Shown: piece after piece, positions 1 to 64,000 of the stretch
Layout of the letters: every line of letters begins with the position of its first letter
How positions within the stretch are numbered: the stretch's first letter is position 1
NCBI RefSeq assembly: GCF_002367995.1
Contig: NZ_AP018207.1
Coordinates: 7,364,199 to 7,428,198, forward strand
Origin: Calothrix brevissima NIES-22
GTDB taxonomy: Bacteria; Cyanobacteriota; Cyanobacteriia; Cyanobacteriales; Nostocaceae
Direction: 5' to 3'
Length of the DNA stretch: 64,000 nucleotides
Translations under genes and position numbers: made by a program
The notes under the pieces: model-generated
Database searches by the model: none
Told to the model about the DNA's origin: nothing
The model's input: the letters and a program-made list of their open reading frames with translations, nothing else

Positions 1-273
1 CTTATTAATATCAATAGCAACGGTACTACTTTCATCAGCGATCGCTTTCTTTACCTGACTGTAGTTATTGTTCCCATTCTCTGATTCAATATATGCATCT
101 TGAGGAACTAGTCATAAATCTCGCTCATACTTTCACTGAAGCTTAACAGAAGCCTCACACACAATTTATCTCCAGAGCCGATCCGGTCAGCTTGTGAGCT
201 TTCTTGCTGTTAAATAATTTTCCTAAAAATCCATTTTCTCTAGTCCCTAGCTCCTATATCCTCACCCCTATTT
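1..273. other. left-edge spacer, possible gene fragment
   Basis: No complete gene is visible. On the minus strand a frame stays open from about position 111 to the left edge (37 codons) and has an ordinary amino-acid mix, but no start codon is evident. It could be the beginning of a gene, or a decayed piece of one, lying beyond the window. Confidence 0.2.
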
Positions 274-1116
274 TTAACCATAAGCACCGTTGGGTAAAAA
301 TCCTAAAAGTTGCTTCAATCTCTGATCTGCTCCTTCATAACAGTGGCTAGGCATTTGATAATTCATAAATGGTGCGTATTTATGACCAACTAGTCTCTTT
401 GCATAGGTAATTTGGGTAATGTAACGAGTGATAGAAGAAGAGTTTCTAGAGCCTCTATGCCATACCTGATTGTTAAAACAAACCGCAGTACCCATTGCAC
501 CCAAGCAGCTATAAATTTTGTCTTCATCCCCGGAAATATCGCCATTGCATAACTTACCAAATAAATGAGAACCGGGAATTACCTGAGTAGGGCCATTTTC
601 GACAAACAATACATCCGTTAAATAGTAATTAACTGTAAATGCTAAAACATTTAAGCGAATGTTAGTTAAAGGTTTACCATCAAGTGAGATAACATGTGGT
701 GTATCGTCTTGATGCCATGCGTTTTTAGCCAATCCGTCAGTTTCTGGAGGAATTTTAAATGAGTTATTATGAATAACATGAATTACATTAGCATTAGGAA
801 TACCATCATTCATTGAGTAGCTTTCCCCATTGGCTCCCCCAATTAAATGTTCGGCAAAGGTGACGATTGGCTCTAAAGCAAAAAGATTTAAATTATGCTG
901 AGAATGCTCAAACATTCTCTTCATAATTCTTTTGGATTTTTGATAATTCTTACCTTCAGTTTGCTTGAGAGCTTCGTCTAAATCATTTCTTAATAGCTGA
1001 CATTGTTCTGGTGTTAACACATTGTTAATTACCAAAAAGCCATTAGTATGAAAATAATCAATCCATTCATGAAGTTGCTCTGTGCTTGGCTGACGATTGG
1101 CTAGATATTCAGACAT
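274..1116 (-). CDS. phytanoyl-CoA dioxygenase (PhyH) family protein
   Basis: A 280-residue protein of the Fe(II)/2-oxoglutarate dioxygenase PhyH family. The iron ligands are visible as an H-x-D motif (WHQDD, about residues 134-136) and a distal His in VWHRGSR (about residue 218), whose following Arg probably contacts 2-oxoglutarate. Length is normal for the family. It stands alone, divergent from the iron-transport operon, so the substrate cannot be inferred; in cyanobacteria such enzymes hydroxylate small molecules or natural-product precursors. The ATG start is followed by a clean N-terminus and no signal peptide, so the protein should be cytoplasmic. The family call is secure and the substrate unknown. 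Confidence 0.85.
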   Translation of the reverse strand: MSEYLANRQPSTEQLHEWIDYFHTNGFLVINNVLTPEQCQLLRNDLDEALKQTEGKNYQKSKRIMKRMFEHSQHNLNLFALEPIVTFAEHLIGGANGESYSMNDGIPNANVIHVIHNNSFKIPPETDGLAKNAWHQDDTPHVISLDGKPLTNIRLNVLAFTVNYYLTDVLFVENGPTQVIPGSHLFGKLCNGDISGDEDKIYSCLGAMGTAVCFNNQVWHRGSRNSSSITRYITQITYAKRLVGHKYAPFMNYQMPSHCYEGADQRLKQLLGFLPNGAYG

Positions 1117-1623
1117 TTTTCTTTACCAGAATGTATAAAGTAGAAACTAGTATTGCTACGCGGAAGTCAAAAGGTTAATACATCAAGGCTTATGACTGTA
1201 TGAAATGGTAGCTTGATTTACGCCGTTTTGTCCTAAGCTAATCTGCTTTTAAGTTGCACAATTCATTGTGAAGGCTGTTGACAGTTGACAGCCCTTATTA
1301 GTAGTTATGTAATTTAGATGCGCATTAGCTTAGTCTCAGTTCAGTCTGATATTTTTGCCTACTAAGCAGCAACTAAGCTGTTCTACAACTATTTGAGAAT
1401 ATTTATTGATATTTTAGTTTTCAAATTGCAATAAGTTGAAAAAATATTCTAATAAGGATAAAGTATAGCTTGAAACTTTTTGCTGACATAAGGCTCTATA
1501 TACCTTGCTTAACTATGCTCTCAATTTAGATTAATTCTCAATTAAAATGTCTAACAGGTAAATTTTATAGCTGGAATAAGTCTCTTAGATAAATGATTAT
1601 AATTTGCAATTAGTTAGAAGATA
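1117..1623. other. 507-base spacer with promoters for divergent genes
   Basis: AT-rich spacer between the divergent PhyH gene and the FecCD operon. No coding frame or RNA gene was recognised. It must hold the promoters of both units; the only site proposed is the Fur-like sequence next to the fecCD start, listed separately. Confidence 0.5.
1589..1607 (+). promoter_or_regulatory. possible Fur box before fecCD
   Basis: ATAAATGATTATAATTTGC lies 17 bases before the ATG of the first permease gene. It matches the classical 19-base Fur consensus at about 12 positions, with the core AATGATtATaATT nearly intact. Iron repression would fit a siderophore importer. The assignment is by eye only, and AT-rich DNA gives chance matches. 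Confidence 0.35.
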
Positions 1624-2655
1624 ATGACAAGAGTAACCACAGCTTCGCCGAAAAACTGGAACAAACCGACAATATCACCATTAGTGGGTTTGCTTTTGGG
1701 CATACTGATTTTGCTAATTTGCTTAGTGTACAGTGTGACATTGGGTACTGCGGAAATACCGTTATATAAAATTCTGCAATCCTTAATTGCATTTGATGGT
1801 TCTTATGAACATTTAGTAATTCAGACGGTGAGATTACCGCGATCGCTCGTTGCGTTACTGGTAGGATCTTCCTTGGCGGTAGCCGGTGCATTAATGCAAG
1901 GTTTGACACGTAACCCCCTAGCAGATCCCGGTATTTTAGGTATTGAGTCAGGAGCCGCATTAGCTGTAGTCACAACAATTTTTGTCTTTGGTAGCTCCTC
2001 TGTAAATGTGTTGACGATGGTAGCCTTTTTGGGTGCAGGGGTGACAGCAATTTTAGTCTACCTGCTTGGTTCTTTAGGAAAGGGAGGCGCTACCCCACTG
2101 AATTTGACAGTCGCCGGTGCGGCGTTGACGGCGCTAATTTCTGCCCTCACCACTGCGATTTTGATTGTGAGTCAACGCACCTTAGAAGAAATTAGATTTT
2201 GGTTAGCAGGTTCTTTGGCTGGACGGGATTTTAATATCTTATTGTCAGCATTACCCTTCGTCGTCATTGGTTTATTAGTAGCCTTTGTTGTGGGTAGACA
2301 AATTACAACTATGAGTTTGGGTGAAGATGTCGCTCAAGGTTTGGGTCAAAACAAAATTTTAGTCAAAATAATTACATTTGTCAGCGTAGTTTTACTAGCA
2401 GGAAGTTCCGTTTCTCTAGCGGGGCCAATCGGTTTTATTGGCTTAATTGTTCCCCAGATAGTGAAATTTTATATTAAAGCTGATTACCGTTGGATTTTGC
2501 CTTATTCAGCAGTAGTTGGTGCAACTTTATTGTTAATTGCAGATGTCGCAGCGCGTGTCTTACTTAAACCCCAAGAATTACCAGTAGGAGTTATGACAGC
2601 CTTGGTTGGCGCACCTTTTTTTGTCTACTTGGCTAAATCGAAGGTAAAAAGATGA
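1624..2655 (+). CDS. FecCD-family iron-siderophore ABC permease 1
   Basis: A 343-residue integral membrane protein of the BtuC/FecCD family. It carries the typical early segment VRLPRSLVALLVGSSLAVAG, the family motif [14 protein letters not shown] (about residues 96-109), and later GPIGFIGLIVPQIVK, the region that contacts the ATPase. About nine to ten hydrophobic segments are visible. It overlaps the next permease by four bases (ATGA), so the two are translationally coupled and probably form a heterodimeric inner-membrane channel. The substrate is probably a ferric siderophore, judged from the family only; vitamin B12 or heme are alternatives. Confidence 0.9.
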   Translation: MTRVTTASPKNWNKPTISPLVGLLLGILILLICLVYSVTLGTAEIPLYKILQSLIAFDGSYEHLVIQTVRLPRSLVALLVGSSLAVAGALMQGLTRNPLADPGILGIESGAALAVVTTIFVFGSSSVNVLTMVAFLGAGVTAILVYLLGSLGKGGATPLNLTVAGAALTALISALTTAILIVSQRTLEEIRFWLAGSLAGRDFNILLSALPFVVIGLLVAFVVGRQITTMSLGEDVAQGLGQNKILVKIITFVSVVLLAGSSVSLAGPIGFIGLIVPQIVKFYIKADYRWILPYSAVVGATLLLIADVAARVLLKPQELPVGVMTALVGAPFFVYLAKSKVKR

Positions 2656-3692
2656 AATTGGACTGGCTTGTTCTGCGTTCGCAAACAATATCTTTGCGCA
2701 TTGACCGCCGTTTACCACCAATCTTGCTATGTTTGACAGTGGTAGTGGTGGTGGGGATGGTGATGAATTTAGGACGGGGTGAATATCCGATTTCACCCTG
2801 GGATATTGTCAAAACTGTGTTGGGTATAGATACAGGTAACCCAGATCATGGGTTTGTCATTTATAGTCTGCGTCTACCTCGTACCCTGGTGGCTTTTATG
2901 GTAGGAATGGCTTTGGCGGTTGCGGGAACTATCTTTCAAGGCATCACGCGCAACCCATTAGCCGACCCCAGTATTATTGGTATTAATGCGGGAGCAAGTT
3001 TAGCAGCAGTTTCAGTAATTGTACTATTTCCATCAGCACCTATTTACACTTTGCCGTTATCAGCCTTTGTTGGTGCTTTATTAATGGCTGGTATAATTTA
3101 TTTCTTAGCCTGGAATCATGGTAGTTCCCCGGTTTTATTTATTTTAATGGGCGTGGGATTGTCTGCGATCGCCGGAGCTTTCACCAGTCTATTAATTACC
3201 TTTGGTGATATTTATAATGTTAGTGATGCCCTTGTGTGGTTAGCTGGTAGTGTCTACGGACGCACTTGGGAACAAGTCTTTTCTTTTTTACCTTGGTTAA
3301 TCGTTTCTATGCCGATGGCGTTAATACTCGCCAGACATTTAAATGCCTTAAATTTGGGGGATGATGTCGCCAAAGGCTTAGGTACTCCCGTGGAATTTCA
3401 ACGGGGTTTACTGGTGCTAGTGGGTGTCGCATTAGCCGGTGCAGGAGTAGCTACCGCAGGCTCAATCGGTTTTGTCGGATTAATTGCACCCCATATAGGT
3501 AGACAGTTAGTAGGTACAAATCATCAAGGATTAATTCCTACCTCTGCATTGTTGGGTGGAATGCTAGTTGTAGTAGCAGATTTTCTCGGCAGAACCATGT
3601 TTGCACCTATTGAACTTCCTTGTGGAGTGGTGACAGCTGCTGTCGGTGCGCCTTATTTTCTCTATTTGTTAATTCGTAATCGGCAGAGATAG
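2652..3692 (+). CDS. FecCD-family iron-siderophore ABC permease 2
   Basis: A 346-residue FecCD permease, the second half of the transport channel. The motifs [14 protein letters not shown] and [15 protein letters not shown] match the family at the expected spacing. The start overlaps the end of permease 1 by four bases. The two permeases clearly come from an ancient duplication, as the same motifs occur in the same order. Downstream, after an 85-base spacer with a palindromic repeat, lies the ATPase gene. No periplasmic binding protein gene is found on either side, so the importer must borrow one encoded elsewhere. Confidence 0.9.
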
Positions 3693-3710
3693 TCAACAGT
3701 CATTTGTTAG

Positions 3711-3731
3711 AGACGCGATTAATCGCGTCTG
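3711..3731. repeat. palindromic repeat GAGACGCGATTAATCGCGTCT
   Basis: A perfect inverted repeat (GACGCGATT/AATCGCGTC) between the second permease and the ATPase. Near-identical copies occur at about 27131, 28386, 44824 and 45721, all in spacers, so it is a dispersed genomic repeat and not a site specific to this operon. As RNA it would form a hairpin inside the transcript and might lower ATPase expression relative to the permeases. Confidence 0.7.
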
Positions 3732-3777
3732 TACAACAGTCAACGGTCAACGGTTAATAATTAAAATAATAGGTGAT

Positions 3778-4584
3778 ATGAAAGGATTATCAACGAAAAA
3801 TCTGTCTTTAGCTTACGATGGTGTCTCAATTATTCGCGATCTGAATTTAGCAATTCCTCCGGGAGAAATTACTGCTTTAGTAGGTGCAAATGGTTGTGGT
3901 AAATCAACTTTATTACGAGGTTTGGCTAGACTACTTAAACCCGCTAGTGGGACAGTTTATTTTGCAGGAAAATCTATTTTTAATCTTTCTACAAAAGAAG
4001 TAGCACAACAATTAGGAATTTTACCTCAAAGTCCAGTTGCACCAGAAGGATTAACAGTCAAAGATTTAGTAGCGCAAGGACGTTATCCTTATCAAAATTG
4101 GTGGCAACAATGGTCAGAAAAAGATGAAAAAATCGTTCAACAAGCATTAGAGATTACAGATTTGTTGATATTGGCAGATAGAGCCTTAGATACTTTATCT
4201 GGTGGACAACGCCAACGTGCTTGGATTGCAATGGCATTGGCACAGGATACAGAAATTTTACTCTTAGATGAACCAACTACTTTTTTAGATTTGGCGCATC
4301 AAATAGAAGTTTTAGATTTGTTATACGAACTGAATCAGCATCAACAAAGAACTATTGTTATGGTGCTGCATGATTTAAATCAGGCTTGTCGTTATGCAGA
4401 TTATTTGGTTGCGGTAAAACAAGGGAGAATTTTTACTGCGGGAAAACCAACACAGGTGATGACAGAGGAAATGGTAAAAGAGGTTTTTGGTTTAGAATGT
4501 CGTATTGTTGCCGATCCAGTTGTGGGAACACCGATGTGTGTACCTATAGGACGCAAGGGAGAACAGCAATTAGGGATTTGTTGA
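3778..4584 (+). CDS. iron-siderophore ABC transporter ATP-binding protein
   Basis: A 268-residue ABC ATPase of the FecE/FhuC type. Walker A (GANGCGKST, about residues 37-45), the signature TLSGGQRQR (about 138-146), Walker B (ILLLDEP, about 160) and the switch His (VLHDLNQ) are all present. It powers the two upstream FecCD permeases and lies in the same direction, so one operon is likely. A second reading frame overlapping its 3' end is a shadow. The family call is secure; the exact siderophore is unknown. Confidence 0.92.
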
Positions 4585-5171
4585 TTGTTGACTGTTGATT
4601 GTTGACTGTTGACTGTTGATTGTTGACCGCGCCAATTTTAGATTTTAGATTTTAGATTATTTCGGTTCATGCCCCGCCTCCGAAGTTCAGAGCGCCGGCT
4701 TCCGGCGCTCTGACTTCTCTCCTTGTGGGTGGAACAAATCCAAAATCGTCAATTTAAAATCCCCAAGCTGCATCCCTTTATGGGTGCAGTAAATCCAAAA
4801 TCGTAAATCCAAAATCCAAAATTGATTGACTGTTGACTGTTGACTGTTGACTGTTGACGGCAATAATTTATTTTTTAGATTTCCTTAACTAGTTGAAAAC
4901 TAAAAAGATTTGCTCAGATTAGCTTTTGGTTAAGAGTTGATTGCGGAAAATTTAAAGTATTCTCTCATAGAGAATTTATCGCGATTCTCTAAAATAGAGC
5001 AACGGATTCACAACCGGAAACCCATATACAGTCTGAATTTCTTAATTTTGAAATTTGAATTTTGAAATTTGAATTGGTATTAGATGTTCTATGTGATAGT
5101 CTTCTGTCAAAGCATCTATGAAAAATTAGCCTTTGTGTCTGGAATATTCTCTCTAAATCGGCAAAAAACCT
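4585..5171. other. repeat-rich 587-base spacer
   Basis: No gene seen. The spacer holds tandem heptamers of the TTGACTG/TTGATTG type directly after the ATPase stop (to about 4628) and again at about 4824-4857, short 'aatccaaaatcg' repeats, and a strong palindrome listed separately. These are typical dispersed repeats of Nostocales. The promoter of the following CBM20-SGNH gene should lie in the AT-rich last 250 bases. Confidence 0.6.
4687..4713. repeat. perfect hairpin, 12-bp arms
   Basis: TCAGAGCGCCGG and CCGGCGCTCTGA are perfect complements around a CTT loop. It lies about 100 bases after the ABC ATPase stop. No T-run follows, so it is more likely a dispersed palindromic repeat than a rho-independent terminator, though it could stabilise the 3' end of the transcript. 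Confidence 0.7.
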
Positions 5172-7439
5172 ATGTATAAATTCCAGGTTATTGCATACAC
5201 GCAAACGGGTGAATCTATTGCTCTAGTGGGTTCTACTCCTGAATTGGGATTGTGGGATATTAGCAAATGTATTCGCCTTTGCACAAGTCGCGATCGCTAT
5301 CCTTTATGGTGGACAGAAACAGAAATCGATATTCAGCCATCTTTGCCATCTAGCGCACAGCCGCAGGTAGAATATAAGTATGTCTGTCTCGATAGCAAAG
5401 GTAATGGGCGATGGGAGGCTCTAGGCGCAAATCGTTGGCTGCCGCTTAACTCTGACCATCAGTCTGGTACTATAGTTGTAGATGATGGCGCTTTCGGTTA
5501 TTTGCAGCCTTATCCCTTTGGTTTCATTGAACAGTCTGCTGTGAAGAAGCCTTTAGAATCAGGTGATGCAGGTTTAAAAATTGTCGTTATTGGCAGTTCT
5601 GTAGCTGTAGGTCATAGAGCTTGGTTGTTAGAAGGTTGGGTTTGGCAATTAGAACAGGCTTTATCAGCAAAATACGGACACAGACTGGTAAATGTCTCTG
5701 AGGTAGGAGCGAATGTCAGCAGAACCATCGCGCGGTTTGGTTCAGTAGTCACCCCTGAACAACCAGATATTGTGATTATTAGCTTGTCTTTAGGTAACGA
5801 AGGGTTAGCTTACTGTCCCCCTCACGAACGGCGCGCGGTACAGCGACGCTTTGAAAGCGGCTTACAGCAGCTGGTGACAATGACGCGCGCATTGGGAGCA
5901 ATTCCCATTCTCGGCGGAGTTTATCCCAATAATGACTATAATTCAGAACATCACTGGCTGTTGCAGGATACCCACAAGCGGATGTTGAACTGGGGTGTGC
6001 CTATAATCGATTGGTTAGCATTACTAGATAACGGACAGGGACGCTGGCGAGAGGGGATATCCTTTGATCCAGCCCATCCTAACACTATTGGTCATCGCCT
6101 GATGTATCAAGCGATCGATTTGAATTTGTTCCAAATTGACAAAGACGAACTCGCCAAACAAAAGCAAAGTTTTTGGCAACCGGATGAAGTACCGATTTAT
6201 CTTAACAATGCAGGGTTTTATGTCTGTGCTTATATTGAGGAGAAGGGTTTGCGGATCGTTAATCCTTCAAAATATAGCTATACCATTGCTCCCTATTGGC
6301 AAGAACTACAAACTGTACTGCAAAGTAAAGCCGGATTGATTCCTGGAATCTACATTGCCAAAAATCCCCAGAAAGGAACGCTTCCCTTTTTTGCGGTGCA
6401 GGAAGATGGCGCGATCGCTACTTTGGTAGAAATTCCCCCTGGTGCTGAGGTAGAATATGTGGCGGCGTTTAATCTGTTTGCGCCCAACAACGCCCAAGTT
6501 TTATTTTATGACGGTCATCTGGGACTTTTGCAAGCCGACGAGCAGCAATTGTGGGCGATCAATGAATCAGACCATGAGTATAATATTCAACCCATGTGGC
6601 AGGAGGTACGGAGCGCTCTAAAAGCTCTGCCAACGGGTGTTTATGAAGACCCCCTACATGCCGATATTCCTTTCCGGACAATGATGATTGGCAATTACGG
6701 GTTAGAAAGTCGGGTGAAAATACCAGCTAAATCGGCTGTATTATTTCAATATAAATGTAAATTATCAGACATCAGCCGTGTAGGGATAATTCCCCTGGGC
6801 GATCGCTGTGCCGTGCGGATGATGCTGTATAAAATGGAGTATGACGGCCCTGCTTTTCCCTTTGATTTAACCCGCACTACCAAAATTGCAGATATTGCAG
6901 ATATCATTGAAAATCGCTTTGCTGATATGTGGAATCCTCGCTTTCTGCATTACAATCCAGAAGCGGGTAGAATTTACCACAGCAAATGGACGGGTTTATC
7001 CTTTGCCCATGAAGTTGAGAATACAGACGATCCTGTAAATAATATGTCTCCCGTTCATGCAAGAATGCGCGATCGCTACCAGGCGCGATCGCAAAGATTT
7101 TGGTATAGTATTGAAAATTGCGACCAAGTGCTTTTTGTGCGTACAGGAATTAGCGATCGCGGTGGCGTGATTGATTTGCTTAACAAGCTAGAAAAACAAT
7201 GTCAAGGTAAGCCATTTCAGTTACTCCTGCTTTCTCCCCAATCTAGCGATGAGTTTTTAGGCTTGCAGCGTGTGCTGCATTATAATGTGGAGTTCAATCC
7301 CGATCGCATGTATGACGACTTGGGACATTGGATGTACTGCACAGAAGTAATGCACCAAATTTTGGAATCCCTTGGTGTGTCCAGCAAAAATCTCTTTTGG
7401 TGTCCACCAAATCCTCCTAAGAATACTTTAAAAGGGTAG
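5172..7439 (+). CDS. CBM20 + SGNH hydrolase + DUF1796 fusion
   Basis: A 755-residue multidomain protein. Residues 1-105 resemble a CBM20 starch-binding domain (VGSTPELGLWD, VEYKYV, then a W-x-A-x-G-x-N-R motif). Residues about 130-315 form an SGNH/GDSL hydrolase: IGSSVAVG carries the nucleophile Ser, SLGNEG gives the Asn block, and FDPAHPNTIGH gives the D-x-x-H block. Two related beta-rich modules follow (about 320-425 and 430-530). The C-terminal part (about 535-740) matches DUF1796, proposed to be a papain-like cysteine peptidase fold, with GDRCAVRMMLYKM containing a Cys. There is no signal peptide, so it is probably cytoplasmic. It may act on alpha-glucan or a glucan-bound ester; that is inference from the domains. 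Confidence 0.7.
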   Translation: MYKFQVIAYTQTGESIALVGSTPELGLWDISKCIRLCTSRDRYPLWWTETEIDIQPSLPSSAQPQVEYKYVCLDSKGNGRWEALGANRWLPLNSDHQSGTIVVDDGAFGYLQPYPFGFIEQSAVKKPLESGDAGLKIVVIGSSVAVGHRAWLLEGWVWQLEQALSAKYGHRLVNVSEVGANVSRTIARFGSVVTPEQPDIVIISLSLGNEGLAYCPPHERRAVQRRFESGLQQLVTMTRALGAIPILGGVYPNNDYNSEHHWLLQDTHKRMLNWGVPIIDWLALLDNGQGRWREGISFDPAHPNTIGHRLMYQAIDLNLFQIDKDELAKQKQSFWQPDEVPIYLNNAGFYVCAYIEEKGLRIVNPSKYSYTIAPYWQELQTVLQSKAGLIPGIYIAKNPQKGTLPFFAVQEDGAIATLVEIPPGAEVEYVAAFNLFAPNNAQVLFYDGHLGLLQADEQQLWAINESDHEYNIQPMWQEVRSALKALPTGVYEDPLHADIPFRTMMIGNYGLESRVKIPAKSAVLFQYKCKLSDISRVGIIPLGDRCAVRMMLYKMEYDGPAFPFDLTRTTKIADIADIIENRFADMWNPRFLHYNPEAGRIYHSKWTGLSFAHEVENTDDPVNNMSPVHARMRDRYQARSQRFWYSIENCDQVLFVRTGISDRGGVIDLLNKLEKQCQGKPFQLLLLSPQSSDEFLGLQRVLHYNVEFNPDRMYDDLGHWMYCTEVMHQILESLGVSSKNLFWCPPNPPKNTLKG

Positions 7440-7513
7440 GGAAAAGCGAGCGCTCAAGCTCTTTGACTTATGGCGAACTGACAAGCTCAGGCAATATAGA
7501 AAGAAAAAAATGT

Positions 7514-7993
7514 ATGAGTCAGCGGCTAGGTTCTGTGGTTTTCGGTGGGATATTTTTGCTCGTTGGCCTGTTATTTCTTTGGGAAGGGTTACCACATACT
7601 CATTCAGTCACTTGTAAGCATACACCAGCGAATCAAGTGGATTGTCAATGCCAGGAAAGAATCTTTTGGTGGATACCTATTAAAACAGTCCCTTTAAGGA
7701 ATCTGCAAGCAGTTCGTATGGGAAAAGGGGAGAATGCTTATGATAGCACCGTGTACTTCATCTCTTTGAAAGGAGAAGGAAGCAATTTAATGTTTGGCAA
7801 TACTTTAAATTTGGAAGACATTCAGGGGGATTTACTCAAAGCACAACAATTTCTCAAAGATGGCAAAACACAATCATTGACCTTAGAACGATATGAAGCA
7901 CAGTATTTTTTTGCAATTATGGGATTTTTATTGAGTATATTGGGTTTTCAGATAATAACTTGGAAAGAAATAACTAAATCTAAGTATTCTTAA
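7514..7993 (+). CDS. membrane protein, unknown function
   Basis: Reading from the ATG at 7514 gives about 159 residues beginning MSQRLGSVVFGGIF; an in-frame start at 7463 adds 17 polar residues and is less likely because the hydrophobic segment should be close to the N-terminus. Two membrane segments are seen, near residues 5-25 and near the C-terminus (FFAIMGFLLSILGFQII). The middle part contains HTHSVTCKHTPANQVDC, with Cys and His residues, and looks like a small soluble domain. It follows the CBM20 fusion by 74 bases on the same strand and may share its transcript. No family was recognised. Confidence 0.65.
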   Translation: MSQRLGSVVFGGIFLLVGLLFLWEGLPHTHSVTCKHTPANQVDCQCQERIFWWIPIKTVPLRNLQAVRMGKGENAYDSTVYFISLKGEGSNLMFGNTLNLEDIQGDLLKAQQFLKDGKTQSLTLERYEAQYFFAIMGFLLSILGFQIITWKEITKSKYS

Positions 7994-8068
7994 GTTATGG
8001 AAAAATTCCGGTAATTTGAGCCTTTCTGTGATTGGTTTTAGTTAAGCCAGATTGCCTACCCTCCTATT

Positions 8069-8121
8069 TCTCGATAGTAGAATTCGCGATCGCTTTCTCA
8101 TTGCGAATTCTACTATCGAGA
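8069..8121. terminator. 19-bp inverted repeat between convergent genes
   Basis: TCTCGATAGTAGAATTCGC (8069-8087) is perfectly complementary to GCGAATTCTACTATCGAGA (8103-8121) around a 15-base loop that contains a HIP1 site. It lies between the convergent membrane-protein and acyl-CoA synthetase genes and overlaps the stop codon (TAG) and last codons of the latter. A clean T-run is absent, so terminator function is likely from position but not proven. Confidence 0.55.
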
Positions 8122-9612
8122 TGCGCGAAATAGCTCAAGCACTGTCGGCTTAGTCACTTTTCCCATTGCGTTGCGGGGTAATTCTGCAACTGTCAAAATT
8201 CGGGTGGGGATTTTATATACTGCTAATTGCTCTTTTGCCCATATGCGAAAAGATTCTAATGTTAACTGGCGTTGGGGTTGCAATACTAAAGCCGCACAGA
8301 CTCGTTCACCCCACTCTGGATCAGTAACTCCTACGACTGCACATTCTTGAATATCTGGATGGGTTCTTAATACTTCTTCAATTTCTAAGGCGGAAACTTT
8401 ATATCCTCCGGTTTTGATGATATCTACGCTGATTCTGCCTAAAATGCGGTAGTTACCATTTTCAACTACGGCGAGATCTCCGGTACAAAACCAGCCATTT
8501 TGAAAAGCTTTGGCGGTTGCTTGGGGATTTTGCCAATATTCTAAAAATACTGTGGGGCCTTTGACTTGGATTTCTCCTGGTGTTCCTAGTGGTACTAATT
8601 CTCCACTTTCATCTACTAATCTTACTTCGACTTGGGGCAATGGTTGACCTACATATCCTGAGTATCGTTGAGCGTGTAAAGAGTTGGATAGCGCCATCCC
8701 AATTTCTGTCATTCCATAGCGTTCTAGCAAAAAATGGCTGCTGATGCTGCGCCACTTTTCTAAAACTTGAACTGGTAAAGCTGCGGAACCAGAAACCATG
8801 AGGCGCATTTTTTCACAACCTGCTGTCATGCTTTTTTGGCGTTCCTTCGTAGCGTTTTCCCAAGCAGCAATTAGTTTGACATAAATTGTCGGGACTGCCA
8901 TAAATAAGGTGAAATCACCCTGAGAAATTCGGTTCCAAACAACTTCAGCATCAAACTTACTCAACATGTGACATTCTGCTCCAGCCCATAAAGCACAAGT
9001 CAGAACGTTAATAATTCCATGAATATGATGCAGAGGTAATATATGTAAAATGCGATCGTTGGATGTCCATTCCCAAGCAGTGATTAAGCTAGTTACTTGG
9101 GCTTGGATATTTTGATGAGTTGTCACCACACCTTTGGGTTTCCCTGTTGTGCCGCTAGTGTAGAGAATTAAGGCGCGTCTGGTAATATCGACATCAGGGA
9201 GAGGATTAACAGAATTTGGCAGAGTCTCTGAGGTGAGAATAAATCGCAAATTTTTTTCAGTGGCGATCGCGCGTAATATCTGCTCATAATTGGGATGAGC
9301 AATAATAATTGATGCGCCTGAATTTGTAATTACATAATCTAATTCTGGTTTTGGGTGAGAAATACATAAAGGTACAGCGATTCCGCCAGCACGCCAAATC
9401 CCCCATTGTGTAGCGACATACTCAAACCCTGGTGGAATCAGAAATGCAACTCGTTGCTCTTGTAAATCTGCTGTATTTTTGAGAAGATGTGTTGCTATTT
9501 GACTGGAAGTATGCAGCAAATCTCTATAGGTAAATGCTCCTTCATTGGTTGCGATCGCTATTTTCTCGTTATGTTCTTGAGCAAGAGTAATTAACTGGAG
9601 ATTTACTGGCAT
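8113..9612 (-). CDS. acyl-CoA synthetase (AMP-forming)
   Basis: A 499-residue member of the ANL adenylating superfamily. The phosphate-binding motif LYTSGTTGKPKG (about residue 150), the YGMTE motif, the TGD motif (WFCTGDLA) and the C-terminal GYKVSALEIEE and GKVTKP (catalytic Lys) motifs are all present and ordered. Length fits acyl-CoA or malonyl-CoA synthetases rather than NRPS modules. It probably activates a short- or medium-chain carboxylate to its CoA thioester in the cytoplasm; substrate choice cannot be read from the sequence. The last codons lie inside a large inverted repeat shared with the convergent neighbour. Confidence 0.88.
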   Translation of the reverse strand: MPVNLQLITLAQEHNEKIAIATNEGAFTYRDLLHTSSQIATHLLKNTADLQEQRVAFLIPPGFEYVATQWGIWRAGGIAVPLCISHPKPELDYVITNSGASIIIAHPNYEQILRAIATEKNLRFILTSETLPNSVNPLPDVDITRRALILYTSGTTGKPKGVVTTHQNIQAQVTSLITAWEWTSNDRILHILPLHHIHGIINVLTCALWAGAECHMLSKFDAEVVWNRISQGDFTLFMAVPTIYVKLIAAWENATKERQKSMTAGCEKMRLMVSGSAALPVQVLEKWRSISSHFLLERYGMTEIGMALSNSLHAQRYSGYVGQPLPQVEVRLVDESGELVPLGTPGEIQVKGPTVFLEYWQNPQATAKAFQNGWFCTGDLAVVENGNYRILGRISVDIIKTGGYKVSALEIEEVLRTHPDIQECAVVGVTDPEWGERVCAALVLQPQRQLTLESFRIWAKEQLAVYKIPTRILTVAELPRNAMGKVTKPTVLELFRASR

Positions 9613-9813
9613 AGCTTACATTCTCTTAGGGTAGATTGCAAATAGCAGCAGTCAAGATAATTGTAAGCTTACGCCGTGCGTTTCCCTGCTTTTCGATTTA
9701 ATCACAAGAGGGTTTGCAATAATCAAGGAATGAAAATTAGAAATTTGCTGCACCTCTGTACCTCTGCGCCTCTGCGCCTCTGCGTGAAACACATCCCATC
9801 AATCAGCAACGCC
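9613..9813. repeat. spacer with CCTCTGCG short repeats
   Basis: The second half of the spacer carries a run of 'cctctgcg' octamer-like repeats (about 9750-9785), the cyanobacterial STRR type also found at about 13680 and 29340-29430. No gene is visible. Confidence 0.5.
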
Positions 9814-10107
9814 CTATATTAAACCAGATCCTTTCACCAACTGACAACTGACAACTGACTTTTGACACGCGCAGTGTGATAAAAAATCTTTCGCCAACTG
9901 TTCTACAGTATCACTTGTACAATCAGCATTCAGATGCAAGCCTAACACTAAACGCCCTGTATTCTCCGTCTTTTGCACAGATGTCCAAGGTCTGACAAAT
10001 ATCCCAAGTTGCTCCAGCTGAATAATTAAACCAATAATGTAGCCTTCTAAAATACCGCAGCATTTTTCTAGCTCATGCTCATCTTGATTACTCACCTTTA
10101 ATATCAA
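9814..10107 (-). CDS. small protein, unknown, downstream of RNA-repair gene
   Basis: A 97-residue reading frame that starts 12 bases after the stop of the RNA-repair fusion on the same strand, so the two are probably co-transcribed. The first 75 residues look like a real soluble protein with predicted helix and strand content (for example GILEGYIIGLIIQLEQLGI). The last 20 residues (CQKSVVSCQLVKG) are encoded by a tandem heptamer repeat, TGACAACTGACAAC on the plus strand, so the original C-terminus may have been replaced. No family was recognised. Confidence 0.55.
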   Translation of the reverse strand: MILKVSNQDEHELEKCCGILEGYIIGLIIQLEQLGIFVRPWTSVQKTENTGRLVLGLHLNADCTSDTVEQLAKDFLSHCACQKSVVSCQLVKGSGLI

Positions 10108-10119
10108 GAAAATTTCTGA

Positions 10120-12828
10120 TTATTGATGTAAATCGATTGGCTCAAATAAAGTTGTCCATTTCTCCTCACCAGCTAAAATTCGCTTAGTCAATGTTGCGCC
10201 TCTAGCAAATTCACTGTGGATTATCTTGGCAGTAGAACGGGTGACATTACGAGCAGTATTTCGACATGGTTCTATTGATGTAATTATAGGTAGCCAGTCT
10301 CTTGGTAATTGTACCTGATATTGTCTACCAAAATCTGTAAGTGCAATTGCCTGTTGCCAATCATGATGATGCAAAAGTTGGAAAAAATTAGCCAGTAATT
10401 TCTCTATGCTTGGTTCTACTTCTTGGTCAAATGTACAACAAAAAGCACAAAGTAACGCCCAGGAAAAACCACCAAGAAAACCCGAAGCATTGCCGTAAAT
10501 CTTTCTAACTTTAGCCCAGGCGCGTACTGCTCGCAATAACTGCCGAAAGGTGTCTAGAGATACATGCTTACTAACTATTTCAGTAATTACATCTGCTTCC
10601 CAACAACCTGTAATAGCTTTTAAGCTAATTGGGTCAAGGTTTTGCGGATGTTTTCTCGCCAATTCGGAGTTTTCTGCTCGTGCATAAAGTAAATCTAAGG
10701 ATATTCCCTCTAATTTGAGGCGCAGTATCGGTACTCGTGCATCTAATACTAGTTGAGTGTGACACAATCCTTGTAACCGTTGTTGGACGCTAACTAAAAA
10801 CGCTTCCCCAGATAGATAAGTGGGAATTACACACACAGCATCCAAATCGCTATCGGGACTTTGCACCCCAAGACGCGCCGAACCCAATAACTGCAATGAT
10901 GTTTGAAAACCCAAACATTCTGCACAAGCTTGAGTCACCACTTCTAACACCGTATCGCGCTGTAATTGCTGTGCGGGAGTTAATTCAGGTTCCAGTTGCT
11001 TAATCAACTCCCCTAATTCACTTCCCCCCTTCCCTCCCTTATCCCCCTTGTCCCCCCTGTCCCCCTTGTCCCCCTTCCCCTGTCCCAAATACACAATATG
11101 TCTGACTTCAAAAGGCTCATCACCGCGACGGCTAATTAAGGCGATAGAGTTAACTGTAAAACTAACTGGATACCATTCTGGTAACTCAGCAAACGCTGCT
11201 TCCGGACTGGGGAATTGTCCGACGCTGAGGTGGGGTGTAAAACCTGCTTTGGTTTTGCTGCTTTGTTCGTTACATTGGGGAAATAGATTTTCCAGTACTG
11301 TCTGTAACTCATGTAATGCGGTTTCTGGCTCGACAACAGGACGCAACCATGCTGTAGAACTTTTGCGGTGTGTAAATGTTTGAAAATCGGCTAAGGTAAT
11401 TTGAAATGGTTGTAGTTGAGCCAGTACAGGTGCAATAATTTCTACCGCTTCAGCAAAATAAGATTCTGGTAGAAAACCGTAGAGTAAATTAATATGAGCC
11501 ATCCAACGCTCTACTCTGGCATCATAACGCTGACGAATGGCTTGGATAGCAGGTAAAACATTGTCTGGTGGAATTACAACTACAGCACTTTGATAAACTG
11601 GACGCACTGTACTTAATGTCGAACTTAATGCCGAACTTGGAAAAGACTTGGCAAATTTCACAACTGCGCGAATGCCAAAATGATCTGATGGATAAATTTT
11701 CTCTTCTGTATCTGCTATGGGTTCACAAGCGAACAAGTCAATTGACTGTGGTTGCCAATCTTGGTTTGGACTTCGTAGTAAAATGCGATCGAGTCTAACT
11801 GGTATTCCTTTTAAACTCATCAAGGCTGCTAAGGTGTTGTGTTGGGGGTCAAATGTATAACCTGCTGCATCTGGATGTAGTTTTTCCCAAATATCAATAC
11901 ATCCCGCACCGGTTAATATGTCTTGTTGTTCGTTACCTCGCGTATTGAAATCACCCGCTATCAAGCTATTTCCCGATAGCTTTTGCAGATATGCAATGAT
12001 GGTAGCTAGTTGATGCTGGCGTTTTTCTAAAGCATTTTGCGCGTAATCGCTGGTTAAATGCAAAACTGCAACATGCAATAATTGACCGTTAATTTGACAA
12101 CTTCCTACTAATACCCGCTTGTGTCCAGAAAATTGATGCTCAACGAGTGTAAAAGGTAGACGCGACAATAATAAATTACCGTAAGGTCGCACTGTTGCGG
12201 CTGTGCTGTTATCGGAGATGTAATAATTACGCACCCAATTTTGTGATAAAAGTAACTCTATTAAAGCTGGTGTTGCTTCTTGGATGGCAATAATATCTGC
12301 GTTACATTGACGTAATTGCTCAACAATTGCTGGTAATCTTTTTTCGGTAGCAATTTTCTCCTTTTCGTAGAGGTCGCAAAGGACGTTAAAACTAGCGATC
12401 GCCAAATTGTCTAATTTGACATCTGCGACTTTTTGTGTATCTGCTTGCCAACCTTGGATATCGTATTTATAAACTTGTCGCGGAGTGAATATTGCTGTGC
12501 TATCTAATACAGTGACAACTTTCTCCTCTAAATTTTCTCTAGTCTCGCTTTTCCAAGCCGCCGCAGGTAATTCTCCAGAGGAAATTAAATCTAAATGCTG
12601 TTCTCGATCCCAAACTAGCACATCTTGACAACGGATATAGCGGATGCGATGAAATGGAATATCTCCATCTGTCGTCCATTGTGCGAGAGGTTTTTCACGG
12701 ATTCCTGTAGATGAAAGACGTTCTTGATAACCGACTATAAAAGCGCTGCTATTAAGACGTACATCCCAGATGATACGATGGTAAACTTCGCGACTGGTTG
12801 CCATTTTTTTCTTTTCTGGTTTTGACAT
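10120..12828 (-). CDS. RNA-repair fusion: MJ1316-EEP-2H-poly(A) polymerase-like
   Basis: A 902-residue four-domain protein. Residues about 10-95 match the MJ1316/DUF504 RNA-end recognition domain (IPFHRIRYIR, VWDRE). Residues 140-392 form an endonuclease/exonuclease/phosphatase domain (ASFNVLCDLY, IIAIQEA, AGDFNTRG, SDHFG). Residues about 410-575 look like a 2H (LigT-type) phosphoesterase with HINLLYGF and PHLSVGQF. A Gly-Asp-Lys linker encoded by 9-base repeats follows. Residues 620-890 resemble a eukaryote-type poly(A) polymerase nucleotidyltransferase: GSARLGVQSPDSDLD supplies the G-S and D-x-D, LDLLYA the third Asp, then GFLGGFSWA. The combination suggests sensing, trimming and re-tailing of broken RNA ends, probably tRNA. 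Such fusions were described in comparative studies of RNA repair; the exact reaction is inference. Confidence 0.8.
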   Translation of the reverse strand: MSKPEKKKMATSREVYHRIIWDVRLNSSAFIVGYQERLSSTGIREKPLAQWTTDGDIPFHRIRYIRCQDVLVWDREQHLDLISSGELPAAAWKSETRENLEEKVVTVLDSTAIFTPRQVYKYDIQGWQADTQKVADVKLDNLAIASFNVLCDLYEKEKIATEKRLPAIVEQLRQCNADIIAIQEATPALIELLLSQNWVRNYYISDNSTAATVRPYGNLLLSRLPFTLVEHQFSGHKRVLVGSCQINGQLLHVAVLHLTSDYAQNALEKRQHQLATIIAYLQKLSGNSLIAGDFNTRGNEQQDILTGAGCIDIWEKLHPDAAGYTFDPQHNTLAALMSLKGIPVRLDRILLRSPNQDWQPQSIDLFACEPIADTEEKIYPSDHFGIRAVVKFAKSFPSSALSSTLSTVRPVYQSAVVVIPPDNVLPAIQAIRQRYDARVERWMAHINLLYGFLPESYFAEAVEIIAPVLAQLQPFQITLADFQTFTHRKSSTAWLRPVVEPETALHELQTVLENLFPQCNEQSSKTKAGFTPHLSVGQFPSPEAAFAELPEWYPVSFTVNSIALISRRGDEPFEVRHIVYLGQGKGDKGDRGDKGDKGGKGGSELGELIKQLEPELTPAQQLQRDTVLEVVTQACAECLGFQTSLQLLGSARLGVQSPDSDLDAVCVIPTYLSGEAFLVSVQQRLQGLCHTQLVLDARVPILRLKLEGISLDLLYARAENSELARKHPQNLDPISLKAITGCWEADVITEIVSKHVSLDTFRQLLRAVRAWAKVRKIYGNASGFLGGFSWALLCAFCCTFDQEVEPSIEKLLANFFQLLHHHDWQQAIALTDFGRQYQVQLPRDWLPIITSIEPCRNTARNVTRSTAKIIHSEFARGATLTKRILAGEEKWTTLFEPIDLHQ

Positions 12829-13228
12829 TTTCAGTTTTTCTGGAGATATGTTGACAATGCAAAATTAAGAAAATGAAACAATGTGTCTTCATTTTCAAAT
12901 TGCGATCGCGAATCCTGAATATGATGGATACGCAGATAGTTATAAATTTTTTCCCGACTTTATACCTTAGCGATTGCAATCAAATAATTTCGCGACGAAC
13001 TGAAACGAATCAGTCAGTTAACATTCGCCGCTTGAACCGAATTTGATTGCAACCAGGGACTACATATACTTTTACCGTAGTTTTTTTTGAGTATTACTTA
13101 CATAATACATTATATTTCATCCGCAAGGAACTATCTAATTTAAGGAAAAGTAGCTGAGATATCTTGCAAATCAGCCAATTTACCAGTAAAAAGCTCATAG
13201 ACTCAATCCAAGTTAGTTAATTAACTGC
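12829..13228. other. 400-base divergent spacer with an inverted repeat
   Basis: Lies between the RNA-repair gene and the divergent phosphatase gene. It holds a 12-bp inverted repeat, TTGCAATCAAAT at 12974-12985 and ATTTGATTGCAA at 13041-13052, separated by 55 bases. This could be a paired operator or the ends of a small element. No coding sequence is seen. Confidence 0.45.
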
Positions 13229-13666
13229 ATGAAAAAAATCTTGTTCCTTTGTACTGGTAACTACTACCGCAGCCGTTTTGCAGAACATCTATTTAATAGG
13301 TTGGCGAGTAAAAAGGGGTTAGATTGGCAAGCTGATTCACGGGGGTTAGCAGTTGAACGGGGTATAAACAATGTAGGGCCGATTTCTCGATATGCACTTG
13401 AAGCTTTAGCTGTGCGCTTAGTGAATTTACCTGACAATGAACGGTTTCCACTCCCAGCTAGGGAGCTTGATTTTCAATCAGCTATGAAAATTATCGCCTT
13501 AGATGAATTTGAACACCGAGCGCTGATGATTGAGCGTTTTCCTCAATGGGTGGATGTGATTGAATATTGGCTGGTTCACGATATCGATAAAACTCCTCCT
13601 TTGGAAGCTTTGGGGGAAATTGAGAAAAAGCTGATGCAACTGGTAGAAGAATTAAGACAAGTTTAA
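13229..13666 (+). CDS. low-molecular-weight protein phosphatase family
   Basis: A 145-residue protein with the LMW-PTP active-site loop right at the N-terminus: C8-T-G-N-Y-Y-R14-S, a C-x5-R signature after a first beta strand (MKKILFL). A D-x-D-K-T-P-P segment near residue 117 (HDIDKTPP) can supply the general acid Asp. The protein should remove phosphate from phosphotyrosine, or act on arsenate or phosphoarginine as some relatives do. Asn and Tyr residues in the loop are unusual for classical LMW-PTPs (C-x-G-N-I-C-R), so the substrate may differ. It starts a plus-strand run that is followed by a hydrolase gene 190 bases on. Confidence 0.8.
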   Translation: MKKILFLCTGNYYRSRFAEHLFNRLASKKGLDWQADSRGLAVERGINNVGPISRYALEALAVRLVNLPDNERFPLPARELDFQSAMKIIALDEFEHRALMIERFPQWVDVIEYWLVHDIDKTPPLEALGEIEKKLMQLVEELRQV

Positions 13667-13856
13667 ACGCAAAGTAGCGCTAAGGTAAGCGCAGAGGTAC
13701 GCAAAGAATGAGCTAAGAATTAATGAGATGTTGTATTTAGTTGGGAATTATTATGTCTTGAGGTGGAGTATTATCAATACATCAGTTAGATGTTGTGGCT
13801 GCGAATTTTGAGATACATTCCTCAAAGATATCAGCATAATTACTGTAACTGATACG

Positions 13857-14873
13857 ATGATAGATAATATTAAAAATACAAGAGAAATACTTGAGCAATT
13901 TCAGCAATTAGAATCTAAAGTTGGACTGAAGAACGAAGCCTGTCGTTCTAAATTTTTTGTGCATCCTCATAATACTTCTAAAGTTTGTTTGTTCTTGCAT
14001 GGTTTTACAGCCGGGCCATACCAATTTGAACCGATTGGCAAAGCTTTCTTTAATAAAGGATACAATGTTTTAATTCCTTTACAACCAGGTCACGGACTTG
14101 CAGGTAATTGGCATCGTCAAAATCCACCGCCACTATCAACGGAGATTGAGACTTATCAAAATTTTGTGCTGGAGTGGTTGCAAATTGCCCAAACTTTAGG
14201 TGAACAAGTAATAGTGGGTGGATTATCCACAGGGGGAACTTTAGCGGGTTGGTTAGCGTTAGAACATCCCCAGAAAATCAATCGGGCGCTATTATTTGCA
14301 CCTTTTTTAGGCAGTCATAATTTTTTATTTGATGGGTTGATTAAAACTTTGCCAATTTACTTTGAATGGTTTAATAAAGATGCACCAGGGAATTTTGGCT
14401 ACAAAGGTTTTCGCATTCCTGGTTTGCGGATATTTCTGGAATTAGGACAGCATTTATTACAACAAGCTGCAAAGACTGTTTCTGCACCGATGTTGATAGT
14501 TGGTAGTGAAAGCGATCGCGCTGTGAGTTTATCTAAACAGCAAGACTTATTTAACATGGTACTCCAGCAACAACCAAAATCTTGGTATTACTGTTTCGAT
14601 GATTCCCTACACATCGAACACCGGATGATGACGAAAATCGAAGATAATGACTATGAAGAGTTGGTAATTACCCTGGCTAAAGCTTTTGTTGATAGTGATT
14701 TAACTTGGTTGCAGTTTCAACAAATAGCAAAGCGAATTGTGCAGGGTGAAAGTTGCGATCGCATTCAGCAACAATTGAATTTAGATTTGCAAGCTTCGCA
14801 ACAGCTATCAGCAATGGTAACTCAACGTTTAGGTTGCGAAGATTTCAAGTGTATTAATCCATCTGAGATGTAG
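13857..14873 (+). CDS. alpha/beta hydrolase (carboxylesterase-like)
   Basis: A 338-residue serine hydrolase. It shows the oxyanion segment HGFTAGP, the nucleophile elbow GLSTGG (Ser at about residue 123), an acid Asp in GSESDRAV and the catalytic His in DDSLHIEH (about residue 250). A 60-residue helical extension follows the core (LTWLQFQQIAKRIV onward), which is longer than usual for esterases of this type. It has no signal peptide. Family-level knowledge suggests cleavage of carboxylesters or monoglycerides; the real substrate is unknown. The ATG at 13857 gives a sensible N-terminus. Confidence 0.82.
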   Translation: MIDNIKNTREILEQFQQLESKVGLKNEACRSKFFVHPHNTSKVCLFLHGFTAGPYQFEPIGKAFFNKGYNVLIPLQPGHGLAGNWHRQNPPPLSTEIETYQNFVLEWLQIAQTLGEQVIVGGLSTGGTLAGWLALEHPQKINRALLFAPFLGSHNFLFDGLIKTLPIYFEWFNKDAPGNFGYKGFRIPGLRIFLELGQHLLQQAAKTVSAPMLIVGSESDRAVSLSKQQDLFNMVLQQQPKSWYYCFDDSLHIEHRMMTKIEDNDYEELVITLAKAFVDSDLTWLQFQQIAKRIVQGESCDRIQQQLNLDLQASQQLSAMVTQRLGCEDFKCINPSEM

Positions 14874-14907
14874 GTGACGTAGGCGATTCAAAGACAAATG
14901 ACAGCGA

Positions 14908-14986
14908 GTAGGTTGGGTAGAAGGTCGTGAAACCCAACAATTACAGAAATTTGCAGTGTTGGGTTTCGTTCCTCAACCCAACCTAC
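14908..14986. repeat. MITE-like inverted repeat (GTAGGTTGGGT ends)
   Basis: A 79-base element whose two halves are imperfect inverted repeats about 30 bases long, beginning GTAGGTTGGGT and ending ACCCAACCTAC, with AAACCCAACA and TGTTGGGTTT in the inner parts. It lies between the convergent hydrolase and TPR genes, where it may also serve as a bidirectional transcript end. This type of sequence is common in cyanobacterial genomes. Confidence 0.7.
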
Positions 14987-15039
14987 ATCCTTTATTTTCT
15001 TTCCTTCTGCCATCTGCCATCTGCCCTCTGCCTTAACTC

Positions 15040-16287
15040 TTACAAATTACCTTTCGATACTTTTTCAATTTGTTGCGTAAAGTAAGTTTCATCATACTTG
15101 AGTTGTTGCGCTATTTCTAAACCTTTTTGAAAGGCTGTAATTGCTTGGGGATATTGTTTTTGTTGTACATAAAGTTGTCCCATTTGGTCGTAAGCTTGCA
15201 TAACGCCGTAATAGTTGCTAGCTTGAGTTTGCGCTGCAATTAAAATTTGACTAGTTTGCAAAGCATCTTCTACTTGTCCTTGAGAACGGTACAGCGCAAT
15301 TAACTGCTGTAAAGCTTCCCCCGCATCAAAATATTGTTGCTGTTCCCAAGCTGTGGTGTAAGCTGCTTGATAATTTTTAAAGGCTTCCGGTAATAAAGCT
15401 GGGTTTTCCTTGGCTAATGCTTGATAATTTGCCGCGATCGCCATTTTTAATTTTGGTAATTGAGTCGTATTATTATCACTGGTGTAAATTTCTGCCAGTT
15501 TACTCAAAATATTGATGGATTCTTGGGGATTTTTCGCCTGTTCGTAAATATAAGCTAGCTGTTGCAAGTATGCTACCTGGTTTAATTTATCGCCTTGGGT
15601 AGTCGCCAGAGCTAATAATTCTTGATAAGTGGCTGCGGCTTGGGGATAATCGAACCAACCGAGATGTACTTCTCCGATGCTTTTGAGAGTATCGATAATA
15701 GCTGCGGTATTTTTTTGTTGCTTGACTGCTGTTAATAGGTTATTGTAAGCTTCTAAAGCTTGTTTTGGCGATCGCACTTTTTCATAAGCCGCACCAAGCG
15801 ATCGCAGTAATTCTAAATCAATTAAAGGCTGAGATAAAGTTTGCTGTTGAATTACTTGCAAGCGTTGGGTAACATATTGCACCTGTTCGCGATTGTTTTG
15901 ACTAAAAGCAATTCCTCCCACCCTTGATAAGGCTTGCACTTCAGTTAAGGAACCATATAAACGACGTAAGCGTAATTCCCGGTTCCAAGTATCAAAAGCT
16001 GCTTTTGTATCTCCAGCTTCCAGTTGCGCCGCAGCTTGTTGATTTAACTGTTCAAGTTGCGGTTCTAGCTGTTGGAGTTGTCCAGGAGTCAACTTTTTAG
16101 GATCGCCCAAAGGTGTTAATAATGGATCGGGAAGAATATTTTCTATCGGACTAGGGGGAAACTTATCTGGCGGTTGTGGCTTTTTACTCTGCGCCAAAGT
16201 CAAGGTACTGCTAAACTGCCAGACTATCGCTGTAGTCAGCATAACAAGTAAATAACGTAATTGCTGGCGATCGTTCCATTTTCTCAT
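15040..16287 (-). CDS. exported TPR protein
   Basis: A 415-residue protein that begins with a basic stretch and a hydrophobic segment (YLLVMLTTAIVWQFSSTLTLA), consistent with a signal peptide or membrane anchor, followed by a Pro-rich linker. From about residue 85 to the end there are roughly seven to eight tetratricopeptide repeats, with typical phrases such as ALEAYNNLLTAV and QAITAFQKGLEIA. TPR arrays bind partner proteins, so it is probably a periplasmic or membrane-bound scaffold. It is a single gene between a MITE and a divergent cpcT. Confidence 0.8.
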   Translation of the reverse strand: MRKWNDRQQLRYLLVMLTTAIVWQFSSTLTLAQSKKPQPPDKFPPSPIENILPDPLLTPLGDPKKLTPGQLQQLEPQLEQLNQQAAAQLEAGDTKAAFDTWNRELRLRRLYGSLTEVQALSRVGGIAFSQNNREQVQYVTQRLQVIQQQTLSQPLIDLELLRSLGAAYEKVRSPKQALEAYNNLLTAVKQQKNTAAIIDTLKSIGEVHLGWFDYPQAAATYQELLALATTQGDKLNQVAYLQQLAYIYEQAKNPQESINILSKLAEIYTSDNNTTQLPKLKMAIAANYQALAKENPALLPEAFKNYQAAYTTAWEQQQYFDAGEALQQLIALYRSQGQVEDALQTSQILIAAQTQASNYYGVMQAYDQMGQLYVQQKQYPQAITAFQKGLEIAQQLKYDETYFTQQIEKVSKGNL

Positions 16288-16521
16288 GCGCTAATCTCCC
16301 TACCCCATTACCTAAGTTACCAATTTGCAGGACGCATAAAGCAATGGGAATTCTCCCGAAGTAGGAAAAGGGGGAAAAGGGAAGGGAGACAAGGGGGACA
16401 AGGAGGACAAATAATTCAAAATTGTTTCTCTGCCCAATGCCCAATGCCCAATGCCCCATGCCCATCGCAAAGCCTTAAAATACTTCAAGAAGAATATTCA
16501 GCCATCATTTGATAATTTATA
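16288..16521. repeat. STRR cluster between TPR gene and cpcT
   Basis: The spacer contains purine-rich repeats (gggagacaagggggacaagg, about 16381-16408) and 'cccaatg' heptamers (about 16435-16460). The cpcT promoter must lie within or next to these repeats, leaving only about 60 non-repeat bases before the start codon. Confidence 0.55.
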
Positions 16522-17112
16522 ATGACTCACTCTACAGACATTGCTACCTTGGCGCGCTGGATGGCGGCTGATTTTAGCAATCAACAACAAGCCTTTGACA
16601 ATCCGCCGCTTTATGCTCACATTCGCGTGTGTATGCGTCCCCTACCGTTAGAATTCTTATCGGGGGTGAGTTTGTTTGTGGAACAAGCTTATGATTTTGC
16701 GCTACACGATCCTTATCGGCTGCGGGTGTTGAAATTAATCGACGCAGGTGATCGCATCCACATTGAAAATTACACTGTTAAAGAAGAAACAAATTTTTAC
16801 GGTGCTGCCCGTAATCTAGAAAAACTAGCAACATTAAAACCAGATGACTTAGAAAAGTTATCTGGCTGTAACATGATTGTTGAATGGACTGGCAACAGCT
16901 TTAAAGGTAAAGTTGAACCAGGTAAAGGCTGCATCGTCTTTCGCAAAGGAAACAAAACCTATCTCGACAATGAATTTGAAATCAACGAAGATATCTTTTT
17001 GAGTCTAGATCGCGGAAGAGATTTAGAAACCGATGAGCATCTATGGGGATCTTTAGCTGGGCCTTTTCAGTTTTTCCGGCGTCAAAGCTTCGCTGATGAA
17101 GTAAAAATCTAA
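16522..17112 (+). CDS. cpcT: phycobiliprotein chromophore lyase, CpcT/CpeT family
   Basis: A 196-residue protein that matches the CpeT/CpcT lyase family over its whole length (TLARWMAADFSNQQQA at the N-terminus, PLYAHIRVCMRPLP, EQAYDF, YRLRVLKL). The family attaches phycocyanobilin through a thioether to the Cys-153/155 site of phycocyanin and phycoerythrocyanin beta subunits. The fold is a ten-stranded barrel with no conventional active-site motif. It is not near a phycobilisome operon here, which is normal for cpcT. The CpcT rather than CpeT subtype is chosen on resemblance and length and is less certain than the family. Confidence 0.85.
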   Translation: MTHSTDIATLARWMAADFSNQQQAFDNPPLYAHIRVCMRPLPLEFLSGVSLFVEQAYDFALHDPYRLRVLKLIDAGDRIHIENYTVKEETNFYGAARNLEKLATLKPDDLEKLSGCNMIVEWTGNSFKGKVEPGKGCIVFRKGNKTYLDNEFEINEDIFLSLDRGRDLETDEHLWGSLAGPFQFFRRQSFADEVKI

Positions 17113-17164
17113 AAAAATTGGGTTAGAAACTGTAAGCTAAATACTGCCCAAATATAGACAAAGC

Positions 17165-17347
17165 TTACTGATTGTTGACATTTTGAATTAATTCATCAAC
17201 GTATTCTCTCAGCCGTTCTTGCCAATCAGGGACGGCTTTTAACTTTTCTCTTTGTCCAAATCTACCCTGAAAACAGATTGGTAATTTATCTAACTCTTCT
17301 TTAAGAATTTTTTTAGCCTCAATCTTATTATTTTTTGGAAATGGCAT
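17165..17347 (-). CDS. small hypothetical protein (60 aa)
   Basis: A 60-residue charged protein starting MPFPKNNKIEAKKIL, with helical character and no membrane segment. It ends 50 bases from the convergent cpcT. Its amino-acid use looks natural and it is free of repeats, unlike most short frames here. No family was recognised. It may be a real small gene, but no strong ribosome-binding site was seen. Confidence 0.45.
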   Translation of the reverse strand: MPFPKNNKIEAKKILKEELDKLPICFQGRFGQREKLKAVPDWQERLREYVDELIQNVNNQ

Positions 17348-17752
17348 TTATACCAATTCAATATGAAGATGCATATAATCTAGCCTGCGTAGGCAGGCTT
17401 TGTAATTATAGCCCCACCCTTATAGGGTGAGGGCGTTAACGTGCAGCCTTAGATACAATGTACAAAAGTTTACAGCCAGTAATTTCTCGATAGTTGCTTA
17501 TTCTTACCTATTACATATAGTATAAATACTGGAGTTTTAAATGATGCGTAACGGGCATAGCCCAGCGTCACAAGTTTTGATAGGCTATGCCCAATATACA
17601 GAAAGTACAGATACGGAAATAGCTGGAACGAGAATACAGCATATTTTAAGTAAATGAGGTACGCGCTTTGGGGCATGGCAGTGCCAGTGCCCCTACAATC
17701 ACTGACAATCTGCTGTATTTGGCAAATTTACAATCAATAAAATCATAAGTTC
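17348..17752. other. 405-base repeat-filled spacer
   Basis: Contains a piece of the palindromic family agcctgcgtaggcaggct (about 17389-17406) followed by a 'cacccttatagggtg' palindrome; the same pair occurs inside the STAND gene at about 20170-20380. A second palindromic stretch (ggcatagcccagcg, ggctatgccc) lies near 17550-17590. The MITE at 17633-17719 is listed separately. No convincing gene. Confidence 0.5.
17633..17719. repeat. MITE-like element, 'GTAGGGGCACTGGC' family, copy 1
   Basis: An 87-base element bounded by imperfect inverted ends (AATACAGCATATT and AATCTGCTGTATT), with the core GGGGCATGGCAGTGCCAGTG CCCC. The copy at 41456-41540 shares almost the entire sequence in reverse orientation; copies at about 40213-40300 and 45766-45866 share the core with other ends. 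It has no coding capacity. Confidence 0.65.
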
Positions 17753-19102
17753 ATGGTCTTAGATTTACTGAAGTTCTTTCAAGCTACCGATCCCAGCCGC
17801 ACATTATTTATTAATAATGAATTGGATGCTAAGTACTACATAGATTTTTCTGGGGTGCGAGGCGGTGATATTATTAACAAGCTGCAACAGAAAATTACCT
17901 TTTTCAAACCAAACGATCCTACCTGTACTTTATTTACTGGGCATATTGGTTGTGGAAAATCGACGGAGTTATTAAGGTTACAAGCGGAACTGGAAAAGCA
18001 AAGCTTTCATGTTGTGTATTTTGAGTCTAGCGAAGACTTAGAAATGACTGATGTTGATATTGCTGATGTATTATTAGCGATCGCGCGCCGTGTTAGTCAA
18101 AGTCTCGATAAAATTACTCTGGCGGAAACCAGCAAATTTAATGAATTGCTGCAAGGTGCTTGGCGAGTCTTAAACTCTGAGGTGACGGGAGTTAAAGCCA
18201 AGTCTCCCTTGGGGGATGTGGGTTACTCGACAGATAAAGAAAAGGTATCTTTATCCTTTGGGATTGGGGAAATTACCACCAAAATCAAAAACGATCCCAC
18301 ATTGCGAGAGAAACTCAATCAATATTTAGGGCCGCAGAAAACCCAATTACTCGAAGCGATTAACCGGGAACTGTTAGAACCTGCGATCGCTAAACTCAAG
18401 CAACAAGGTAAAAAAGGTTTAGTGGTAATTGTCGATAACCTCGACCGCATCGACAACCGCGTCAAATCTTGGGGGCGTCCGCAACAGGAATATCTATTTG
18501 TCGATCAGGGAGAATTTTTAACTAAGTTAAATTGTCACTTAGTTTATACAATGCCCCTATCGCTGAAATTCTCTAATGATTATGGCACCTTAACCCAGCG
18601 ATTCCCCGAAGACCCGAAAGTTTTGCCGATGGTTCCCATACTGTGGCCTGATGGTAGCATCCATGAAAAGGGAATGGAATTAATGCAGCAGATGGTATTA
18701 GCCAGAGCCTTTCCTGACCTAGCACCAGCAGAGCGCTTAAGTAATATTACAGAAATATTTGACGATGGAAGTAGCTTAAACCGCTTATGTCAGATGAGTG
18801 GCGGTCATGTGCGCGACTTGCTGCGACTGCTAAACACCTGGATTATGGAAGAAATGGCGCTTCCCCTATCCCGCGACACCTTAGAACAAGTCATACGTTC
18901 TCGCCGCAACGAAATGACAATGCCAATTTCTGATGATGAGTGGCAATTATTACGCCATGTCAAGCAGAAAAAACGAGTTAGCGACGATCAAGGATATCAA
19001 AAATTAATTCGCAGTCGCTTTGTCTTTGAATATCGCGATCGCGGCGAGTCTTGGTTTGATGTTAACCCAATTTTGACCGAAGCCAAAGAATTAATTTCCT
19101 AA
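17753..19102 (+). CDS. P-loop ATPase, partner of the WD40 STAND gene
   Basis: A 449-residue AAA/STAND-like ATPase. Walker A is GHIGCGKSTE (about residues 62-71) and Walker B is LVVIVDNLDRID (about 222-233), which resembles KAP and nSTAND families. The C-terminal part (from about 340) looks like a winged-helix region (WQLLRHVKQKKRV) ending in FDVNPIL. No membrane segment is present. The start at 17753 is followed directly by MVLDLLKFFQATDPSR, which is conserved-looking. The next gene, 307 bases downstream, is a giant STAND NTPase, and this order suggests that they act together in signalling or defence; that is inference. Confidence 0.75.
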   Translation: MVLDLLKFFQATDPSRTLFINNELDAKYYIDFSGVRGGDIINKLQQKITFFKPNDPTCTLFTGHIGCGKSTELLRLQAELEKQSFHVVYFESSEDLEMTDVDIADVLLAIARRVSQSLDKITLAETSKFNELLQGAWRVLNSEVTGVKAKSPLGDVGYSTDKEKVSLSFGIGEITTKIKNDPTLREKLNQYLGPQKTQLLEAINRELLEPAIAKLKQQGKKGLVVIVDNLDRIDNRVKSWGRPQQEYLFVDQGEFLTKLNCHLVYTMPLSLKFSNDYGTLTQRFPEDPKVLPMVPILWPDGSIHEKGMELMQQMVLARAFPDLAPAERLSNITEIFDDGSSLNRLCQMSGGHVRDLLRLLNTWIMEEMALPLSRDTLEQVIRSRRNEMTMPISDDEWQLLRHVKQKKRVSDDQGYQKLIRSRFVFEYRDRGESWFDVNPILTEAKELIS

Positions 19103-19188
19103 CCCGTAACCATTGCCCACCATATTATAGTTTTGGTAGGCAATGCCCCATGCCCATACGTGTCAATTTAAGGTGAAACCCGCTTTGT

Positions 19189-19312
19189 AGCAAGGTTTTT
19201 GCCCTCACCCCCAACCCCTCTCCCAACGGGAGAGGGGAGCAAGAGATTTAATTCCCCTTCTCCTGGGGGAGAAGGGGTTAGGGGATGAGGGCGAAAGTTT
19301 TTGTACAATGCC
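19189..19312. repeat. palindromic element between the two STAND genes
   Basis: About 124 bases beginning 'gcaaggtttttgccctcac' and ending 'gatgagggcgaaagttttt', with the inner arms CCCCTCTCCC/GGGAGAGGGG and CCCCTTCTCC/GGAGAAGGGG. It folds into nested hairpins, a MITE type common in cyanobacteria. As it lies within a possible operon, it may separate expression of the two genes. Confidence 0.65.
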
Positions 19313-19356
19313 CGCCCTATATAGCTTTTAGCTTAAGTTGACACCAATGCCCAATA

Positions 19357-19414
19357 ACAAATGACAAATGACAAATGACAAATGACAAATGACAAATGAC
19401 AAATGACAAATGAC
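19357..19414 (+). repeat. ACAAATG heptamer array containing the start codon
   Basis: Eight successive ATGs spaced seven bases apart (19361, 19368, ... 19410) form a tandem heptamer. The last one is the start codon of the STAND gene. Each upstream ATG reads M-T-N-D-K and then meets TGA, so the array makes a chain of overlapping five-codon frames before the real gene. Confidence 0.85.
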
Positions 19415-22400
19415 AAACAACGATCGCTCTTTACAACAACTAGCTTGGGCTATACAAGCTTCTGTAGGGCAGTTTAAGCTGATTTTGGCTAAGTGTAATT
19501 ATGTGCAACAGCGCGATCGCTTAATTGCCGAATTACAAAAAATTTCTCCTGTCCAAATTAGCGTTTTAACTCTCAAACCATCCCAAAGGACACTTTACAC
19601 CGCCATTCGGGAGGAATTTGGGGATAATGTCCAGGCTTTAACGATTGTGGGGTTAGATAAATTGCACGACTTACCCCAAATGTTAACGGCGGCGAATCAG
19701 GTGCGGGAAGAATTTCGCAAAAGTTTTCCTTTCCCGATTGTGTTGTGGATTAACAATGAAATTCACCAGCAATTGATGCAAATCGCGCCAGATTTAGAGA
19801 GTTGGACAACTACGAGAAATTTTGCGATCGCTGTTGATGATTTAACTCAGTTTCTCCAAAATACAGCAGCACAATTATTTGCTAATGTTTTAAATATAAA
19901 TTTACAAAATATCACAGAAATTCAATCGGCTTGGCAAGAATTACAAAATCAGGGACAAGATTTAGCACCAGAGTTAAAAGCTAACTGTGATTTTGTTTTG
20001 GGATTGGTTGAATATATTCATAAAAATCTTGATGGCGCGATTAAGTATTACCATCAAAGTTTAGTTTATTGGCAGACTGTTAATAATTATCAAAATCAAG
20101 GAAAGATACTTGCGCAAATTGCCATTTGCTATTACGAAAAAGCGAGAGCAGACCAAAGAAATCGCCCGATAAATCGCCCGCAGGCTAGAAGCCTGGGGCT
20201 AACGGAACAAAGCCTGCCTTCGCAGGCTGGAGATATTGAAGCGGATGATGGGGAAAATCGCCCGCAGGCTAGAAGCCTGGGGCTAACAGCACAAAGCCTG
20301 CCTTCGCAGGCTGGAGATATTGAGGCTGCAAAGGCAGCCTTGGTTGATGTAGCCGCACCCTTTAGGGTGTCGGCGGTTAATCGGGAGACAATTACCAATT
20401 ATCTCCAACAAGCTATAACCGCATTTCAAATTGCCCAACGCCCGGATTTAATTGCCAATTCTCTGGAACAATTCGGGATTATCCTCAGCTATTTAGAAGA
20501 TTGGCAACAACTCAAAACCATAGCCCAACAAGCTTTAACTGTCCATGAAGCGGAGAATAATCCTTTAAGAATATCCCAGGATTATGGTTTTTTGGCAGAA
20601 ACAGAATTAGCACAAAATAACTGGGAAAAAGCACAAGAATTTGCACAAACAGCATTAAAATTTGTCGCCACCACTCATCAGCCCGTACCGCCGGAATTAT
20701 CTCAGTTAAATATCATTGCTCACCGCCAGAAATTATTATTAATTATTGCCGAAGCTCAAGAAAATTTAGCACAACAGCCAGCAGCCATTAATTATCTAGA
20801 ACGAGCTAGAGAATTAAGTATCGCAGACAACGATTCCCAGATTTATTTGACTATTCTTGATAAATTAAAAAGCTTATATTTTCAACAACAGCAATATCTC
20901 AAAGCATTTGATGCCAAACTAGAAGCACGTTCTATTGAGCAGCAATTTGGTTTGCGGGCGTTTATTGGTGCAGGGAGATTGCAAGCGACAAAACAGTTAG
21001 ATACCCAAGTTTTAACAGCAGTACTAGCAGATAATCAAGGTAATATTGCTCCAGAAATTGCCGCATCTGGTCGTCAATTGGATGTAGAACGGTTAATAGA
21101 ACGCATCGGTCGCTCAGATTATAAATTAATCGTCATTCATGGGCAATCGGGTGTGGGTAAAAGTTCCTTAGTTAATGCGGGATTAGTCCCAGCTTTGAAA
21201 CAAAAAGCAATCGGCGTGCAAGATAATTTAGTTGTTTGCACTCGCGTATATACCAATTGGGCGGAAGAGTTGGGGCGGGAGTTGTTGGGGGACAAGGGGG
21301 ACAAGGGGGACAAGGAGGACAAGGGGGAGTTCAGAGGTGACAGTTTGAGTTTAGAACGTGACAATTCTAGTTCAGAACACGATACTCCGAGTTCAGAAGG
21401 CGACAATTCTAGTTTTTTACTCAATACTCCGAGTTCGGAACATGATAATTCGAGTTCAGAAGGTGACAATTCCACCTTTTTACTTGACACTTCGAGTTCC
21501 GAACACGACACTCCGAGTTCGGAACATGATAATTCGAGTTCAGAAGGTGACAATTCCACTTTTTTACTCAACACTCCCAGAGCAAAACCTCAACCCTCCC
21601 ATTCCTCCTTGTCTCCCTTGTCTCCCTTGTCTCCCTTGTCCCCCTCACTTCCCGCTCTTATCACTCAACTGCGGGAAAATGAACAACGCAACCTGCGAAC
21701 TGTGCTAATTTTTGACCAATTTGAAGAATTTTTCTTCGTTTACCCAGAACCAAAACAAAGACGGCAGTTTTTTGAGTTCTTGGGAGAATGTCTGAATATC
21801 CTCTCTGTCAAAGTGATTTTGTCACTGCGGATAGATTACTTACATTATTTACTGGAATGCAATCGCCTTGAGAGTCTGAAGATTATTGGCAATGATATTC
21901 TCAGCAATAATGTGCTTTATGAATTGGGGAATTTTTCGCCGAGTGATACTAAGGCAATTATTCAGCGCTTAACTCAACATACTACCTTTTATTTAGAACC
22001 TGCATTAATTGATCAGCTAGTTCAAGATTTAGCTGGGGAACTGGGAGAAGTGCGCCCAATTGAGTTGCAGGTGGTAGGGGCGCAACTGCAAACTGAGAAT
22101 ATTACAACTTTGGCGAAGTACCAAGAATTAGGGGGTAACGCTAAAGAAGAATTAGTGAAGCGTTACTTAGCTGAAGTGGTTGATGACTGCGGTGCAGAAA
22201 ATCAACAAGCCGCAGAATTGTTACTTTATTTACTCACTGATGAAAAAGGGACTCGTCCCTTGAAGACTCGCGTTGAAATAGAAAGGGATTTACAAGCATT
22301 AGTGGCAGATTTCGCCGCAGATAGCCATAAATTAGATTTAATATTAGAGATTTTTGTTAAATCTGGCTTAGTTGTTTTATTACCAGAAAAACCAGCAGAC

Positions 22401-25400
22401 CGTTATCAACTGGTGCATGATTATTTAGCCGCCTTTATCCGCCAGCAACAGGAACCGAAGTTAAAGCAGGTGATGGCGGAACTGGAAGAGGAAAGAAAAC
22501 AAAGAAAAATTAGCGAAGCCAAACTTAATAAGTTACTTAAACGCGCCTTGATGGGTTCAGTTGCAGCCGGATTGGTATTGGCTGGGTTAGCAGTTACCGC
22601 CTGGGATGCAGCACGTAGGGCACAAGAGCAAAAAAAACAAGCAGATGTGAGTGAAATTAACGCCCTGACAAATTCTAGTGAAGCGTTTTTTGTTTCAGAG
22701 CAAAACTTTGATGCCTTGAGAGAAGGCTTAAAGGCAGCAGGAAACCTCAAAAATGCAGAATTGGCATCCCCAAGCACCCGAATGCAAACAATTGCAACAT
22801 TACGGCAGGCAGTATATTTACAACCAGACGAAAATAAATTCAGAGAACGTAATATCTTAGAAGGGCATAGCGGTTCTGTCAATAGTGTGAGTTTCAGTCC
22901 CGACGGCAAGACCATTGCCACAGCAAGTTCTGACAGCACAGTCAAACTCTGGGACATCTCTGGCAAACTACTCAAAACACTCAACGGGCATAGCAGTAGT
23001 ATCAATAGTGTGAGTTTCAGTCCTGATGGCAAAACCATTGCCAGTGCTAGTGATGACAGAACAGTCAAACTCTGGGATATCTCTGGCAAACTACTCAAAA
23101 CACTCAACGGGCATAGCGATTCTGTCTTAAGTGTGAGTTTCAGTCCCGACGGCAAGACCATTGCCACTGCTAGTGATCACAGCACAGTCAAACTTTGGGA
23201 CATCTCCGGTAAACCACTCAAAACTCTCCAGGTGCACAGCAGTTATGTCTTAAGTGTGAGTTTCAGTCCCAATGGCAAGACCATTGCCATTGGGACTGAT
23301 GACAGGACAGTCAAACTCTGGGACATAAATGGCAAACTACTCAAAACACTCAACGGGCATAGCGGTGATGTCAGGGATGTGAGTTTCAGTCCCGATGGCA
23401 AGACCATTGCCACTGCAAATAATGACAGCACAGTCAAACTCTGGAACATCTCCGGCAAACCACTCAAAACTCTCAAGGGGCATAGCGGTGGTGTCAGGGG
23501 TGTGAGTTTCAGTCTCGACGGCAAGACCATTGCCAGTGCTAGTGATGACGGGACAGTCAAACTCTGGGATATCTGGGGCAAACCACTCAAAACACTCCAG
23601 GGACATAGTGGTGCTGTCAGAGGTGTGAGTTTCAGTCCCGACGGCAAGACCATTGCCAGTGCTAGTGATGACGGGACAGTCCAACTCTGGGACGCAAATA
23701 GCAAACTACTCAAAACTCTTAAGGGGCATAGCGGTTATGCCTTAAGTGTGAGTTTCAGTCCTGATGGCAAGACCATTGCCACTGCAAGTTCTGACACAAC
23801 AGTCAAACTCTGGAATACAAATAGCAAACTACTCAAAACTTTCAAAGGCAATGGTGATATAAGCAATAAGATCAGTTTTAGTCCCGACGGTAAAACCTAT
23901 GTCTCTTTTTCTGGTTTTTATTTAAGTCCAGATGGCAGTTACCTTATGCTTCCAAATAATGACGGCATAGTCAAACTCTGGGACATAAATGGCAAACTAC
24001 TCAGAACCTTCAAAGGGGATAGCAGTTCTGTCTGGAGCGTAATTTTCAGCCCCGACGGCAAGACCATTGGCACTGCTAGTGATGACAGCACAGTCAAACT
24101 CTGGGACATCTCTGGTAAACTACTCACAACCCTCAAGAGTAAGAGTGGCAATATCTTAAGTTTGAGTTTCAGTCCCGACGGCAAGACCATTGCCACTGCC
24201 AGTGATGACACAACAGTGAAACTCTGGGACATCTCCGGCAAACTACTCAAAACCCTCAAGGGGCATAACGCTTGGGTCATAGGTGTAAGTTTTAGTCCCA
24301 ACGGCAACACCATTGCCACTGCAAGTGCTGACAGTACAGTCAAACTCTGGGACACCTTCGGCAAACACCTCAAAACACTCAAGGGACATAGCGGTGCTGT
24401 CTCTAGTGTGAGTTTCAGTCCCGACGGTAAGACTATTGCCACTGCAAGTTTTGACAAAACAGTCAAACTCTGGGACACCTTCGGCAAACAACTCAAAACA
24501 CTCAAGGGGCATAGCGGTGCTGTCTCTAGTGTGAGTTTCAGTCCCGACGGCAAGACTATTGCCACTGCAAGTTATGACAGTACAGTTATTTTATGGGATT
24601 TAGATTTAGATAATTTATTAGCCAGTGGTTGTCAACGCCTGAATAATTACCTAGCTACCCATCCAGATGTATTGAAAGATCTCAAGGTGTGCCAAACTCC
24701 AGCTATTAAACAAGCAGCCGCACCAGCATTAGTTACCCAAGGTGAAGAATTAGCCCGGAAAGAAGATATTAATCTTGCGGTTGCCAAGTTCCGCCAAGCA
24801 TTAGAATGGAATCCCAGCTTAAAATTTGACCCCCAAGCAAAAGCTAAACAATTGGCAGATGCTTCAGCCTTAGTGGAAAAAGGTGAGAGCCTAGTACAAG
24901 CAGGCAATGTTGACGGTGCAGTTGCTAATTTCCAGCAAGCATTACAACTAGACCCCAGTTTAGACTTTAAACCAAAGGCAAAAGCAGCTACTTTATTAGT
25001 TGAGCAAGGAGCAAGCCTTGTGAGAGAAGACAAGTTTAAGGAAGCATTAGCAGCTTATACCAACGCCCAAAAGTTAGATCCAAAAGTCGAAATTTCTGCT
25101 GATGATTGGTATACATTATGCCGCAAAGGTAGTTTGCAAAAACAAGCCGCAGATGTGATGTTTGCCTGTAACCAAGCCGTGAAACTTGCCCCTAAAGAGA
25201 GCTATATTCGTGATAGCCGTGGCTTGGCGCGGGCGTTAACAGGCGACTATCAAGGGGCAATTGCTGATTTTGAAGCCTACATCGCCCAGACTGACGATAA
25301 AGATGTCAAAGCACAACGGCAAAGCTGGGTGAAAGACCTCAAAGCCGGGAAAAATCCTTTTACAGATGATGTGTTGGAAAAATTGCGGGATTCGTGGTTT

Positions 25401-25415
25401 GTAATTCGTAATTAA
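19410..25415 (+). CDS. giant STAND NTPase with WD40 and TPR repeats
   Basis: A 2001-residue protein. Residues 1-160 resemble a degenerate NTPase-like domain (LTIVGLDKLHDLP). TPR-like helices follow to about 510. The STAND NTPase has Walker A GQSGVGKSS (about 577) and Walker B VLIFDQFEEFFF (about 763), with a 120-residue Ser/Glu/Asp-rich insertion between. A membrane-like segment (AAGLVLAGLAVTAW) is near residue 1055. Fourteen WD40 repeats (about 1148-1730) suit two seven-bladed propellers; the ninth is degenerate. TPRs close the protein (about 1765-1990). In this class the propeller senses a ligand and the NTPase oligomerises. No catalytic effector domain was recognised, so the output may pass to the neighbouring ATPase. 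An in-frame repeat pair is inserted near residues 250-325. Confidence 0.85.
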   Translation: MTNNDRSLQQLAWAIQASVGQFKLILAKCNYVQQRDRLIAELQKISPVQISVLTLKPSQRTLYTAIREEFGDNVQALTIVGLDKLHDLPQMLTAANQVREEFRKSFPFPIVLWINNEIHQQLMQIAPDLESWTTTRNFAIAVDDLTQFLQNTAAQLFANVLNINLQNITEIQSAWQELQNQGQDLAPELKANCDFVLGLVEYIHKNLDGAIKYYHQSLVYWQTVNNYQNQGKILAQIAICYYEKARADQRNRPINRPQARSLGLTEQSLPSQAGDIEADDGENRPQARSLGLTAQSLPSQAGDIEAAKAALVDVAAPFRVSAVNRETITNYLQQAITAFQIAQRPDLIANSLEQFGIILSYLEDWQQLKTIAQQALTVHEAENNPLRISQDYGFLAETELAQNNWEKAQEFAQTALKFVATTHQPVPPELSQLNIIAHRQKLLLIIAEAQENLAQQPAAINYLERARELSIADNDSQIYLTILDKLKSLYFQQQQYLKAFDAKLEARSIEQQFGLRAFIGAGRLQATKQLDTQVLTAVLADNQGNIAPEIAASGRQLDVERLIERIGRSDYKLIVIHGQSGVGKSSLVNAGLVPALKQKAIGVQDNLVVCTRVYTNWAEELGRELLGDKGDKGDKEDKGEFRGDSLSLERDNSSSEHDTPSSEGDNSSFLLNTPSSEHDNSSSEGDNSTFLLDTSSSEHDTPSSEHDNSSSEGDNSTFLLNTPRAKPQPSHSSLSPLSPLSPLSPSLPALITQLRENEQRNLRTVLIFDQFEEFFFVYPEPKQRRQFFEFLGECLNILSVKVILSLRIDYLHYLLECNRLESLKIIGNDILSNNVLYELGNFSPSDTKAIIQRLTQHTTFYLEPALIDQLVQDLAGELGEVRPIELQVVGAQLQTENITTLAKYQELGGNAKEELVKRYLAEVVDDCGAENQQAAELLLYLLTDEKGTRPLKTRVEIERDLQALVADFAADSHKLDLILEIFVKSGLVVLLPEKPADRYQLVHDYLAAFIRQQQEPKLKQVMAELEEERKQRKISEAKLNKLLKRALMGSVAAGLVLAGLAVTAWDAARRAQEQKKQADVSEINALTNSSEAFFVSEQNFDALREGLKAAGNLKNAELASPSTRMQTIATLRQAVYLQPDENKFRERNILEGHSGSVNSVSFSPDGKTIATASSDSTVKLWDISGKLLKTLNGHSSSINSVSFSPDGKTIASASDDRTVKLWDISGKLLKTLNGHSDSVLSVSFSPDGKTIATASDHSTVKLWDISGKPLKTLQVHSSYVLSVSFSPNGKTIAIGTDDRTVKLWDINGKLLKTLNGHSGDVRDVSFSPDGKTIATANNDSTVKLWNISGKPLKTLKGHSGGVRGVSFSLDGKTIASASDDGTVKLWDIWGKPLKTLQGHSGAVRGVSFSPDGKTIASASDDGTVQLWDANSKLLKTLKGHSGYALSVSFSPDGKTIATASSDTTVKLWNTNSKLLKTFKGNGDISNKISFSPDGKTYVSFSGFYLSPDGSYLMLPNNDGIVKLWDINGKLLRTFKGDSSSVWSVIFSPDGKTIGTASDDSTVKLWDISGKLLTTLKSKSGNILSLSFSPDGKTIATASDDTTVKLWDISGKLLKTLKGHNAWVIGVSFSPNGNTIATASADSTVKLWDTFGKHLKTLKGHSGAVSSVSFSPDGKTIATASFDKTVKLWDTFGKQLKTLKGHSGAVSSVSFSPDGKTIATASYDSTVILWDLDLDNLLASGCQRLNNYLATHPDVLKDLKVCQTPAIKQAAAPALVTQGEELARKEDINLAVAKFRQALEWNPSLKFDPQAKAKQLADASALVEKGESLVQAGNVDGAVANFQQALQLDPSLDFKPKAKAATLLVEQGASLVREDKFKEALAAYTNAQKLDPKVEISADDWYTLCRKGSLQKQAADVMFACNQAVKLAPKESYIRDSRGLARALTGDYQGAIADFEAYIAQTDDKDVKAQRQSWVKDLKAGKNPFTDDVLEKLRDSWFVIRN
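20166..20385 (+). repeat. palindromic repeat inserted in frame in the STAND gene
   Basis: Two tandem copies of an element with 'gcccgcaggctagaagcctg' and 'agcctgccttcgcaggctgg' palindromes, followed by 'gcaccctttagggtgtcgg'. Parts of the same family lie in the spacer at about 17385-17440. Here it is translated as two near-identical blocks (NRPQARSLGLT, QSLPSQAGDIEA) in a loop between TPR helices, without breaking the frame. Confidence 0.8.
21286..21650 (+). repeat. in-frame insertion with inverted STRR ends
   Basis: The segment starts with 'gggggacaa' 9-mers (21286-21325) and ends with their complement 'ttgtctccc' 9-mers (about 21606-21645). In between, a 35-45 base unit around 'gttcagaacacgatactccga' repeats several times. 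It is translated into Gly-Asp-Lys, then Ser-Ser-Glu-His-Asp, then Ser-Pro-Leu repeats between Walker A and Walker B of the STAND domain. Confidence 0.75.
22850..24590 (+). repeat. 14 tandem WD40-coding repeats (about 123 bp each)
   Basis: Each unit encodes about 41 residues of the form GHSGxVxSVSFSPDGK, then TIATAS-D-x-TVKLWD. The last two units (about 24375-24580) are nearly identical in DNA, a sign of recent duplication or gene conversion, while unit nine has diverged and is longer. Confidence 0.9.
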
Positions 25416-25436
25416 GAAAGTCGTTACATGAAAAAT

Positions 25437-25480
25437 GCGATCGCAATTACAGCCTAATTCAAAAAGTGCGATCGCTTTTT
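25437..25480 (+). terminator. HIP1-based hairpin after the STAND gene
   Basis: GCGATCGC at 25437-25444 and again at 25468-25475, self-complementary octamers that can pair across a 23-base loop, followed by TTTTT. It lies 22 bases after the STAND stop codon, so it probably ends that transcript. Confidence 0.5.
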
Positions 25481-25537
25481 CACCACACCAATTTTAAAAT
25501 GCGATCGCCATGAAAATGAATGCATTTATTGTGTAGC

Positions 25538-25728
25538 AACTTCAGGGTTCCCGGAATCAACTTCAGGGTTCCCGAAATCAGCTTCAGGGTTCTTTGAATT
25601 AACTTCAGGCTTCCCGTTTCCGTGTTTCGCGTAGTCTGAATCAACTTCAGGGTTCCTTGAATCAACTTCAGGCTTCCCATTTCCGTGTTTCGCGTAGTCT
25701 GAATCAACTTCAGGGTTCTTGCAATGAC
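25538..25728. repeat. nested tandem repeat 'cttcagggttcc'
   Basis: About nine units of 21-22 bases (AACTTCAGGGTTCCCGGAATC and variants), of which a longer 75-base block containing 'tttccgtgtttcgcgtagtc' is itself duplicated. The complementary strand is open for 84 codons because the unit length is near a multiple of three. The resulting TLKLIQ-type polypeptide has no start region or other support, so I do not call a gene. Confidence 0.8.
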
Positions 25729-25863
25729 TGTCAAGGGTAATGTTTAGGTGTTTTCCTCAGACATAAAAAAATGTAGAGACTGCGGAACAATCTCTACAAA
25801 TTATAGGGTTGTAGGAGTAAACTTGTTTTACCGAAATGCAAAAAATGCGATCGCTTTAACTAT

Positions 25864-26940
25864 CTAACAAACTTGTCCCCGCAAAGCTTCGGTATCAATG
25901 GGTTTAATCAAGTAAAGTAGCAATAGATTCCAAACAATCGCCGTAATAAACGGTATTTTCCGCATGAATTTGACAAACTTAGGCTGAGAACTGCGCTCAA
26001 TTTCCATCATTTTGAAGTTGTAATCCGAGCAGCGATGCAACCGGGAGAAAAATTTGGGATGTTCTGTATTTAACATCACCGGGAAAGCGCGTCCAGCCGT
26101 TTCATTAGTATTACACACTACTTGACGGTCAAATTCCGTCGCATCCAGCCCCAATGAATGATAAAATCCAGCGCGTTCGTGAACTGTTAAAGTGTGGGTA
26201 GCAAACACCGATAACAAGAAAAAGCGACTCAACAGTCTAGATTTCCAGGTTTTCCACAATTGAGGTTGAGAGCGTAATAAAGCTTTGAAAATATCCCCAT
26301 GACGGTTTTCATCCTGACACCAGCTTTCAAAATAGCGGAATATGGGGTAAAACTGGTTTTCTGGGTGCTGTTGTAAATGACGATAAATAATAATGTAACG
26401 CCAATAGCCGATTTTTTCTGAAAGATATACTGTGTAAATTACCCACTCAATCGGGAAAAATGTATAAGTGCGTCTTTTAGTAATATCAGCCAAATCCAGC
26501 GATAATTTAAAATCGCCCATAGCTTTATTTAAAAATCCTGCATGACGGGCTTCATCACGCGCCATCAAATTAAATATTTCCGACAACAGGGGACTGCGAT
26601 TTTTCAGCTTGCGTGACAGTTCCTTAAACAGCAAAAACCCAGAGAACTCGGAAATACAAGAACGTTCCAAATACTCAATAAAAGACTGACGTGCTTGGGC
26701 TTCAATATGTTCCCAAGACTGCTCAAACGCCTCATCCCGCACAAAATGGTGGCGGTTGTAATCTGCCCGCATTTCTGCTAGCATCGCCTGCAACTCTGTT
26801 TCCTGAGCAGACAAATCTAGGCTAGCCGCAGTTTCAAAATCTGTAGTGTAAAACCGGGGAGTCAGTACCGTTTCTTTGCTTGGTGCTTTAATTCCCGGCT
26901 TTGGTTCTTTAGGGGCAGACTGGGATAAGGTATTTACCAT
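25864..26940 (-). CDS. acsF: Mg-protoporphyrin IX monomethyl ester oxidative cyclase
   Basis: A 358-residue di-iron enzyme that makes the fifth (isocyclic) ring of chlorophyll, converting Mg-protoporphyrin IX monomethyl ester to divinyl protochlorophyllide with oxygen. The di-iron ligand motifs are visible as ARDEARHAGF (about residue 140) and QDENRHGDIF (about 220), with a first Glu in the ERSCISEFSGF region. Length and the whole sequence match cyanobacterial AcsF/ChlA. The hydrophobic C-terminus (IVWNLLLLYLIKPID) may touch the membrane. It is divergent from hemF, another oxygen-dependent tetrapyrrole enzyme. Which paralogue (normal or low-oxygen) it is cannot be told without comparison, though the hemF neighbour favours the aerobic form. 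Confidence 0.95.
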   Translation of the reverse strand: MVNTLSQSAPKEPKPGIKAPSKETVLTPRFYTTDFETAASLDLSAQETELQAMLAEMRADYNRHHFVRDEAFEQSWEHIEAQARQSFIEYLERSCISEFSGFLLFKELSRKLKNRSPLLSEIFNLMARDEARHAGFLNKAMGDFKLSLDLADITKRRTYTFFPIEWVIYTVYLSEKIGYWRYIIIYRHLQQHPENQFYPIFRYFESWCQDENRHGDIFKALLRSQPQLWKTWKSRLLSRFFLLSVFATHTLTVHERAGFYHSLGLDATEFDRQVVCNTNETAGRAFPVMLNTEHPKFFSRLHRCSDYNFKMMEIERSSQPKFVKFMRKIPFITAIVWNLLLLYLIKPIDTEALRGQVC

Positions 26941-27286
26941 GAGTTCTCCGGTAGTTAGCTTAACAATTACATAGCCATTAAGTTATGATTAGTGTAATTT
27001 GTAGACCAGCCTTTTTTGCAAAAAGATTTACAATCCTTTAATTTTGCAACTCGAAGGGGGACAAGGAGGACAAGGGGGACAAGGGGGACAAGGGGGACAA
27101 GGGGGACAAGGAGGATGGGTAAAAATTGTAGAGACGCGATTCATCGCGTCTGCCCCATGCCCCATGCCCAATGCCCCACATCCAATTTATTAAGTTTTGA
27201 AACATACTTATCATAAATAAACTAAATAACCATAGAGTGATTTACGAAGGTAATCACGCTTACTAAGAGTTTAAGAGATATTCAGT
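26941..27286. other. acsF-hemF divergent spacer with GGGGGACAA repeats
   Basis: Between the two divergent tetrapyrrole genes. Bases about 27055-27117 are seven tandem 9-mers of the GGGGGACAA type, followed by the palindromic repeat GAGACGCGATTCATCGCGTCT (27131-27151) and 'gccccat/gcccaat' heptamers. The acsF promoter should be within 26941-27050 and the hemF promoter within the AT-rich 27190-27286. Confidence 0.6.
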
Positions 27287-28339
27287 ATGGGTCGTCATTC
27301 AGACAATCGTTCTCAAGAAAACAACAATCACACAGCATTGCTCACACCTCCCATCAATGCAGCAAACCTACCACCCGCAGATTCACGCCAACGGGTGAAG
27401 CAGTTTATGCAGAATATCCAAGATGAAATTTGCAGTGGCTTAGAACAGCTGGATGGCGAAGCCAAATTTCGTGAGGATCATTGGGAACGCAAAGCTGGTG
27501 GTGAAGGACGTACCCGTGTAATTCGGGAAGGGCGAGTGTTTGAACAAGGTGGCGTCAACTTTTCGGAAGTTTGGGGTGATACCTTACCGCCAGCAATTTT
27601 AACTCAACGCCCAGAAGCAGCAGGACATCAGTTTTTTGCCACGGGAACCTCAATGGTACTGCATCCTCGCAATCCCTATGTACCCACAGTACACCTTAAC
27701 TATCGCTACTTTGAAGCAGGCCCGATTTGGTGGTTTGGCGGCGGTGCAGATTTAACACCTTACTATCCTTTTGCTGAGGATGCGATTCATTTTCACCAAA
27801 CTTTTAAATCTGCTTGCGATGCGCACCATCCAGAATATTACCCCACCTTTAAACGCTGGTGTGATGAATACTTTTACCTGCGCCATCGCCAAGAACAAAG
27901 GGGTATAGGTGGTATCTTCTTTGACTATCAAGATGCCAGTGGAAATCTTTATGTGGCTTCCCAGACGGATACACCCGCAGCAGTTTACAGTCAACAGGTA
28001 GGAAAAGTTACACGGAATTGGGAAGATTTATTTGCTTTTGTGCAGAGTTGTGGTAAGGCGTTTTTACCAGCTTACTTACCAATTGTAAATCGCCGCCAAG
28101 ATATTGAATATAGCGATCGCCAGCGCCAATTCCAATTATACCGTCGCGGTCGTTACGTAGAATTTAACTTGGTATATGACAGAGGCACAGTATTCGGGCT
28201 GCAAACCGATGGGAGAGCGGAATCTATATTAATGTCCCTACCGCCGCTAACACGCTGGGAGTACTGCTACCAGCCAGAACCCGGCACACCGGAAGCGCAA
28301 CTCACTGAAGTTTTCCTGCAACCGCAAGATTGGGTGTAG
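27287..28339 (+). CDS. hemF: oxygen-dependent coproporphyrinogen III oxidase
   Basis: A 350-residue protein that matches HemF throughout: [57 protein letters not shown], and the C-terminal [16 protein letters not shown] with [12 protein letters not shown]. It converts coproporphyrinogen III to protoporphyrinogen IX using O2, in the cytoplasm, feeding both heme and chlorophyll. The conserved His and Asp residues of the active site (H in VHLNYR, D in GADLTPYY) are present. The start ATG at 27287 follows 'gatattcagt'. It lies next to acsF in divergent orientation. Confidence 0.97.
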
Positions 28340-28476
28340 GGCATGGGGCATGGGGCATGGGGCATGGGGCATTGGGCATTGGGCAGACGCGATGAATCGC
28401 GTCTCTACAATTGTAATTTCTTTCGCCCTGCTCCCTGCTCCCTGCTCCCTTGCCTTGTTATTGTGAGGATGTATTT
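28340..28476. repeat. GGGCATG/GGGCATT heptamers and palindrome
   Basis: The hemF stop is followed at once by five to six 'ggcatgg' heptamers (28342-28383), then the AGACGCGATGAATCGCGTCT palindrome (28385-28404), then 'ctccctg' heptamers up to the desaturase RBS. This stretch could act as a transcript end or attenuator between the two genes. Confidence 0.65.
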
Positions 28477-29319
28477 GTGAGATTGAAATTACAAAATTTT
28501 CCGGAAAAAGATGAGCCTTTGCGTCTGGATTGGCTAACGGTGCTGTTTTTTGGGGCTATTCATGGATTAGCTTTATTAGCTCCTTGGTTTTTTTCTTGGT
28601 CGGCTGTAGGGGTTATGCTGTTACTGCATTGGCTATTTGGTAGCATTGGCGTTTGCTTGGGCTATCACCGACTTCTTAGCCATCGTAGTTTTAAAGTACC
28701 GCGATTTTTAGAATATGCGATCGCTATTTTGGGTGCTTTATCATTACAAGGCGGGCCGATATTTTGGGCGGCTGGACATCGCTTGCACCACGCACATACC
28801 GAAGACGAAAATAAAGATCCCTACTCTGCCCGCAAAGGTTTCTGGTGGAGTCACATGCTATGGATATTCTATCCCCGTGCAGAGTTCTTTAATTATGACT
28901 ATTACCAGCGATATGCGCCCGATTTGGTGCGAGATCCCTTTTATCGCTGGCTAAATACTAACTTTCTCTGGTTGCAAATTCCCGTTGCATTATTATTGTA
29001 TGCTTTGGGCGGTTGGTCGTTTGTGGTGTATGGCGTATTTGTCAGGGCTGTGATTCTCTGGCATACAACTTGGCTGATTAACTCAGTCACCCACATGTGG
29101 GGTTACCGCACCTTTGAAATTAACGATAACTCCCGCAATCTGTGGTGGGCGGCTTTACTTACTTACGGCGAAGGCTGGCATAATAATCACCATGCTTATC
29201 CCCATGTAGCTAAGTGTGGTTGGCGTTGGTGGGAAATTGATATTACTTGGTGGGCGATTTGGTGTTTAAAAACCGTTGGCTTGGCGAAGGATTTAAATCT
29301 GCCACCTGCGAAGGGTTAA
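28477..29319 (+). CDS. acyl-CoA/acyl-lipid delta-9 desaturase
   Basis: Read from the GTG at 28477, which follows GTGAGGAT at a good spacing; an in-frame TTG nine codons upstream lacks such a site. The 280-residue membrane enzyme has the three His boxes of the class: HRLLSHR, HRLHHAH, and HNNHH near residue 240. The hydrophobic segments (about residues 20-60 and 170-205) give four membrane spans. The sequence GYHRLLSHRSF and GGPIFWAAGHRLHH fit DesC-type delta-9 desaturases, which put the first double bond into stearoyl chains using O2 and ferredoxin. I call the type with fair confidence but not the paralogue. Confidence 0.88.
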   Translation: MRLKLQNFPEKDEPLRLDWLTVLFFGAIHGLALLAPWFFSWSAVGVMLLLHWLFGSIGVCLGYHRLLSHRSFKVPRFLEYAIAILGALSLQGGPIFWAAGHRLHHAHTEDENKDPYSARKGFWWSHMLWIFYPRAEFFNYDYYQRYAPDLVRDPFYRWLNTNFLWLQIPVALLLYALGGWSFVVYGVFVRAVILWHTTWLINSVTHMWGYRTFEINDNSRNLWWAALLTYGEGWHNNHHAYPHVAKCGWRWWEIDITWWAIWCLKTVGLAKDLNLPPAKG

Positions 29320-29497
29320 GTGCGGGAAATTTAAACGCAAAGGGGCGCAAAGGTAACCGCAGAGGTACGCGGAGGGTAAATGCTCATTCTTTTTCCTCTG
29401 TGTTCTCTGTGCCTCTGCGGTTAAAGACACTCTACTAATTCTTGGCGTTCTTGGCGTCTTGGCGGTTCAAAAAATTATGGATTTGGGAAATTTTTCA
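29320..29497. repeat. STRR spacer (cgcaaag / cctctgcgg)
   Basis: Holds 'acgcaaagggg', 'gcagaggtacgcggaggg' and the complementary 'cctctgtg ... cctctgcgg' repeats, which together can fold back on each other. It separates convergent genes; no coding sequence. Confidence 0.5.
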
Positions 29498-30670
29498 CTA
29501 CGCACTCAAAGCCTCAAATTGCTGCCAGCAGAGATACAGCGCACGCGGTACGTGAAAGCAGCCTTTCCATTTACCGCCTTTGAGGTTTAATAGCACTTCC
29601 CCACGCCGATTGAGATAGCCAAACCATTCACCATGCTGGGGATCTGCAAAATGCGCCCAAGCATAATCATGCACTTTTTGATACCATTCCCAGCAAATGT
29701 CACGCCCTGTTAAACGATAACCCATTGCTAAGGCAACCAAAGTCTCTAAATGAACCCACCACAATTTTTGATCCCATTCTAATTGTTGTGGGGGATGTCC
29801 TTTTGCATCCATAAAGTAATATAGTCCGCCATATTCGCTATCCCAAGCAAAATTGAGAATATTAATCACCACATCTACAGCTTGGTTGATTGTTTGGGTA
29901 TCGTTGCGGCGACGGGCTATATCCATAATGAACCACATTGCCTCAATTCCATGACCTGGGTTAATCACTCTACCTTCAAAACAATCTATGTGGGAACCAT
30001 CAGGAGCTACATTTTCATACATTAAACCCTGTTTTTTGTCAAGAAAATCGTTCATCACTTCCTGAACAGTCATATCCAATACTTGCTCTAAGGTTTCGTT
30101 GGGAAGTAACCAAGCCATTTCTAGAGTCAGGTTGGCTAAAATCATCGGTACAGCCAGGGATTTCATCGGGCGCGTACCGGGGTAAGTTTTAGTATATTTA
30201 CCTTTTGGGTTATCCTTACGGCGTAAAACATTGTTATAAGCTTGCATGGCTACATCCCTAGCCCAATCTTCACCACAGGCGAGGGCGTATTGACTAAAAG
30301 CCATTGCGGCAAAACAATCGGAAAAGATATTGTAAGGCTGGACTAAGGGTTGTCCTTCACGGGTGAGGGAAAAGTACCAGTTACCATCAGCATCTCTGCC
30401 ATGTTGGGAAAGAAAATTTGCGCCATTGGTGGCAATTTGTAGCCAATTTTCCCGCTTTTCTAGCTGGTTGTACAGCATCGAGAAAGTCCAGACTTGACGG
30501 TTTTGTAACCAGATAAATTTATCTGTATCATATACATTACCCTTACGGTCGAGACAAGTAAAATAGCCGCCTTGCTCCCAATCAATTGAGTGTTGTTCCC
30601 AAAAGGGGAGTACATCGTTGAGCAGTGCGTTTTTGTAGAGTTGAGCGAGTTCTTGAAATTCCTGTCTCAT
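29498..30670 (-). CDS. N-acylglucosamine 2-epimerase (AGE/RnBP) family
   Basis: A 390-residue (alpha/alpha)6-barrel enzyme of the AGE family. Family motifs are seen: [17 protein letters not shown] (substrate-binding Arg and Trp), [10 protein letters not shown] with the catalytic His ([10 protein letters not shown]), [16 protein letters not shown] with the second His, and HGEWFGYL near the end. The family interconverts N-acetylglucosamine and N-acetylmannosamine, or acts as cellobiose or mannose epimerase. Cyanobacterial members are of the first type in the studied cases. No sialic-acid genes are nearby, so substrate remains open. No signal peptide. Confidence 0.88.
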
Positions 30671-30797
30671 GTAATGTACCCCTATTTTGTGTCAAACAGC
30701 GTCAATTATCACCTGAGCGTCAGCCAATTGCGAGCTTTTTACTGCGGCATCAGTGCAAAATGGAAGATAAAGAGCTATTAAAATTCAGAGTTTGTAT

Positions 30798-31421
30798 ATG
30801 AGTGCTGATATAACATCTAAGACTACACCTGATTTTGCGATCGCATTATCGCAAGCTGCGGCTACTTATCGCGGTGAAGGTGGTAAACTTCCCAATCCGG
30901 CGGTGCTAGTGGATGCATTGCTAGCAGCAGAAACAGCAGCCAAGCAGCAACGGTTAGTTTATAACTTTGAGTCACTGTTAGGTGAATGGCGGCTTTGCTT
31001 TGCTACGGGAACTCGTAAGGTAAGACAGCGTGGGGGAATTGTCTTAGGTAAGGGTGTATATCTGCCCAAATTTGCCGCCGCGCAGATTTCTTTTAGTGCA
31101 ACTTCCGAACAAGATTTAGGTAAAGGTGAAATTGGCAATCAGGTAAAAGTAGGCCCGGTATTATTAAAGTTAACAGGGCCAGCTAAATATTTAAATAAGA
31201 AGAATCTCTTGGCGTTTGACTTTACGCAGATGCAAATTAACTTAGCTAATTTGACTGTTTACAATGGTAAGATTCGCTCTGGTAAAGTGGAATCAGGGGA
31301 TTTTTACAGTCAACCGATTGCAAAATTACCGTTTTTTGCTTTCTTTTTGATTACAGAAGATTTTATCGCAGCTCGCGGTCGTGGCGGTGGATTGGCTTTG
31401 TGGATTCGGGAGAAGAGTTAG
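30798..31421 (+). CDS. plastid-lipid-associated (fibrillin/PAP) family protein
   Basis: Read from the ATG at 30798 (207 residues); a TTG two codons earlier is also possible. The central part LLGEWRLCFATGTRKV and the C-terminal segment FFAFFLITEDFIAARGRGGG, followed by LALWIRE, strongly resemble the PAP/fibrillin lipocalin-like fold. These proteins bind lipids or pigments at thylakoids or plastoglobules and protect photosystems under stress. There is no transit or signal peptide, as expected in cyanobacteria. Its position next to an epimerase gives no functional link. The family call rests mainly on the C-terminal motif. Confidence 0.7.
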   Translation: MSADITSKTTPDFAIALSQAAATYRGEGGKLPNPAVLVDALLAAETAAKQQRLVYNFESLLGEWRLCFATGTRKVRQRGGIVLGKGVYLPKFAAAQISFSATSEQDLGKGEIGNQVKVGPVLLKLTGPAKYLNKKNLLAFDFTQMQINLANLTVYNGKIRSGKVESGDFYSQPIAKLPFFAFFLITEDFIAARGRGGGLALWIREKS

Positions 31422-31422
31422 T

Positions 31423-31560
31423 AGTCAACTGTCAATAGTCAATAGTCAATAGTCAATAGTCAATAGTCAACAGTCCACAGTCCACAGTCAACTGTCAATA
31501 GTCAATAGTCCACAGTCAACAGTCAACAGTCAATAGTCCACAGTCAACAGTCAATAGTCT
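31423..31560. repeat. GTCAATA/GTCAACA heptamer array
   Basis: About 19 tandem heptamers of the form agtcaat/agtcaac/agtccac follow the fibrillin-like stop codon, and a second type (cccaatg, five to six copies) lies at about 31577-31611. Long STRR arrays of this kind are typical of heterocystous cyanobacteria. They are uninterrupted and carry no unique spacers, so this is not a CRISPR. Confidence 0.85.
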
Positions 31561-31661
31561 TATCTTTGTTACAACCCAATGCCCAATGCCCAATGCCCAA
31601 TGCCCAATGCCCATAGGGGCTATTATGCCCCTACTGAGTTTATTCTGAATATAAGAGATTT

Positions 31662-33608
31662 TTATACCAAGATAATGTCAGTTGTTGTCGAGAAGCCTGT
31701 TGGCTTGTTCTCAAGAATAGCGAACTGAGTACCTTGGAAGGATAACGCACCAGAAGAACTGTCATACTGGAACTGGGAAAGGGAACTAGCACCAAATCCA
31801 ACTTTGCTGATTTCAATTTTGTCTGATAAGCTTGGTTGCGACCAGTTTTTCTGGAAATCTTTGATGATATCAATGCCTTCAGCTACATAGGTAAAGGCAA
31901 ATTTATCTGCACCAGCACCGCCATAAAGTGTGTCAGCACCGTAACCACCTACGATATAATCATTACCATTGCCACCGGAAAGCAGATCGTTACCACCCTT
32001 GCCATAGAGTTTGTCATCACCGTCGCCACCATTGAGGGTGTCATAAGCGCTACCACCAATCAGCAAGTCATTGCCGGCATCGCCATTACCTAATAGTCGA
32101 GTACTGCTATCGCTACCATCTAGGGTGTCATTGCCGGAACCACCGGAGAAGCTTACCCAGTTGACGCCGGTGTAGCTTAAGTTGTTGACATCTAAAGAGT
32201 CATTACCACCTTCACCAGAGATAGAAAATTGCTCGGCGGTATCTACGGTGAGTTTAAATGGTACTAGGTTAACTCTATCAAAAATGGCGAGATTTCCTTG
32301 TTGACCAAGAACAAATTTGTCACCTAAAGTAACTGAGCCATCAACTTCAATTGTATCAATACCATCATTACCGCTAATGCGATCGCTTCCATCACCATCA
32401 TCCCAAGCCAGGGTATCATTCCCCGCACCACCAATCATGGTGTCGTTGCCTTTTTCCCCTTGAACAAAGTCATTACCATCGCCACCATTGAGAGTATCAC
32501 TGGCACTGCTACCACTTAGCAAGTCATTACCTGCATCGCCATAACCTAATAGGCGAGTACTGCTATCGCTACCATCTAGGGTGTCATTGCCGGAACCACC
32601 GGAGAAGCTTACCCAGTTGACGCCGGTGTAGCTTAAGTTGTTGACATCTAAAGAGTCATTACCACCTTCACCAGAGATAGAAAATTGCTCGGCGGTATCT
32701 ACGGTGAGTTTAAATGGTACTAGGTTAACTCTATCAAAAATGGCGAGATTTCCTTGTTGACCAAGAACAAATTTGTCACCTAAAGTAACTGAGCCATCAA
32801 CTTCAATTGTATCAATACCATCATTACCGCTAATGCGATCGCTTCCATCACCATCATCCCAAGCCAGGGTATCATTACCCGCACCACCAATCATGGTGTC
32901 GTTGCCTTTCTCTCCTTGAACAAAGTCATTACCATCGCCACCATTGAGAGTATCATTGGCACTGCTACCAGTTAGCAAGTCATTACCTGCATCACCTTTG
33001 GCAAATATTCGGGTACTGCTATCGCTAGCATTGAGAGTATCATTACCCTCACCGCCTGAGAATTCTACTAAATCTACACCAGTACCAGCCAGATTATTGA
33101 CATCTAAAATGTCATCGCCACCTAAACCATTAATCTGGAATTTTTCTGCTGAGTCTACGGTTAAGGTAAATGGTACCAAGTTGAGGCGGTCAAATACAGC
33201 TTGTCCTTGGGCATTGCTTTGCAAGCGGAAGTTATCGCCAACACCTGCGCCATTAACTTGAACTGTATCATAGCCTGTTTCACCACTGATTCTATCGGAA
33301 CCATCACCGTTATTCCAAATCAGTAAATCGTTACCAGCGCCACCAAGGAATCTATCTGCACCGCGATTACCAACTAAGGTATCGTTACCATCACCACCGG
33401 ATAAATAATCGTTACCATCTCCACCAAGTAACAAATCATTTCCTTTATCTCCATAAAGGCTGTCATTACCAGCGCCACCATCTAGAATATCATTGCCTGC
33501 TAATCCATAAATTTGATCGTCGCCATTAGTACCTGTGAGGATAGGGTAATATATTCCATTTTGAGTTGTGCCGTTGTCGTTGTAAATAGTGCCGTTTTTA
33601 GTAGCCAT
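31662..33608 (-). CDS. RTX-type calcium-binding repeat protein
   Basis: A 648-residue protein rich in the RTX nonapeptide GGxGxDxLx (for example GLAGNDILDGGAGNDSLYG near the N-terminus). Blocks of nonapeptides alternate with a beta-rich module of about 75 residues (from ISG to DVNNL) that occurs three times. Two of the copies belong to a 456-bp exact-looking tandem duplication. Asp-rich loops bind calcium after secretion by a type I exporter, whose signal would be the C-terminal region (FQGTQFAILENKPTGF). No enzyme domain is seen, so a surface-layer, adhesion or matrix role is plausible. No exporter gene is nearby. Confidence 0.85.
   Translation of the reverse strand: MATKNGTIYNDNGTTQNGIYYPILTGTNGDDQIYGLAGNDILDGGAGNDSLYGDKGNDLLLGGDGNDYLSGGDGNDTLVGNRGADRFLGGAGNDLLIWNNGDGSDRISGETGYDTVQVNGAGVGDNFRLQSNAQGQAVFDRLNLVPFTLTVDSAEKFQINGLGGDDILDVNNLAGTGVDLVEFSGGEGNDTLNASDSSTRIFAKGDAGNDLLTGSSANDTLNGGDGNDFVQGEKGNDTMIGGAGNDTLAWDDGDGSDRISGNDGIDTIEVDGSVTLGDKFVLGQQGNLAIFDRVNLVPFKLTVDTAEQFSISGEGGNDSLDVNNLSYTGVNWVSFSGGSGNDTLDGSDSSTRLLGYGDAGNDLLSGSSASDTLNGGDGNDFVQGEKGNDTMIGGAGNDTLAWDDGDGSDRISGNDGIDTIEVDGSVTLGDKFVLGQQGNLAIFDRVNLVPFKLTVDTAEQFSISGEGGNDSLDVNNLSYTGVNWVSFSGGSGNDTLDGSDSSTRLLGNGDAGNDLLIGGSAYDTLNGGDGDDKLYGKGGNDLLSGGNGNDYIVGGYGADTLYGGAGADKFAFTYVAEGIDIIKDFQKNWSQPSLSDKIEISKVGFGASSLSQFQYDSSSGALSFQGTQFAILENKPTGFSTTTDIILV
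32101..33012 (-). repeat. 456-bp tandem duplication inside RTX gene
   Basis: The stretch beginning 'gtactgctatcgctaccatc' at 32101 recurs at 32557, and the following several hundred bases are nearly identical. The period is 456 bases (152 codons), so the frame is kept. The first and last dozens of bases of each copy differ a little, showing the duplication is recent but not new. Confidence 0.85.
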
Positions 33609-34068
33609 GTCAGTTTCTCAATAAAATTTAATACAAATTTTGACTCTATGCTTGTTGAACAAAGGTGAGTTGAATAATGGATAAACCTCGTCCATTTTGA
33701 AACCTGGAGCGCGGGCATCTTGCCCGCTAAGAAGCGCAGGGAGCAAGATGCTCCCACTACTTTTAAAACTATGGTTTTCAAAATAAATGTGGTTTAAAAG
33801 GAAGATTAAATTAAATTTGTATCTCGATAAACTTGATATAAACTATTTGGAAATATCCCGTTTATTGATTAATCTTCCTGGTGTCGTTCGCATCTCCTTT
33901 GTGCCGTTGTTATTATTTAGAATCTCCTATAAATCCCAAAAGATAAATGTGGATAATTTAAGGAGTTTCTCTGGCTCAATTTGGCTACTAAAAAACTAAG
34001 GTAAGGTTAGGTAAGGAAAGGTAAGGCTAGGAGGGGGACAAGGGAGACAAATGACTATGGACTATTGA
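33609..34068. other. 460-base spacer with two REP-like hairpins
   Basis: Contains two hairpins, GCGGGCATCTTGCCCGC (33711-33727) and GGGAGCAAGATGCTCCC (33739-33755), a common cyanobacterial repeat pair. A 70-codon frame at 33787-33999 has no support. Near 34020-34050 there are 'ggtaagg' and 'gggggacaa' repeats that lead into the 3' end of the DUF928 gene. Confidence 0.55.
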
Positions 34069-34911
34069 CTATTGACCATTGACCATTGACCATTGACAAC
34101 AATCTACTAGCGGTTCTGAAGTAATATTATTTAAGCCGATGGATTGTAAGATTTTAGACCAATTATTTTGTTTAGGGTCTTGGCGGTGCAGTTCTGCCGA
34201 AGTAGTTAAGTAATCGTACCAAATACCGTTAGTGCTATAAATAGCAGCGCGTTGGTTAAGTGTGGCTTTATTTAATTGATTTTTTGCTGTAGCGTTGAGT
34301 TCTACTCTTTTAATCCAACCATCAACATAAACAGGTGGCTGTTGGCGATCGCAGTATACATCTAAATACCAATGATAACGCTTGCCAATTTCTAAGGAGT
34401 AATCTTTTGATGGTACAGACAGCTTGATAATTCCGGGTTTTCCTGACAGTGACACTGGTTTTTTATATACAGTTTCTCCAGCTTCATTCTGCAAACTGAA
34501 CTCTGCATTAGCTGTGGTGACATAAGGAACGTAAAACCAAAAGGTAGGATGGGAAAGCGTTGTTAATCCAAAGACTACTTGTGGGTTTGCAGAACCATAA
34601 ACCGGAACTAAGGCTGTAAGCTGCTTTTCTTCGCCTGTAGCAAGCTGTTCTGTCATCACGGAACAACCGCGTTTTCCGCCGGCTGTGCGATTACCGGGTG
34701 CGCCAAGCCCTGGTGGTGGTGGGGGTGCGTTAAATATTTGTGTTGCGGGGATTTGCGAGTTTACGGGTAGGGTGCAGCAAAGCGATAATAAAGCGATCGC
34801 ACAAGCTATTTTACCTGTTTTGGAAAGAGCGTTGACGGTTGACTGTTGACGGTTGACTGTTGACGGTTGACTGTTGACGGTTGACTGTTGATTCTTAAGA
34901 GAGATTTTCAT
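34069..34911 (-). CDS. DUF928 family exported protein
   Basis: A 280-residue protein. The core (GKRGCSVMTEQLATGEEKQLTALVP..., WFYVPY, W-Y-L-D-V-Y-C-D) matches DUF928, a cyanobacterial family of unknown function with a beta-sandwich look. A signal peptide (ACAIALLSLCCTLPVNS) comes after about 30 residues, so the start region is odd: residues 7-29 (QQSTVNSQPSTVN) are encoded by a tandem heptamer array. The last residues (QWSMVNGQ) are also encoded by a heptamer array. It lies 67 bases after the AAA-CHASE2 gene on the same strand, a linkage known for DUF928, which suggests a periplasmic partner for the CHASE2 sensor. Confidence 0.72.
   Translation of the reverse strand: MKISLKNQQSTVNSQPSTVNRQQSTVNALSKTGKIACAIALLSLCCTLPVNSQIPATQIFNAPPPPPGLGAPGNRTAGGKRGCSVMTEQLATGEEKQLTALVPVYGSANPQVVFGLTTLSHPTFWFYVPYVTTANAEFSLQNEAGETVYKKPVSLSGKPGIIKLSVPSKDYSLEIGKRYHWYLDVYCDRQQPPVYVDGWIKRVELNATAKNQLNKATLNQRAAIYSTNGIWYDYLTTSAELHRQDPKQNNWSKILQSIGLNNITSEPLVDCCQWSMVNGQ
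34833..34893 (-). repeat. heptamer array inside the DUF928 N-terminal coding region
   Basis: Eight to nine copies of 'ttgacgg/ttgactg' on the plus strand. Because the array is not interrupted, the encoded peptide repeats every seven residues (QQSTVNS, QPSTVNR). It sits between the start codon and the signal peptide. Confidence 0.8.
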
Positions 34912-34978
34912 GGCAAGATTTGTGTGATTTTCTCGTGAATCGCTGATTTGTCAAGATTCTTAATTAAGAGAGTCAGAT

Positions 34979-37414
34979 TTAATCGATGTTTTCTTTTAAA
35001 TAATCAACATCATGAGATATATTTGTGCAATTATTTCTGTCTTCATATTGGGTTAATTTAGGCATTACTACTAATACGCTAGTGCCTGTAAATACCAAAT
35101 TTATAGCAGCAGGAATTAGCGGTATCCAAATCCCCTTTAATAGCAGAATCATGCTGGTTGCTGAGATGACGACAATTACAGCAACTCCGACTAATCCTAA
35201 AACTAGGTAATTACGAATACGCAACGAGATAATTGCGCCGAAAATAGACCAGAAAAATATCCATACAACTTCGCCCCAAATCGGCCAAACCCCTAACAAA
35301 CTGCGCCCATCTAAAACTGCACTGAGAATTTGACTCGCCATTTGTGCATGAATAATTACACCAGGAATTTCTTGCTTTTGCTGTGTGGTGTAAGGTGTGG
35401 GGAAATAATCGCCAGCACTTTGAGCAGTAACACCGATAATAATGATACGATTTTTGACTTTATCGGGAGCGATCGCACCTTGAAGTGCATCTTTCAGGGT
35501 AATTTGCTCTATCGCTTTTAAGGGAGAGCCAGAGGAACGGTAATTGAGTAAGATTTGATAGCCTTGATCGTCTAATTGCTGATAACCACCCATGCGCGAT
35601 CGCAAACGTTTAAATATCACTTTACCAATCTGCAATTCCTGATTTTTGGTGTACTGTGCAGAGATACCCTCAGCTTTTAAGTAACGAAATACTAATTGCA
35701 TACTAATACTGTAGGGTGTAGTACAAGGGGATGATGTGTTGGGTGCTATGGCAATTAACTGGCGGCGCAGGATACTATCTGTGTCTTGGGTAAAATCGCT
35801 AAAACCTTGACGTTCTACGGGAATTTCTGGCGCTGCTGCAATACCTGGCTCGTTAATTTCTGGTTCACTCGCTCGACAAATTGTAAAAAATTTATCGCTG
35901 CGTCGCATCCAATCGCCTAAAGGTGCTTGTTGAGAATTAACGGGGAAATCTCGGTAAATATCTAAACCAATGGCGCGTGGTTGCAATTTTTCGAGTTTTT
36001 CCACCAATAAAGCCAATGCGCGATCTGATAGGGAGCCTTTTCTGTCTTGCTGTTCTGGTAGCTTAAAATCATTTTCTGCGATCGCTATGACTAACAATCG
36101 AGAATCTATCGGTTCTTGAGGACGCAAGCGCATGATTCGATCGAAAGCTTTTAACTCCGCACCTTGTAATAATCCTAGATGACGCACGCCTAATAATAAA
36201 GCGGTGACAATCACAGGTAAAATTAACACAGTTTGCAGTTGGCGCTTGCTGGATAAGGTTTGCAGTGGTTTATCGCCTGGTTTTAAAGTAAATAAAGCTT
36301 TATCCAGCCAATTCTGATTAAAAATAGCAGCATAAATCCGGTTATAAATCCTTAAACAACCTTGCTGCTTGACTACCAATCCTGATAACCTTAATTCCAT
36401 TTGCTCAAGGCTGTTATTGGCTGCGATTTGCCCTCTGCGTAAAATTTGCTGATAAAGTTTGAGTAACTTGTGAATGCGCTGTTCGTTTCTCAAGCTATCA
36501 TCACTGCAACGATAAATTAAGCGATCGCGAATTGTTCTTAAATGCTGCGGTTCATCTTGAGATTCCCAGTTGTCAATGATTTGCGATCGCACGAGTTTCG
36601 CAACATAATCTGCTTCATTATCTAGGGGAATCATCCCAGCAGATGCAATCGCTAATTGACACAGCTTTTGCGTCAAAAAAGGTTGACCGCCAGTCCAAGC
36701 TAAAATTTCTTGTAAAATCCTCTCAGGACGAGCAAATTTACCCGCTAATCCCTTGACTAACGGTTGCGCTTCCAAAAATTGAAACCCGTTGAGTTCAATT
36801 GCGCGTCCAATATTAAAAGGTGTGCGGTGTTTATCTTGAATTAAATCATAGGGAGTAGTTACCCCTAACAAAGCAAAAGTCAGACGTTGGTAAGCGGGAT
36901 TATCGGCGCGTTTGTTATAACAAGCGCGAATCAAAGCTAAAAAATCATCTTTAAAGCTGATTTGGAGAATGCTATCGATTTCATCTACAAAAATCACGAT
37001 ATTTTGCGCAACTTCTACCAATAGCACCGACTCGATAAATTCACTCAAGCATTCTACAGGTGAAAGTCCAGTGCGATCACTCCACCAATTTAATACTTTA
37101 AATTTCGGAATAAAACTCCGCGCCAGTCGCCGCAACACCCCTAAATACCACTCAGATTGAGTAATATCCTGACTGCCGATAGCTGTAATATCTATCACAC
37201 CACAAGCCACACCTTCTGCCTGCAACTTGCGCATAGTTTGCACCCGCAGACTAGACTTACCCATCTGGCGCGAATTAAACACATAACAAAATTCCCCAGC
37301 CTTCAGCGCCGCATAAAAATCCCGATCCGCTTGGCGCTGCACATAACTGGGAGCATCAATTTGTAGACTCCCACCAACTTGAAATTTATAAGCTGAGTGT
37401 TCTGGATTGCTCAA
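34979..37414 (-). CDS. AAA-like ATPase fused to a CHASE2 sensor
   Basis: An 811-residue protein. Residues 1-350 form an AAA_35-type ATPase with [10 protein letters not shown] as the P-loop and [12 protein letters not shown] as Walker B. A membrane segment near residue 393 ([13 protein letters not shown]) precedes a CHASE2 domain (about 410-690) containing [16 protein letters not shown] and [19 protein letters not shown]. Three membrane spans close the protein. The sensor should lie outside the membrane and the ATPase inside. The start is a TTG at 37414 next to a heptamer array; an in-frame TGA precedes it, so no longer form exists. The region before is repeats only, so the promoter is uncertain. 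DUF928 follows, the HTH-AAA gene precedes. Confidence 0.8.
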
Positions 37415-37590
37415 TGGTCAATAGTCAGTAGTCAGTAGTCAGTAGTCAATAGTCAGTAGGGGCGGGTTTATTTAGATATTTGTGAATCAATGAGGATATC
37501 GGTGAACCCGCCCCTACAGTTTTCATTTCTCCTCCTTGTCTTCCTTGTCTCCCTTGTCCCCCTTGTCCCCCTTGTCTCCCTTGTCTCCCT
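37415..37590. repeat. three stacked repeat types
   Basis: GTCAGTA/GTCAATA heptamers (to about 37456), then a 59-base inverted element bounded by GTAGGGGCGGGTT and AACCCGCCCCTAC (37457-37515), then 'ttgtctccc/ttgtccccc' 9-mers (37531-37590) up to the next stop codon. The central inverted element could end transcription of the HTH-AAA gene. Confidence 0.7.
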
Positions 37591-39048
37591 CTAGCTAAGC
37601 CGATTCTGAAAATACTGGCGGTACAAGTCGCAACTTGGTATCACTTTATTTTCATGAGAATATACTACCAAACCCATACTATGCAATTTAAAGGCTGATT
37701 CTGAATCTAGTTCTATTGGTAAAGAACTATTAACAACTTGGTTAAAGGCTGTGGCTAAATTGGCATGGGGTTCGAGATTGCGTAAGTGCGATCGCAAATG
37801 ATCGCTATAAATTCCCGCTTCTGTTGGGGCTGTTTGTAACAACTGCTCTAGGGTAATATCTTGCTGTTGCAAGTGATAAAGGGCGAGCCTGACTAAATAA
37901 GGATGTCCCCCTACCATTTCCATCAGCTTTGTTACTTGGGCATCCGTCCAATTTAGCCTCTGATGCCGCTCAACGAGAATTTTTACCTGTTCTGAGGTAA
38001 ATTCTGGTAATTCCACGCTCAAGCCGACGTTAAAGGGCGATTGATTGATATTTAAGGGAATATATACTTCCTTAGAATGTACTAAAACTAAGCGGAGTTT
38101 TTGCCAAAGTTCGCTACTGCGATCGCCATATTTAGCATATTCATACCAAGCGCGTAACAAGCTAAAAAAGTCTTCGGCTATGTCGCGATGGGGAAAAATG
38201 CGATCGACACCATCTAAACTAATCACTAAGGGGCTATCAATTTCTTCTAATAAACATTCTTCAAAATAAGCAGTAGCTTTATCTTTACTGCCATAAATAC
38301 TCCAATAATCATCTAATTGATGCAGTTGTTTTAATTTTCGTCCCACGCTTTCACAAAACCAGCGTAAAAATATATCTAAGCTGGTAAAAACTGCTTTATC
38401 TGCTAAATGAAAACTTAAAGATACTGTTTGATAACCATGCTTTCGCGCTTCATCTAACATCCTCGCCATCAGGGAAGTTTTACCCATCTGTCCCGGTGCT
38501 TTTATCCTAACTAAAGCGCCTGGCTGCAAAATTTCTTGATAACAACGTTCTTCAATCGGCGGACGTTCAATATAAAATTTAGAAGCTAAAGGTACTTGAC
38601 CTGCTGGGAATTCTAACTCTGTATTTATTTGAGTTTCAGCATTGCTATTTACAGCGATTAATTCTGGTGCATTGCTGGTAGAACCTGGATAATTTGATGT
38701 TGTTATTTCCACTGTTAACGGTGAAGATAATATTACATCAGATTGTATAACTGTCTCTAATTGCTTTGTTATCGCCCCATTGCGTAACAGTCTTTGTCGC
38801 TCGATTGCTGCTTGAAAATTCTTTTTACTGACCTTTTCACCAAATGCTTCTGACAACATTTGCCACAGCTTAGGGCCTACATCATGTTGGAGATATTCAG
38901 TAGTGTAGCCATAAGTTTGGGCAATCTCATCATATTTCTTCCCTTGCCAAGAACTACGAAGTATTGCGACTTCAATATCTTTCAAGTGTCTTTTAGTCTG
39001 GGCAACAACTGCTGCATCTAAGATTTTGAATGCTGTTTCAAAGTCCAT
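37591..39048 (-). CDS. HTH (VMAP-like) + AAA-like ATPase protein
   Basis: A 485-residue protein. The N-terminal 85 residues (FKILDAAVVAQT, AILRSSWQGKKYDEIAQTYG) look like the helix-turn-helix domain of vWA-MoxR-associated proteins. After a flexible linker comes an AAA_35-like ATPase with KAPGQMGKTSLMARM (about residue 183) and Walker B VISLDGVDRIF (about 275), related to the ATPase of the next gene. A C-terminal helical region follows. Proteins of this family belong to NTP-dependent conflict or regulatory networks in multicellular bacteria; that is family-level knowledge. It may transmit signals in concert with the CHASE2 protein downstream. Confidence 0.75.
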   Translation of the reverse strand: MDFETAFKILDAAVVAQTKRHLKDIEVAILRSSWQGKKYDEIAQTYGYTTEYLQHDVGPKLWQMLSEAFGEKVSKKNFQAAIERQRLLRNGAITKQLETVIQSDVILSSPLTVEITTSNYPGSTSNAPELIAVNSNAETQINTELEFPAGQVPLASKFYIERPPIEERCYQEILQPGALVRIKAPGQMGKTSLMARMLDEARKHGYQTVSLSFHLADKAVFTSLDIFLRWFCESVGRKLKQLHQLDDYWSIYGSKDKATAYFEECLLEEIDSPLVISLDGVDRIFPHRDIAEDFFSLLRAWYEYAKYGDRSSELWQKLRLVLVHSKEVYIPLNINQSPFNVGLSVELPEFTSEQVKILVERHQRLNWTDAQVTKLMEMVGGHPYLVRLALYHLQQQDITLEQLLQTAPTEAGIYSDHLRSHLRNLEPHANLATAFNQVVNSSLPIELDSESAFKLHSMGLVVYSHENKVIPSCDLYRQYFQNRLS

Positions 39049-39139
39049 TGCTCAGGGATAAATTACAACTATTTGCTTATTCAGCTACAACTCGAATTTT
39101 TAACTTTCCAGATTTTTTCTTTAACAAATGATAATCTTA

Positions 39140-39610
39140 TTATTTAGTCAGGGCAAGCGTCAGGAATACAGCAGCCGCAAAGGAAGCAATTGTGCGGATA
39201 TGATTCCACAATGTCCAGTTTATCAGATATCTAGCCCAGATATTTGCCCCCTCTGTGCTATCTGGATTAGCGATCGCTAAGGCATCATTCAGGGGTACAT
39301 TGAAGGCGATCGTGACTAAAATCGTACCAATTAAGTAAATTAAACTACCTATAATCAAGTAAATATTACCAGGTCGAGCCAAATTTGTGCAAGAAGCGAT
39401 CGCTATCCATAGACAAGCCAAAGCCGTACCAAACAGCGCCAGCATAAACCAGGGATTGATCGCGGTAATATTAACCGATTGCATAGCGATTATGCCTTCT
39501 TTTGGTTGCAGTCGCCCCAACGCACTCATCACAAAAGTCGAGAAAGCAAAAAAGACTCCCGCTACCAACCCGCAGCCTAAAGCCGCGACAAGTTTTAATG
39601 CAAACGGCAT
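39140..39610 (-). CDS. DUF1772 (anthrone oxygenase-like) membrane protein
   Basis: A 156-residue protein with four membrane spans. The FAFSTFVMSALGRLQPKEGI segment and the later INPWFM, NVPLNDALA and W-x-x-W-N-H-x-R motif (LINWTLWNHIRT) match DUF1772, which includes fungal anthrone oxygenases such as HypC. The His and Arg near residue 136 are conserved in the family. Bacterial members have no settled function. It is a single gene with a tight ribosome-binding region (ggagggtttt on the minus strand). Confidence 0.8.
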   Translation of the reverse strand: MPFALKLVAALGCGLVAGVFFAFSTFVMSALGRLQPKEGIIAMQSVNITAINPWFMLALFGTALACLWIAIASCTNLARPGNIYLIIGSLIYLIGTILVTIAFNVPLNDALAIANPDSTEGANIWARYLINWTLWNHIRTIASFAAAVFLTLALTK

Positions 39611-39891
39611 AAAACCCTCCTACAAATGCATTTCCTGTAGTTTCAGGAATTATGCAACTAGCATATAAGATTACTATTTGATTTTCAAACTAACACCAAT
39701 TGAAAAAAGAATCAGACAGATTGTGTTGTTACAACAATACTTTAAATTCTCAATTAGATGATTATAACTTTGGTAGTAAATAGGAACCTAACTAGAGACA
39801 GTCAAGAATGATCGCTTTATCTAAATAGGATGATGAAGAAATCAAGCAATTGATAATACAATGCTTAGTAGATATATTCCTCAAGAAATAG
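39611..39891. other. AT-rich spacer, 281 bases
   Basis: Contains an 'accaattgaaaaaagaatcagacagattgt' like stretch at about 39693-39722 that resembles the end of the MITE at 45766, plus a short palindrome (tgttgttacaacaa, 39724-39737). No gene seen. Confidence 0.4.
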
Positions 39892-40113
39892 ATGGTGATT
39901 TCCAACTGGAGTCTTCCACTTCCTTTAGAACAATACCTCAATCACAGAGTGGTCATATATTTCTTCTCCGATGGACAATGGATACCGATTAAGTACTGTC
40001 GTTTAGCAAAAGCAATCGAAGTTTCTCAACAAGCCCAGCAAGAGTCAGCCAGTGAAACCTTGTTATTTCCTGTAGATTTAAATCCAAACTTTTTTAATCA
40101 ACAACTTTTTTGA
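39892..40113 (+). CDS. small hypothetical protein (73 aa)
   Basis: A 73-residue protein (MVISNWSLPLPLEQYLNH...) with balanced composition and no membrane segment. It is followed by a good rho-independent terminator 13 bases after the stop, which supports it as a real gene. An alternative is that the terminator belongs to another transcript. No family was recognised. Confidence 0.5.
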   Translation: MVISNWSLPLPLEQYLNHRVVIYFFSDGQWIPIKYCRLAKAIEVSQQAQQESASETLLFPVDLNPNFFNQQLF

Positions 40114-40125
40114 ATTAATTGAAAT

Positions 40126-40162
40126 ACTCCCGCCAAATACAGGTTGACGGGAGAGTTTTTTT
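40126..40162 (+). terminator. rho-independent terminator
   Basis: CTCCCGCCAA (40127-40136) pairs with TTGACGGGAG (40144-40153) with one mismatch around a seven-base loop, and a run of seven T follows two bases later. It ends the transcript of the 73-residue gene. Confidence 0.75.
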
Positions 40163-40212
40163 ATGTGAGGTACATCAGTAGATTTCCTACTTTAGACCGA
40201 TTATTTTTGATT

Positions 40213-40300
40213 TATCCCAATTGCAAAAAAGAATGCACCAGATTGTAGGGGCACTGGCAATGCCATGCCCTCTAGAATATTTTAATGTGTCACTTTACCG
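40213..40300. repeat. MITE-like element, 'GTAGGGGCACTGGC' family, copy 2
   Basis: Has the core ATTGTAGGGGCACTGGCAATG and the downstream 'ccctctagaatattttaatgtgtc', shared with the copy at 45766-45866. The inverted ends are more degenerate here. Lies just before the GH31 remnant. Confidence 0.55.
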
Positions 40301-40332
40301 TACTTAATTTTATGTCAATACCGTTGAGTTAG

Positions 40333-40806
40333 TGTCAAAAACCTTCGCGTCAAGTAATCTTACCCCCTGGGAATTGGTATAGTTTTTGGGATGATACCGT
40401 CTTTGCAGGTGGAAAACAGGTAACACTTTCCGCACCATTAGAAAATATTCCTGTATTGGTGAAAGCTGGAAGTATCTTACCTATGGAGGAACATAAACAA
40501 CTCACCCTACATATTTACCCATCTGGGGAAGGTGAAAGCTTAACTCAGCTATACAGCGATGCGGGTGATGGCTATGGTTCATCCCCATTAGATACATTAC
40601 ATCTGGTAAGATTTGCAGATAATTTAGAACTGAGACGGGAAGAACAAGGCGATTATCCTTTCCTCTATACCAGCGTCAAACTGCATTTACACGGGCTAAA
40701 AATTCAGCAAGCTTGGGTAGATGATGTAGATGTGACATCTCAGGGACAAGAATTAGATTATATAGAATGCGATCGCTTTTTCAAAATTCGGTTGCAAATA
40801 GATTGA
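40333..40806 (+). pseudogene. GH31 alpha-glucosidase C-terminal remnant
   Basis: Translating from 40333 gives SRQVILPPGNWYSFWDDT, then GGKQVTLSAPLENIPVLVK and AGSILPM. This is the strand-rich C-terminal part of glycoside hydrolase family 31 enzymes (typical pattern V-x-LP-x-G-x-WY-D-FW ... IP-x-F-x-R-AG-S-I-x-P). The rest to the stop at 40806 resembles the last beta domain. Everything upstream, including the catalytic barrel, is missing; a stop (TAG) lies at 40330 and a MITE just before. It is a 5'-deleted gene, not a real short protein, although it keeps an open frame. Confidence 0.75.
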
Positions 40807-41088
40807 AAATGGGCATTGGGCACTTGTACTGAGCGAAGCCGAAGTATTGCGCATTGGGCATGGGGGACAAAAGAAGAGGAACAAGGAGGACAAGGAAAAC
40901 TAATGACAAATGACAAATGACAAATAAAGCAATAATTACGGAGTTTCTGATATTAGATATAACTTGTCAAGATAGCAAGACAATCAAGAGATTTGTTGTA
41001 AATTTAACTCTTTGGCATTTTGGCAACTATCCCCAAAACTTAGTTGATATATTGCAATTATTACCAAGATGTTTACACTCATATACAG

Positions 41089-41115
41089 AAGACGGGGCCG
41101 CACCCGTCTTTTTGC
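41089..41115 (+). terminator. rho-independent terminator-like hairpin
   Basis: AAGACGGG pairs with CCCGTCTT around GCCGCA, followed by TTTGCTTTTTT. There is no accepted gene upstream, so it may end a small RNA starting after the repeats near 40920. Confidence 0.6.
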
Positions 41116-41331
41116 TTTTTTACATTTTTACTATTTGGCATTTTGGCAACTTACCAAAATTTAGCTATGCTATTTTCATAAAGCTTGTCAGGAATAAACT
41201 GGGGTTTAAACAGGAAATAATGAACAACTAATGGTTATTTATGTTTGCACCCTTAATAATTCTGGCAACCTATTGAATTCGCTGTGTATTTTTTCAGAGT
41301 CCAAGGTGTATTACCTCTTTCAAGCTATCTT

Positions 41332-41358
41332 GGCGGGATAATTCCCGTCTTTTATTTT
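41332..41358 (+). terminator. second terminator-like hairpin
   Basis: GGCGGGA pairs with TCCCGTC (one G-T pair) around ATAAT, followed by TTTTATTTT. Together with the hairpin at 41089 it marks an area with transcripts but no protein gene. Confidence 0.5.
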
Positions 41359-41455
41359 GCGTAATTTCTTGGAGATTCCTTTGATATCAATCTAGTACGA
41401 CAAGGCAAAAGTCAAAAGTCAAAAGAAAGAACTATTATCTTACAAGATTTTTACC

Positions 41456-41540
41456 TACAGCAGATTATCGTTGATTGTAGGGGCACTGGCACTGCCATGC
41501 CCCGAAGTGCGTACCTTATTTACCTGAAATATGTTGTATT
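41456..41540. repeat. MITE-like element, 'GTAGGGGCACTGGC' family, copy 3
   Basis: Nearly the same as the element at 17633-17719 in opposite orientation, including TACAGCAGATT at one end and ATATGTTGTATT at the other and the 'gccccgaagtgcgtacc' interior. Confidence 0.65.
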
Positions 41541-42071
41541 TTAAACGTTCTGTTGATTTCCGCCAACTTGTACTAGTTAAAATTTAGTTAATTGTCGAAT
41601 TAGCATAGGTAATATTATTTACATATTCTGAATAATGCGATTTTATTTTCGTTTGTCAATTTCTCGACAATCTCAGGATAATGATGCATGAAAATATCTT
41701 TCTCCTAGTACCTATTGTAATTTTGATTTAGGTACTATCATCTGTTTTTGGATTTGAACACATCCTAGAGGAAGATGTCAAACCTAAAAATAAACAGTAG
41801 ATTAAATCGGGATGTTGTTATGCACTGGATTTATATAGAGGTCTGGTAACCAGCCAAACCTTTTTTTTATTTGCACATTAAAAATAGCAGTTTGCATAGT
41901 TAAGGGATGAATTGAAAGAATTGATACACACACTTAATGCAAGCAGTAGGATGATTTACAGATTAAGAGCCAATTATTCACAAATATCTGGCTTAATCCA
42001 CTTTTATATGCTGTGAATATCTTTCTCTTTAACACTTGCACTCTGCAACCCTACCTTTACGGCTGAATTCA

Positions 42072-43136
42072 TCAGCTTTTCTTCGGTTTCCGCAACTTTT
42101 GGGAAACGATGGGGCCGAGAATTTGGTTGAGACTACGCAATTGTTCGGCTGTACCCATGCAAATGAGGGTATCACCAGGCATTAATACTGTATCGCCAGT
42201 GGGGCCGCCAATCAAATTACCATCGGTGCGGCGAATTGCTAAAACTAAAGCACCGGTTTGCGATCGCAATTTGGCTTTTTGTAGAGTTTGTCCGACAAAA
42301 GGGCAGTAAGCTGGTTCTAGAAGAAATTCTTCCATGTACAATTGGCGGTCTGAACCAGAAAGTATACCATCAACAAAATCTAAAATTTGCGGTCTCAGGG
42401 CTGCGGCTGCCATTCGCTTTCCGCCAGTAATATAAGGAGAAATGACAGCATCAGCCCCACCGCGTTGTAACTTTTGTAACGCTTCTTCCGTACTAGCTCT
42501 GGCGATCGCTCTAATGCCAGGATTAAGTGTTTTTGCTGATAAAACAGTGTATAAATTTTCAGCATCAGAAGGAAGTGCGGCAACAATACAAATCGCACGT
42601 TCTATGCCAACTCTTAACAGCGATTCATCTAAAGTGGCATCACCTTGGTATACTATATAACCTTCTACTTGTGCCCTTTGCACAGATTCTAGCTCGGAAT
42701 CAATGACGATGAAAGATACACCTTCCGCCCGAAATTCTTTGGCGATTTGGCGTCCCGTCCGACTAAATCCACAAATAATATAATGTCCCGATAAGGATTC
42801 CATTAACCGCCTCTGTTGCCTGATGCGAATTCCTTCTTGAAAGTAGCCTTCAATAACTGCTTGTGTAAATAAATTGACAATGTAACCAATATTGATTACA
42901 CCCATCAAAATTAAAGCAATGGTAAATAATCTGCCACGACTGCCGAGGGGATTAGTCTCACCATATCCGACTGTAGCCAAGGTAATCACCGTCATGTAAG
43001 CAGCATCTTCCCATGACCAACCCTCAACCAGAGAGTACCATAAAGTCCCAAGCAAGAAAACACAGCAAAGCGCGATCGTTGCTAGTATCAACTCCTTTTG
43101 AATACGTTGATATTTTTGCTCAGGTATTAAGTACAC
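42072..43136 (-). CDS. potassium channel with RCK (TrkA-N/TrkA-C) domain
   Basis: A 354-residue protein with two membrane spans (about residues 15-35 and 72-95) and a pore helix with the selectivity filter TVGYGET (about residues 55-61), where Glu replaces the usual Asp. The cytoplasmic part begins with the Rossmann motif GFSRTGRQIA (about 117) and has the second-strand acid FIVIDSE that binds NAD or ADP, followed by a TrkA-C domain (TGALVLAIRR). This architecture (2TM-P-RCK) resembles MthK and the cyanobacterial SynK, which set potassium flux and membrane potential. It is a single gene transcribed away from argD. Confidence 0.92.
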   Translation of the reverse strand: MYLIPEQKYQRIQKELILATIALCCVFLLGTLWYSLVEGWSWEDAAYMTVITLATVGYGETNPLGSRGRLFTIALILMGVINIGYIVNLFTQAVIEGYFQEGIRIRQQRRLMESLSGHYIICGFSRTGRQIAKEFRAEGVSFIVIDSELESVQRAQVEGYIVYQGDATLDESLLRVGIERAICIVAALPSDAENLYTVLSAKTLNPGIRAIARASTEEALQKLQRGGADAVISPYITGGKRMAAAALRPQILDFVDGILSGSDRQLYMEEFLLEPAYCPFVGQTLQKAKLRSQTGALVLAIRRTDGNLIGGPTGDTVLMPGDTLICMGTAEQLRSLNQILGPIVSQKLRKPKKS

Positions 43137-43491
43137 AATTTTTTTACCTCTGCGATTGATGAGAAAATGTTAATGGTCAATGGTCAATGGTCAATGGTCA
43201 ATAGTCATTTGTCATACCAATCCGCGTTTTGATAGGTAATTAATATTTTGGTAGGGGCGGGGTAACCCCGCCCTTCCTTGTGTGGGTTTCAAGGGCACTT
43301 AAGGTTAGGCATTGTCTAAAAAGTGTGGGAAAATCAAGTTTGAATACTTAAATTGCTTAACCATATTTTAAGATTTTTGTCAATCTGAAAATCATAAAAT
43401 CATGAGTTCTAGAAAATAGTCGAAATTTTTGAGAAATTTCTACGACACTAGTAGATAACTATACGATTAAAGATTTTCTTAAGGAGCGGTA
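43137..43491. other. 355-base divergent spacer between K+ channel and argD
   Basis: Contains four 'tggtcaa' heptamers (43172-43203), a palindrome GGGCGGGGTAACCCCGCCC (43255-43273) of the same family as that after pyrB, and AT-rich DNA with the NtcA-like site listed separately. Confidence 0.5.
43451..43464 (+). promoter_or_regulatory. NtcA-like box GTA-N8-TAC before argD
   Basis: GTAGATAACTATAC has the exact GTA-N8-TAC form of the nitrogen regulator NtcA and lies 27 bases before the argD start. NtcA-activated promoters usually have a -10 box about 22 bases downstream, which would leave almost no leader here; it might act as a repressor site or be chance. Confidence 0.35.
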
Positions 43492-44775
43492 GTGAGCATA
43501 CAAAGTTTAGTTGAAGCAGCCACCAACCCCCCAAAGCCAGATTCGTTGTCATCAAGCCCTTTTGATGCCAACAGCTTTGATGAAGCGGTGATGTCTACTT
43601 ATGCTCGATTTCCCCTAGCCTTAGAACGGGGTGCAGGATGCCGGGTTTGGGATAGCGAAGGGCGAGAATACCTCGACTTTGTAGCCGGAATTGCCACTTG
43701 TACATTGGGACATGCCCACCCAGCTATGGTAGAAGCAGTGACGCGGCAAATTCAAAAGCTGCATCACGTCTCTAATTTGTACTACATTCGCGAACAGGGT
43801 GAATTGGCGCAATGGCTAATTCAACATTCCTGTGCCGATCGCGTATTTTTCTGTAATTCTGGTGCGGAAGCTAACGAAGCAGCAATTAAACTGGCGCGGA
43901 AATACGCCCATACTGTCTTAGAAATTGAACGACCAATTATTTTAACCGCTAATGCTAGTTTTCACGGGCGGACTTTAGCCACAATTACGGCTACAGGACA
44001 ACCCAAGTATCAAAAATACTTCGATCCCTTGGTTCCTGGGTTTCATTATGTGCCTTACAACGATATTGGCGCTATAGAAGCAGCAATTAGCGAACTCGAT
44101 GAAGGCGATTACCGGGTAGCAGCAATATTATTAGAACCATTACAAGGAGAAGGCGGCGTGCGTCCAGGCGATCGCGCTTACTTCCAAAAACTGCGGCAAA
44201 TTTGCGACGAAACCGGCGTTTTGTTGATTTTTGACGAAGTGCAAGTAGGAATGGGACGCACCGGTAAATTATGGGGTTATGAAACTCTTGGCGTAGAACC
44301 GGATATTTTCACCAGCGCTAAAGGATTAGGTGGTGGTATCCCCATCGGTGCCATGATGAGTAAGAAATTCTGCGATGTTTTCCAACCAGGAGAACACGCC
44401 AGCACCTTTGGCGGTAATCCCTTTGCTTGCGGAGTCGCCCTGAGTGTTTGTCAGACTTTAGAGAAAGAAAATATTTTAGAGAATGTGCAACAGCGAGGCG
44501 AACAACTGCGTGAGGGCTTAAATGCGATCGCTGCTAAAAATCCTCATCTGATCGCCGATGTTCGTGGCTGGGGCTTAATTAATGGCATGGAATTGCAAGC
44601 GGATATTCAGCTAACAGCAGCTGAAATTGTCAAAGTTGCGATCGCTGAAGGTGTATTGCTTGTACCAGCAGGGCCAAAAGTTCTGCGGTTTGTACCACCA
44701 TTAATTGTCACAGAAGCAGAAGTCAACACAGCCTTACAAGCTGTAGAAAAAGCACTAGCAACGTTGACAGTTTAG
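43492..44775 (+). CDS. argD: acetylornithine aminotransferase
   Basis: A 427-residue class-III PLP aminotransferase that converts N-acetylglutamate-5-semialdehyde to N-acetylornithine in arginine synthesis (and may act in lysine synthesis). Start is GTG at 43492, well supported by AAGGAG eight bases upstream. Motifs: NSGAEANEAAIKLARK (PLP phosphate), FHGRT, LIFDEVQVGMGRTG with the PLP-ring Asp, and SAKGLGGG with the Schiff-base Lys near residue 278. The first 25 residues form an extension poor in conserved residues, common in cyanobacterial ArgD. A possible NtcA box lies upstream, which would suit a nitrogen-storage pathway leading to arginine and cyanophycin. Confidence 0.95.
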   Translation: MSIQSLVEAATNPPKPDSLSSSPFDANSFDEAVMSTYARFPLALERGAGCRVWDSEGREYLDFVAGIATCTLGHAHPAMVEAVTRQIQKLHHVSNLYYIREQGELAQWLIQHSCADRVFFCNSGAEANEAAIKLARKYAHTVLEIERPIILTANASFHGRTLATITATGQPKYQKYFDPLVPGFHYVPYNDIGAIEAAISELDEGDYRVAAILLEPLQGEGGVRPGDRAYFQKLRQICDETGVLLIFDEVQVGMGRTGKLWGYETLGVEPDIFTSAKGLGGGIPIGAMMSKKFCDVFQPGEHASTFGGNPFACGVALSVCQTLEKENILENVQQRGEQLREGLNAIAAKNPHLIADVRGWGLINGMELQADIQLTAAEIVKVAIAEGVLLVPAGPKVLRFVPPLIVTEAEVNTALQAVEKALATLTV

Positions 44776-44996
44776 GGCATGGGGCATTGGGCATTGGGCA
44801 TTGGGCATTGGGCATTGGGCAAAGACGCGATGAATCGCGTCTCTACAATTGTTGTCATTCGTCTCCCTTCCCTAGCCCCTAGCCCCTAGCCCCTAACCCC
44901 TAACCCCTATTCACTTGTGAAGACTATCAAAACTTCTGCACGTAAATCAAAAACAGGAGAGCATAATAACCAAGTAGCACAACATAGCTGGGAGAT
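44776..44996. repeat. stacked heptamer arrays after argD
   Basis: Six 'gggcatt/gggcatg' heptamers (44776-44820) start right after the argD stop, then the palindrome AGACGCGATGAATCGCGTCT (44823-44842), then 'ccctag/ccctaa' heptamers (44875-44909). The next gene's RBS (ctgggag) follows after 75 ordinary bases. Confidence 0.75.
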
Positions 44997-45710
44997 ATGG
45001 CAATGGTGGACGATAATGGCTCAATTCGCACTCTATCAGTAGATATTGGTGGTAGTGGTGTCAAAGCTTTGGTTTTAGATGTTACAGGACAACCTGTAAC
45101 CGAAAGGGGACGTTTAGAAACACCCCAACCAGCAAAACCAGACACAGTAATTAATGCCATTGCTGTTTTAGCAGCTAATCAAGGTGAATTTCATCGCGTT
45201 TCTGTGGGTTTTCCTGGTGTGGTGCGTCATGGAGTCACGGAAACGGCAGTAAATTTAGATCGAGATTGGATTGGTTTTGATTTTCAAACAGCTTTAGCCA
45301 ATAAATTAAATAAACCTGTACGGGTAATTAATGATGCCGATATGCAAGGGCTAGGCGCGATCGCAGGTAAAGGTGTGGAATTAGTAATTACCTTGGGTAC
45401 AGGGTTTGGTTCCGCCTTATTTGTCGATGGTAAGCTAGTCCCGAATATGGAAATGGGGCATCATAAGTTCCGTAAAGGCGAGACTTACGAAGAACAACTA
45501 GGGCGGGCAGCGTTAGAAAAAATTGGCGATAAAAAATGGAATCGACGCTTACAAAAAGCGATCGCATCTCTCGAACATTTATTTAATTATGATTGCCTTT
45601 ATGTCGGCGGTGGTGAAGCCGTCCGCGTCAATCTCCAGCTACCTTTAAATGTCAAACTAATTCCGAATATTACGGGTTTATTAGGCGGCATAGCTTTGTG
45701 GAGAGATTAG
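44997..45710 (+). CDS. ROK-family kinase, polyphosphate glucokinase-like
   Basis: A 237-residue sugar kinase of the ROK/hexokinase superfamily. The phosphate-1 loop SVDIGGSGVKAL (about residues 14-25), a catalytic Asp in VINDADMQGLG (about residue 114), TLGTGFGSALFVDGKLVPN and EMGHH resemble polyphosphate glucokinases more than ordinary ATP glucokinases. The likely reaction is phosphorylation of glucose to glucose-6-phosphate using polyphosphate or ATP in the cytoplasm. Start ATG with GGGAG five bases upstream. It is a single gene after argD, separated by repeats, so not in an obvious operon. The donor specificity is inferred only from resemblance. Confidence 0.82.
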   Translation: MAMVDDNGSIRTLSVDIGGSGVKALVLDVTGQPVTERGRLETPQPAKPDTVINAIAVLAANQGEFHRVSVGFPGVVRHGVTETAVNLDRDWIGFDFQTALANKLNKPVRVINDADMQGLGAIAGKGVELVITLGTGFGSALFVDGKLVPNMEMGHHKFRKGETYEEQLGRAALEKIGDKKWNRRLQKAIASLEHLFNYDCLYVGGGEAVRVNLQLPLNVKLIPNITGLLGGIALWRD

Positions 45711-46127
45711 TTATTAGTCAGAGACGCGATTAATCGCGTCTCTCACAAATGACCGAAGCAATTTTATACCAATTGGAAAAAATAATGCGACAGATTGTAG
45801 GGGCACTGGCACTGCCATGCCCTCTAGAATATTTTGATGTGTCGCAAAGATTATTTGAATTGGTATTAGATTTTAGATTTTGGATTTTGGATTAAATAAA
45901 AATTTGAAATCTAAAATATTTGGTCTCAATCCTCTGGGTTAACCCAGAAGAAAAACAAAAAATTTTCAATATTTAAGCCTATTCTTTATAAGGAGAGGTT
46001 AATCCAAAATCGTAAATCCAAAATCCAAAATTGAATGACACCCCCCGCCATTTATCTTCAAATTGCACCGCTATACGGAGAAATATTCTGATATTATCAA
46101 TTTTGTCTAATTAATCCAAAATTGATT
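45711..46127. other. 417-base repeat-containing spacer
   Basis: Contains the palindrome AGAGACGCGATTAATCGCGTCTCT (45720-45743), a MITE (45766-45866), and 'ttagattttagattttgga' / 'aatccaaaatc' short repeats (45866-46035). The transporter promoter should be within 46036-46120. Confidence 0.55.
45766..45866. repeat. MITE-like element with 27-base inverted ends, copy 4
   Basis: ATACCAATTGGAAAAAATAA at the left and TTATTTGAATTGGTAT at the right are the outer parts of imperfect 27-base inverted repeats that both end inward at a CGACA/TGTCG. The core is the shared GATTGTAGGGGCACTGGC sequence. It has all features of a non-autonomous transposable element. Confidence 0.7.
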
Positions 46128-47024
46128 ATGCAAGCAAGCTTTTTTACTGCTGTTGCTTTACCTGTTGCCTTAGCAATTATCATGCTAGGAATGGGTTTGT
46201 CTCTGGTACCCGAAGATTTCCAACGTGTAAAGAAGTATCCAAAAGCTGTTTTAATTGGCTTAATTAGTCAGTTAATTTTCTTACCTGTTATCGGTTTTCT
46301 CATAGCTACACTCGTACCCATGCAACCTACCATTGCTATGGGGTTAATGGTAATCGCACTTTGTCCTGGTGGCGTATCTTCAAATGTGATTACATTTTTG
46401 GCTAAAGGTGATGTTGCTCTCTCAGTTACTTTGACAGCTTTTAGCAGTGTAATTACAGTATTTACAATTCCCATATTAGGAAATCTCGCTTACCAACACT
46501 TTATTGGCAAAACTGCGGCGATCGCATTACCCATTGGTGCCACAATATTACAAGTTTTCTTGATGACACTTTTGCCCATTGGCTTGGGAATGACTGTGCG
46601 GCAAATATTTCCCGAAATCGCCCGTCGTCTAGAAAAAGTCACTAACCGCCTAGCAGTTGGCTTTCTGGCGCTAATTATTCTGATATTGATTATTCGTGAG
46701 TGGAGTAATCTTCCTGGCTTTATTATGCAAGTTGGCGTGGGTGTAGTGTTGTTAAATACTATCGGTATGATAGTCGGATATTATATCAGCAAATTATTTA
46801 ACCTCAATTCTGCCCAGCAAATCTGCATTGCTATTGAAGTGGGGATTCAAAATGGTACACTTGCGATCGCCATTACCGCAGGCTTACTCAACAATCCCGA
46901 TATGGCAATACCTGCGGCGATTTACAGTTTGTTTATGAATATCACAGGTTTAATCGCAATTAACTATGGCAGAAAGTTAGCCGCATCCACTGTTGTGCAA
47001 GAACCTGTAGAGAGTAAAGTTTAG
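46128..47024 (+). CDS. bile acid:sodium symporter (BASS) family transporter
   Basis: Read from the ATG at 46128 (298 residues); a TTG two codons upstream is also open. About nine to ten membrane spans. Family motifs: MLGMGLSLVPEDFQRV near the N-terminus, LCPGGVSSNVITFLAKGD (sodium-site region, residues about 80-97), and a second GIQNGTLAIAI (about 238). Bacterial BASS proteins import organic anions such as pyruvate, pantothenate or 2-oxo acids with sodium; the substrate here is unknown. It is a single gene. Confidence 0.9.
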   Translation: MQASFFTAVALPVALAIIMLGMGLSLVPEDFQRVKKYPKAVLIGLISQLIFLPVIGFLIATLVPMQPTIAMGLMVIALCPGGVSSNVITFLAKGDVALSVTLTAFSSVITVFTIPILGNLAYQHFIGKTAAIALPIGATILQVFLMTLLPIGLGMTVRQIFPEIARRLEKVTNRLAVGFLALIILILIIREWSNLPGFIMQVGVGVVLLNTIGMIVGYYISKLFNLNSAQQICIAIEVGIQNGTLAIAITAGLLNNPDMAIPAAIYSLFMNITGLIAINYGRKLAASTVVQEPVESKV

Positions 47025-47221
47025 CTAGTTTCTCTGTTTTCTTGCCAAATCAAAAACCAAGAATTAAGATTCAATGGCAAAGCAAGTACAAGGTAATGCT
47101 TGAATTTAGTAATTGCTCTAGAAAATCAACTCTACTGTCTGTAATTACCTATTTTTAAGCATTTTGTACTTTTTTGAGGCAAAACAATGAGAATTTTAGC
47201 ATTGACGAGGAGCTAGCTAGC

Positions 47222-47656
47222 ATGGGTGAATCGAAGCGAAGAAAACAGCAAGATTCCAACTACGGGACAGTTAAAAATCCGGTGAAAAAGCTAATGAAGA
47301 TTTTTTGCCCGTTTTTTGAGGATTACGAGAATTTTCAGCATCGCGATCCTGATGATATATCATTAGCGATCGCTAAAGAAGGGTACAAAGAAACAGGCTT
47401 AAGAGGCATCATTTTAAAAGGATATCTAGCCGAACGGTTAGTCAAGGATTATCCGCCAGAAGCTGAAGCCATCGCCGGGTTCAAACAACATGGCAACATT
47501 TATGTCACTTCCACATTAGCTTTAACTTATTTAGAAAATTCTCACAATCGAGCAGAAAATCTCCAAAATTTTGATATATACAATCCATTAACCGAATTTA
47601 TCCGCATTGAAAGCGATGCTGAACAGTACCAGATCAATTTGGTAACAGCAGCTTAG
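47222..47656 (+). CDS. hypothetical protein with MGESKRRK start
   Basis: Read from the ATG at 47222, preceded by GAGGAG ten bases upstream; this gives 144 residues. A longer in-frame start at 47174 lacks a ribosome site. The start MGESKRRKQQDSNYGTV is a pattern seen at the beginning of several small cyanobacterial proteins. The rest is helical and soluble (GLRGIILKGYLAERLVKDY, IYVTSTLALTYLENS). I do not recognise the family. It lies alone upstream of the TPR-CHAT gene. Confidence 0.7.
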   Translation: MGESKRRKQQDSNYGTVKNPVKKLMKIFCPFFEDYENFQHRDPDDISLAIAKEGYKETGLRGIILKGYLAERLVKDYPPEAEAIAGFKQHGNIYVTSTLALTYLENSHNRAENLQNFDIYNPLTEFIRIESDAEQYQINLVTAA

Positions 47657-47982
47657 AGTGGTGCTTCAGGAATTAGTTACAAATTGAACTAGGTTACAAG
47701 TAGGCGATCGCATTTATCAGCCTTTAACAGATTTTTAGCGATCGCTTGTTTTTACCCAACCTCACAAAATCGCGTCACTAGGTAACCTCTCACTGACTGC
47801 ATCAGATTTGACGATCCAAATTTGATGAGGATTAAGAAAGTCTTTCTCGCCAACTGCTAAATTTATCTACATACAAGCGTAGGTGCAGCCTGTAGTCATC
47901 GCAGATGTCAAATCTGCGATCGCCTAGAAGCTCGCTCAAAAATCTACGTAAAATATATAGTAGAAAATCAAAAAACATAGCA
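47657..47982. other. 326-base spacer with HIP1 hairpin
   Basis: AGTAGGCGATCGC (47699) and GCGATCGCTTGTTTTT (47737-47752) can pair through HIP1 octamers and are followed by a T-run, so they probably form the terminator of the upstream gene. The remaining 230 bases hold the promoter for the CHAT gene; no other feature seen. Confidence 0.45.
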
Positions 47983-50900
47983 ATGGCTAAAAATTATTCA
48001 AAATCAAGTAAATTTGCGCTTAAATTTAGGAAACAGAAACCAATTACCACACAGGTAAAACAAATTCTTTCCTTCTTCCTTCTTCCTTCTATCCTCTGGC
48101 TTTCTTCAGCCACCGCCTATCCCAAACCGACACCCTCAACTCCTCAACTTCCAAACCAAACTAACACCCCAGACAGCAACCGCGCAGCAGCCGAAAAAGC
48201 AGAAGCAGAAGCCAAAAAGTTAGACATAAAAACAACACCCATTACTCAAGTCATTGCTAAATACGAAGAAGTCCTCAAATATTGGCGTTTAGCAAAAGAA
48301 CGCAATAAAGAAGCCAAAACTCTCAATAAAATTGCTACACTTTACTGGGGTCGGGGAGAATATCCCAAAGCTGTGGAGTATGCTCAAAAAGCACTGCCTA
48401 TTTGTCAAGCTTTAGAAGATCATAAATGTGAGGAATCAGCCATTGAGTTAACTGGCGGGAGCTACGAGGGCATGGGAGAATATCAAAAGGCGATTGATAA
48501 CGATCTGCAAGCTGTATCAGTTTCTCCTAACTCTCCCAATTTACGACCTAGCGCTTTAACGAAAATTGGGCAAATTTACGCTAATCATTTAGGTGAAACA
48601 CAGAAAGCTCTTGATTATTACAACCAAGCTTTAGCTTTTTGGCAAGAAAAAGGTGATGTAGTCAAACAAGCTGAAACACTCGAACAAATTGCAGGTTTTT
48701 ATACCCACTTAGGTGAAATAAATAAAAGCGTTGAAATCTACAAGCAAGCAAATAATCTCGATCCAGAATTTAAAAGAGATAGAACAGTATCTGATTTGCA
48801 GTACAACTTGTTATCATTTTCAATTTGTACAGATAAATTAGCATCATTAAAAAAACGTCCCCAAATTGAGCCACCAAAGAATTCGTCAAATAAATCTGCA
48901 ACCGCTAATTCTCATGCAGATACCTATAATCTAATCGAAAAATCGCAACGAGAAGCTGAAAATTATCGTAAACAAGGATATCTTAATTTTGAAGCGAGTG
49001 AGCGAGTATTTATTGGCGATAAATACAAACATATCGGTGAGTATCCAAAAACCCTAAAGGTTTATCAACAAGCACTAACATTGAGACGAAGTATGGGTGA
49101 TAAACCCAACGAGGCAGAGACACTGACGAATATTGCTGATATTCTCAACAAGCAAGGTAAAAAACAAGAAGCGATTAATTACCTCAACCAAGCATTAGAA
49201 ATTCAACGCCAGATTAAAACTCTGCCAGATGAAGCAGATACTTTAGATACTCTTGGTGATGTTTACTTATCTTTAGGGGCGTATCCTGAGAGTTTAAATG
49301 CTCATAATCAAGCATTATCTATATGGAAAAAGATTGGTAATCACAGCAGTGAAATTAGTACTTTGTGGGATATTGGTTATGTATATCGAAAATTGCAAAA
49401 TTACCCACAAGCCCTGAATTATTATCAGCAAGCCTTGTCTACATCTCGAACAACGGGAAACTGTTATTATGAAGCCTTATCATTAGAGCGTATAAGTCCA
49501 ACTTACCTTGATTCGGGAGATGATCAACAAGCAATTAGTTTTGCCAATCAGGCTCTAGATTTATCTTGGAATTTAGAGGTAGTTGAGTTTAAATCAGCCA
49601 TAAAAGCAAATATGCTGAATATTCGCGCTCATGTTGAGAGTAAACAAGGGAATTATTCTCAAGCTTTAGAAGACTCTCAAAAAGCCAGAAAATTGGCACA
49701 AGAAATAGGCGCTAGGGAGATAGAAGGTGAAGCTTACACCCGAATAGCTGAAGCTTACGCCGCCCTCAAACAACCCGAAAAAGCCATACAAAGCTATCAA
49801 GAACAACTGGCTCTATATGCTCAAATGGGCTTACTTCCAGAACAAGCCCAAAGTCTCTACAATATCGCTAAATTGCAAAGCCAAAATAAGCAATTATTAG
49901 AAGCTCTCAGCGTAATAGATCAAGCAATTGAAAAAATCGAAAATATCCGCAAAGAAGTAGTGAGTGAAGATTTAAAAACTTCCTTTTTTGCTACTGTACA
50001 AGATTATTATCAATTGAAAATTAATATCCTGATGGAACTGCACAAACAAGACCCATCAAAAGGATATAATGCTCAAGCTATCGAAACAAGCGATCGCTCT
50101 CGCGCTCGCGGACTTGTAGAACTATTAACCGAAGCCCACGCCAATATCCGCAAAGGTGCAAATCCAGAACTATTAGCAGAAGAAAACCACTTACAAGGCT
50201 TAATTGATGCTAAAGAAAAACTGCGTTTTGAAATAGTTAATAGTAATAAAATTCAAGACCCCAATTATAAAGCCAACGCTGATAATTTACAAACAGAAAT
50301 TAATCAACTCCTCACTCAGCAAAAAGAATTAGAAATAAAAATTCGTCAAAGTAGCCCAAAATACGCTAACCTGAAATATCCCCAACCCCTAACTTTACCC
50401 CAAATTCAGCAACAACTCGATAAAGATACTCTGCTATTACAATATTCCTTGGGTGATGAACGCAGCTTTTTATGGGTAGTTTCGCCCGATTCTATCGATA
50501 CTTACGAACTTCCTAAAAAACAAGAAATAGAAAAAAGCGCTATTAATTTATTTTGCCTAATTAGCAACTATAGTTCTAAACCACCTTCTGCAACTAATAA
50601 AGAGAATCCTTGTGCTGGTATCAAAACTCTGCGGATTGATTTAGCCACAAAAGAACTTAGTCAACTAATTCTTTCACCTGTAAAAGATAAATTGGGGACA
50701 AAACGTTTAGTTGTTGTCGCTGATGGTGCTTTGCAATATATTCCCTTTGCGGCTTTAGCTGATTTAAATTCGCCACCAATTTCTGCACCCCAACAACCGA
50801 AAGAAAAACCAACAGATATTTCCTGTTCTCAAAGGGGTGGTATTATTCCCTGTTCATCAACTTCGCCGCAGAATTTTAATTACCAACCTTTATTAGTGAA

Positions 50901-51711
50901 CCACGAAATTGTGAGTCTGCCATCTGCAAGTGCGATCGCAATTCAACGCCAAGAAAATACCACACGCAAAGCAGCCCCTAAAGCCTTAGCTATCCTCGCC
51001 GATCCAGTATACAGCCCTAATGATACAAGAGTTACCAACGCCCAAAGTAAACAACCTCAGAAGCAAAATTCCCTCGATTTGGAGCTAGAACGCTCTGCTC
51101 TCAAGCGTTCTGCTGATAGTTTCAATTACCAAACTTGGCCGCGACTTTTAAGTACTCGCACAGAAGCTCAGACAATTTTTAAACTAGTACCTGACTCCAC
51201 AGGTATGGAACTTTTAGATTTTGCTGCTAACTACAAAGCAGCTACCAGCAGTCTCAATCAATTCCGAATTTTACATTTTGCTACCCACGGCTTTGTGAAT
51301 GATGCTAACCCAGAGTTATCAGGTATTGTGCTGTCTTTGGTAGATCAACAAGGTAAAGATATTCGCGGATATCTGCGGTTAGCAGACTTGTTTAACCTCG
51401 ATTATCCAGCAGATTTAATTGTTTTGAGTGCTTGCGAAACCGGATTAGGTAAGGAAATCCAAGGTGAAGGCTTGGTAGGCTTGACAAGAGGATTAATGTA
51501 TGCAGGTGCAGAAAGATTAGTAGTTTCCTTGTGGCAAGTTAGCGATGAAGGTACGGCTGAGTTTATGCAAGAATTTTACAAGCAAATGTGGCAGCAAGGC
51601 AAGCCAGCGAATCAAGCATTGCGGGCGGCGCAGTTAAAAATGTGGCAACAAGAGAAATGGCGTAATCCCAATTATTGGGCGGCGTTTACCTTTTTGGGAG
51701 AGTGGAGATAG
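47983..51711 (+). CDS. exported TPR-CHAT protease-like protein
   Basis: Read from the ATG at 47983 (1242 residues), as this places a basic start and a hydrophobic segment (QILSFFLLPSILWLSSATAY) at a normal signal-peptide position; an in-frame ATG at 47905 adds 26 residues. About ten TPRs span residues 80-650. A linker with coiled-coil character (LQTEINQLLTQQKELEIK) leads to the CHAT domain (about 880-1242), a caspase-like fold: the catalytic His is in LHFATHGF (about residue 1100) and the Cys in VLSACETGLG (about 1150). CHAT proteins act as proteases in conflict or cell-death systems, such as the TPR-CHAT enzyme of some CRISPR types. The target is unknown and no CRISPR locus is nearby. Confidence 0.88.
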   Translation: MAKNYSKSSKFALKFRKQKPITTQVKQILSFFLLPSILWLSSATAYPKPTPSTPQLPNQTNTPDSNRAAAEKAEAEAKKLDIKTTPITQVIAKYEEVLKYWRLAKERNKEAKTLNKIATLYWGRGEYPKAVEYAQKALPICQALEDHKCEESAIELTGGSYEGMGEYQKAIDNDLQAVSVSPNSPNLRPSALTKIGQIYANHLGETQKALDYYNQALAFWQEKGDVVKQAETLEQIAGFYTHLGEINKSVEIYKQANNLDPEFKRDRTVSDLQYNLLSFSICTDKLASLKKRPQIEPPKNSSNKSATANSHADTYNLIEKSQREAENYRKQGYLNFEASERVFIGDKYKHIGEYPKTLKVYQQALTLRRSMGDKPNEAETLTNIADILNKQGKKQEAINYLNQALEIQRQIKTLPDEADTLDTLGDVYLSLGAYPESLNAHNQALSIWKKIGNHSSEISTLWDIGYVYRKLQNYPQALNYYQQALSTSRTTGNCYYEALSLERISPTYLDSGDDQQAISFANQALDLSWNLEVVEFKSAIKANMLNIRAHVESKQGNYSQALEDSQKARKLAQEIGAREIEGEAYTRIAEAYAALKQPEKAIQSYQEQLALYAQMGLLPEQAQSLYNIAKLQSQNKQLLEALSVIDQAIEKIENIRKEVVSEDLKTSFFATVQDYYQLKINILMELHKQDPSKGYNAQAIETSDRSRARGLVELLTEAHANIRKGANPELLAEENHLQGLIDAKEKLRFEIVNSNKIQDPNYKANADNLQTEINQLLTQQKELEIKIRQSSPKYANLKYPQPLTLPQIQQQLDKDTLLLQYSLGDERSFLWVVSPDSIDTYELPKKQEIEKSAINLFCLISNYSSKPPSATNKENPCAGIKTLRIDLATKELSQLILSPVKDKLGTKRLVVVADGALQYIPFAALADLNSPPISAPQQPKEKPTDISCSQRGGIIPCSSTSPQNFNYQPLLVNHEIVSLPSASAIAIQRQENTTRKAAPKALAILADPVYSPNDTRVTNAQSKQPQKQNSLDLELERSALKRSADSFNYQTWPRLLSTRTEAQTIFKLVPDSTGMELLDFAANYKAATSSLNQFRILHFATHGFVNDANPELSGIVLSLVDQQGKDIRGYLRLADLFNLDYPADLIVLSACETGLGKEIQGEGLVGLTRGLMYAGAERLVVSLWQVSDEGTAEFMQEFYKQMWQQGKPANQALRAAQLKMWQQEKWRNPNYWAAFTFLGEWR

Positions 51712-51902
51712 TTGATTGCTATTGGTTTTTGCTTGTTTGATTGATGAGAGGCTATATCAAAGCTTCATTATGAGGTTCAAAGAGAATCTGCAAGGATTGG
51801 TCTTAAACCCTTGCAAATACTTGCTGACAAATTTTAGGACGAGTCTAATGGTGATGCTGTCATGCTTGTGAACTACTTCCTTGTTCTCTTCCCCTACTCC
51901 TC

Positions 51903-52853
51903 TCACTCAGGCTTTCTGGCCACAATAGTCCGATGGCGAGGATCGCTAGGTATGGTAACTGGTGGCGCGAAACCTACAGCTTGCAATGTAGCTTCAATAT
52001 CAAAGGTGTAGTAATCATCACTCCAAGGTTCGGTGCTTTTCATTAATGTAAATAGCACTGGTGGCAGGTTTTGGATTACCTGGGATTTGGGATTATTATC
52101 TACAATTGCGATCGCACCACCAGGTCGTAGTAATCTTAAAGCTTCGGCGAAAATTGCTTGACTAGCATACCCTGGCAATTCATGGGTGACAAACTGAAGC
52201 GTTACCAAATCAAAAGAATTATCAGGTAATTTTGTATTCTCAGCTTGTGCGTGAATCCACTGAGCTATTTCACCTTTAACATCAAGATTGCGTGCAACAG
52301 TTAGCATATAGGGTGATAAATCTAACCCTACTGTACGCACAGGATGACTCTGCTTTTGTTGATAATAGCGGTGTAAGGCTAAAGTAGAAACCCCTACCGA
52401 GCAACCAATATCTAAAATATCTCGGACTTCCTGAGGTGCATAAGTAGCGACAACTTCATGAAAACTACCTCTGAGGCGTGCATGGGCGACTTCCCAAGTT
52501 AAGTTTTCTTTCGGCCATACTCGTAACGCCATTGAATAAGTAGCTGACTCAGTTTCAAAAGCCGCATCCCAGCACAGATTACCTTCACTGTAGGCGTGGA
52601 AGGGTACTTTATAATAGTCAGGATAAACAACATCGGGGTTAGTCATCTTGGTAATTTGCGCTGTAATTCCCGATGATTTCAGCGTTTGATAGTTTTTGCG
52701 CCAGGGAACGCCGTTTTTTTCAGCAGTGTTGATGAGTACTTTCCTGGCTTGCTGCTTCATCAATTGATAGATGGGTTTAGTCTGTATCAGGAGATTGACA
52801 AACTTGGAAAGCGTATCTTCTCCAGCCCAGTCGGGTTTTAGCTTGGTGTTCAT
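51903..52853 (-). CDS. class I SAM-dependent methyltransferase
   Basis: A 316-residue protein with a methyltransf_11-type core from about residue 140. Motif I is DIGCSVGVSTL (SAM glycine loop), followed by VGLDLSPYM (acidic residue that holds the ribose), SFDLVTLQFVTHELP and LLRPGGAIAIVDN. The N-terminal 135 residues are a helical extension without a known domain (LSKFVNLLIQTKPIYQLM, YPDYYKVPFHAY), typical of cyanobacterial methyltransferases of unknown substrate. It is a single gene. The acceptor could be a lipid or quinone-like molecule; this is not supported by anything specific. Confidence 0.85.
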   Translation of the reverse strand: MNTKLKPDWAGEDTLSKFVNLLIQTKPIYQLMKQQARKVLINTAEKNGVPWRKNYQTLKSSGITAQITKMTNPDVVYPDYYKVPFHAYSEGNLCWDAAFETESATYSMALRVWPKENLTWEVAHARLRGSFHEVVATYAPQEVRDILDIGCSVGVSTLALHRYYQQKQSHPVRTVGLDLSPYMLTVARNLDVKGEIAQWIHAQAENTKLPDNSFDLVTLQFVTHELPGYASQAIFAEALRLLRPGGAIAIVDNNPKSQVIQNLPPVLFTLMKSTEPWSDDYYTFDIEATLQAVGFAPPVTIPSDPRHRTIVARKPE

Positions 52854-53072
52854 CGGCTTGCAAAAATCAAGGCAAGATAACTAATGTATATAGGTCGAAA
52901 CCAAGATTATTATCAGGTGTATCTGTTGCCGATTCTCATTAAATTAAAATGAGCAACCTCAATCCTCAAAGCGATCGCCTGAAGTTAAATCGTTTTATTC
53001 CTATATATTGATATAGTACAGGAATTAATGCCCCAACAACTGACAACTGACAACTGACAACTGACCAATGAC

Positions 53073-53107
53073 AAAAAAGCGATCGCACCAGAAGAAATGC
53101 GATCGCT
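53073..53107 (-). terminator. HIP1 hairpin terminator after the DUF3386 gene
   Basis: On the minus strand AGCGATCGC and GCGATCGCT pair around a 12-base loop and TTTTTT follows. It lies 29 bases after the stop codon of the DUF3386 gene and should end that transcript. Tandem 'tgacaac' heptamers (53038-53064) lie beyond it. Confidence 0.75.
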
Positions 53108-53135
53108 CATTATGAGATTAAGGAGTGAAACTAAA

Positions 53136-53789
53136 TTAAGCAGTCTGTTCTAACAACTGAATATTAGAGAAGATAAATTCCTGAGTTGTAACTTTTCCTT
53201 CAATCTCAGTCTTAATTTCCCGGCGATTGAGAATGAAATACTGACCAACTTTTTCATATTCATCGGTAAACTCACTTCTACCACCCTTTTGTTCGCCTGT
53301 TGCCGGGTCATGGTATACCGAGTCGTAGGTGTGAGACAAATAGCCTTCGCCAGTTTGGTGACTGCTAAAGGTATCAATGGTCACAAAAGTACCGTGAACC
53401 AAACGATGAACGTGGCTAACTTCATTATTGCGGACTTTATATTTATCGCCCTCAGCCTTACCACCAACTAAAATTTCTACAGAACCATCGGCTGCGGTAG
53501 CACCATAGCTGAAAGTATTAGCACTGTGGGTATCTTCAAAAGCACGGCGGACACGGTGAATCGCGATTTCCCAAGCTTGATATTGAATTGCTTGCTTGGC
53601 TTGATCGTCCGATGCATCTGAAACTTCCGCCTTGAGATTAGCGCTAACGACTACCTTCGCTGTAGCCACTTGACCGTCATTTTTCAAGGTAACATCAGCT
53701 GTATAGCCAGGAAAATCCTTGTCCCAAGTGTAACGATTTTCATAAGCAGCCCGGAAAAGTTCCTGAGCAGAAATTTGTGTAACTGTCAT
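53136..53789 (-). CDS. DUF3386 family protein
   Basis: Read from the ATG at 53789 (218 residues, MTVTQISAQELFRAAYENRYTW); a longer frame to 53879 adds 30 residues with no ribosome site and extends towards the IsrB element, so I reject it. The sequence FRAAYENRYTWDKDFPGYTA and the later VHRLVHGTFVTIDTFS resemble DUF3386, a cyanobacterial and plant family of unknown function with a lipoprotein-sorting-like beta fold. There is no signal peptide. The promoter lies in the DNA between this gene and the IsrB element, less than 110 bases, so the insertion may affect it. Confidence 0.75.
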   Translation of the reverse strand: MTVTQISAQELFRAAYENRYTWDKDFPGYTADVTLKNDGQVATAKVVVSANLKAEVSDASDDQAKQAIQYQAWEIAIHRVRRAFEDTHSANTFSYGATAADGSVEILVGGKAEGDKYKVRNNEVSHVHRLVHGTFVTIDTFSSHQTGEGYLSHTYDSVYHDPATGEQKGGRSEFTDEYEKVGQYFILNRREIKTEIEGKVTTQEFIFSNIQLLEQTA

Positions 53790-53892
53790 GTGTTTACCTA
53801 TAGCCAGTAGTGATATTAGCGTTTTTGCTTTGCTTGGTATTAGCATAGAAGTAATTGTGAAGCTCCGCATAGTCCCCAACTGGGTACACTTT

Positions 53893-54113
53893 TCACTAAC
53901 CCCGCTCTAAAAGGTGCGGGGATTGCTTAGACCAATCTCGGCAACGCAAGAAGTGAATACCGCACCATCGACACAGTTTAGTACGCACTTCCAGATACTT
54001 CCCTAGTCTGGAATATCTGCAAGCCTAATTGGTTTAGGCGTTGGGTAAAGCCAAGACATCTTAGCTGTGTTGCGGGAAGGGACTTAAACAAGTAATTGGG
54101 TTATACCAAAAAA
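53893..54113 (+). ncRNA. candidate omega-RNA scaffold of the IsrB element
   Basis: The 220 bases before the isrB start are GC-richer than the surroundings and can fold into several hairpins: CCCCGC/GCGGGG (53900-53921), CCAGA/TCTGG (about 53991-54014) and GCCTAA/TTAGGC (about 54022-54038). IscB and IsrB proteins use an RNA encoded directly upstream, whose guide comes from the DNA outside the left end. The guide would therefore read from the DUF3386 side, just before about 53893. Exact ends cannot be given by eye. Function is inferred from position and family only. Confidence 0.5.
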
Positions 54114-55208
54114 ATGCGAGTACCTGTAGTAGACAAAGATCACCAACCACTAATGCCCACGACATCCGCAAGGGCGAGAAAATGGGTCGCATCCGGTAAA
54201 GCGATAAAACGCTGGTCAGATTGTGGACAATTATATGTCCAACTGACTTGTGTTCCATCTGGACGGGAAACCCAAGATATTGTCATTGGGATTGACCCTG
54301 GCAAGAAGTTTTCTGGGATTGGTGTTCAATCTGCCAAGTTTACTCTTTATACAGCACATCTAATTTTGCCATTTCAGGCAGTGCGCGATCGCATGGACGC
54401 AAGGCGATTAATGCGGCGTGGTCGCAGAGGAAGAAGAATCAACCGCAAGGTTGATTTTTCAAAACGCGCACACCGCCAAAAACGCTTTGATAATCGTCGC
54501 CAAGGTAAACTCCCACCTTCAATTCGCGCCAATCGTCAACTTGAACTCAGAATTGTCTGTGAACTATGTCAACTCTACCCAGTTTCAGAAATACGGTACG
54601 AATATGTCCGGGCTGATGTAGACCTCACCAGTGGACGTAAAAAAGCGAAATCCGGTAAAGGCTTTTCACCTGTAATGGTCGGGCAGAAATGGATGTTAAG
54701 TCAGCTAGAACTGTTTGCCCCAGTAGCTAAAGTTGAAGGATACCAAACTGCATTGACTCGTAAATACTTGGGTCTAGTCAAAAACAAGGTAGACAAATCC
54801 AAGTCAGAGTTTAACACTCATGCAGTTGATGGTGTAGCAATCGCCGCATCAGCTTTTGTGAAGTATCGAGAATATCACAAAGCTCATGTTGATGGTGCTG
54901 ATTGGTTTGGGAGGGTCGTGATTACGCCTGCGGTTTTTAAGGTGATTCGTCGTACTCCCTACTCTCGTCGCCAACTTCATCTAATGCTTCCGACAAAGGG
55001 TGGGCTACGTCGTAAATACGGCGGATCTACAACCCGTCATGGTTTACGCAAGGGTGATTTAGTTTACTCGCCCAAGGGAATCGGGTATGTGTCAGGAGAC
55101 ACTGAAAAACAAATATCTGTCAGCGACGCTAACTGGAAACGGTTAGGGCAGATTGTTTCTAGAAAAGTACAGTTAATTCGTCGTTCCAACGGATTAATTG
55201 TTGCCTAG
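54114..55208 (+). CDS. isrB: IsrB-like RuvC protein (RNA-guided nickase family)
   Basis: Read from the ATG at 54114 (364 residues, MRVPVVDKDHQPLMP); an in-frame TTG at 54096 is within the RNA region. The PLMP motif opens the protein (PLMPTTSARARKW), followed by RuvC-I VIGIDPGKKFSG (Asp61), an Arg-rich bridge helix (RRLMRRGRRGRRINRK), RuvC-II IRYEYV (Glu163) and RuvC-III THAVDGVAIA (His236, Asp239). Only about 70 residues separate RuvC-II from RuvC-III and no HNH motif is seen, so it is IsrB rather than IscB. Family members cut the non-target strand under the guidance of an upstream RNA. All catalytic residues look intact, so it is probably active. Confidence 0.8.
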   Translation: MRVPVVDKDHQPLMPTTSARARKWVASGKAIKRWSDCGQLYVQLTCVPSGRETQDIVIGIDPGKKFSGIGVQSAKFTLYTAHLILPFQAVRDRMDARRLMRRGRRGRRINRKVDFSKRAHRQKRFDNRRQGKLPPSIRANRQLELRIVCELCQLYPVSEIRYEYVRADVDLTSGRKKAKSGKGFSPVMVGQKWMLSQLELFAPVAKVEGYQTALTRKYLGLVKNKVDKSKSEFNTHAVDGVAIAASAFVKYREYHKAHVDGADWFGRVVITPAVFKVIRRTPYSRRQLHLMLPTKGGLRRKYGGSTTRHGLRKGDLVYSPKGIGYVSGDTEKQISVSDANWKRLGQIVSRKVQLIRRSNGLIVA

Positions 55209-55268
55209 AAGTATTGTAAAGCCGCCCTCCGCGTTGCTAAAGGGCGGGGTTTTCAACCCATTTTTCTG

Positions 55269-55958
55269 ATGACTAATTCTCTTCATGCTGCATTTGCTGC
55301 GATCGCTAACGTCGGCAATGAGCAAGAGCTAAAACTCGCGCTCACGGACAAAATTAGCGAACATTTTGGCGTGCAACATTGGGGTATCTCTTTCATAGAT
55401 GACCAGTCAAAGACTGAGATTGATGTTTCCGATATTCCCGCCGTCTGCTTACAAGGTAATCCCATCGGACGCTACGTAGTTGAGCGTCATGCACCCGCGC
55501 ACGAGCAATTAATCCTATCAGAACAAGATTGGAAGCATATTTGTCCGCGTCACGATCACGAACATGTAATGACAGGCCCCATAGTCTGTGACGGTCGTTT
55601 GGTAGGAACCCTCAACCTAGCTCGCGCTCAAGGTAGTCCACCCTTTGACGGTAACGATTTAGCCGATTTGAGTGCTTTATGCATTCACATTTCCGCAAAA
55701 ATTGCCACCTTGCGGGCAAAACCCCAAATTATCAAACCCTCATTACCTAACCCCCTCACACCAAGGGAGTTAGAAATTGCTGAATTAGTCGCTCAAGGCT
55801 TAACCAATGGGGAAATCGCCGCTCGGCTGTGGATTAGCCAAAATTCTGTCAAGCAAGCCCTCAAACGCATGTTTCGTAAGCTTGGGGTGTCAGCGCGGAC
55901 AGAAATGGTGACAAAGCTGCATTCAATATCTTCCCCTCAGAGCAAACAGATTAATTAA
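55269..55958 (+). CDS. GAF-domain LuxR-type transcription regulator
   Basis: A 229-residue protein. Residues 5-150 look like a GAF sensor (ELKLALTDKISEHFGVQHWG, TGPIVCDGRLVGTLNLAR) and residues 165-225 are a LuxR/NarL helix-turn-helix (LTPRELEIAELVAQGLTN, IWISQNSVKQALKRMFRKL). It may be a one-component regulator that senses a small ligand. The ATG is only about 10-20 bases after the right end of the IsrB element, so its own promoter and RBS region have been replaced or displaced; 'tttttctg' precedes the start and no clear ribosome site is seen. It may now be transcribed from inside the element. Confidence 0.82.
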   Translation: MTNSLHAAFAAIANVGNEQELKLALTDKISEHFGVQHWGISFIDDQSKTEIDVSDIPAVCLQGNPIGRYVVERHAPAHEQLILSEQDWKHICPRHDHEHVMTGPIVCDGRLVGTLNLARAQGSPPFDGNDLADLSALCIHISAKIATLRAKPQIIKPSLPNPLTPRELEIAELVAQGLTNGEIAARLWISQNSVKQALKRMFRKLGVSARTEMVTKLHSISSPQSKQIN

Positions 55959-55964
55959 ATTCCT

Positions 55965-56220
55965 AGCAACTTAGCAGTTTCCTTTGTTTGTTGTAAGGAT
56001 GCGGCTATTAGCTGTTCCCCAATGTTTTGTACCTGCTGAACTAAGTTTCCTACCTGCACAAATGAGCAGCAATTACTATTAGTCCAAAATCAATACCAGC
56101 AGTCACACCACCGCCAGTAATTCGGTTGCGATCAATAACGACTCTTTCATGTACTACCTCAACTCCCAAAATTGCTAACTGATCGCGAAAAGCTTAATGA
56201 CAAGCAGCGCGATCGCCTGA
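55965..56220 (-). pseudogene. DJ-1/PfpI family (isonitrile hydratase-like) remnant
   Basis: Minus-strand translation gives [18 protein letters not shown], then [20 protein letters not shown] and VTAGIDFGL, the C-terminal part of a DJ-1/PfpI family enzyme of the isonitrile hydratase type. A stop replaces the conserved Trp in H-W-A-F, and the frame ends again in TAG near 56052. The catalytic Cys half is absent. The piece lies against the stop of the kinase gene and shows that this area has lost DNA. Confidence 0.75.
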
Positions 56221-56228
56221 TTCAGGAC

Positions 56229-57059
56229 TTAGGGTAAACGCCAACTCAGTGTGACTCGCACTCCTCCATTAGGTAAAGTTAAGATTTTCCATGCGCCATT
56301 TGGAAGTTCAGCAGCGATCGCATCCATTATCTTATTGCCATAGCCACCTTTTTTGCGTCCATTGGTAGTAGATTCTACAATTGAGCCATCATTTGCAATT
56401 ACCAGAGTACATCTGTCTCCCTGTTGTCCTAAACTAATACAAACTTGGGTAGCAATACCGTGAGGTGGTTGAGCGTGTTGGATTACATTATTTAGTGCTT
56501 CCCGGAAAAAGCGGTAAATTTCCTCTCGCTGTTCAATCCAAACACTGTTTAGTGCTGGTTCTTGGAGAGGCTGAAGTTCTTTAATCACTGTGAGAGTTAA
56601 CTTTCCAGAATTGACTAAATCTAGCAGCGTGGCGCTAATTCCTACATCTAACCCTTGTCGTAATGCTGGAGTGACCTTCATTTTCTCAGCTAAACCACGA
56701 ATGTTAGACAATTTATCCCTAATTTCCTGCCCTAAAGCTGTCAATTTGTCTAGAATTGAATCGACATCTAAATCAGGCTCTAATTCAATTTTGTCCATCA
56801 CCAGCTTTAACTCTTGCAAAGGCCCGTCATGGATATCAGAAGCAATACGATGGAGGATTTTGCGAGTGCGAGAAAGAATCGCTTCTTGTTCAGCCGCCTT
56901 TAGTTGTGTAATTTGGTAGTTTTGCAGAGTAATAACTTTTTTTTGTTGTCCAAAAATCCAATAGATCAAAACAGATATTCCTGTTGTTGTCCATACCAAC
57001 AAAGGCAGAATAATTGATAATATCCATTTATATTTCCAGAAGATTAAACATCCTCCCAA
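56229..57059 (-). CDS. histidine kinase half of a split CHASE2 kinase
   Basis: A 276-residue frame with an N-terminal pair of membrane spans (the first partly before the TTG used here: IGLVLGIFIGYLGGCLIFW; second ILSIILPLLVWTTTGISVLI), a NarX-type phosphoacceptor region with HDGPLQELKLV (His at about residue 78), and an HATPase domain (REALNNVIQHAQ, GGYGNKIMDAI). The D-box and G-boxes are short but visible. Its frame continues, with two stops inside a repeat, into the CHASE2 gene upstream, so it is the C-terminal half of one former sensor kinase. It has no ATG of its own; a TTG inside the first membrane span is the best start. Expression as a separate protein is doubtful. Confidence 0.65.
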   Translation of the reverse strand: MGGCLIFWKYKWILSIILPLLVWTTTGISVLIYWIFGQQKKVITLQNYQITQLKAAEQEAILSRTRKILHRIASDIHDGPLQELKLVMDKIELEPDLDVDSILDKLTALGQEIRDKLSNIRGLAEKMKVTPALRQGLDVGISATLLDLVNSGKLTLTVIKELQPLQEPALNSVWIEQREEIYRFFREALNNVIQHAQPPHGIATQVCISLGQQGDRCTLVIANDGSIVESTTNGRKKGGYGNKIMDAIAAELPNGAWKILTLPNGGVRVTLSWRLP

Positions 57060-57290
57060 ATAACCGATGAATATTCCTAAAACTAGTCCTATTGAAGAAG
57101 GCAGAAGGCAGAGGGCAGAGGGCAGAAGGTTTTGTTTAGAAGGGGATTCTGACCCCTCCTAAACAAGAGCCACCAAATTGAAAATTTGGTGGGGGTCTTA
57201 AACCCTTACTCCCTTCGGTCGTGGCAGAGGGCAGGAATCAGAATTCCCTTCTGCCTTCTGCCTCCTGCCCTCTGCCTTTCTTGATAAACG
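57060..57290. repeat. repeat insertion that splits the CHASE2 kinase
   Basis: Bounded by inverted arrays of 'ggcagaa/ggcagag' (57094-57129) and 'ccttctg/cctcctg' (57243-57277). Inside are CCACCAAATT/AATTTGGTGG (57169-57191) and a 'tagaaggggattctgacccctcctaaac' palindrome. It introduces TAA (57198) and TAG (about 57159) into a frame that is otherwise the same on both sides. Confidence 0.7.
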
Positions 57291-58367
57291 CAAATCTTGA
57301 TACTTGTAAACACCTGAACTGATTAAAACTGCCCCGAAAATAACGATGATCAACTCGAGCCATTGCGGCGGAATTTGTAAAAATGAATCTGTCATCAAAC
57401 TGGCCATAAGGTTGGCCTGAATTTCTACGCCGCCCATGCTGTCGCCGAAAGGCGACAGCATGGGCATTGTGTGTATGTTGTTCCCTTCTGCAAAACCAAT
57501 GAAAACGACCTTATGACGTACTTTTTGCGAGAGTTTGACAGGAGAAGCAACCAAACATTTTTGTTCTTTATTCGGCTGACAAATAGATGTTAATTCTAGA
57601 GAAGGAAAAGTTCCCGCCTTACCCCAAAAATTAATCTCTACCTGAGTTGAAATTTTAGCAAGTCGTGAGGATAAATAAACTTTTTGCTCTTGCTGTTCAA
57701 ACTTTTCTAAAGCGAGAAGCGCAGCAGATTTAAAAGTTTTAACTTTATTGATTTCTTCCGAGACAAAGAACTGACCAACCAAATGAGTGCGGCGAGCAGT
57801 GCTACTTAAATTTATAGGCAATTCCGCCTCTGGTTCGTATTCAAAAAAACCCTGAATTGTCTCAGGGTTAATTAAAGGACGAAGTTGCTCACTATCAAAA
57901 GGCAGAAGATGATTGTAGATTAAAATTCTGGGTTTTTTATAATTGTCAATAGAATTGATGCGCGTCACTAAAACAATTTGCCCGCCATGATTTTGCACCA
58001 AATTTTTTAGAGGTCTATTTATTGGCTCAGTAATATTGATTGGGTACTCAAACCCTGATGCTTCTCGCCAGTCATTGCGCAAGTTCAATACGACAACAGA
58101 TGCACCAGCTTCTAACAGATTTTTGGCTAAATCTGCATAGAACATTCGCCCTAAAGATAGCTGTTGATTTGCTAAATCCTTGCTTTGAATTTTCACCAAA
58201 ATAATTTCTTGAGGCGGAGGTTTTGGGTGATGCAATCTCAGCAAAGTATCTTGAAGCTGTAACTCCAATTTCTGAACTAAAGGAATTTGGGAGAAAATGA
58301 AATTGTAAAATACACCGCAACCAATTCCTAAGCTGAGAAATTTAATTTGCCGACTTTTGCGCCACAT
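57198..58367 (-). CDS. CHASE2 sensor half of a split kinase
   Basis: A 389-residue protein. One N-terminal membrane span (IKFLSLGIGCGVFYNFIF), then a CHASE2 domain (about residues 30-340) with LRLHHPKPPPQEIILVKI, VVVLNLRNDWREASG, FFEYEPEAELPIN and KVVFIGFAEGN, then the first of the usual three C-terminal membrane spans (LELIIVIFGAVLISSGVYK). The last 25 residues (KAEGRRQKAEGNSDS...) are encoded by an inserted repeat and end at a TAA. The kinase half continues downstream in the same frame. The ATG at 58367 follows the stop of a small secreted protein by four bases, so these are one operon. CHASE2 senses an unknown periplasmic signal. Confidence 0.7.
   Translation of the reverse strand: MWRKSRQIKFLSLGIGCGVFYNFIFSQIPLVQKLELQLQDTLLRLHHPKPPPQEIILVKIQSKDLANQQLSLGRMFYADLAKNLLEAGASVVVLNLRNDWREASGFEYPINITEPINRPLKNLVQNHGGQIVLVTRINSIDNYKKPRILIYNHLLPFDSEQLRPLINPETIQGFFEYEPEAELPINLSSTARRTHLVGQFFVSEEINKVKTFKSAALLALEKFEQQEQKVYLSSRLAKISTQVEINFWGKAGTFPSLELTSICQPNKEQKCLVASPVKLSQKVRHKVVFIGFAEGNNIHTMPMLSPFGDSMGGVEIQANLMASLMTDSFLQIPPQWLELIIVIFGAVLISSGVYKYQDLRLSRKAEGRRQKAEGNSDSCPLPRPKGVRV
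57432..57465. repeat. perfect 15-bp hairpin with GAAA loop in CHASE2 coding
   Basis: GCCCATGCTGTCGCC and GGCGACAGCATGGGC flank GAAA on the plus strand. It encodes PMLSPFGDSMG on the minus strand, replacing the usual proline-glycine rich CHASE2 loop, and does not break the frame. Confidence 0.8.
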
Positions 58368-58371
58368 TTGG

Positions 58372-58737
58372 TTACAGTTTGGGAAAAAGACGATAACGAA
58401 TAATCCGATAGGGATTATTTTGAGACAAGCTGACTCCTAACTCATTCCCTGTTTGGACAAATTGCCAAGTTCCAGCATTCATCGTTACAGTTTCATTGAG
58501 ATCAGTAGATTTATTTAGCTGGTATGGGGGTTCATTTTTCGAGGGGCCAGAGAGGAATTGCAGATTGTAATCTATTATACTCAAGCTTAACTCAACTGTC
58601 CCCCCTTCACCAGCACCACTGACAATTTTGCCTGTTCCTGACCAAATTTGTTGAGCAAAGGCGGGTGAACTGATTCCCCATAGTAAAGAGGCTGTGGTGA
58701 GGATAATATGCAGTCTTTGTATAGGGAATTTCATCAT
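58372..58737 (-). CDS. small exported protein, unknown
   Basis: A 121-residue protein with a good signal peptide (LHIILTTASLLWGISSPAFA, cleavage after A-F-A). The mature part (IWSGTGKIVSGAGEGGTVEL) is beta-rich with Gly. It ends four bases before the CHASE2 gene, so the two are co-transcribed and it could be the periplasmic partner or ligand carrier for CHASE2. No known family was recognised. The start ATG is double (MMK); the first is used. Confidence 0.7.
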   Translation of the reverse strand: MMKFPIQRLHIILTTASLLWGISSPAFAQQIWSGTGKIVSGAGEGGTVELSLSIIDYNLQFLSGPSKNEPPYQLNKSTDLNETVTMNAGTWQFVQTGNELGVSLSQNNPYRIIRYRLFPKL

Positions 58738-58961
58738 TGGAGCGTGGATAAAGATGATCTCACACTTACCAGGATTGGGTTTTTAGATGGGTTCGTAAGT
58801 CTGCAAATTAATTTGCGGGAGTTCGCACGGTTTTCTGCGGTGATACTCGTAGATTTTTTTTGTGGGTAAAAATACTATAAGCAACAGGTTAGCCCTCAAT
58901 AGCGATCGCTTTCTCGAACTAATAATTTGGTAATTCACAGTATTTTCGGAAAAACAAGTAT

Positions 58962-59552
58962 ATGAAACTGTTAAAAACTCTTTTCTTTGTTGGAGCTATC
59001 TCTGTTCTGACTATAAGCTCTTTAAATGTTTTGATGCCTTCAACTGCCAAAGCAGAAGTTCCTGCCGGTCGGTATGAGGCTCAATCAAATGGTCAGATTT
59101 TCTTTTATCCCGCAGATCGCACCAGGAACCCAGTAGTTGTCTACAACGGAAAACAGCGTGCTTTAACTATTGTTCAATACGGTGGAGCGCTCTATACAGC
59201 TTTTGACGGGGGTGGAATCTACCGTAGCCCGGATGGACAAGACCTTGGTGGTGGTAGAAGTGGAAACACTACGCGAGTCTATCCGGGATCACAGACAGTC
59301 AGAGCTATGCTAGTTTGCCAAAATGCTATCTTCACTGCATTTAGTGGAGGTGGGATTTACCGTAGCATAGATGGTCAAAATCTTGGTGGAGGTGGAAGTA
59401 CTACTAGGGTATACGGTGGGAATCAACTTGTAACAGATATGCAGTGCCGTACAGATAGCGTAGTTACATCTTTTAGTGGTGGCGGTGTATATGAAAGCCC
59501 AGACGGCAATAATCTTGGTGGTGGTGGAAGGACAGTTAGGCTAAACCGCTAG
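58962..59552 (+). CDS. exported Gly-rich repeat protein
   Basis: A 196-residue protein with a signal peptide (LFFVGAISVLTISSLNVLMP, ending at A-K-A near residue 30). Three repeats of about 45 residues contain GGGIYRSPDGQDLGGG and its variants (GGGIYRSIDGQNLGGGG, GGGVYESPDGNNLGGGG) preceded by an F-S-G or F-D-G strand, which looks like blades of a small beta-propeller or beta-solenoid. Four cysteines are in the mature part. Function unknown; in this place it may be a cell-surface or lectin-like protein. The related protein follows 200 bases on. Confidence 0.72.
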   Translation: MKLLKTLFFVGAISVLTISSLNVLMPSTAKAEVPAGRYEAQSNGQIFFYPADRTRNPVVVYNGKQRALTIVQYGGALYTAFDGGGIYRSPDGQDLGGGRSGNTTRVYPGSQTVRAMLVCQNAIFTAFSGGGIYRSIDGQNLGGGGSTTRVYGGNQLVTDMQCRTDSVVTSFSGGGVYESPDGNNLGGGGRTVRLNR

Positions 59553-59590
59553 TAAGGTAATAGATATTCATATTGTACTACACGTCTTTC

Positions 59591-59623
59591 AGATCCCCGA
59601 CTTCTTGAAGAAGTCGGGGATCT
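59591..59623. repeat. 33-base perfect palindrome
   Basis: AGATCCCCGACTTCTT and AAGAAGTCGGGGATCT are perfect complements around one G. It lies 39 bases after the stop of the first secreted gene. The same sequence type is widely scattered in cyanobacteria, so it is a repeat that may also act as terminator. Confidence 0.75.
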
Positions 59624-59754
59624 AGTCTCCCACGACAGCATTATGATTTCATGCGATCGCACTGTTTAATTACGCTTAATTTTAGAGAGCGATCGCAGAT
59701 GAATCAATAACTTAGCAATTCACAGTAATTTTTTTTGGAGCAATAAATAAGTAA

Positions 59755-60504
59755 ATGATTAAAAATCTTAAGTCACCGAAGAAATTATTTATCTTGTCTG
59801 GACTGTCAGTAGTTTTATCAACTTGTTTTTTAGGCACAGCTTCTACTCTACTACCACCTTCCATCAGCTCAAGCGCCTTCGCTCAAAACTCTAAGGTATC
59901 AAAAACAAAAACCGTTCTTTATGTACGTCCCTTTGATGGTAGAAATTTGGGAGCAGTATCATCAAGCCTAACCCTATCGAGTGGAACTGGAAGGGATCAA
60001 TGGCTTGGTTGGAGTTGGGATGGTACTACAGCTTCATACATCGTTAATGAGGGACAAAAAACCGTTCTTTATGCACGTCCCTTTGATGGTAGAAATTTGG
60101 GAGCAGTATCATCAAGCCTAACCCTATCGAGTGGAACTGGAAGGGATCAATGGCTTGGTTGGATTTGGGATGGTACTACAGCTTCATACATCGTTAATGA
60201 GGGACAAAAAACCGTTCTTTATGTACGTCCCTTTGATGGTCTAAGTTTGGGAGCAGTATCGTCAAGCCTAACCCTATCAAGTGGAACTGGAAGGGATCAA
60301 TGGCTTGGTTGGAATTGGGATGGTACTACAGCTTCATACATCGTTAATCAGGACGAAAACACCGTTCTTTATGTACGTCCCTTTGATGGTCGAAGTTTTG
60401 GAGCAGTATCGTCAAGGCTAATCTTATCGACTGGAACCGGAAGGGATCAATGGCTTGGTTGGAGTTGGGATGGCAAAACTGCTTCATACGTCGTTAATGA
60501 GTAA
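59755..60504 (+). CDS. exported protein with four 50-residue repeats
   Basis: A 249-residue protein. The first 45 residues contain a hydrophobic signal (LFILSGLSVVLSTCFLG) ending near SSAFA. The mature part is four exact-period repeats of 50 residues, each starting TVLYVRPFDGRNLGAVSS and ending WDGTTASYIVN, with a central GTGRDQWLGW. In DNA the period is 150 bases and the first three copies are almost identical, so the array is recently amplified. The regular W, Y and D residues hint at a carbohydrate- or calcium-binding beta structure; no known domain was recognised. Confidence 0.75.
   Translation: MIKNLKSPKKLFILSGLSVVLSTCFLGTASTLLPPSISSSAFAQNSKVSKTKTVLYVRPFDGRNLGAVSSSLTLSSGTGRDQWLGWSWDGTTASYIVNEGQKTVLYARPFDGRNLGAVSSSLTLSSGTGRDQWLGWIWDGTTASYIVNEGQKTVLYVRPFDGLSLGAVSSSLTLSSGTGRDQWLGWNWDGTTASYIVNQDENTVLYVRPFDGRSFGAVSSRLILSTGTGRDQWLGWSWDGKTASYVVNE
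59911..60500 (+). repeat. four 150-bp tandem repeats
   Basis: Units begin 'accgttctttatgtacgtcc' at 59911, 60061, 60211 and 60361. Copies 1 to 3 differ at only a few positions each; the fourth is slightly more diverged. Confidence 0.95.
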
Positions 60505-60756
60505 CTAGGGAAGCGATCGCACTTTTGATAACACGATGATTTTAGGCGATCGCATTTCTATACCAAGTAAATAATAACTTGTAAAGTTTTTTTTAATGCA
60601 ATACTTAATTAAACTTTTGTCCAGCTTGATTATTGTACAAATACTTTTTAGAGCTAAAGACTAGACAATATGAAAAAAAGTTATTTAGAAAAGTGACTAC
60701 TTTAATCTGCACTCATCCTTAATTTCAGCCATGCTTACGAACAAATCGCCCAAAAT

Positions 60757-61419
60757 ATGAAAACCAAGCCACTGCTGTTTCTCGTTGTAGAAGATCACCC
60801 GGAGGTAGCCCAAAATAACTGTGATTTTTTGAGAAAATTCGACCCCTCTGCTGTTTGTGTCATTGCCAACAATCCCCAAGAAGCACTACAGTACTTACAG
60901 ATAGAGACACCAGATTTAATTGTCCTCGATTTACAATTTATTACACCTTCTGGTTCTCAATCAGCTAAATCTGCTTTCCAACTATTAGAGTTAATTTTTA
61001 ATGCTTATTCCTCTCTAAATATTCTCATATATAGTAGTGAACCTAGTTGGCTGATAAAACTTGTCACATCTGTTAATCATCACTCAGGTGGGTTTGTAGT
61101 GGTAAACAAAATGGAACGACGCAAGGCTTTTTTAGAGGGGGTTGAAAGTGCGCTGAATGGAGAATTGAAAATACCTAGAGAGTTACGTCAAGAATTAGAC
61201 TTGAATAATACGGAATTAGAAGTCCTCAGACTTTTGTGTCATGAATCTTTGACAGACCAAGCGATCGCTCATCATCTTCACATATCTCTCAGATCTGTTC
61301 AAAATCATATCCAACGCCTCAAAGTAAAATTGGGTATTGATGAAGTTGAGCAAAAAGACATCAATTCTCGTATCGCACTTTGTATGACAGCATTTCAGAA
61401 AAAATTATTATTGTTTTAA
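60757..61419 (+). CDS. NarL/LuxR-type response regulator
   Basis: A 220-residue protein. Receiver domain (residues 5-140): acidic pair in VVEDHPEV, the phosphoacceptor Asp in LIVLDLQF (about residue 57), and a Lys in VVNKMERRKAF at the usual position. The C-terminal part (150-215) is a LuxR helix-turn-helix: LNNTELEVLRLLCHE and ISLRSVQNHIQRLKVKL. Such regulators pair with NarX-type kinases, and the split CHASE2 kinase of this type lies 2.4-4.5 kb away, so they may have formed one two-component system with the secreted genes as targets. This is inference. Confidence 0.88.
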   Translation: MKTKPLLFLVVEDHPEVAQNNCDFLRKFDPSAVCVIANNPQEALQYLQIETPDLIVLDLQFITPSGSQSAKSAFQLLELIFNAYSSLNILIYSSEPSWLIKLVTSVNHHSGGFVVVNKMERRKAFLEGVESALNGELKIPRELRQELDLNNTELEVLRLLCHESLTDQAIAHHLHISLRSVQNHIQRLKVKLGIDEVEQKDINSRIALCMTAFQKKLLLF

Positions 61420-61494
61420 TTTATCTTTTAGTATTCGGTTGACCAAGTTGGATGTTCTCTAATTATCTCTCTACGTAAAAACCGAACAATATTT

Positions 61495-62502
61495 ATGCCT
61501 ACTACCACTTGGAATCGTCATCACATTCTTTCCCTTAACGACTTTACTACCGTTGAATACGATGCTGTATTGCAAACAGCCGCGAGTTTCCAAGAAGTGC
61601 TATCGCGACGCACGAAGAAAGTACCAACTTTACAGGGACAGGTGGTGGCGAATTTGTTCTTTGAACCTTCTACCCGCACTCGCAGTAGTTTTGAAATCGC
61701 TGCTAAACGCCTTAGCGCAGATACCCTCAATTTTGCCGCCGCTACTTCTTCCATGACAAAGGGCGAGACAATTTTAGATACAGCGAAAACTTATTTGGCG
61801 ATGGGAACTGATATTATGGTGATTCGCCATCGAGAAGCTGGAGTACCAAATGCGATCGCACAAGAAATGGATCGTTTAGGTGTAAAAGTTAGCGTACTCA
61901 ATGCCGGTGATGGTCAACACGAGCATCCATCCCAAGCACTGCTAGACTTATTCACCATCTGTACTTTAATCGATCCAGCCAATCCCCGTCTAGAATTGTT
62001 AAAAGGTAAAAAAATTGCCATTGTTGGCGATATTCTTCATTCTCGTGTAGCGCGATCGAATATTTGGAGTTTAACAGCAAGCGGTGCGGAAGTTCATTTA
62101 GCCGCACCCCCAACCCTTTTACCCAAAATCTTTGCCGAGTATTTCTCAGAAGAAACAACCTCTCCCCAGCGTCAGCTATTTTTACATTGGGAACTAGAAC
62201 CTGCTTTACGCGACGCTGATTTTGTCATGACTTTGCGTCTGCAAAAAGAACGCATGACTGCCCATTTATTACCTAGTTTACGAGAATATCATCAATTATT
62301 TGGCATTACCCGCGATAAATTACAACTTTGCCAGCCTAATGTTAAAGTATTGCATCCAGGGCCAGTTAATCGCGGTGTGGAAATTAGCTCCGATTTAATG
62401 GACGATCCAGAATTTAGCTTAATTCAAGCACAAGTTACCAGTGGTGTAGCCGTGCGCATGGCTTTGTTATATCTCATTGGTAGCGGTAAAGTCTCAGCCT
62501 AA
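61495..62502 (+). CDS. pyrB: aspartate carbamoyltransferase catalytic subunit
   Basis: A 335-residue enzyme of pyrimidine synthesis that joins carbamoyl phosphate to aspartate. The carbamoyl-phosphate loop is [12 protein letters not shown] (about residues 57-68), followed by [10 protein letters not shown] (80s loop), [11 protein letters not shown] (about 141), [13 protein letters not shown] and the aspartate-binding LHPGPVNRG (about 283). Length is normal for the trimer-forming catalytic chain. It acts in the cytoplasm and stands alone, as usual in cyanobacteria. A hairpin with T-run lies 20 bases downstream. Confidence 0.97.
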
Positions 62503-62521
62503 TCATAAAACACACCCGTAG

Positions 62522-62546
62522 GGGCGGGGTTTCCCCGCCCTTTATT
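62522..62546 (+). terminator. hairpin terminator after pyrB
   Basis: GGGCGGGG and CCCCGCCC pair around TTT and are followed by TTTATT. The hairpin also belongs to the GGGGCGGGG palindrome family at 43255 and 37457, so it is a repeat used as a terminator. Confidence 0.65.
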
Positions 62547-62818
62547 GTGAGGATATTTTTTCAGTTTACAAAACTATTATTTCGATTATTTCATAGCAAT
62601 CCTATCTGAGTTGTGAAAATATTTTTTTTGATGAACCGCCCTTCGGGTTCGCCACTTTGCCATCGTGACGGGAACCGCCAAGACGGCAAGTGGACTCACC
62701 AAGACGCCAAGTACGCCAAGGTTCAGAGAAAAAACTGAGAGTTAGCAAATTTCATAAATGATTTAGGATTGCTATATACTCTCAGCATTAGCCTTAAGTT
62801 AACTGTATCTTTTGTTCG

Positions 62819-62894
62819 ACACCCGAAAAATTATATTCATCTCTATCTCACACCTTAAACCTCAACATCCATTAAACAGAGATTTTTCGGGTGT
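62819..62894 (+). ncRNA. candidate small RNA or attenuator hairpin
   Basis: ACACCCGAAAAAT (62819-62831) is perfectly complementary to ATTTTTCGGGTGT (62882-62894), followed by TTTAC. The 50 bases between hold little secondary structure and are C/A-rich. The layout is that of a structured leader or a small RNA with a terminator-like end. No promoter was identified. Confidence 0.35.
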
Positions 62895-63017
62895 TTTACT
62901 CTAACTCAGGTATGAGTACGTAGAAAATATTCGCGTAGTAAATTACGCCCATTGTATGAAGACTTAATTTGAGGATTTGGGAAAATGATATTGTACGATT
63001 AACGGGAGAAAATAATC

Positions 63018-63461
63018 ATGAGACAGACATTGTTGACAGCAGTAGCCTTATTCAGCACCCTCGCTTTAGCTGCACCAATTTCTGCTCAAGCTAGCGAGAA
63101 CCAAGCGCAAGTAAAACGCTTGTTAGAAACTGGAGTATGTGCTGGATGTGATTTAACTGGTGTTAATCTTAGCGGTGCGCACTTAATTGGCGCAGATTTA
63201 AGAAACGCTAATTTAAAAGGTGCAAATTTAGCAGGTGCAAATTTAGAAGGTGCAGATTTAGCTGGCGCTAATTTAGAAGCTGCTAATTTAAAACAAGCTT
63301 TCGCCACTGGTGCTAGCTTCAATAACGCTAATTTAACTAATGCTAATTTAAGCGAAGCTAGTTTACACAATGCTCAAGTAGATGGCGCTGTGATGATTGG
63401 GACTAATCTTAATGGTGCTGAGGGATTTGAGATTAATCTGGGTATTGGCGGTGAAGAATAA
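63018..63461 (+). CDS. exported pentapeptide-repeat protein
   Basis: A 147-residue protein with a signal peptide (LLTAVALFSTLALAAPISAQA), a CAGCDLTGVNL entry segment with two Cys that often precede these repeats, and about 14 pentapeptides of the A(D/N)LxG type (ADLRNANLKGANLAGANL). The repeats form a right-handed quadrilateral beta helix. The protein should be periplasmic or in the thylakoid lumen, where several such cyanobacterial proteins occur. Its function is unknown. The ATG at 63018 is preceded by GGGAGA at good spacing. Confidence 0.85.
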   Translation: MRQTLLTAVALFSTLALAAPISAQASENQAQVKRLLETGVCAGCDLTGVNLSGAHLIGADLRNANLKGANLAGANLEGADLAGANLEAANLKQAFATGASFNNANLTNANLSEASLHNAQVDGAVMIGTNLNGAEGFEINLGIGGEE

Positions 63462-63518
63462 TAGTTAAGAGTTAGAAACTAGGATTAACTCTAATTTCTA
63501 ACCCCTAAGGCTTAAATC

Positions 63519-64000
63519 TTAATCACCAGTAATCGAAAGTTCATTTACCCAAATTCGGGGACAAACACCACCTGGTGTTAACTCAGGCTCTTTTTCTACG
63601 CAAATAATTGACTGCAAAACTTCTAAGAAATCGCCGGCGACTGTTGCAGATTCAATACTGGTTTTCTCACCTTTATTAATTAACCAACCATCAAAAGGTA
63701 GAGAAAACGAACCTTGTAAAGCTTTGACACCTGCATGTAAAGCTTGTAAATCATCAATCAAAATTACATTCTCAGCAGTTTCTAAGCTTAATTCTTGCTC
63801 AGGTTCAGCAGATCTAAATACATGAAAAAAGTTAGGACTAACACTAACTTTTGCACCAATACTTGCATTACCTGTTGGTTGAGCGTTCATTCTTTTCGCA
63901 GTTCCCGCACTGTGAAGAAAGCCCGCTAAAACGCCCTTTTCAATCAGAGAAACTTTGCGGGTAGGCGTACCTTCACCATCAAAAGTTTCTGCACCAATAT
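63519..64000 (-). CDS. TldD/PmbA (TldE) family protein, C-terminal part
   Basis: The frame is open through position 64000, so the gene continues beyond the right edge; an internal ATG at 63890 is not the start. The visible 160 residues include FDGEGTPTRKVSLIEKGVL, FLHSAGTAKR, PTGNASIGAKVSVSP and the C-terminal PRIWVNELSI, typical of the TldD/PmbA metalloprotease pair. TldD supplies the zinc-binding HExxxH; its partner TldE/PmbA lacks it. No HExxxH lies in the visible part, but TldD's motif lies earlier in the protein, so which member this is cannot be decided. The pair processes small peptides and antitoxins. Confidence 0.85.
   Translation of the reverse strand, partial: IGAETFDGEGTPTRKVSLIEKGVLAGFLHSAGTAKRMNAQPTGNASIGAKVSVSPNFFHVFRSAEPEQELSLETAENVILIDDLQALHAGVKALQGSFSLPFDGWLINKGEKTSIESATVAGDFLEVLQSIICVEKEPELTPGGVCPRIWVNELSITGD

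What the first reader, a model, noticed from the sequence alone, without database searches (positions are those of the whole stretch)
53893..55258. IsrB-type RNA-guided nickase element with candidate omega-RNA
The protein has the PLMP start, split RuvC (Asp61, Glu163, His236/Asp239) and an Arg-rich bridge helix but only about 70 residues between RuvC-II and RuvC-III, too few for HNH. The upstream 220 bases can fold into three or more hairpins, and hairpins flank the element. IsrB and IscB are known ancestors or relatives of Cas9; IsrB members with intact catalytic residues in cyanobacteria are little studied. The guide should be the host sequence just left of about 53893, on the DUF3386 side.
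Basis: partly seen in the sequence, partly recalled or inferred. Interest (0 to 1): 0.78.

Follow-up and report, generated by a model that had tools for sequence, protein, structure and literature searches.

The report
IsrB element parked at start codon
A small mobile element that carries the gene for an RNA-guided DNA-nicking enzyme sits exactly in front of a host gene's start codon, and its relatives in cyanobacteria do the same far more often than expected, which suggests these elements use start codons as landing sites.

Summary
Window 53892-55268 is a complete 1,377-bp IsrB element: a covarying omega-RNA, an intact RuvC-only IsrB ORF (full-length match to the solved DtIsrB, E 7.6e-40), and a hairpin end. 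Empty sites in same-genus genomes fix its ends, and those of four short isrB-less copies in the same genome.

The flanking ATGA is the start codon of the next gene, here a LuxR/GAF regulator. Of 112 distinct IsrB-type insertions, 82 (73%) have an ORF of at least 60 aa starting exactly at that ATG, against 5-19% for host ATGA sites by three ways of counting. Targets include genes for ribosomal protein S16, ATP synthase subunits, DapB and Ycf4. IscB/HEARO elements show the bias more weakly (29 of 76). Some right ends carry Shine-Dalgarno-like motifs just before the ATG.

IsrB is a known kind, and two cyanobacterial IsrBs have been assayed in print. The start-codon habit was not found in the papers I could search. 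Best reading: the TAM doubles as a start codon, so the element lands in a transcribed leader that supplies its 5' guide. That causal step is inferred.

The parts
53872..53891 (+). Predicted 20-nt guide: host leader sequence immediately 5' of the element (GTCCCCAACTGGGTACACTT)
   Evidence: identical at 20 of 20 positions in 5 of 6 same-genus empty sites, one mismatch in the sixth; the length of 20 is that of PMC9581776 (passages); guide role inferred
53892..54089 (+). Left end and omega-RNA scaffold (starts TTCAC)
   Evidence: HEARO covariance match over model positions 1-211 (below cut-off), start fixed by empty sites, 37 of 48 pairs with both-side changes
54114..55208 (+). isrB, 364 aa from ATG plus stop (a TTG start at 54096 would give 370 aa)
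55209..55268 (+). Right end: hairpin arms 55222-55228 and 55241-55247, small hairpin 55247-55259, then ATTTTTCTG
   Evidence: the same ATTTTTCTG tail in the four short copies and close variants in related loci; end fixed by empty sites
55269..55272 (+). ATGA: presumed target-adjacent motif and start codon of the next gene (ATGG in 6 of 6 same-genus empty sites)
55269..55958 (+). Host gene, LuxR-type (GerE) regulator with GAF domain, 229 aa, starting at the base after the element
   Evidence: same start in the six relatives compared
53136..53789 (-). DUF3386 host gene (from its ATG), divergent; leaves 102 bp of intergenic DNA before the element

Best explanation
This is a complete, probably functional IsrB (OMEGA) mobile element inserted without a scar between the 5' leader and the start codon of a LuxR/GAF regulator gene. 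SHOWN: the element, its ends, the covarying omega-RNA, the intact RuvC residues, the guide-side flank matching the empty allele, and a strong preference of its family for insertion at ATG(A) start codons. INFERRED: the IsrB/omega-RNA complex nicks element-free copies of the same site, reading the start codon as its TAM, which keeps or restores the element there, as proposed for related elements (recalled). Because the guide lies outside the element at the RNA's 5' end, it should have to be transcribed from a host promoter. Landing between leader and start codon places it in a transcribed, correctly oriented leader. The right end replaces the displaced leader with its own translation-initiation region, so that even housekeeping genes tolerate the insertion.
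For: Identity. Scarless empty sites for five of five own-genome insertions examined: (for L005 one relative only). Right-end tail followed by ATGA in 52 of 52 loci that match a tail pattern not requiring it. Start-codon insertion: 82 of 112 distinct sites open an ORF of at least 60 aa at the junction ATG, against 80 of 517 host ATGA sites outside called genes (Fisher 1.8e-32), 496 of 2,656 of all host ATGA sites, and about 5% by a rough gene count. Reading from the third base of the junction ATGA gives 2 of 112. Starts, not internal Met: upstream in-frame open stretch median 10.5 codons, 1 of 42 at 50 or more; without three loci whose left end is probably misplaced, median 9, 1 of 39. Real genes: 23 of 30 ORFs drawn at random have Pfam hits at 1e-5 or better. 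Depositors' own annotation starts at the junction in five Microcystis phages (one site) and a Dolichospermum plasmid. SD-like motifs in 17 of 83 distinct IsrB tails (shuffled mean 2.6) and 22 of 50 HEARO tails (3.8).
Against: No transcript, nicking or transposition was measured. 30 of 112 sites have no ORF of 60 aa at the ATG. The main tail type (ATTTTTCTG) has no SD motif and resembles a weak terminator, though such hits were hardly above shuffles (3 against 1.8). At the window's own site the six relatives carry ATGG, which DtIsrB did not cleave (PMC9581776). The window's right end showed no unusual folding (z -0.41). Sites and tails share ancestry, so P-values and shuffles overstate independence. 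Of the five IsrB plasmids examined (of 13 records), one has its annotated start at the junction. Of five IMG/VR loci, none opens 60 codons at a recognised junction.
Confidence: 0.6

Rival explanations
1. Survivorship only: the element inserts at any ATGA, but copies inside genes are lost and copies in front of start codons persist because the right end happens to be a tolerable leader. No promoter capture is needed.
For: Insertion next to a start leaves the protein intact. IscB/HEARO elements with a similar motif show a weaker bias, 29 of 76, as differing tolerance might give.
Against: ATGA sites outside genes outnumber candidate ATGA starts (1164 against 66 in a rough count; only 80 of 517 open an ORF) and should be at least as harmless, so tolerance alone does not readily give 73%.
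Confidence: 0.2
2. Transposase targeting: the mobilising enzyme, perhaps a Y1 TnpA acting in trans, reads TCAT on the opposite strand plus an accessible single strand near translation starts, and IsrB plays no part in site choice.
For: The own genome holds 7 Y1_Tnp matches and none lies in the element; the right-end motif is constant; copies without isrB share the bias (29 of 40 counting short and MITE kinds).
Against: A four-base motif does not by itself select starts; no feature that would expose start codons specifically was tested.
Confidence: 0.15
3. A host-serving 5' leader element: the omega-RNA inside the gene's leader, with or without IsrB, regulates the downstream gene.
For: Location in the leader of conserved genes; SD-like motifs in some right ends.
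Against: Insertions are scattered over unrelated genes and the five own-genome sites are empty in the close relatives compared, which fits selfish spread rather than a kept regulatory role.
Confidence: 0.05

Closest known systems
DtIsrB (8dmb) and the IsrB orthologues CwIsrB and DsIsrB of PMC9581776
   Same: PLMP start, split RuvC with the same catalytic residues, bridge helix, no HNH, upstream omega-RNA, NTG(A)-type motif; Crocosphaera watsonii IsrB loci are among those compared here
   Different: Short isrB-less copies and insertion exactly at host start codons are shown here; the passages of that paper shown to me (12 of 31 places) do not treat genomic insertion sites
HEARO RNA (Rfam RF02033) and IscB/ISC elements
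   Same: Same element layout and homologous RNA; ATGA or GTGA at the right end (60 and 16 of 76, where GTGA was allowed only for one group of tails). I recall, without a held text, that Weinberg 2009 reported insertion before ATGA/GTGA
   Different: IscB carries HNH (recalled); the window RNA scores below the HEARO cut-off (45 against 83); start-codon bias is weaker (29 of 76 against 82 of 112)
IS200/IS605 TnpB elements (recalled)
   Same: RNA-guided nuclease carried by an IS-like element whose motif sits beside the insertion
   Different: TnpB guides lie 3' of the element and can be read from inside; here the guide is 5' and should need a host promoter

Membership tests
IsrB | PLMP N-terminal domain and Arg-rich bridge helix | tested here: met
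   RVPVV...PLMPTT and RRLMRRGRRGRRINRK, conserved; match to 8dmb over residues 2-361
IsrB | Split RuvC with intact catalytic residues | tested here: met
   D61, E163, H236, D239 invariant in 22 of 22
IsrB | No HNH domain between RuvC-II and RuvC-III | tested here: met
   72 residues between E163 and H236; no HNH family hit
IsrB | Structured omega-RNA just upstream of the ORF | tested here: met
   37 of 48 pairs with both-side changes in 39 sequences
IsrB | NTG(A) motif beside the target, guide on the 5' side | tested here: met
   Genomic evidence only: ATGA in 52 of 52 tail matches; guide-side flank matches empty sites. At the window site the relatives have ATGG, which still fits NTG
IsrB | RNA-guided nicking of the non-target strand | not testable with these tools
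   No biochemistry
Rfam HEARO RF02033 | Score at or above the curated cut-off | tested here: not met
   45 bits against 83, although full length at E 3e-7
IscB (NCBIfam NF040563) | Score over the curated cut-off across the full model | tested here: not met
   98 bits against 175, match limited to residues 5-171
IS200/IS605-like mobile element | Scarless insertion at a fixed motif with a Y1 transposase | tested here: inconclusive
   Scarless and motif-specific, but no TnpA in the element; 7 Y1_Tnp matches elsewhere in the genome were not linked to it

The most novel reading that the evidence does not exclude
IsrB (and, more weakly, IscB) elements form a class of RNA-guided mobile DNA whose TAM is the start codon. 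They home to the junction of leader and coding sequence, borrow the host gene's promoter to make a guide that lies outside the element, and bring a portable translation-initiation end so that essential genes survive the insertion.
Probability: 0.45. Interest if true: 0.85.

Novelty: new variant of a known kind. Interest (0 to 1): 0.7.

Why it matters
An omega-RNA whose guide lies 5' of the element, in host DNA, poses the question of how it is transcribed. Insertion in front of start codons offers a simple, testable answer: the element rides the host gene's promoter. It would also give a reason why an IsrB/IscB TAM looks like ATG/GTG, and it provides a natural set of leader-replacement experiments in conserved genes. 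The contrast between IsrB-type (73%) and IscB/HEARO elements (38%) makes the question directly testable.

Tried and rejected
Terminator or promoter at the right end: consensus scans gave 3 terminator-like sites against 1.8 in shuffles and fewer promoter-like sites than shuffles; folding was ordinary. Internal-Met insertion as the source of the ORFs was rejected by upstream stops. Left-end arrays: a scan of 146 loci found them only in the two Microcystis phages then held, and one exact pattern in IMG/VR found none. Native leaders of the target genes are not SD-rich (7 of 42, shuffled 5.5), so a 'targets SD plus ATG' idea was dropped. A first version of the right-end pattern was too narrow (89 of 141 loci, 80 distinct sites, 59 with an ORF of at least 60 aa); the corrected count is. 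Rows left out: 15 of 141 loci gave no right end; four of them stop at or within 49 bases of a contig edge (L123, L131, L158, L183), the others are L056, L057, L058, L060, L061, L067, L072, L145, L161, L172 and L186, partly a divergent group whose end I could not recognise. Eleven of 88 HEARO loci gave no junction, and five further loci returned (L226-L230) were not used. The five IMG/VR loci were not added to the 112: three show an ATGA tail by eye, opening 3, 2 and 57 codons; two were not placed.

Full report
What is there. The window element runs from 53892 to 55268 (1,377 bp). An IsrB ORF of 364 aa (54114-55208) follows a 198-nt RNA scaffold and precedes a 60-bp hairpin end. The protein matches the solved DtIsrB over residues 2-361 (E 7.6e-40), Pfam RRXRR, and only residues 5-171 match the IscB model, below its cut-off. 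The RNA matches Rfam HEARO end to end at E 3e-7 but under the curated cut-off. Among 39 homologous left ends, RNAalifold predicts 48 pairs, and 37 of them are kept through changes on both sides in at least one sequence. The related loci come from cyanobacteria; that the unnamed host is one too is inferred.

Exact ends. The same genome holds one IsrB (two weaker matches are IscB-like) and four short copies of 292-296 bp that keep only the left end/omega-RNA and the right end. Six same-genus genomes (G002-G007) were compared. At the window site and at L002, L003 and L004 all six are empty and the flanks join without scar or duplication, left flank | ATG...; at L005 one relative could be read across the junction and shows the same. 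The 20 bases left of the element are identical in 15 of the 25 empty sites compared, including 5 of 6 for the window; at L003 and L005 they differ at 3-4 positions. At the four gene sites the ORF starts at the same ATG in 24 of 24 relatives; L005 has no gene there. At the window site the six relatives read ATGG where this genome reads ATGA.

Start codons. I took 47 loci from genome contigs, the window, the four short copies, and 89 loci found with a short copy as query in 388 genomes of the order, of which 151 had a match (29 loci returned there plus 60 I picked from its list, mostly the stronger ones): 141 loci in all. A right end was recognised in 126, giving 112 distinct sites. An ORF of at least 60 aa starts exactly at the junction ATG in 82 of 112, and of at least 100 aa in 71. 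By kind: with isrB 53 of 72, short 26 of 36, own MITEs 3 of 4. Controls: host ATGA sites outside called gene bodies 80 of 517; all host ATGA, including internal Met codons, 496 of 2,656; a rough count of 66 genes of at least 100 aa with an ATGA near their start against 1,164 ATGA outside genes; reading from the third base of the ATGA instead, 2 of 112 (reading from its second base is stopped by definition). Because the pattern for the 112 sites requires an ATGA, I also matched the commonest tail alone: the next four bases were ATGA in 52 of 52. Left ends could be placed for 53 sites. In the 42 with a gene, the frame upstream of the ATG closes after a median of 10.5 codons and stays open for 50 or more in one; three of the 42 left ends (L042, L049, L051) are probably misplaced, and without them the figures are 9 codons and 1 of 39. 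Thirty ORFs drawn at random from the 81 other than the window were scanned, and 23 have a Pfam hit at 1e-5 or better: ATP synthase A chain, Ycf4, a nitrogenase-type oxidoreductase, ketoacyl synthase, thioredoxin, two homocysteine S-methyltransferases and others. Ten more that I had named from their N-termini were then checked, and all ten hit a fitting family: ribosomal S16, ATP synthase epsilon, ChlI-type Mg chelatase, DapB, argininosuccinate synthase, UbiA, amidase, galactokinase, epimerase, ATP-sulfurylase (not a random sample).

Annotated records. In five Microcystis phages (LMM01, MaMV-DC, -CH01, -CH02, -DH01) the junction ATG is the depositors' own CDS start; these are one insertion site. 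In a Dolichospermum plasmid it is the start of an HTH gene. In Acaryochloris the end is followed by GTGA with no co-directed gene there; in Calothrix the annotated start lies 7 bases further on; in Nostoc pNsp_b and Scytonema I could not place the end. These five plasmids are 5 of the 13 records.

IscB as comparison. HEARO matched in 28 of 146 genomes of the same phylum, over the cut-off in 23. Of 88 HEARO loci (60 fetched, 4 own), 77 gave a junction and 76 are distinct (60 ATGA, 16 GTGA); 29 of 76 open an ORF of at least 60 aa, or 29 of 68 without eight whose stretch ends too soon. This is above background but below the IsrB type (Fisher 2e-6 on 76). In 12 annotated plasmids carrying IscB (12 of the 40 listed hits, chosen for spread, out of 78 records), three have the next CDS starting with ATGA at the junction: parB in Trichormus, parB in Deinococcus, and an HNH gene in Anabaena. 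Six have a next CDS that starts elsewhere and three have none nearby in the same direction.

Right ends as leaders. Distinct 16-nt tails contain an SD-like 4-mer 4-16 nt before the ATG in 17 of 83 (IsrB type; shuffled 2.6, sd 1.6) and 22 of 50 (HEARO; shuffled 3.8, sd 1.7), for example AAAGGAGTTTCG|ATG and GGAGGTCTAG|ATG. Tails share ancestry, so this is suggestive only. The commonest tail, ATTTTTCTG, is U-rich and has no SD; whether it supports initiation is unknown.

How it probably works. Shown: a scarless insertion beside ATG, the guide-side match and the start-codon bias. From PMC9581776 (passages): IsrB uses a 20-nt guide-target duplex and nicks the non-target strand, DtIsrB prefers NTGA/TTGA, and CwIsrB and DsIsrB recognise NTG. 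Inferred: homing or retention by nicking the empty allele; transcription of guide plus omega-RNA from the host promoter; the right end as a substitute leader. The alternatives, survivorship and transposase targeting, are not excluded.

Prior knowledge. Searches of the held library listed no paper on start-codon insertion of IscB or IsrB. Two of them give the narrowest test: IscB + start codon + transposon + TnpA, none, and IscB + start codon, 28 papers, 20 listed, of which the one with IscB in its title uses the phrase for ORF curation (PMC13180657, passages). PMC9755519 was read in passages. Weinberg 2009, Kapitonov 2015 and Altae-Tran 2021 are not held; that HEARO elements insert before ATGA/GTGA is my recollection of the first, and it may already remark on start codons. 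The novelty claim is limited accordingly.

Noticed in passing
L194:2178-2320 (Microcystis phage LMM01) and L195, L199-L201: Upstream of the phage IsrB omega-RNA lies a tandem array of left-end-like units, 4-5 counting the omega-RNA's own start (TCACTAACCCCGCCCTAAGGCG plus about 4-16 variable bases), whose number and order differ between phage strains; it could be a CRISPR-like guide array or simple tandem repeats.
   Followed up: partly
L298:1500-2350 and L299 (Microcystis phages MaMV-DL01, -DL02): In these sister phages the interior of the IsrB element is replaced by a 192-aa ORF that looks by eye like an HTH-HNH endonuclease, with omega-RNA and isrB remnants on either side and the same right end at the same annotated start codon.
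   Followed up: partly
L300:1023-2599 (Trichormus plasmid C) and L305:997-2617 (Deinococcus plasmid): iscB sits between parA and parB, directly before the parB start codon, in plasmids of two different phyla.
   Followed up: no
L012 and L013 (own genome): Two orphan HEARO copies (149.5 and 140.2 bits) carry the same right end as the IsrB-type element, as if IscB-type and IsrB-type ends had been mixed; both abut ORFs (169 and 101 aa) starting at ATGA.
   Followed up: partly
window 55269-55272: The six same-genus empty sites compared have ATGG where this genome has ATGA; either the lineage changed before insertion or the fourth base is not needed here.
   Followed up: partly
HEARO loci of G118, G135, G161, G242: 14 HEARO matches per genome, the number scored, so probably more; many lack iscB next to them, so non-autonomous guide-RNA elements seem numerous in some of these genomes.
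   Followed up: partly
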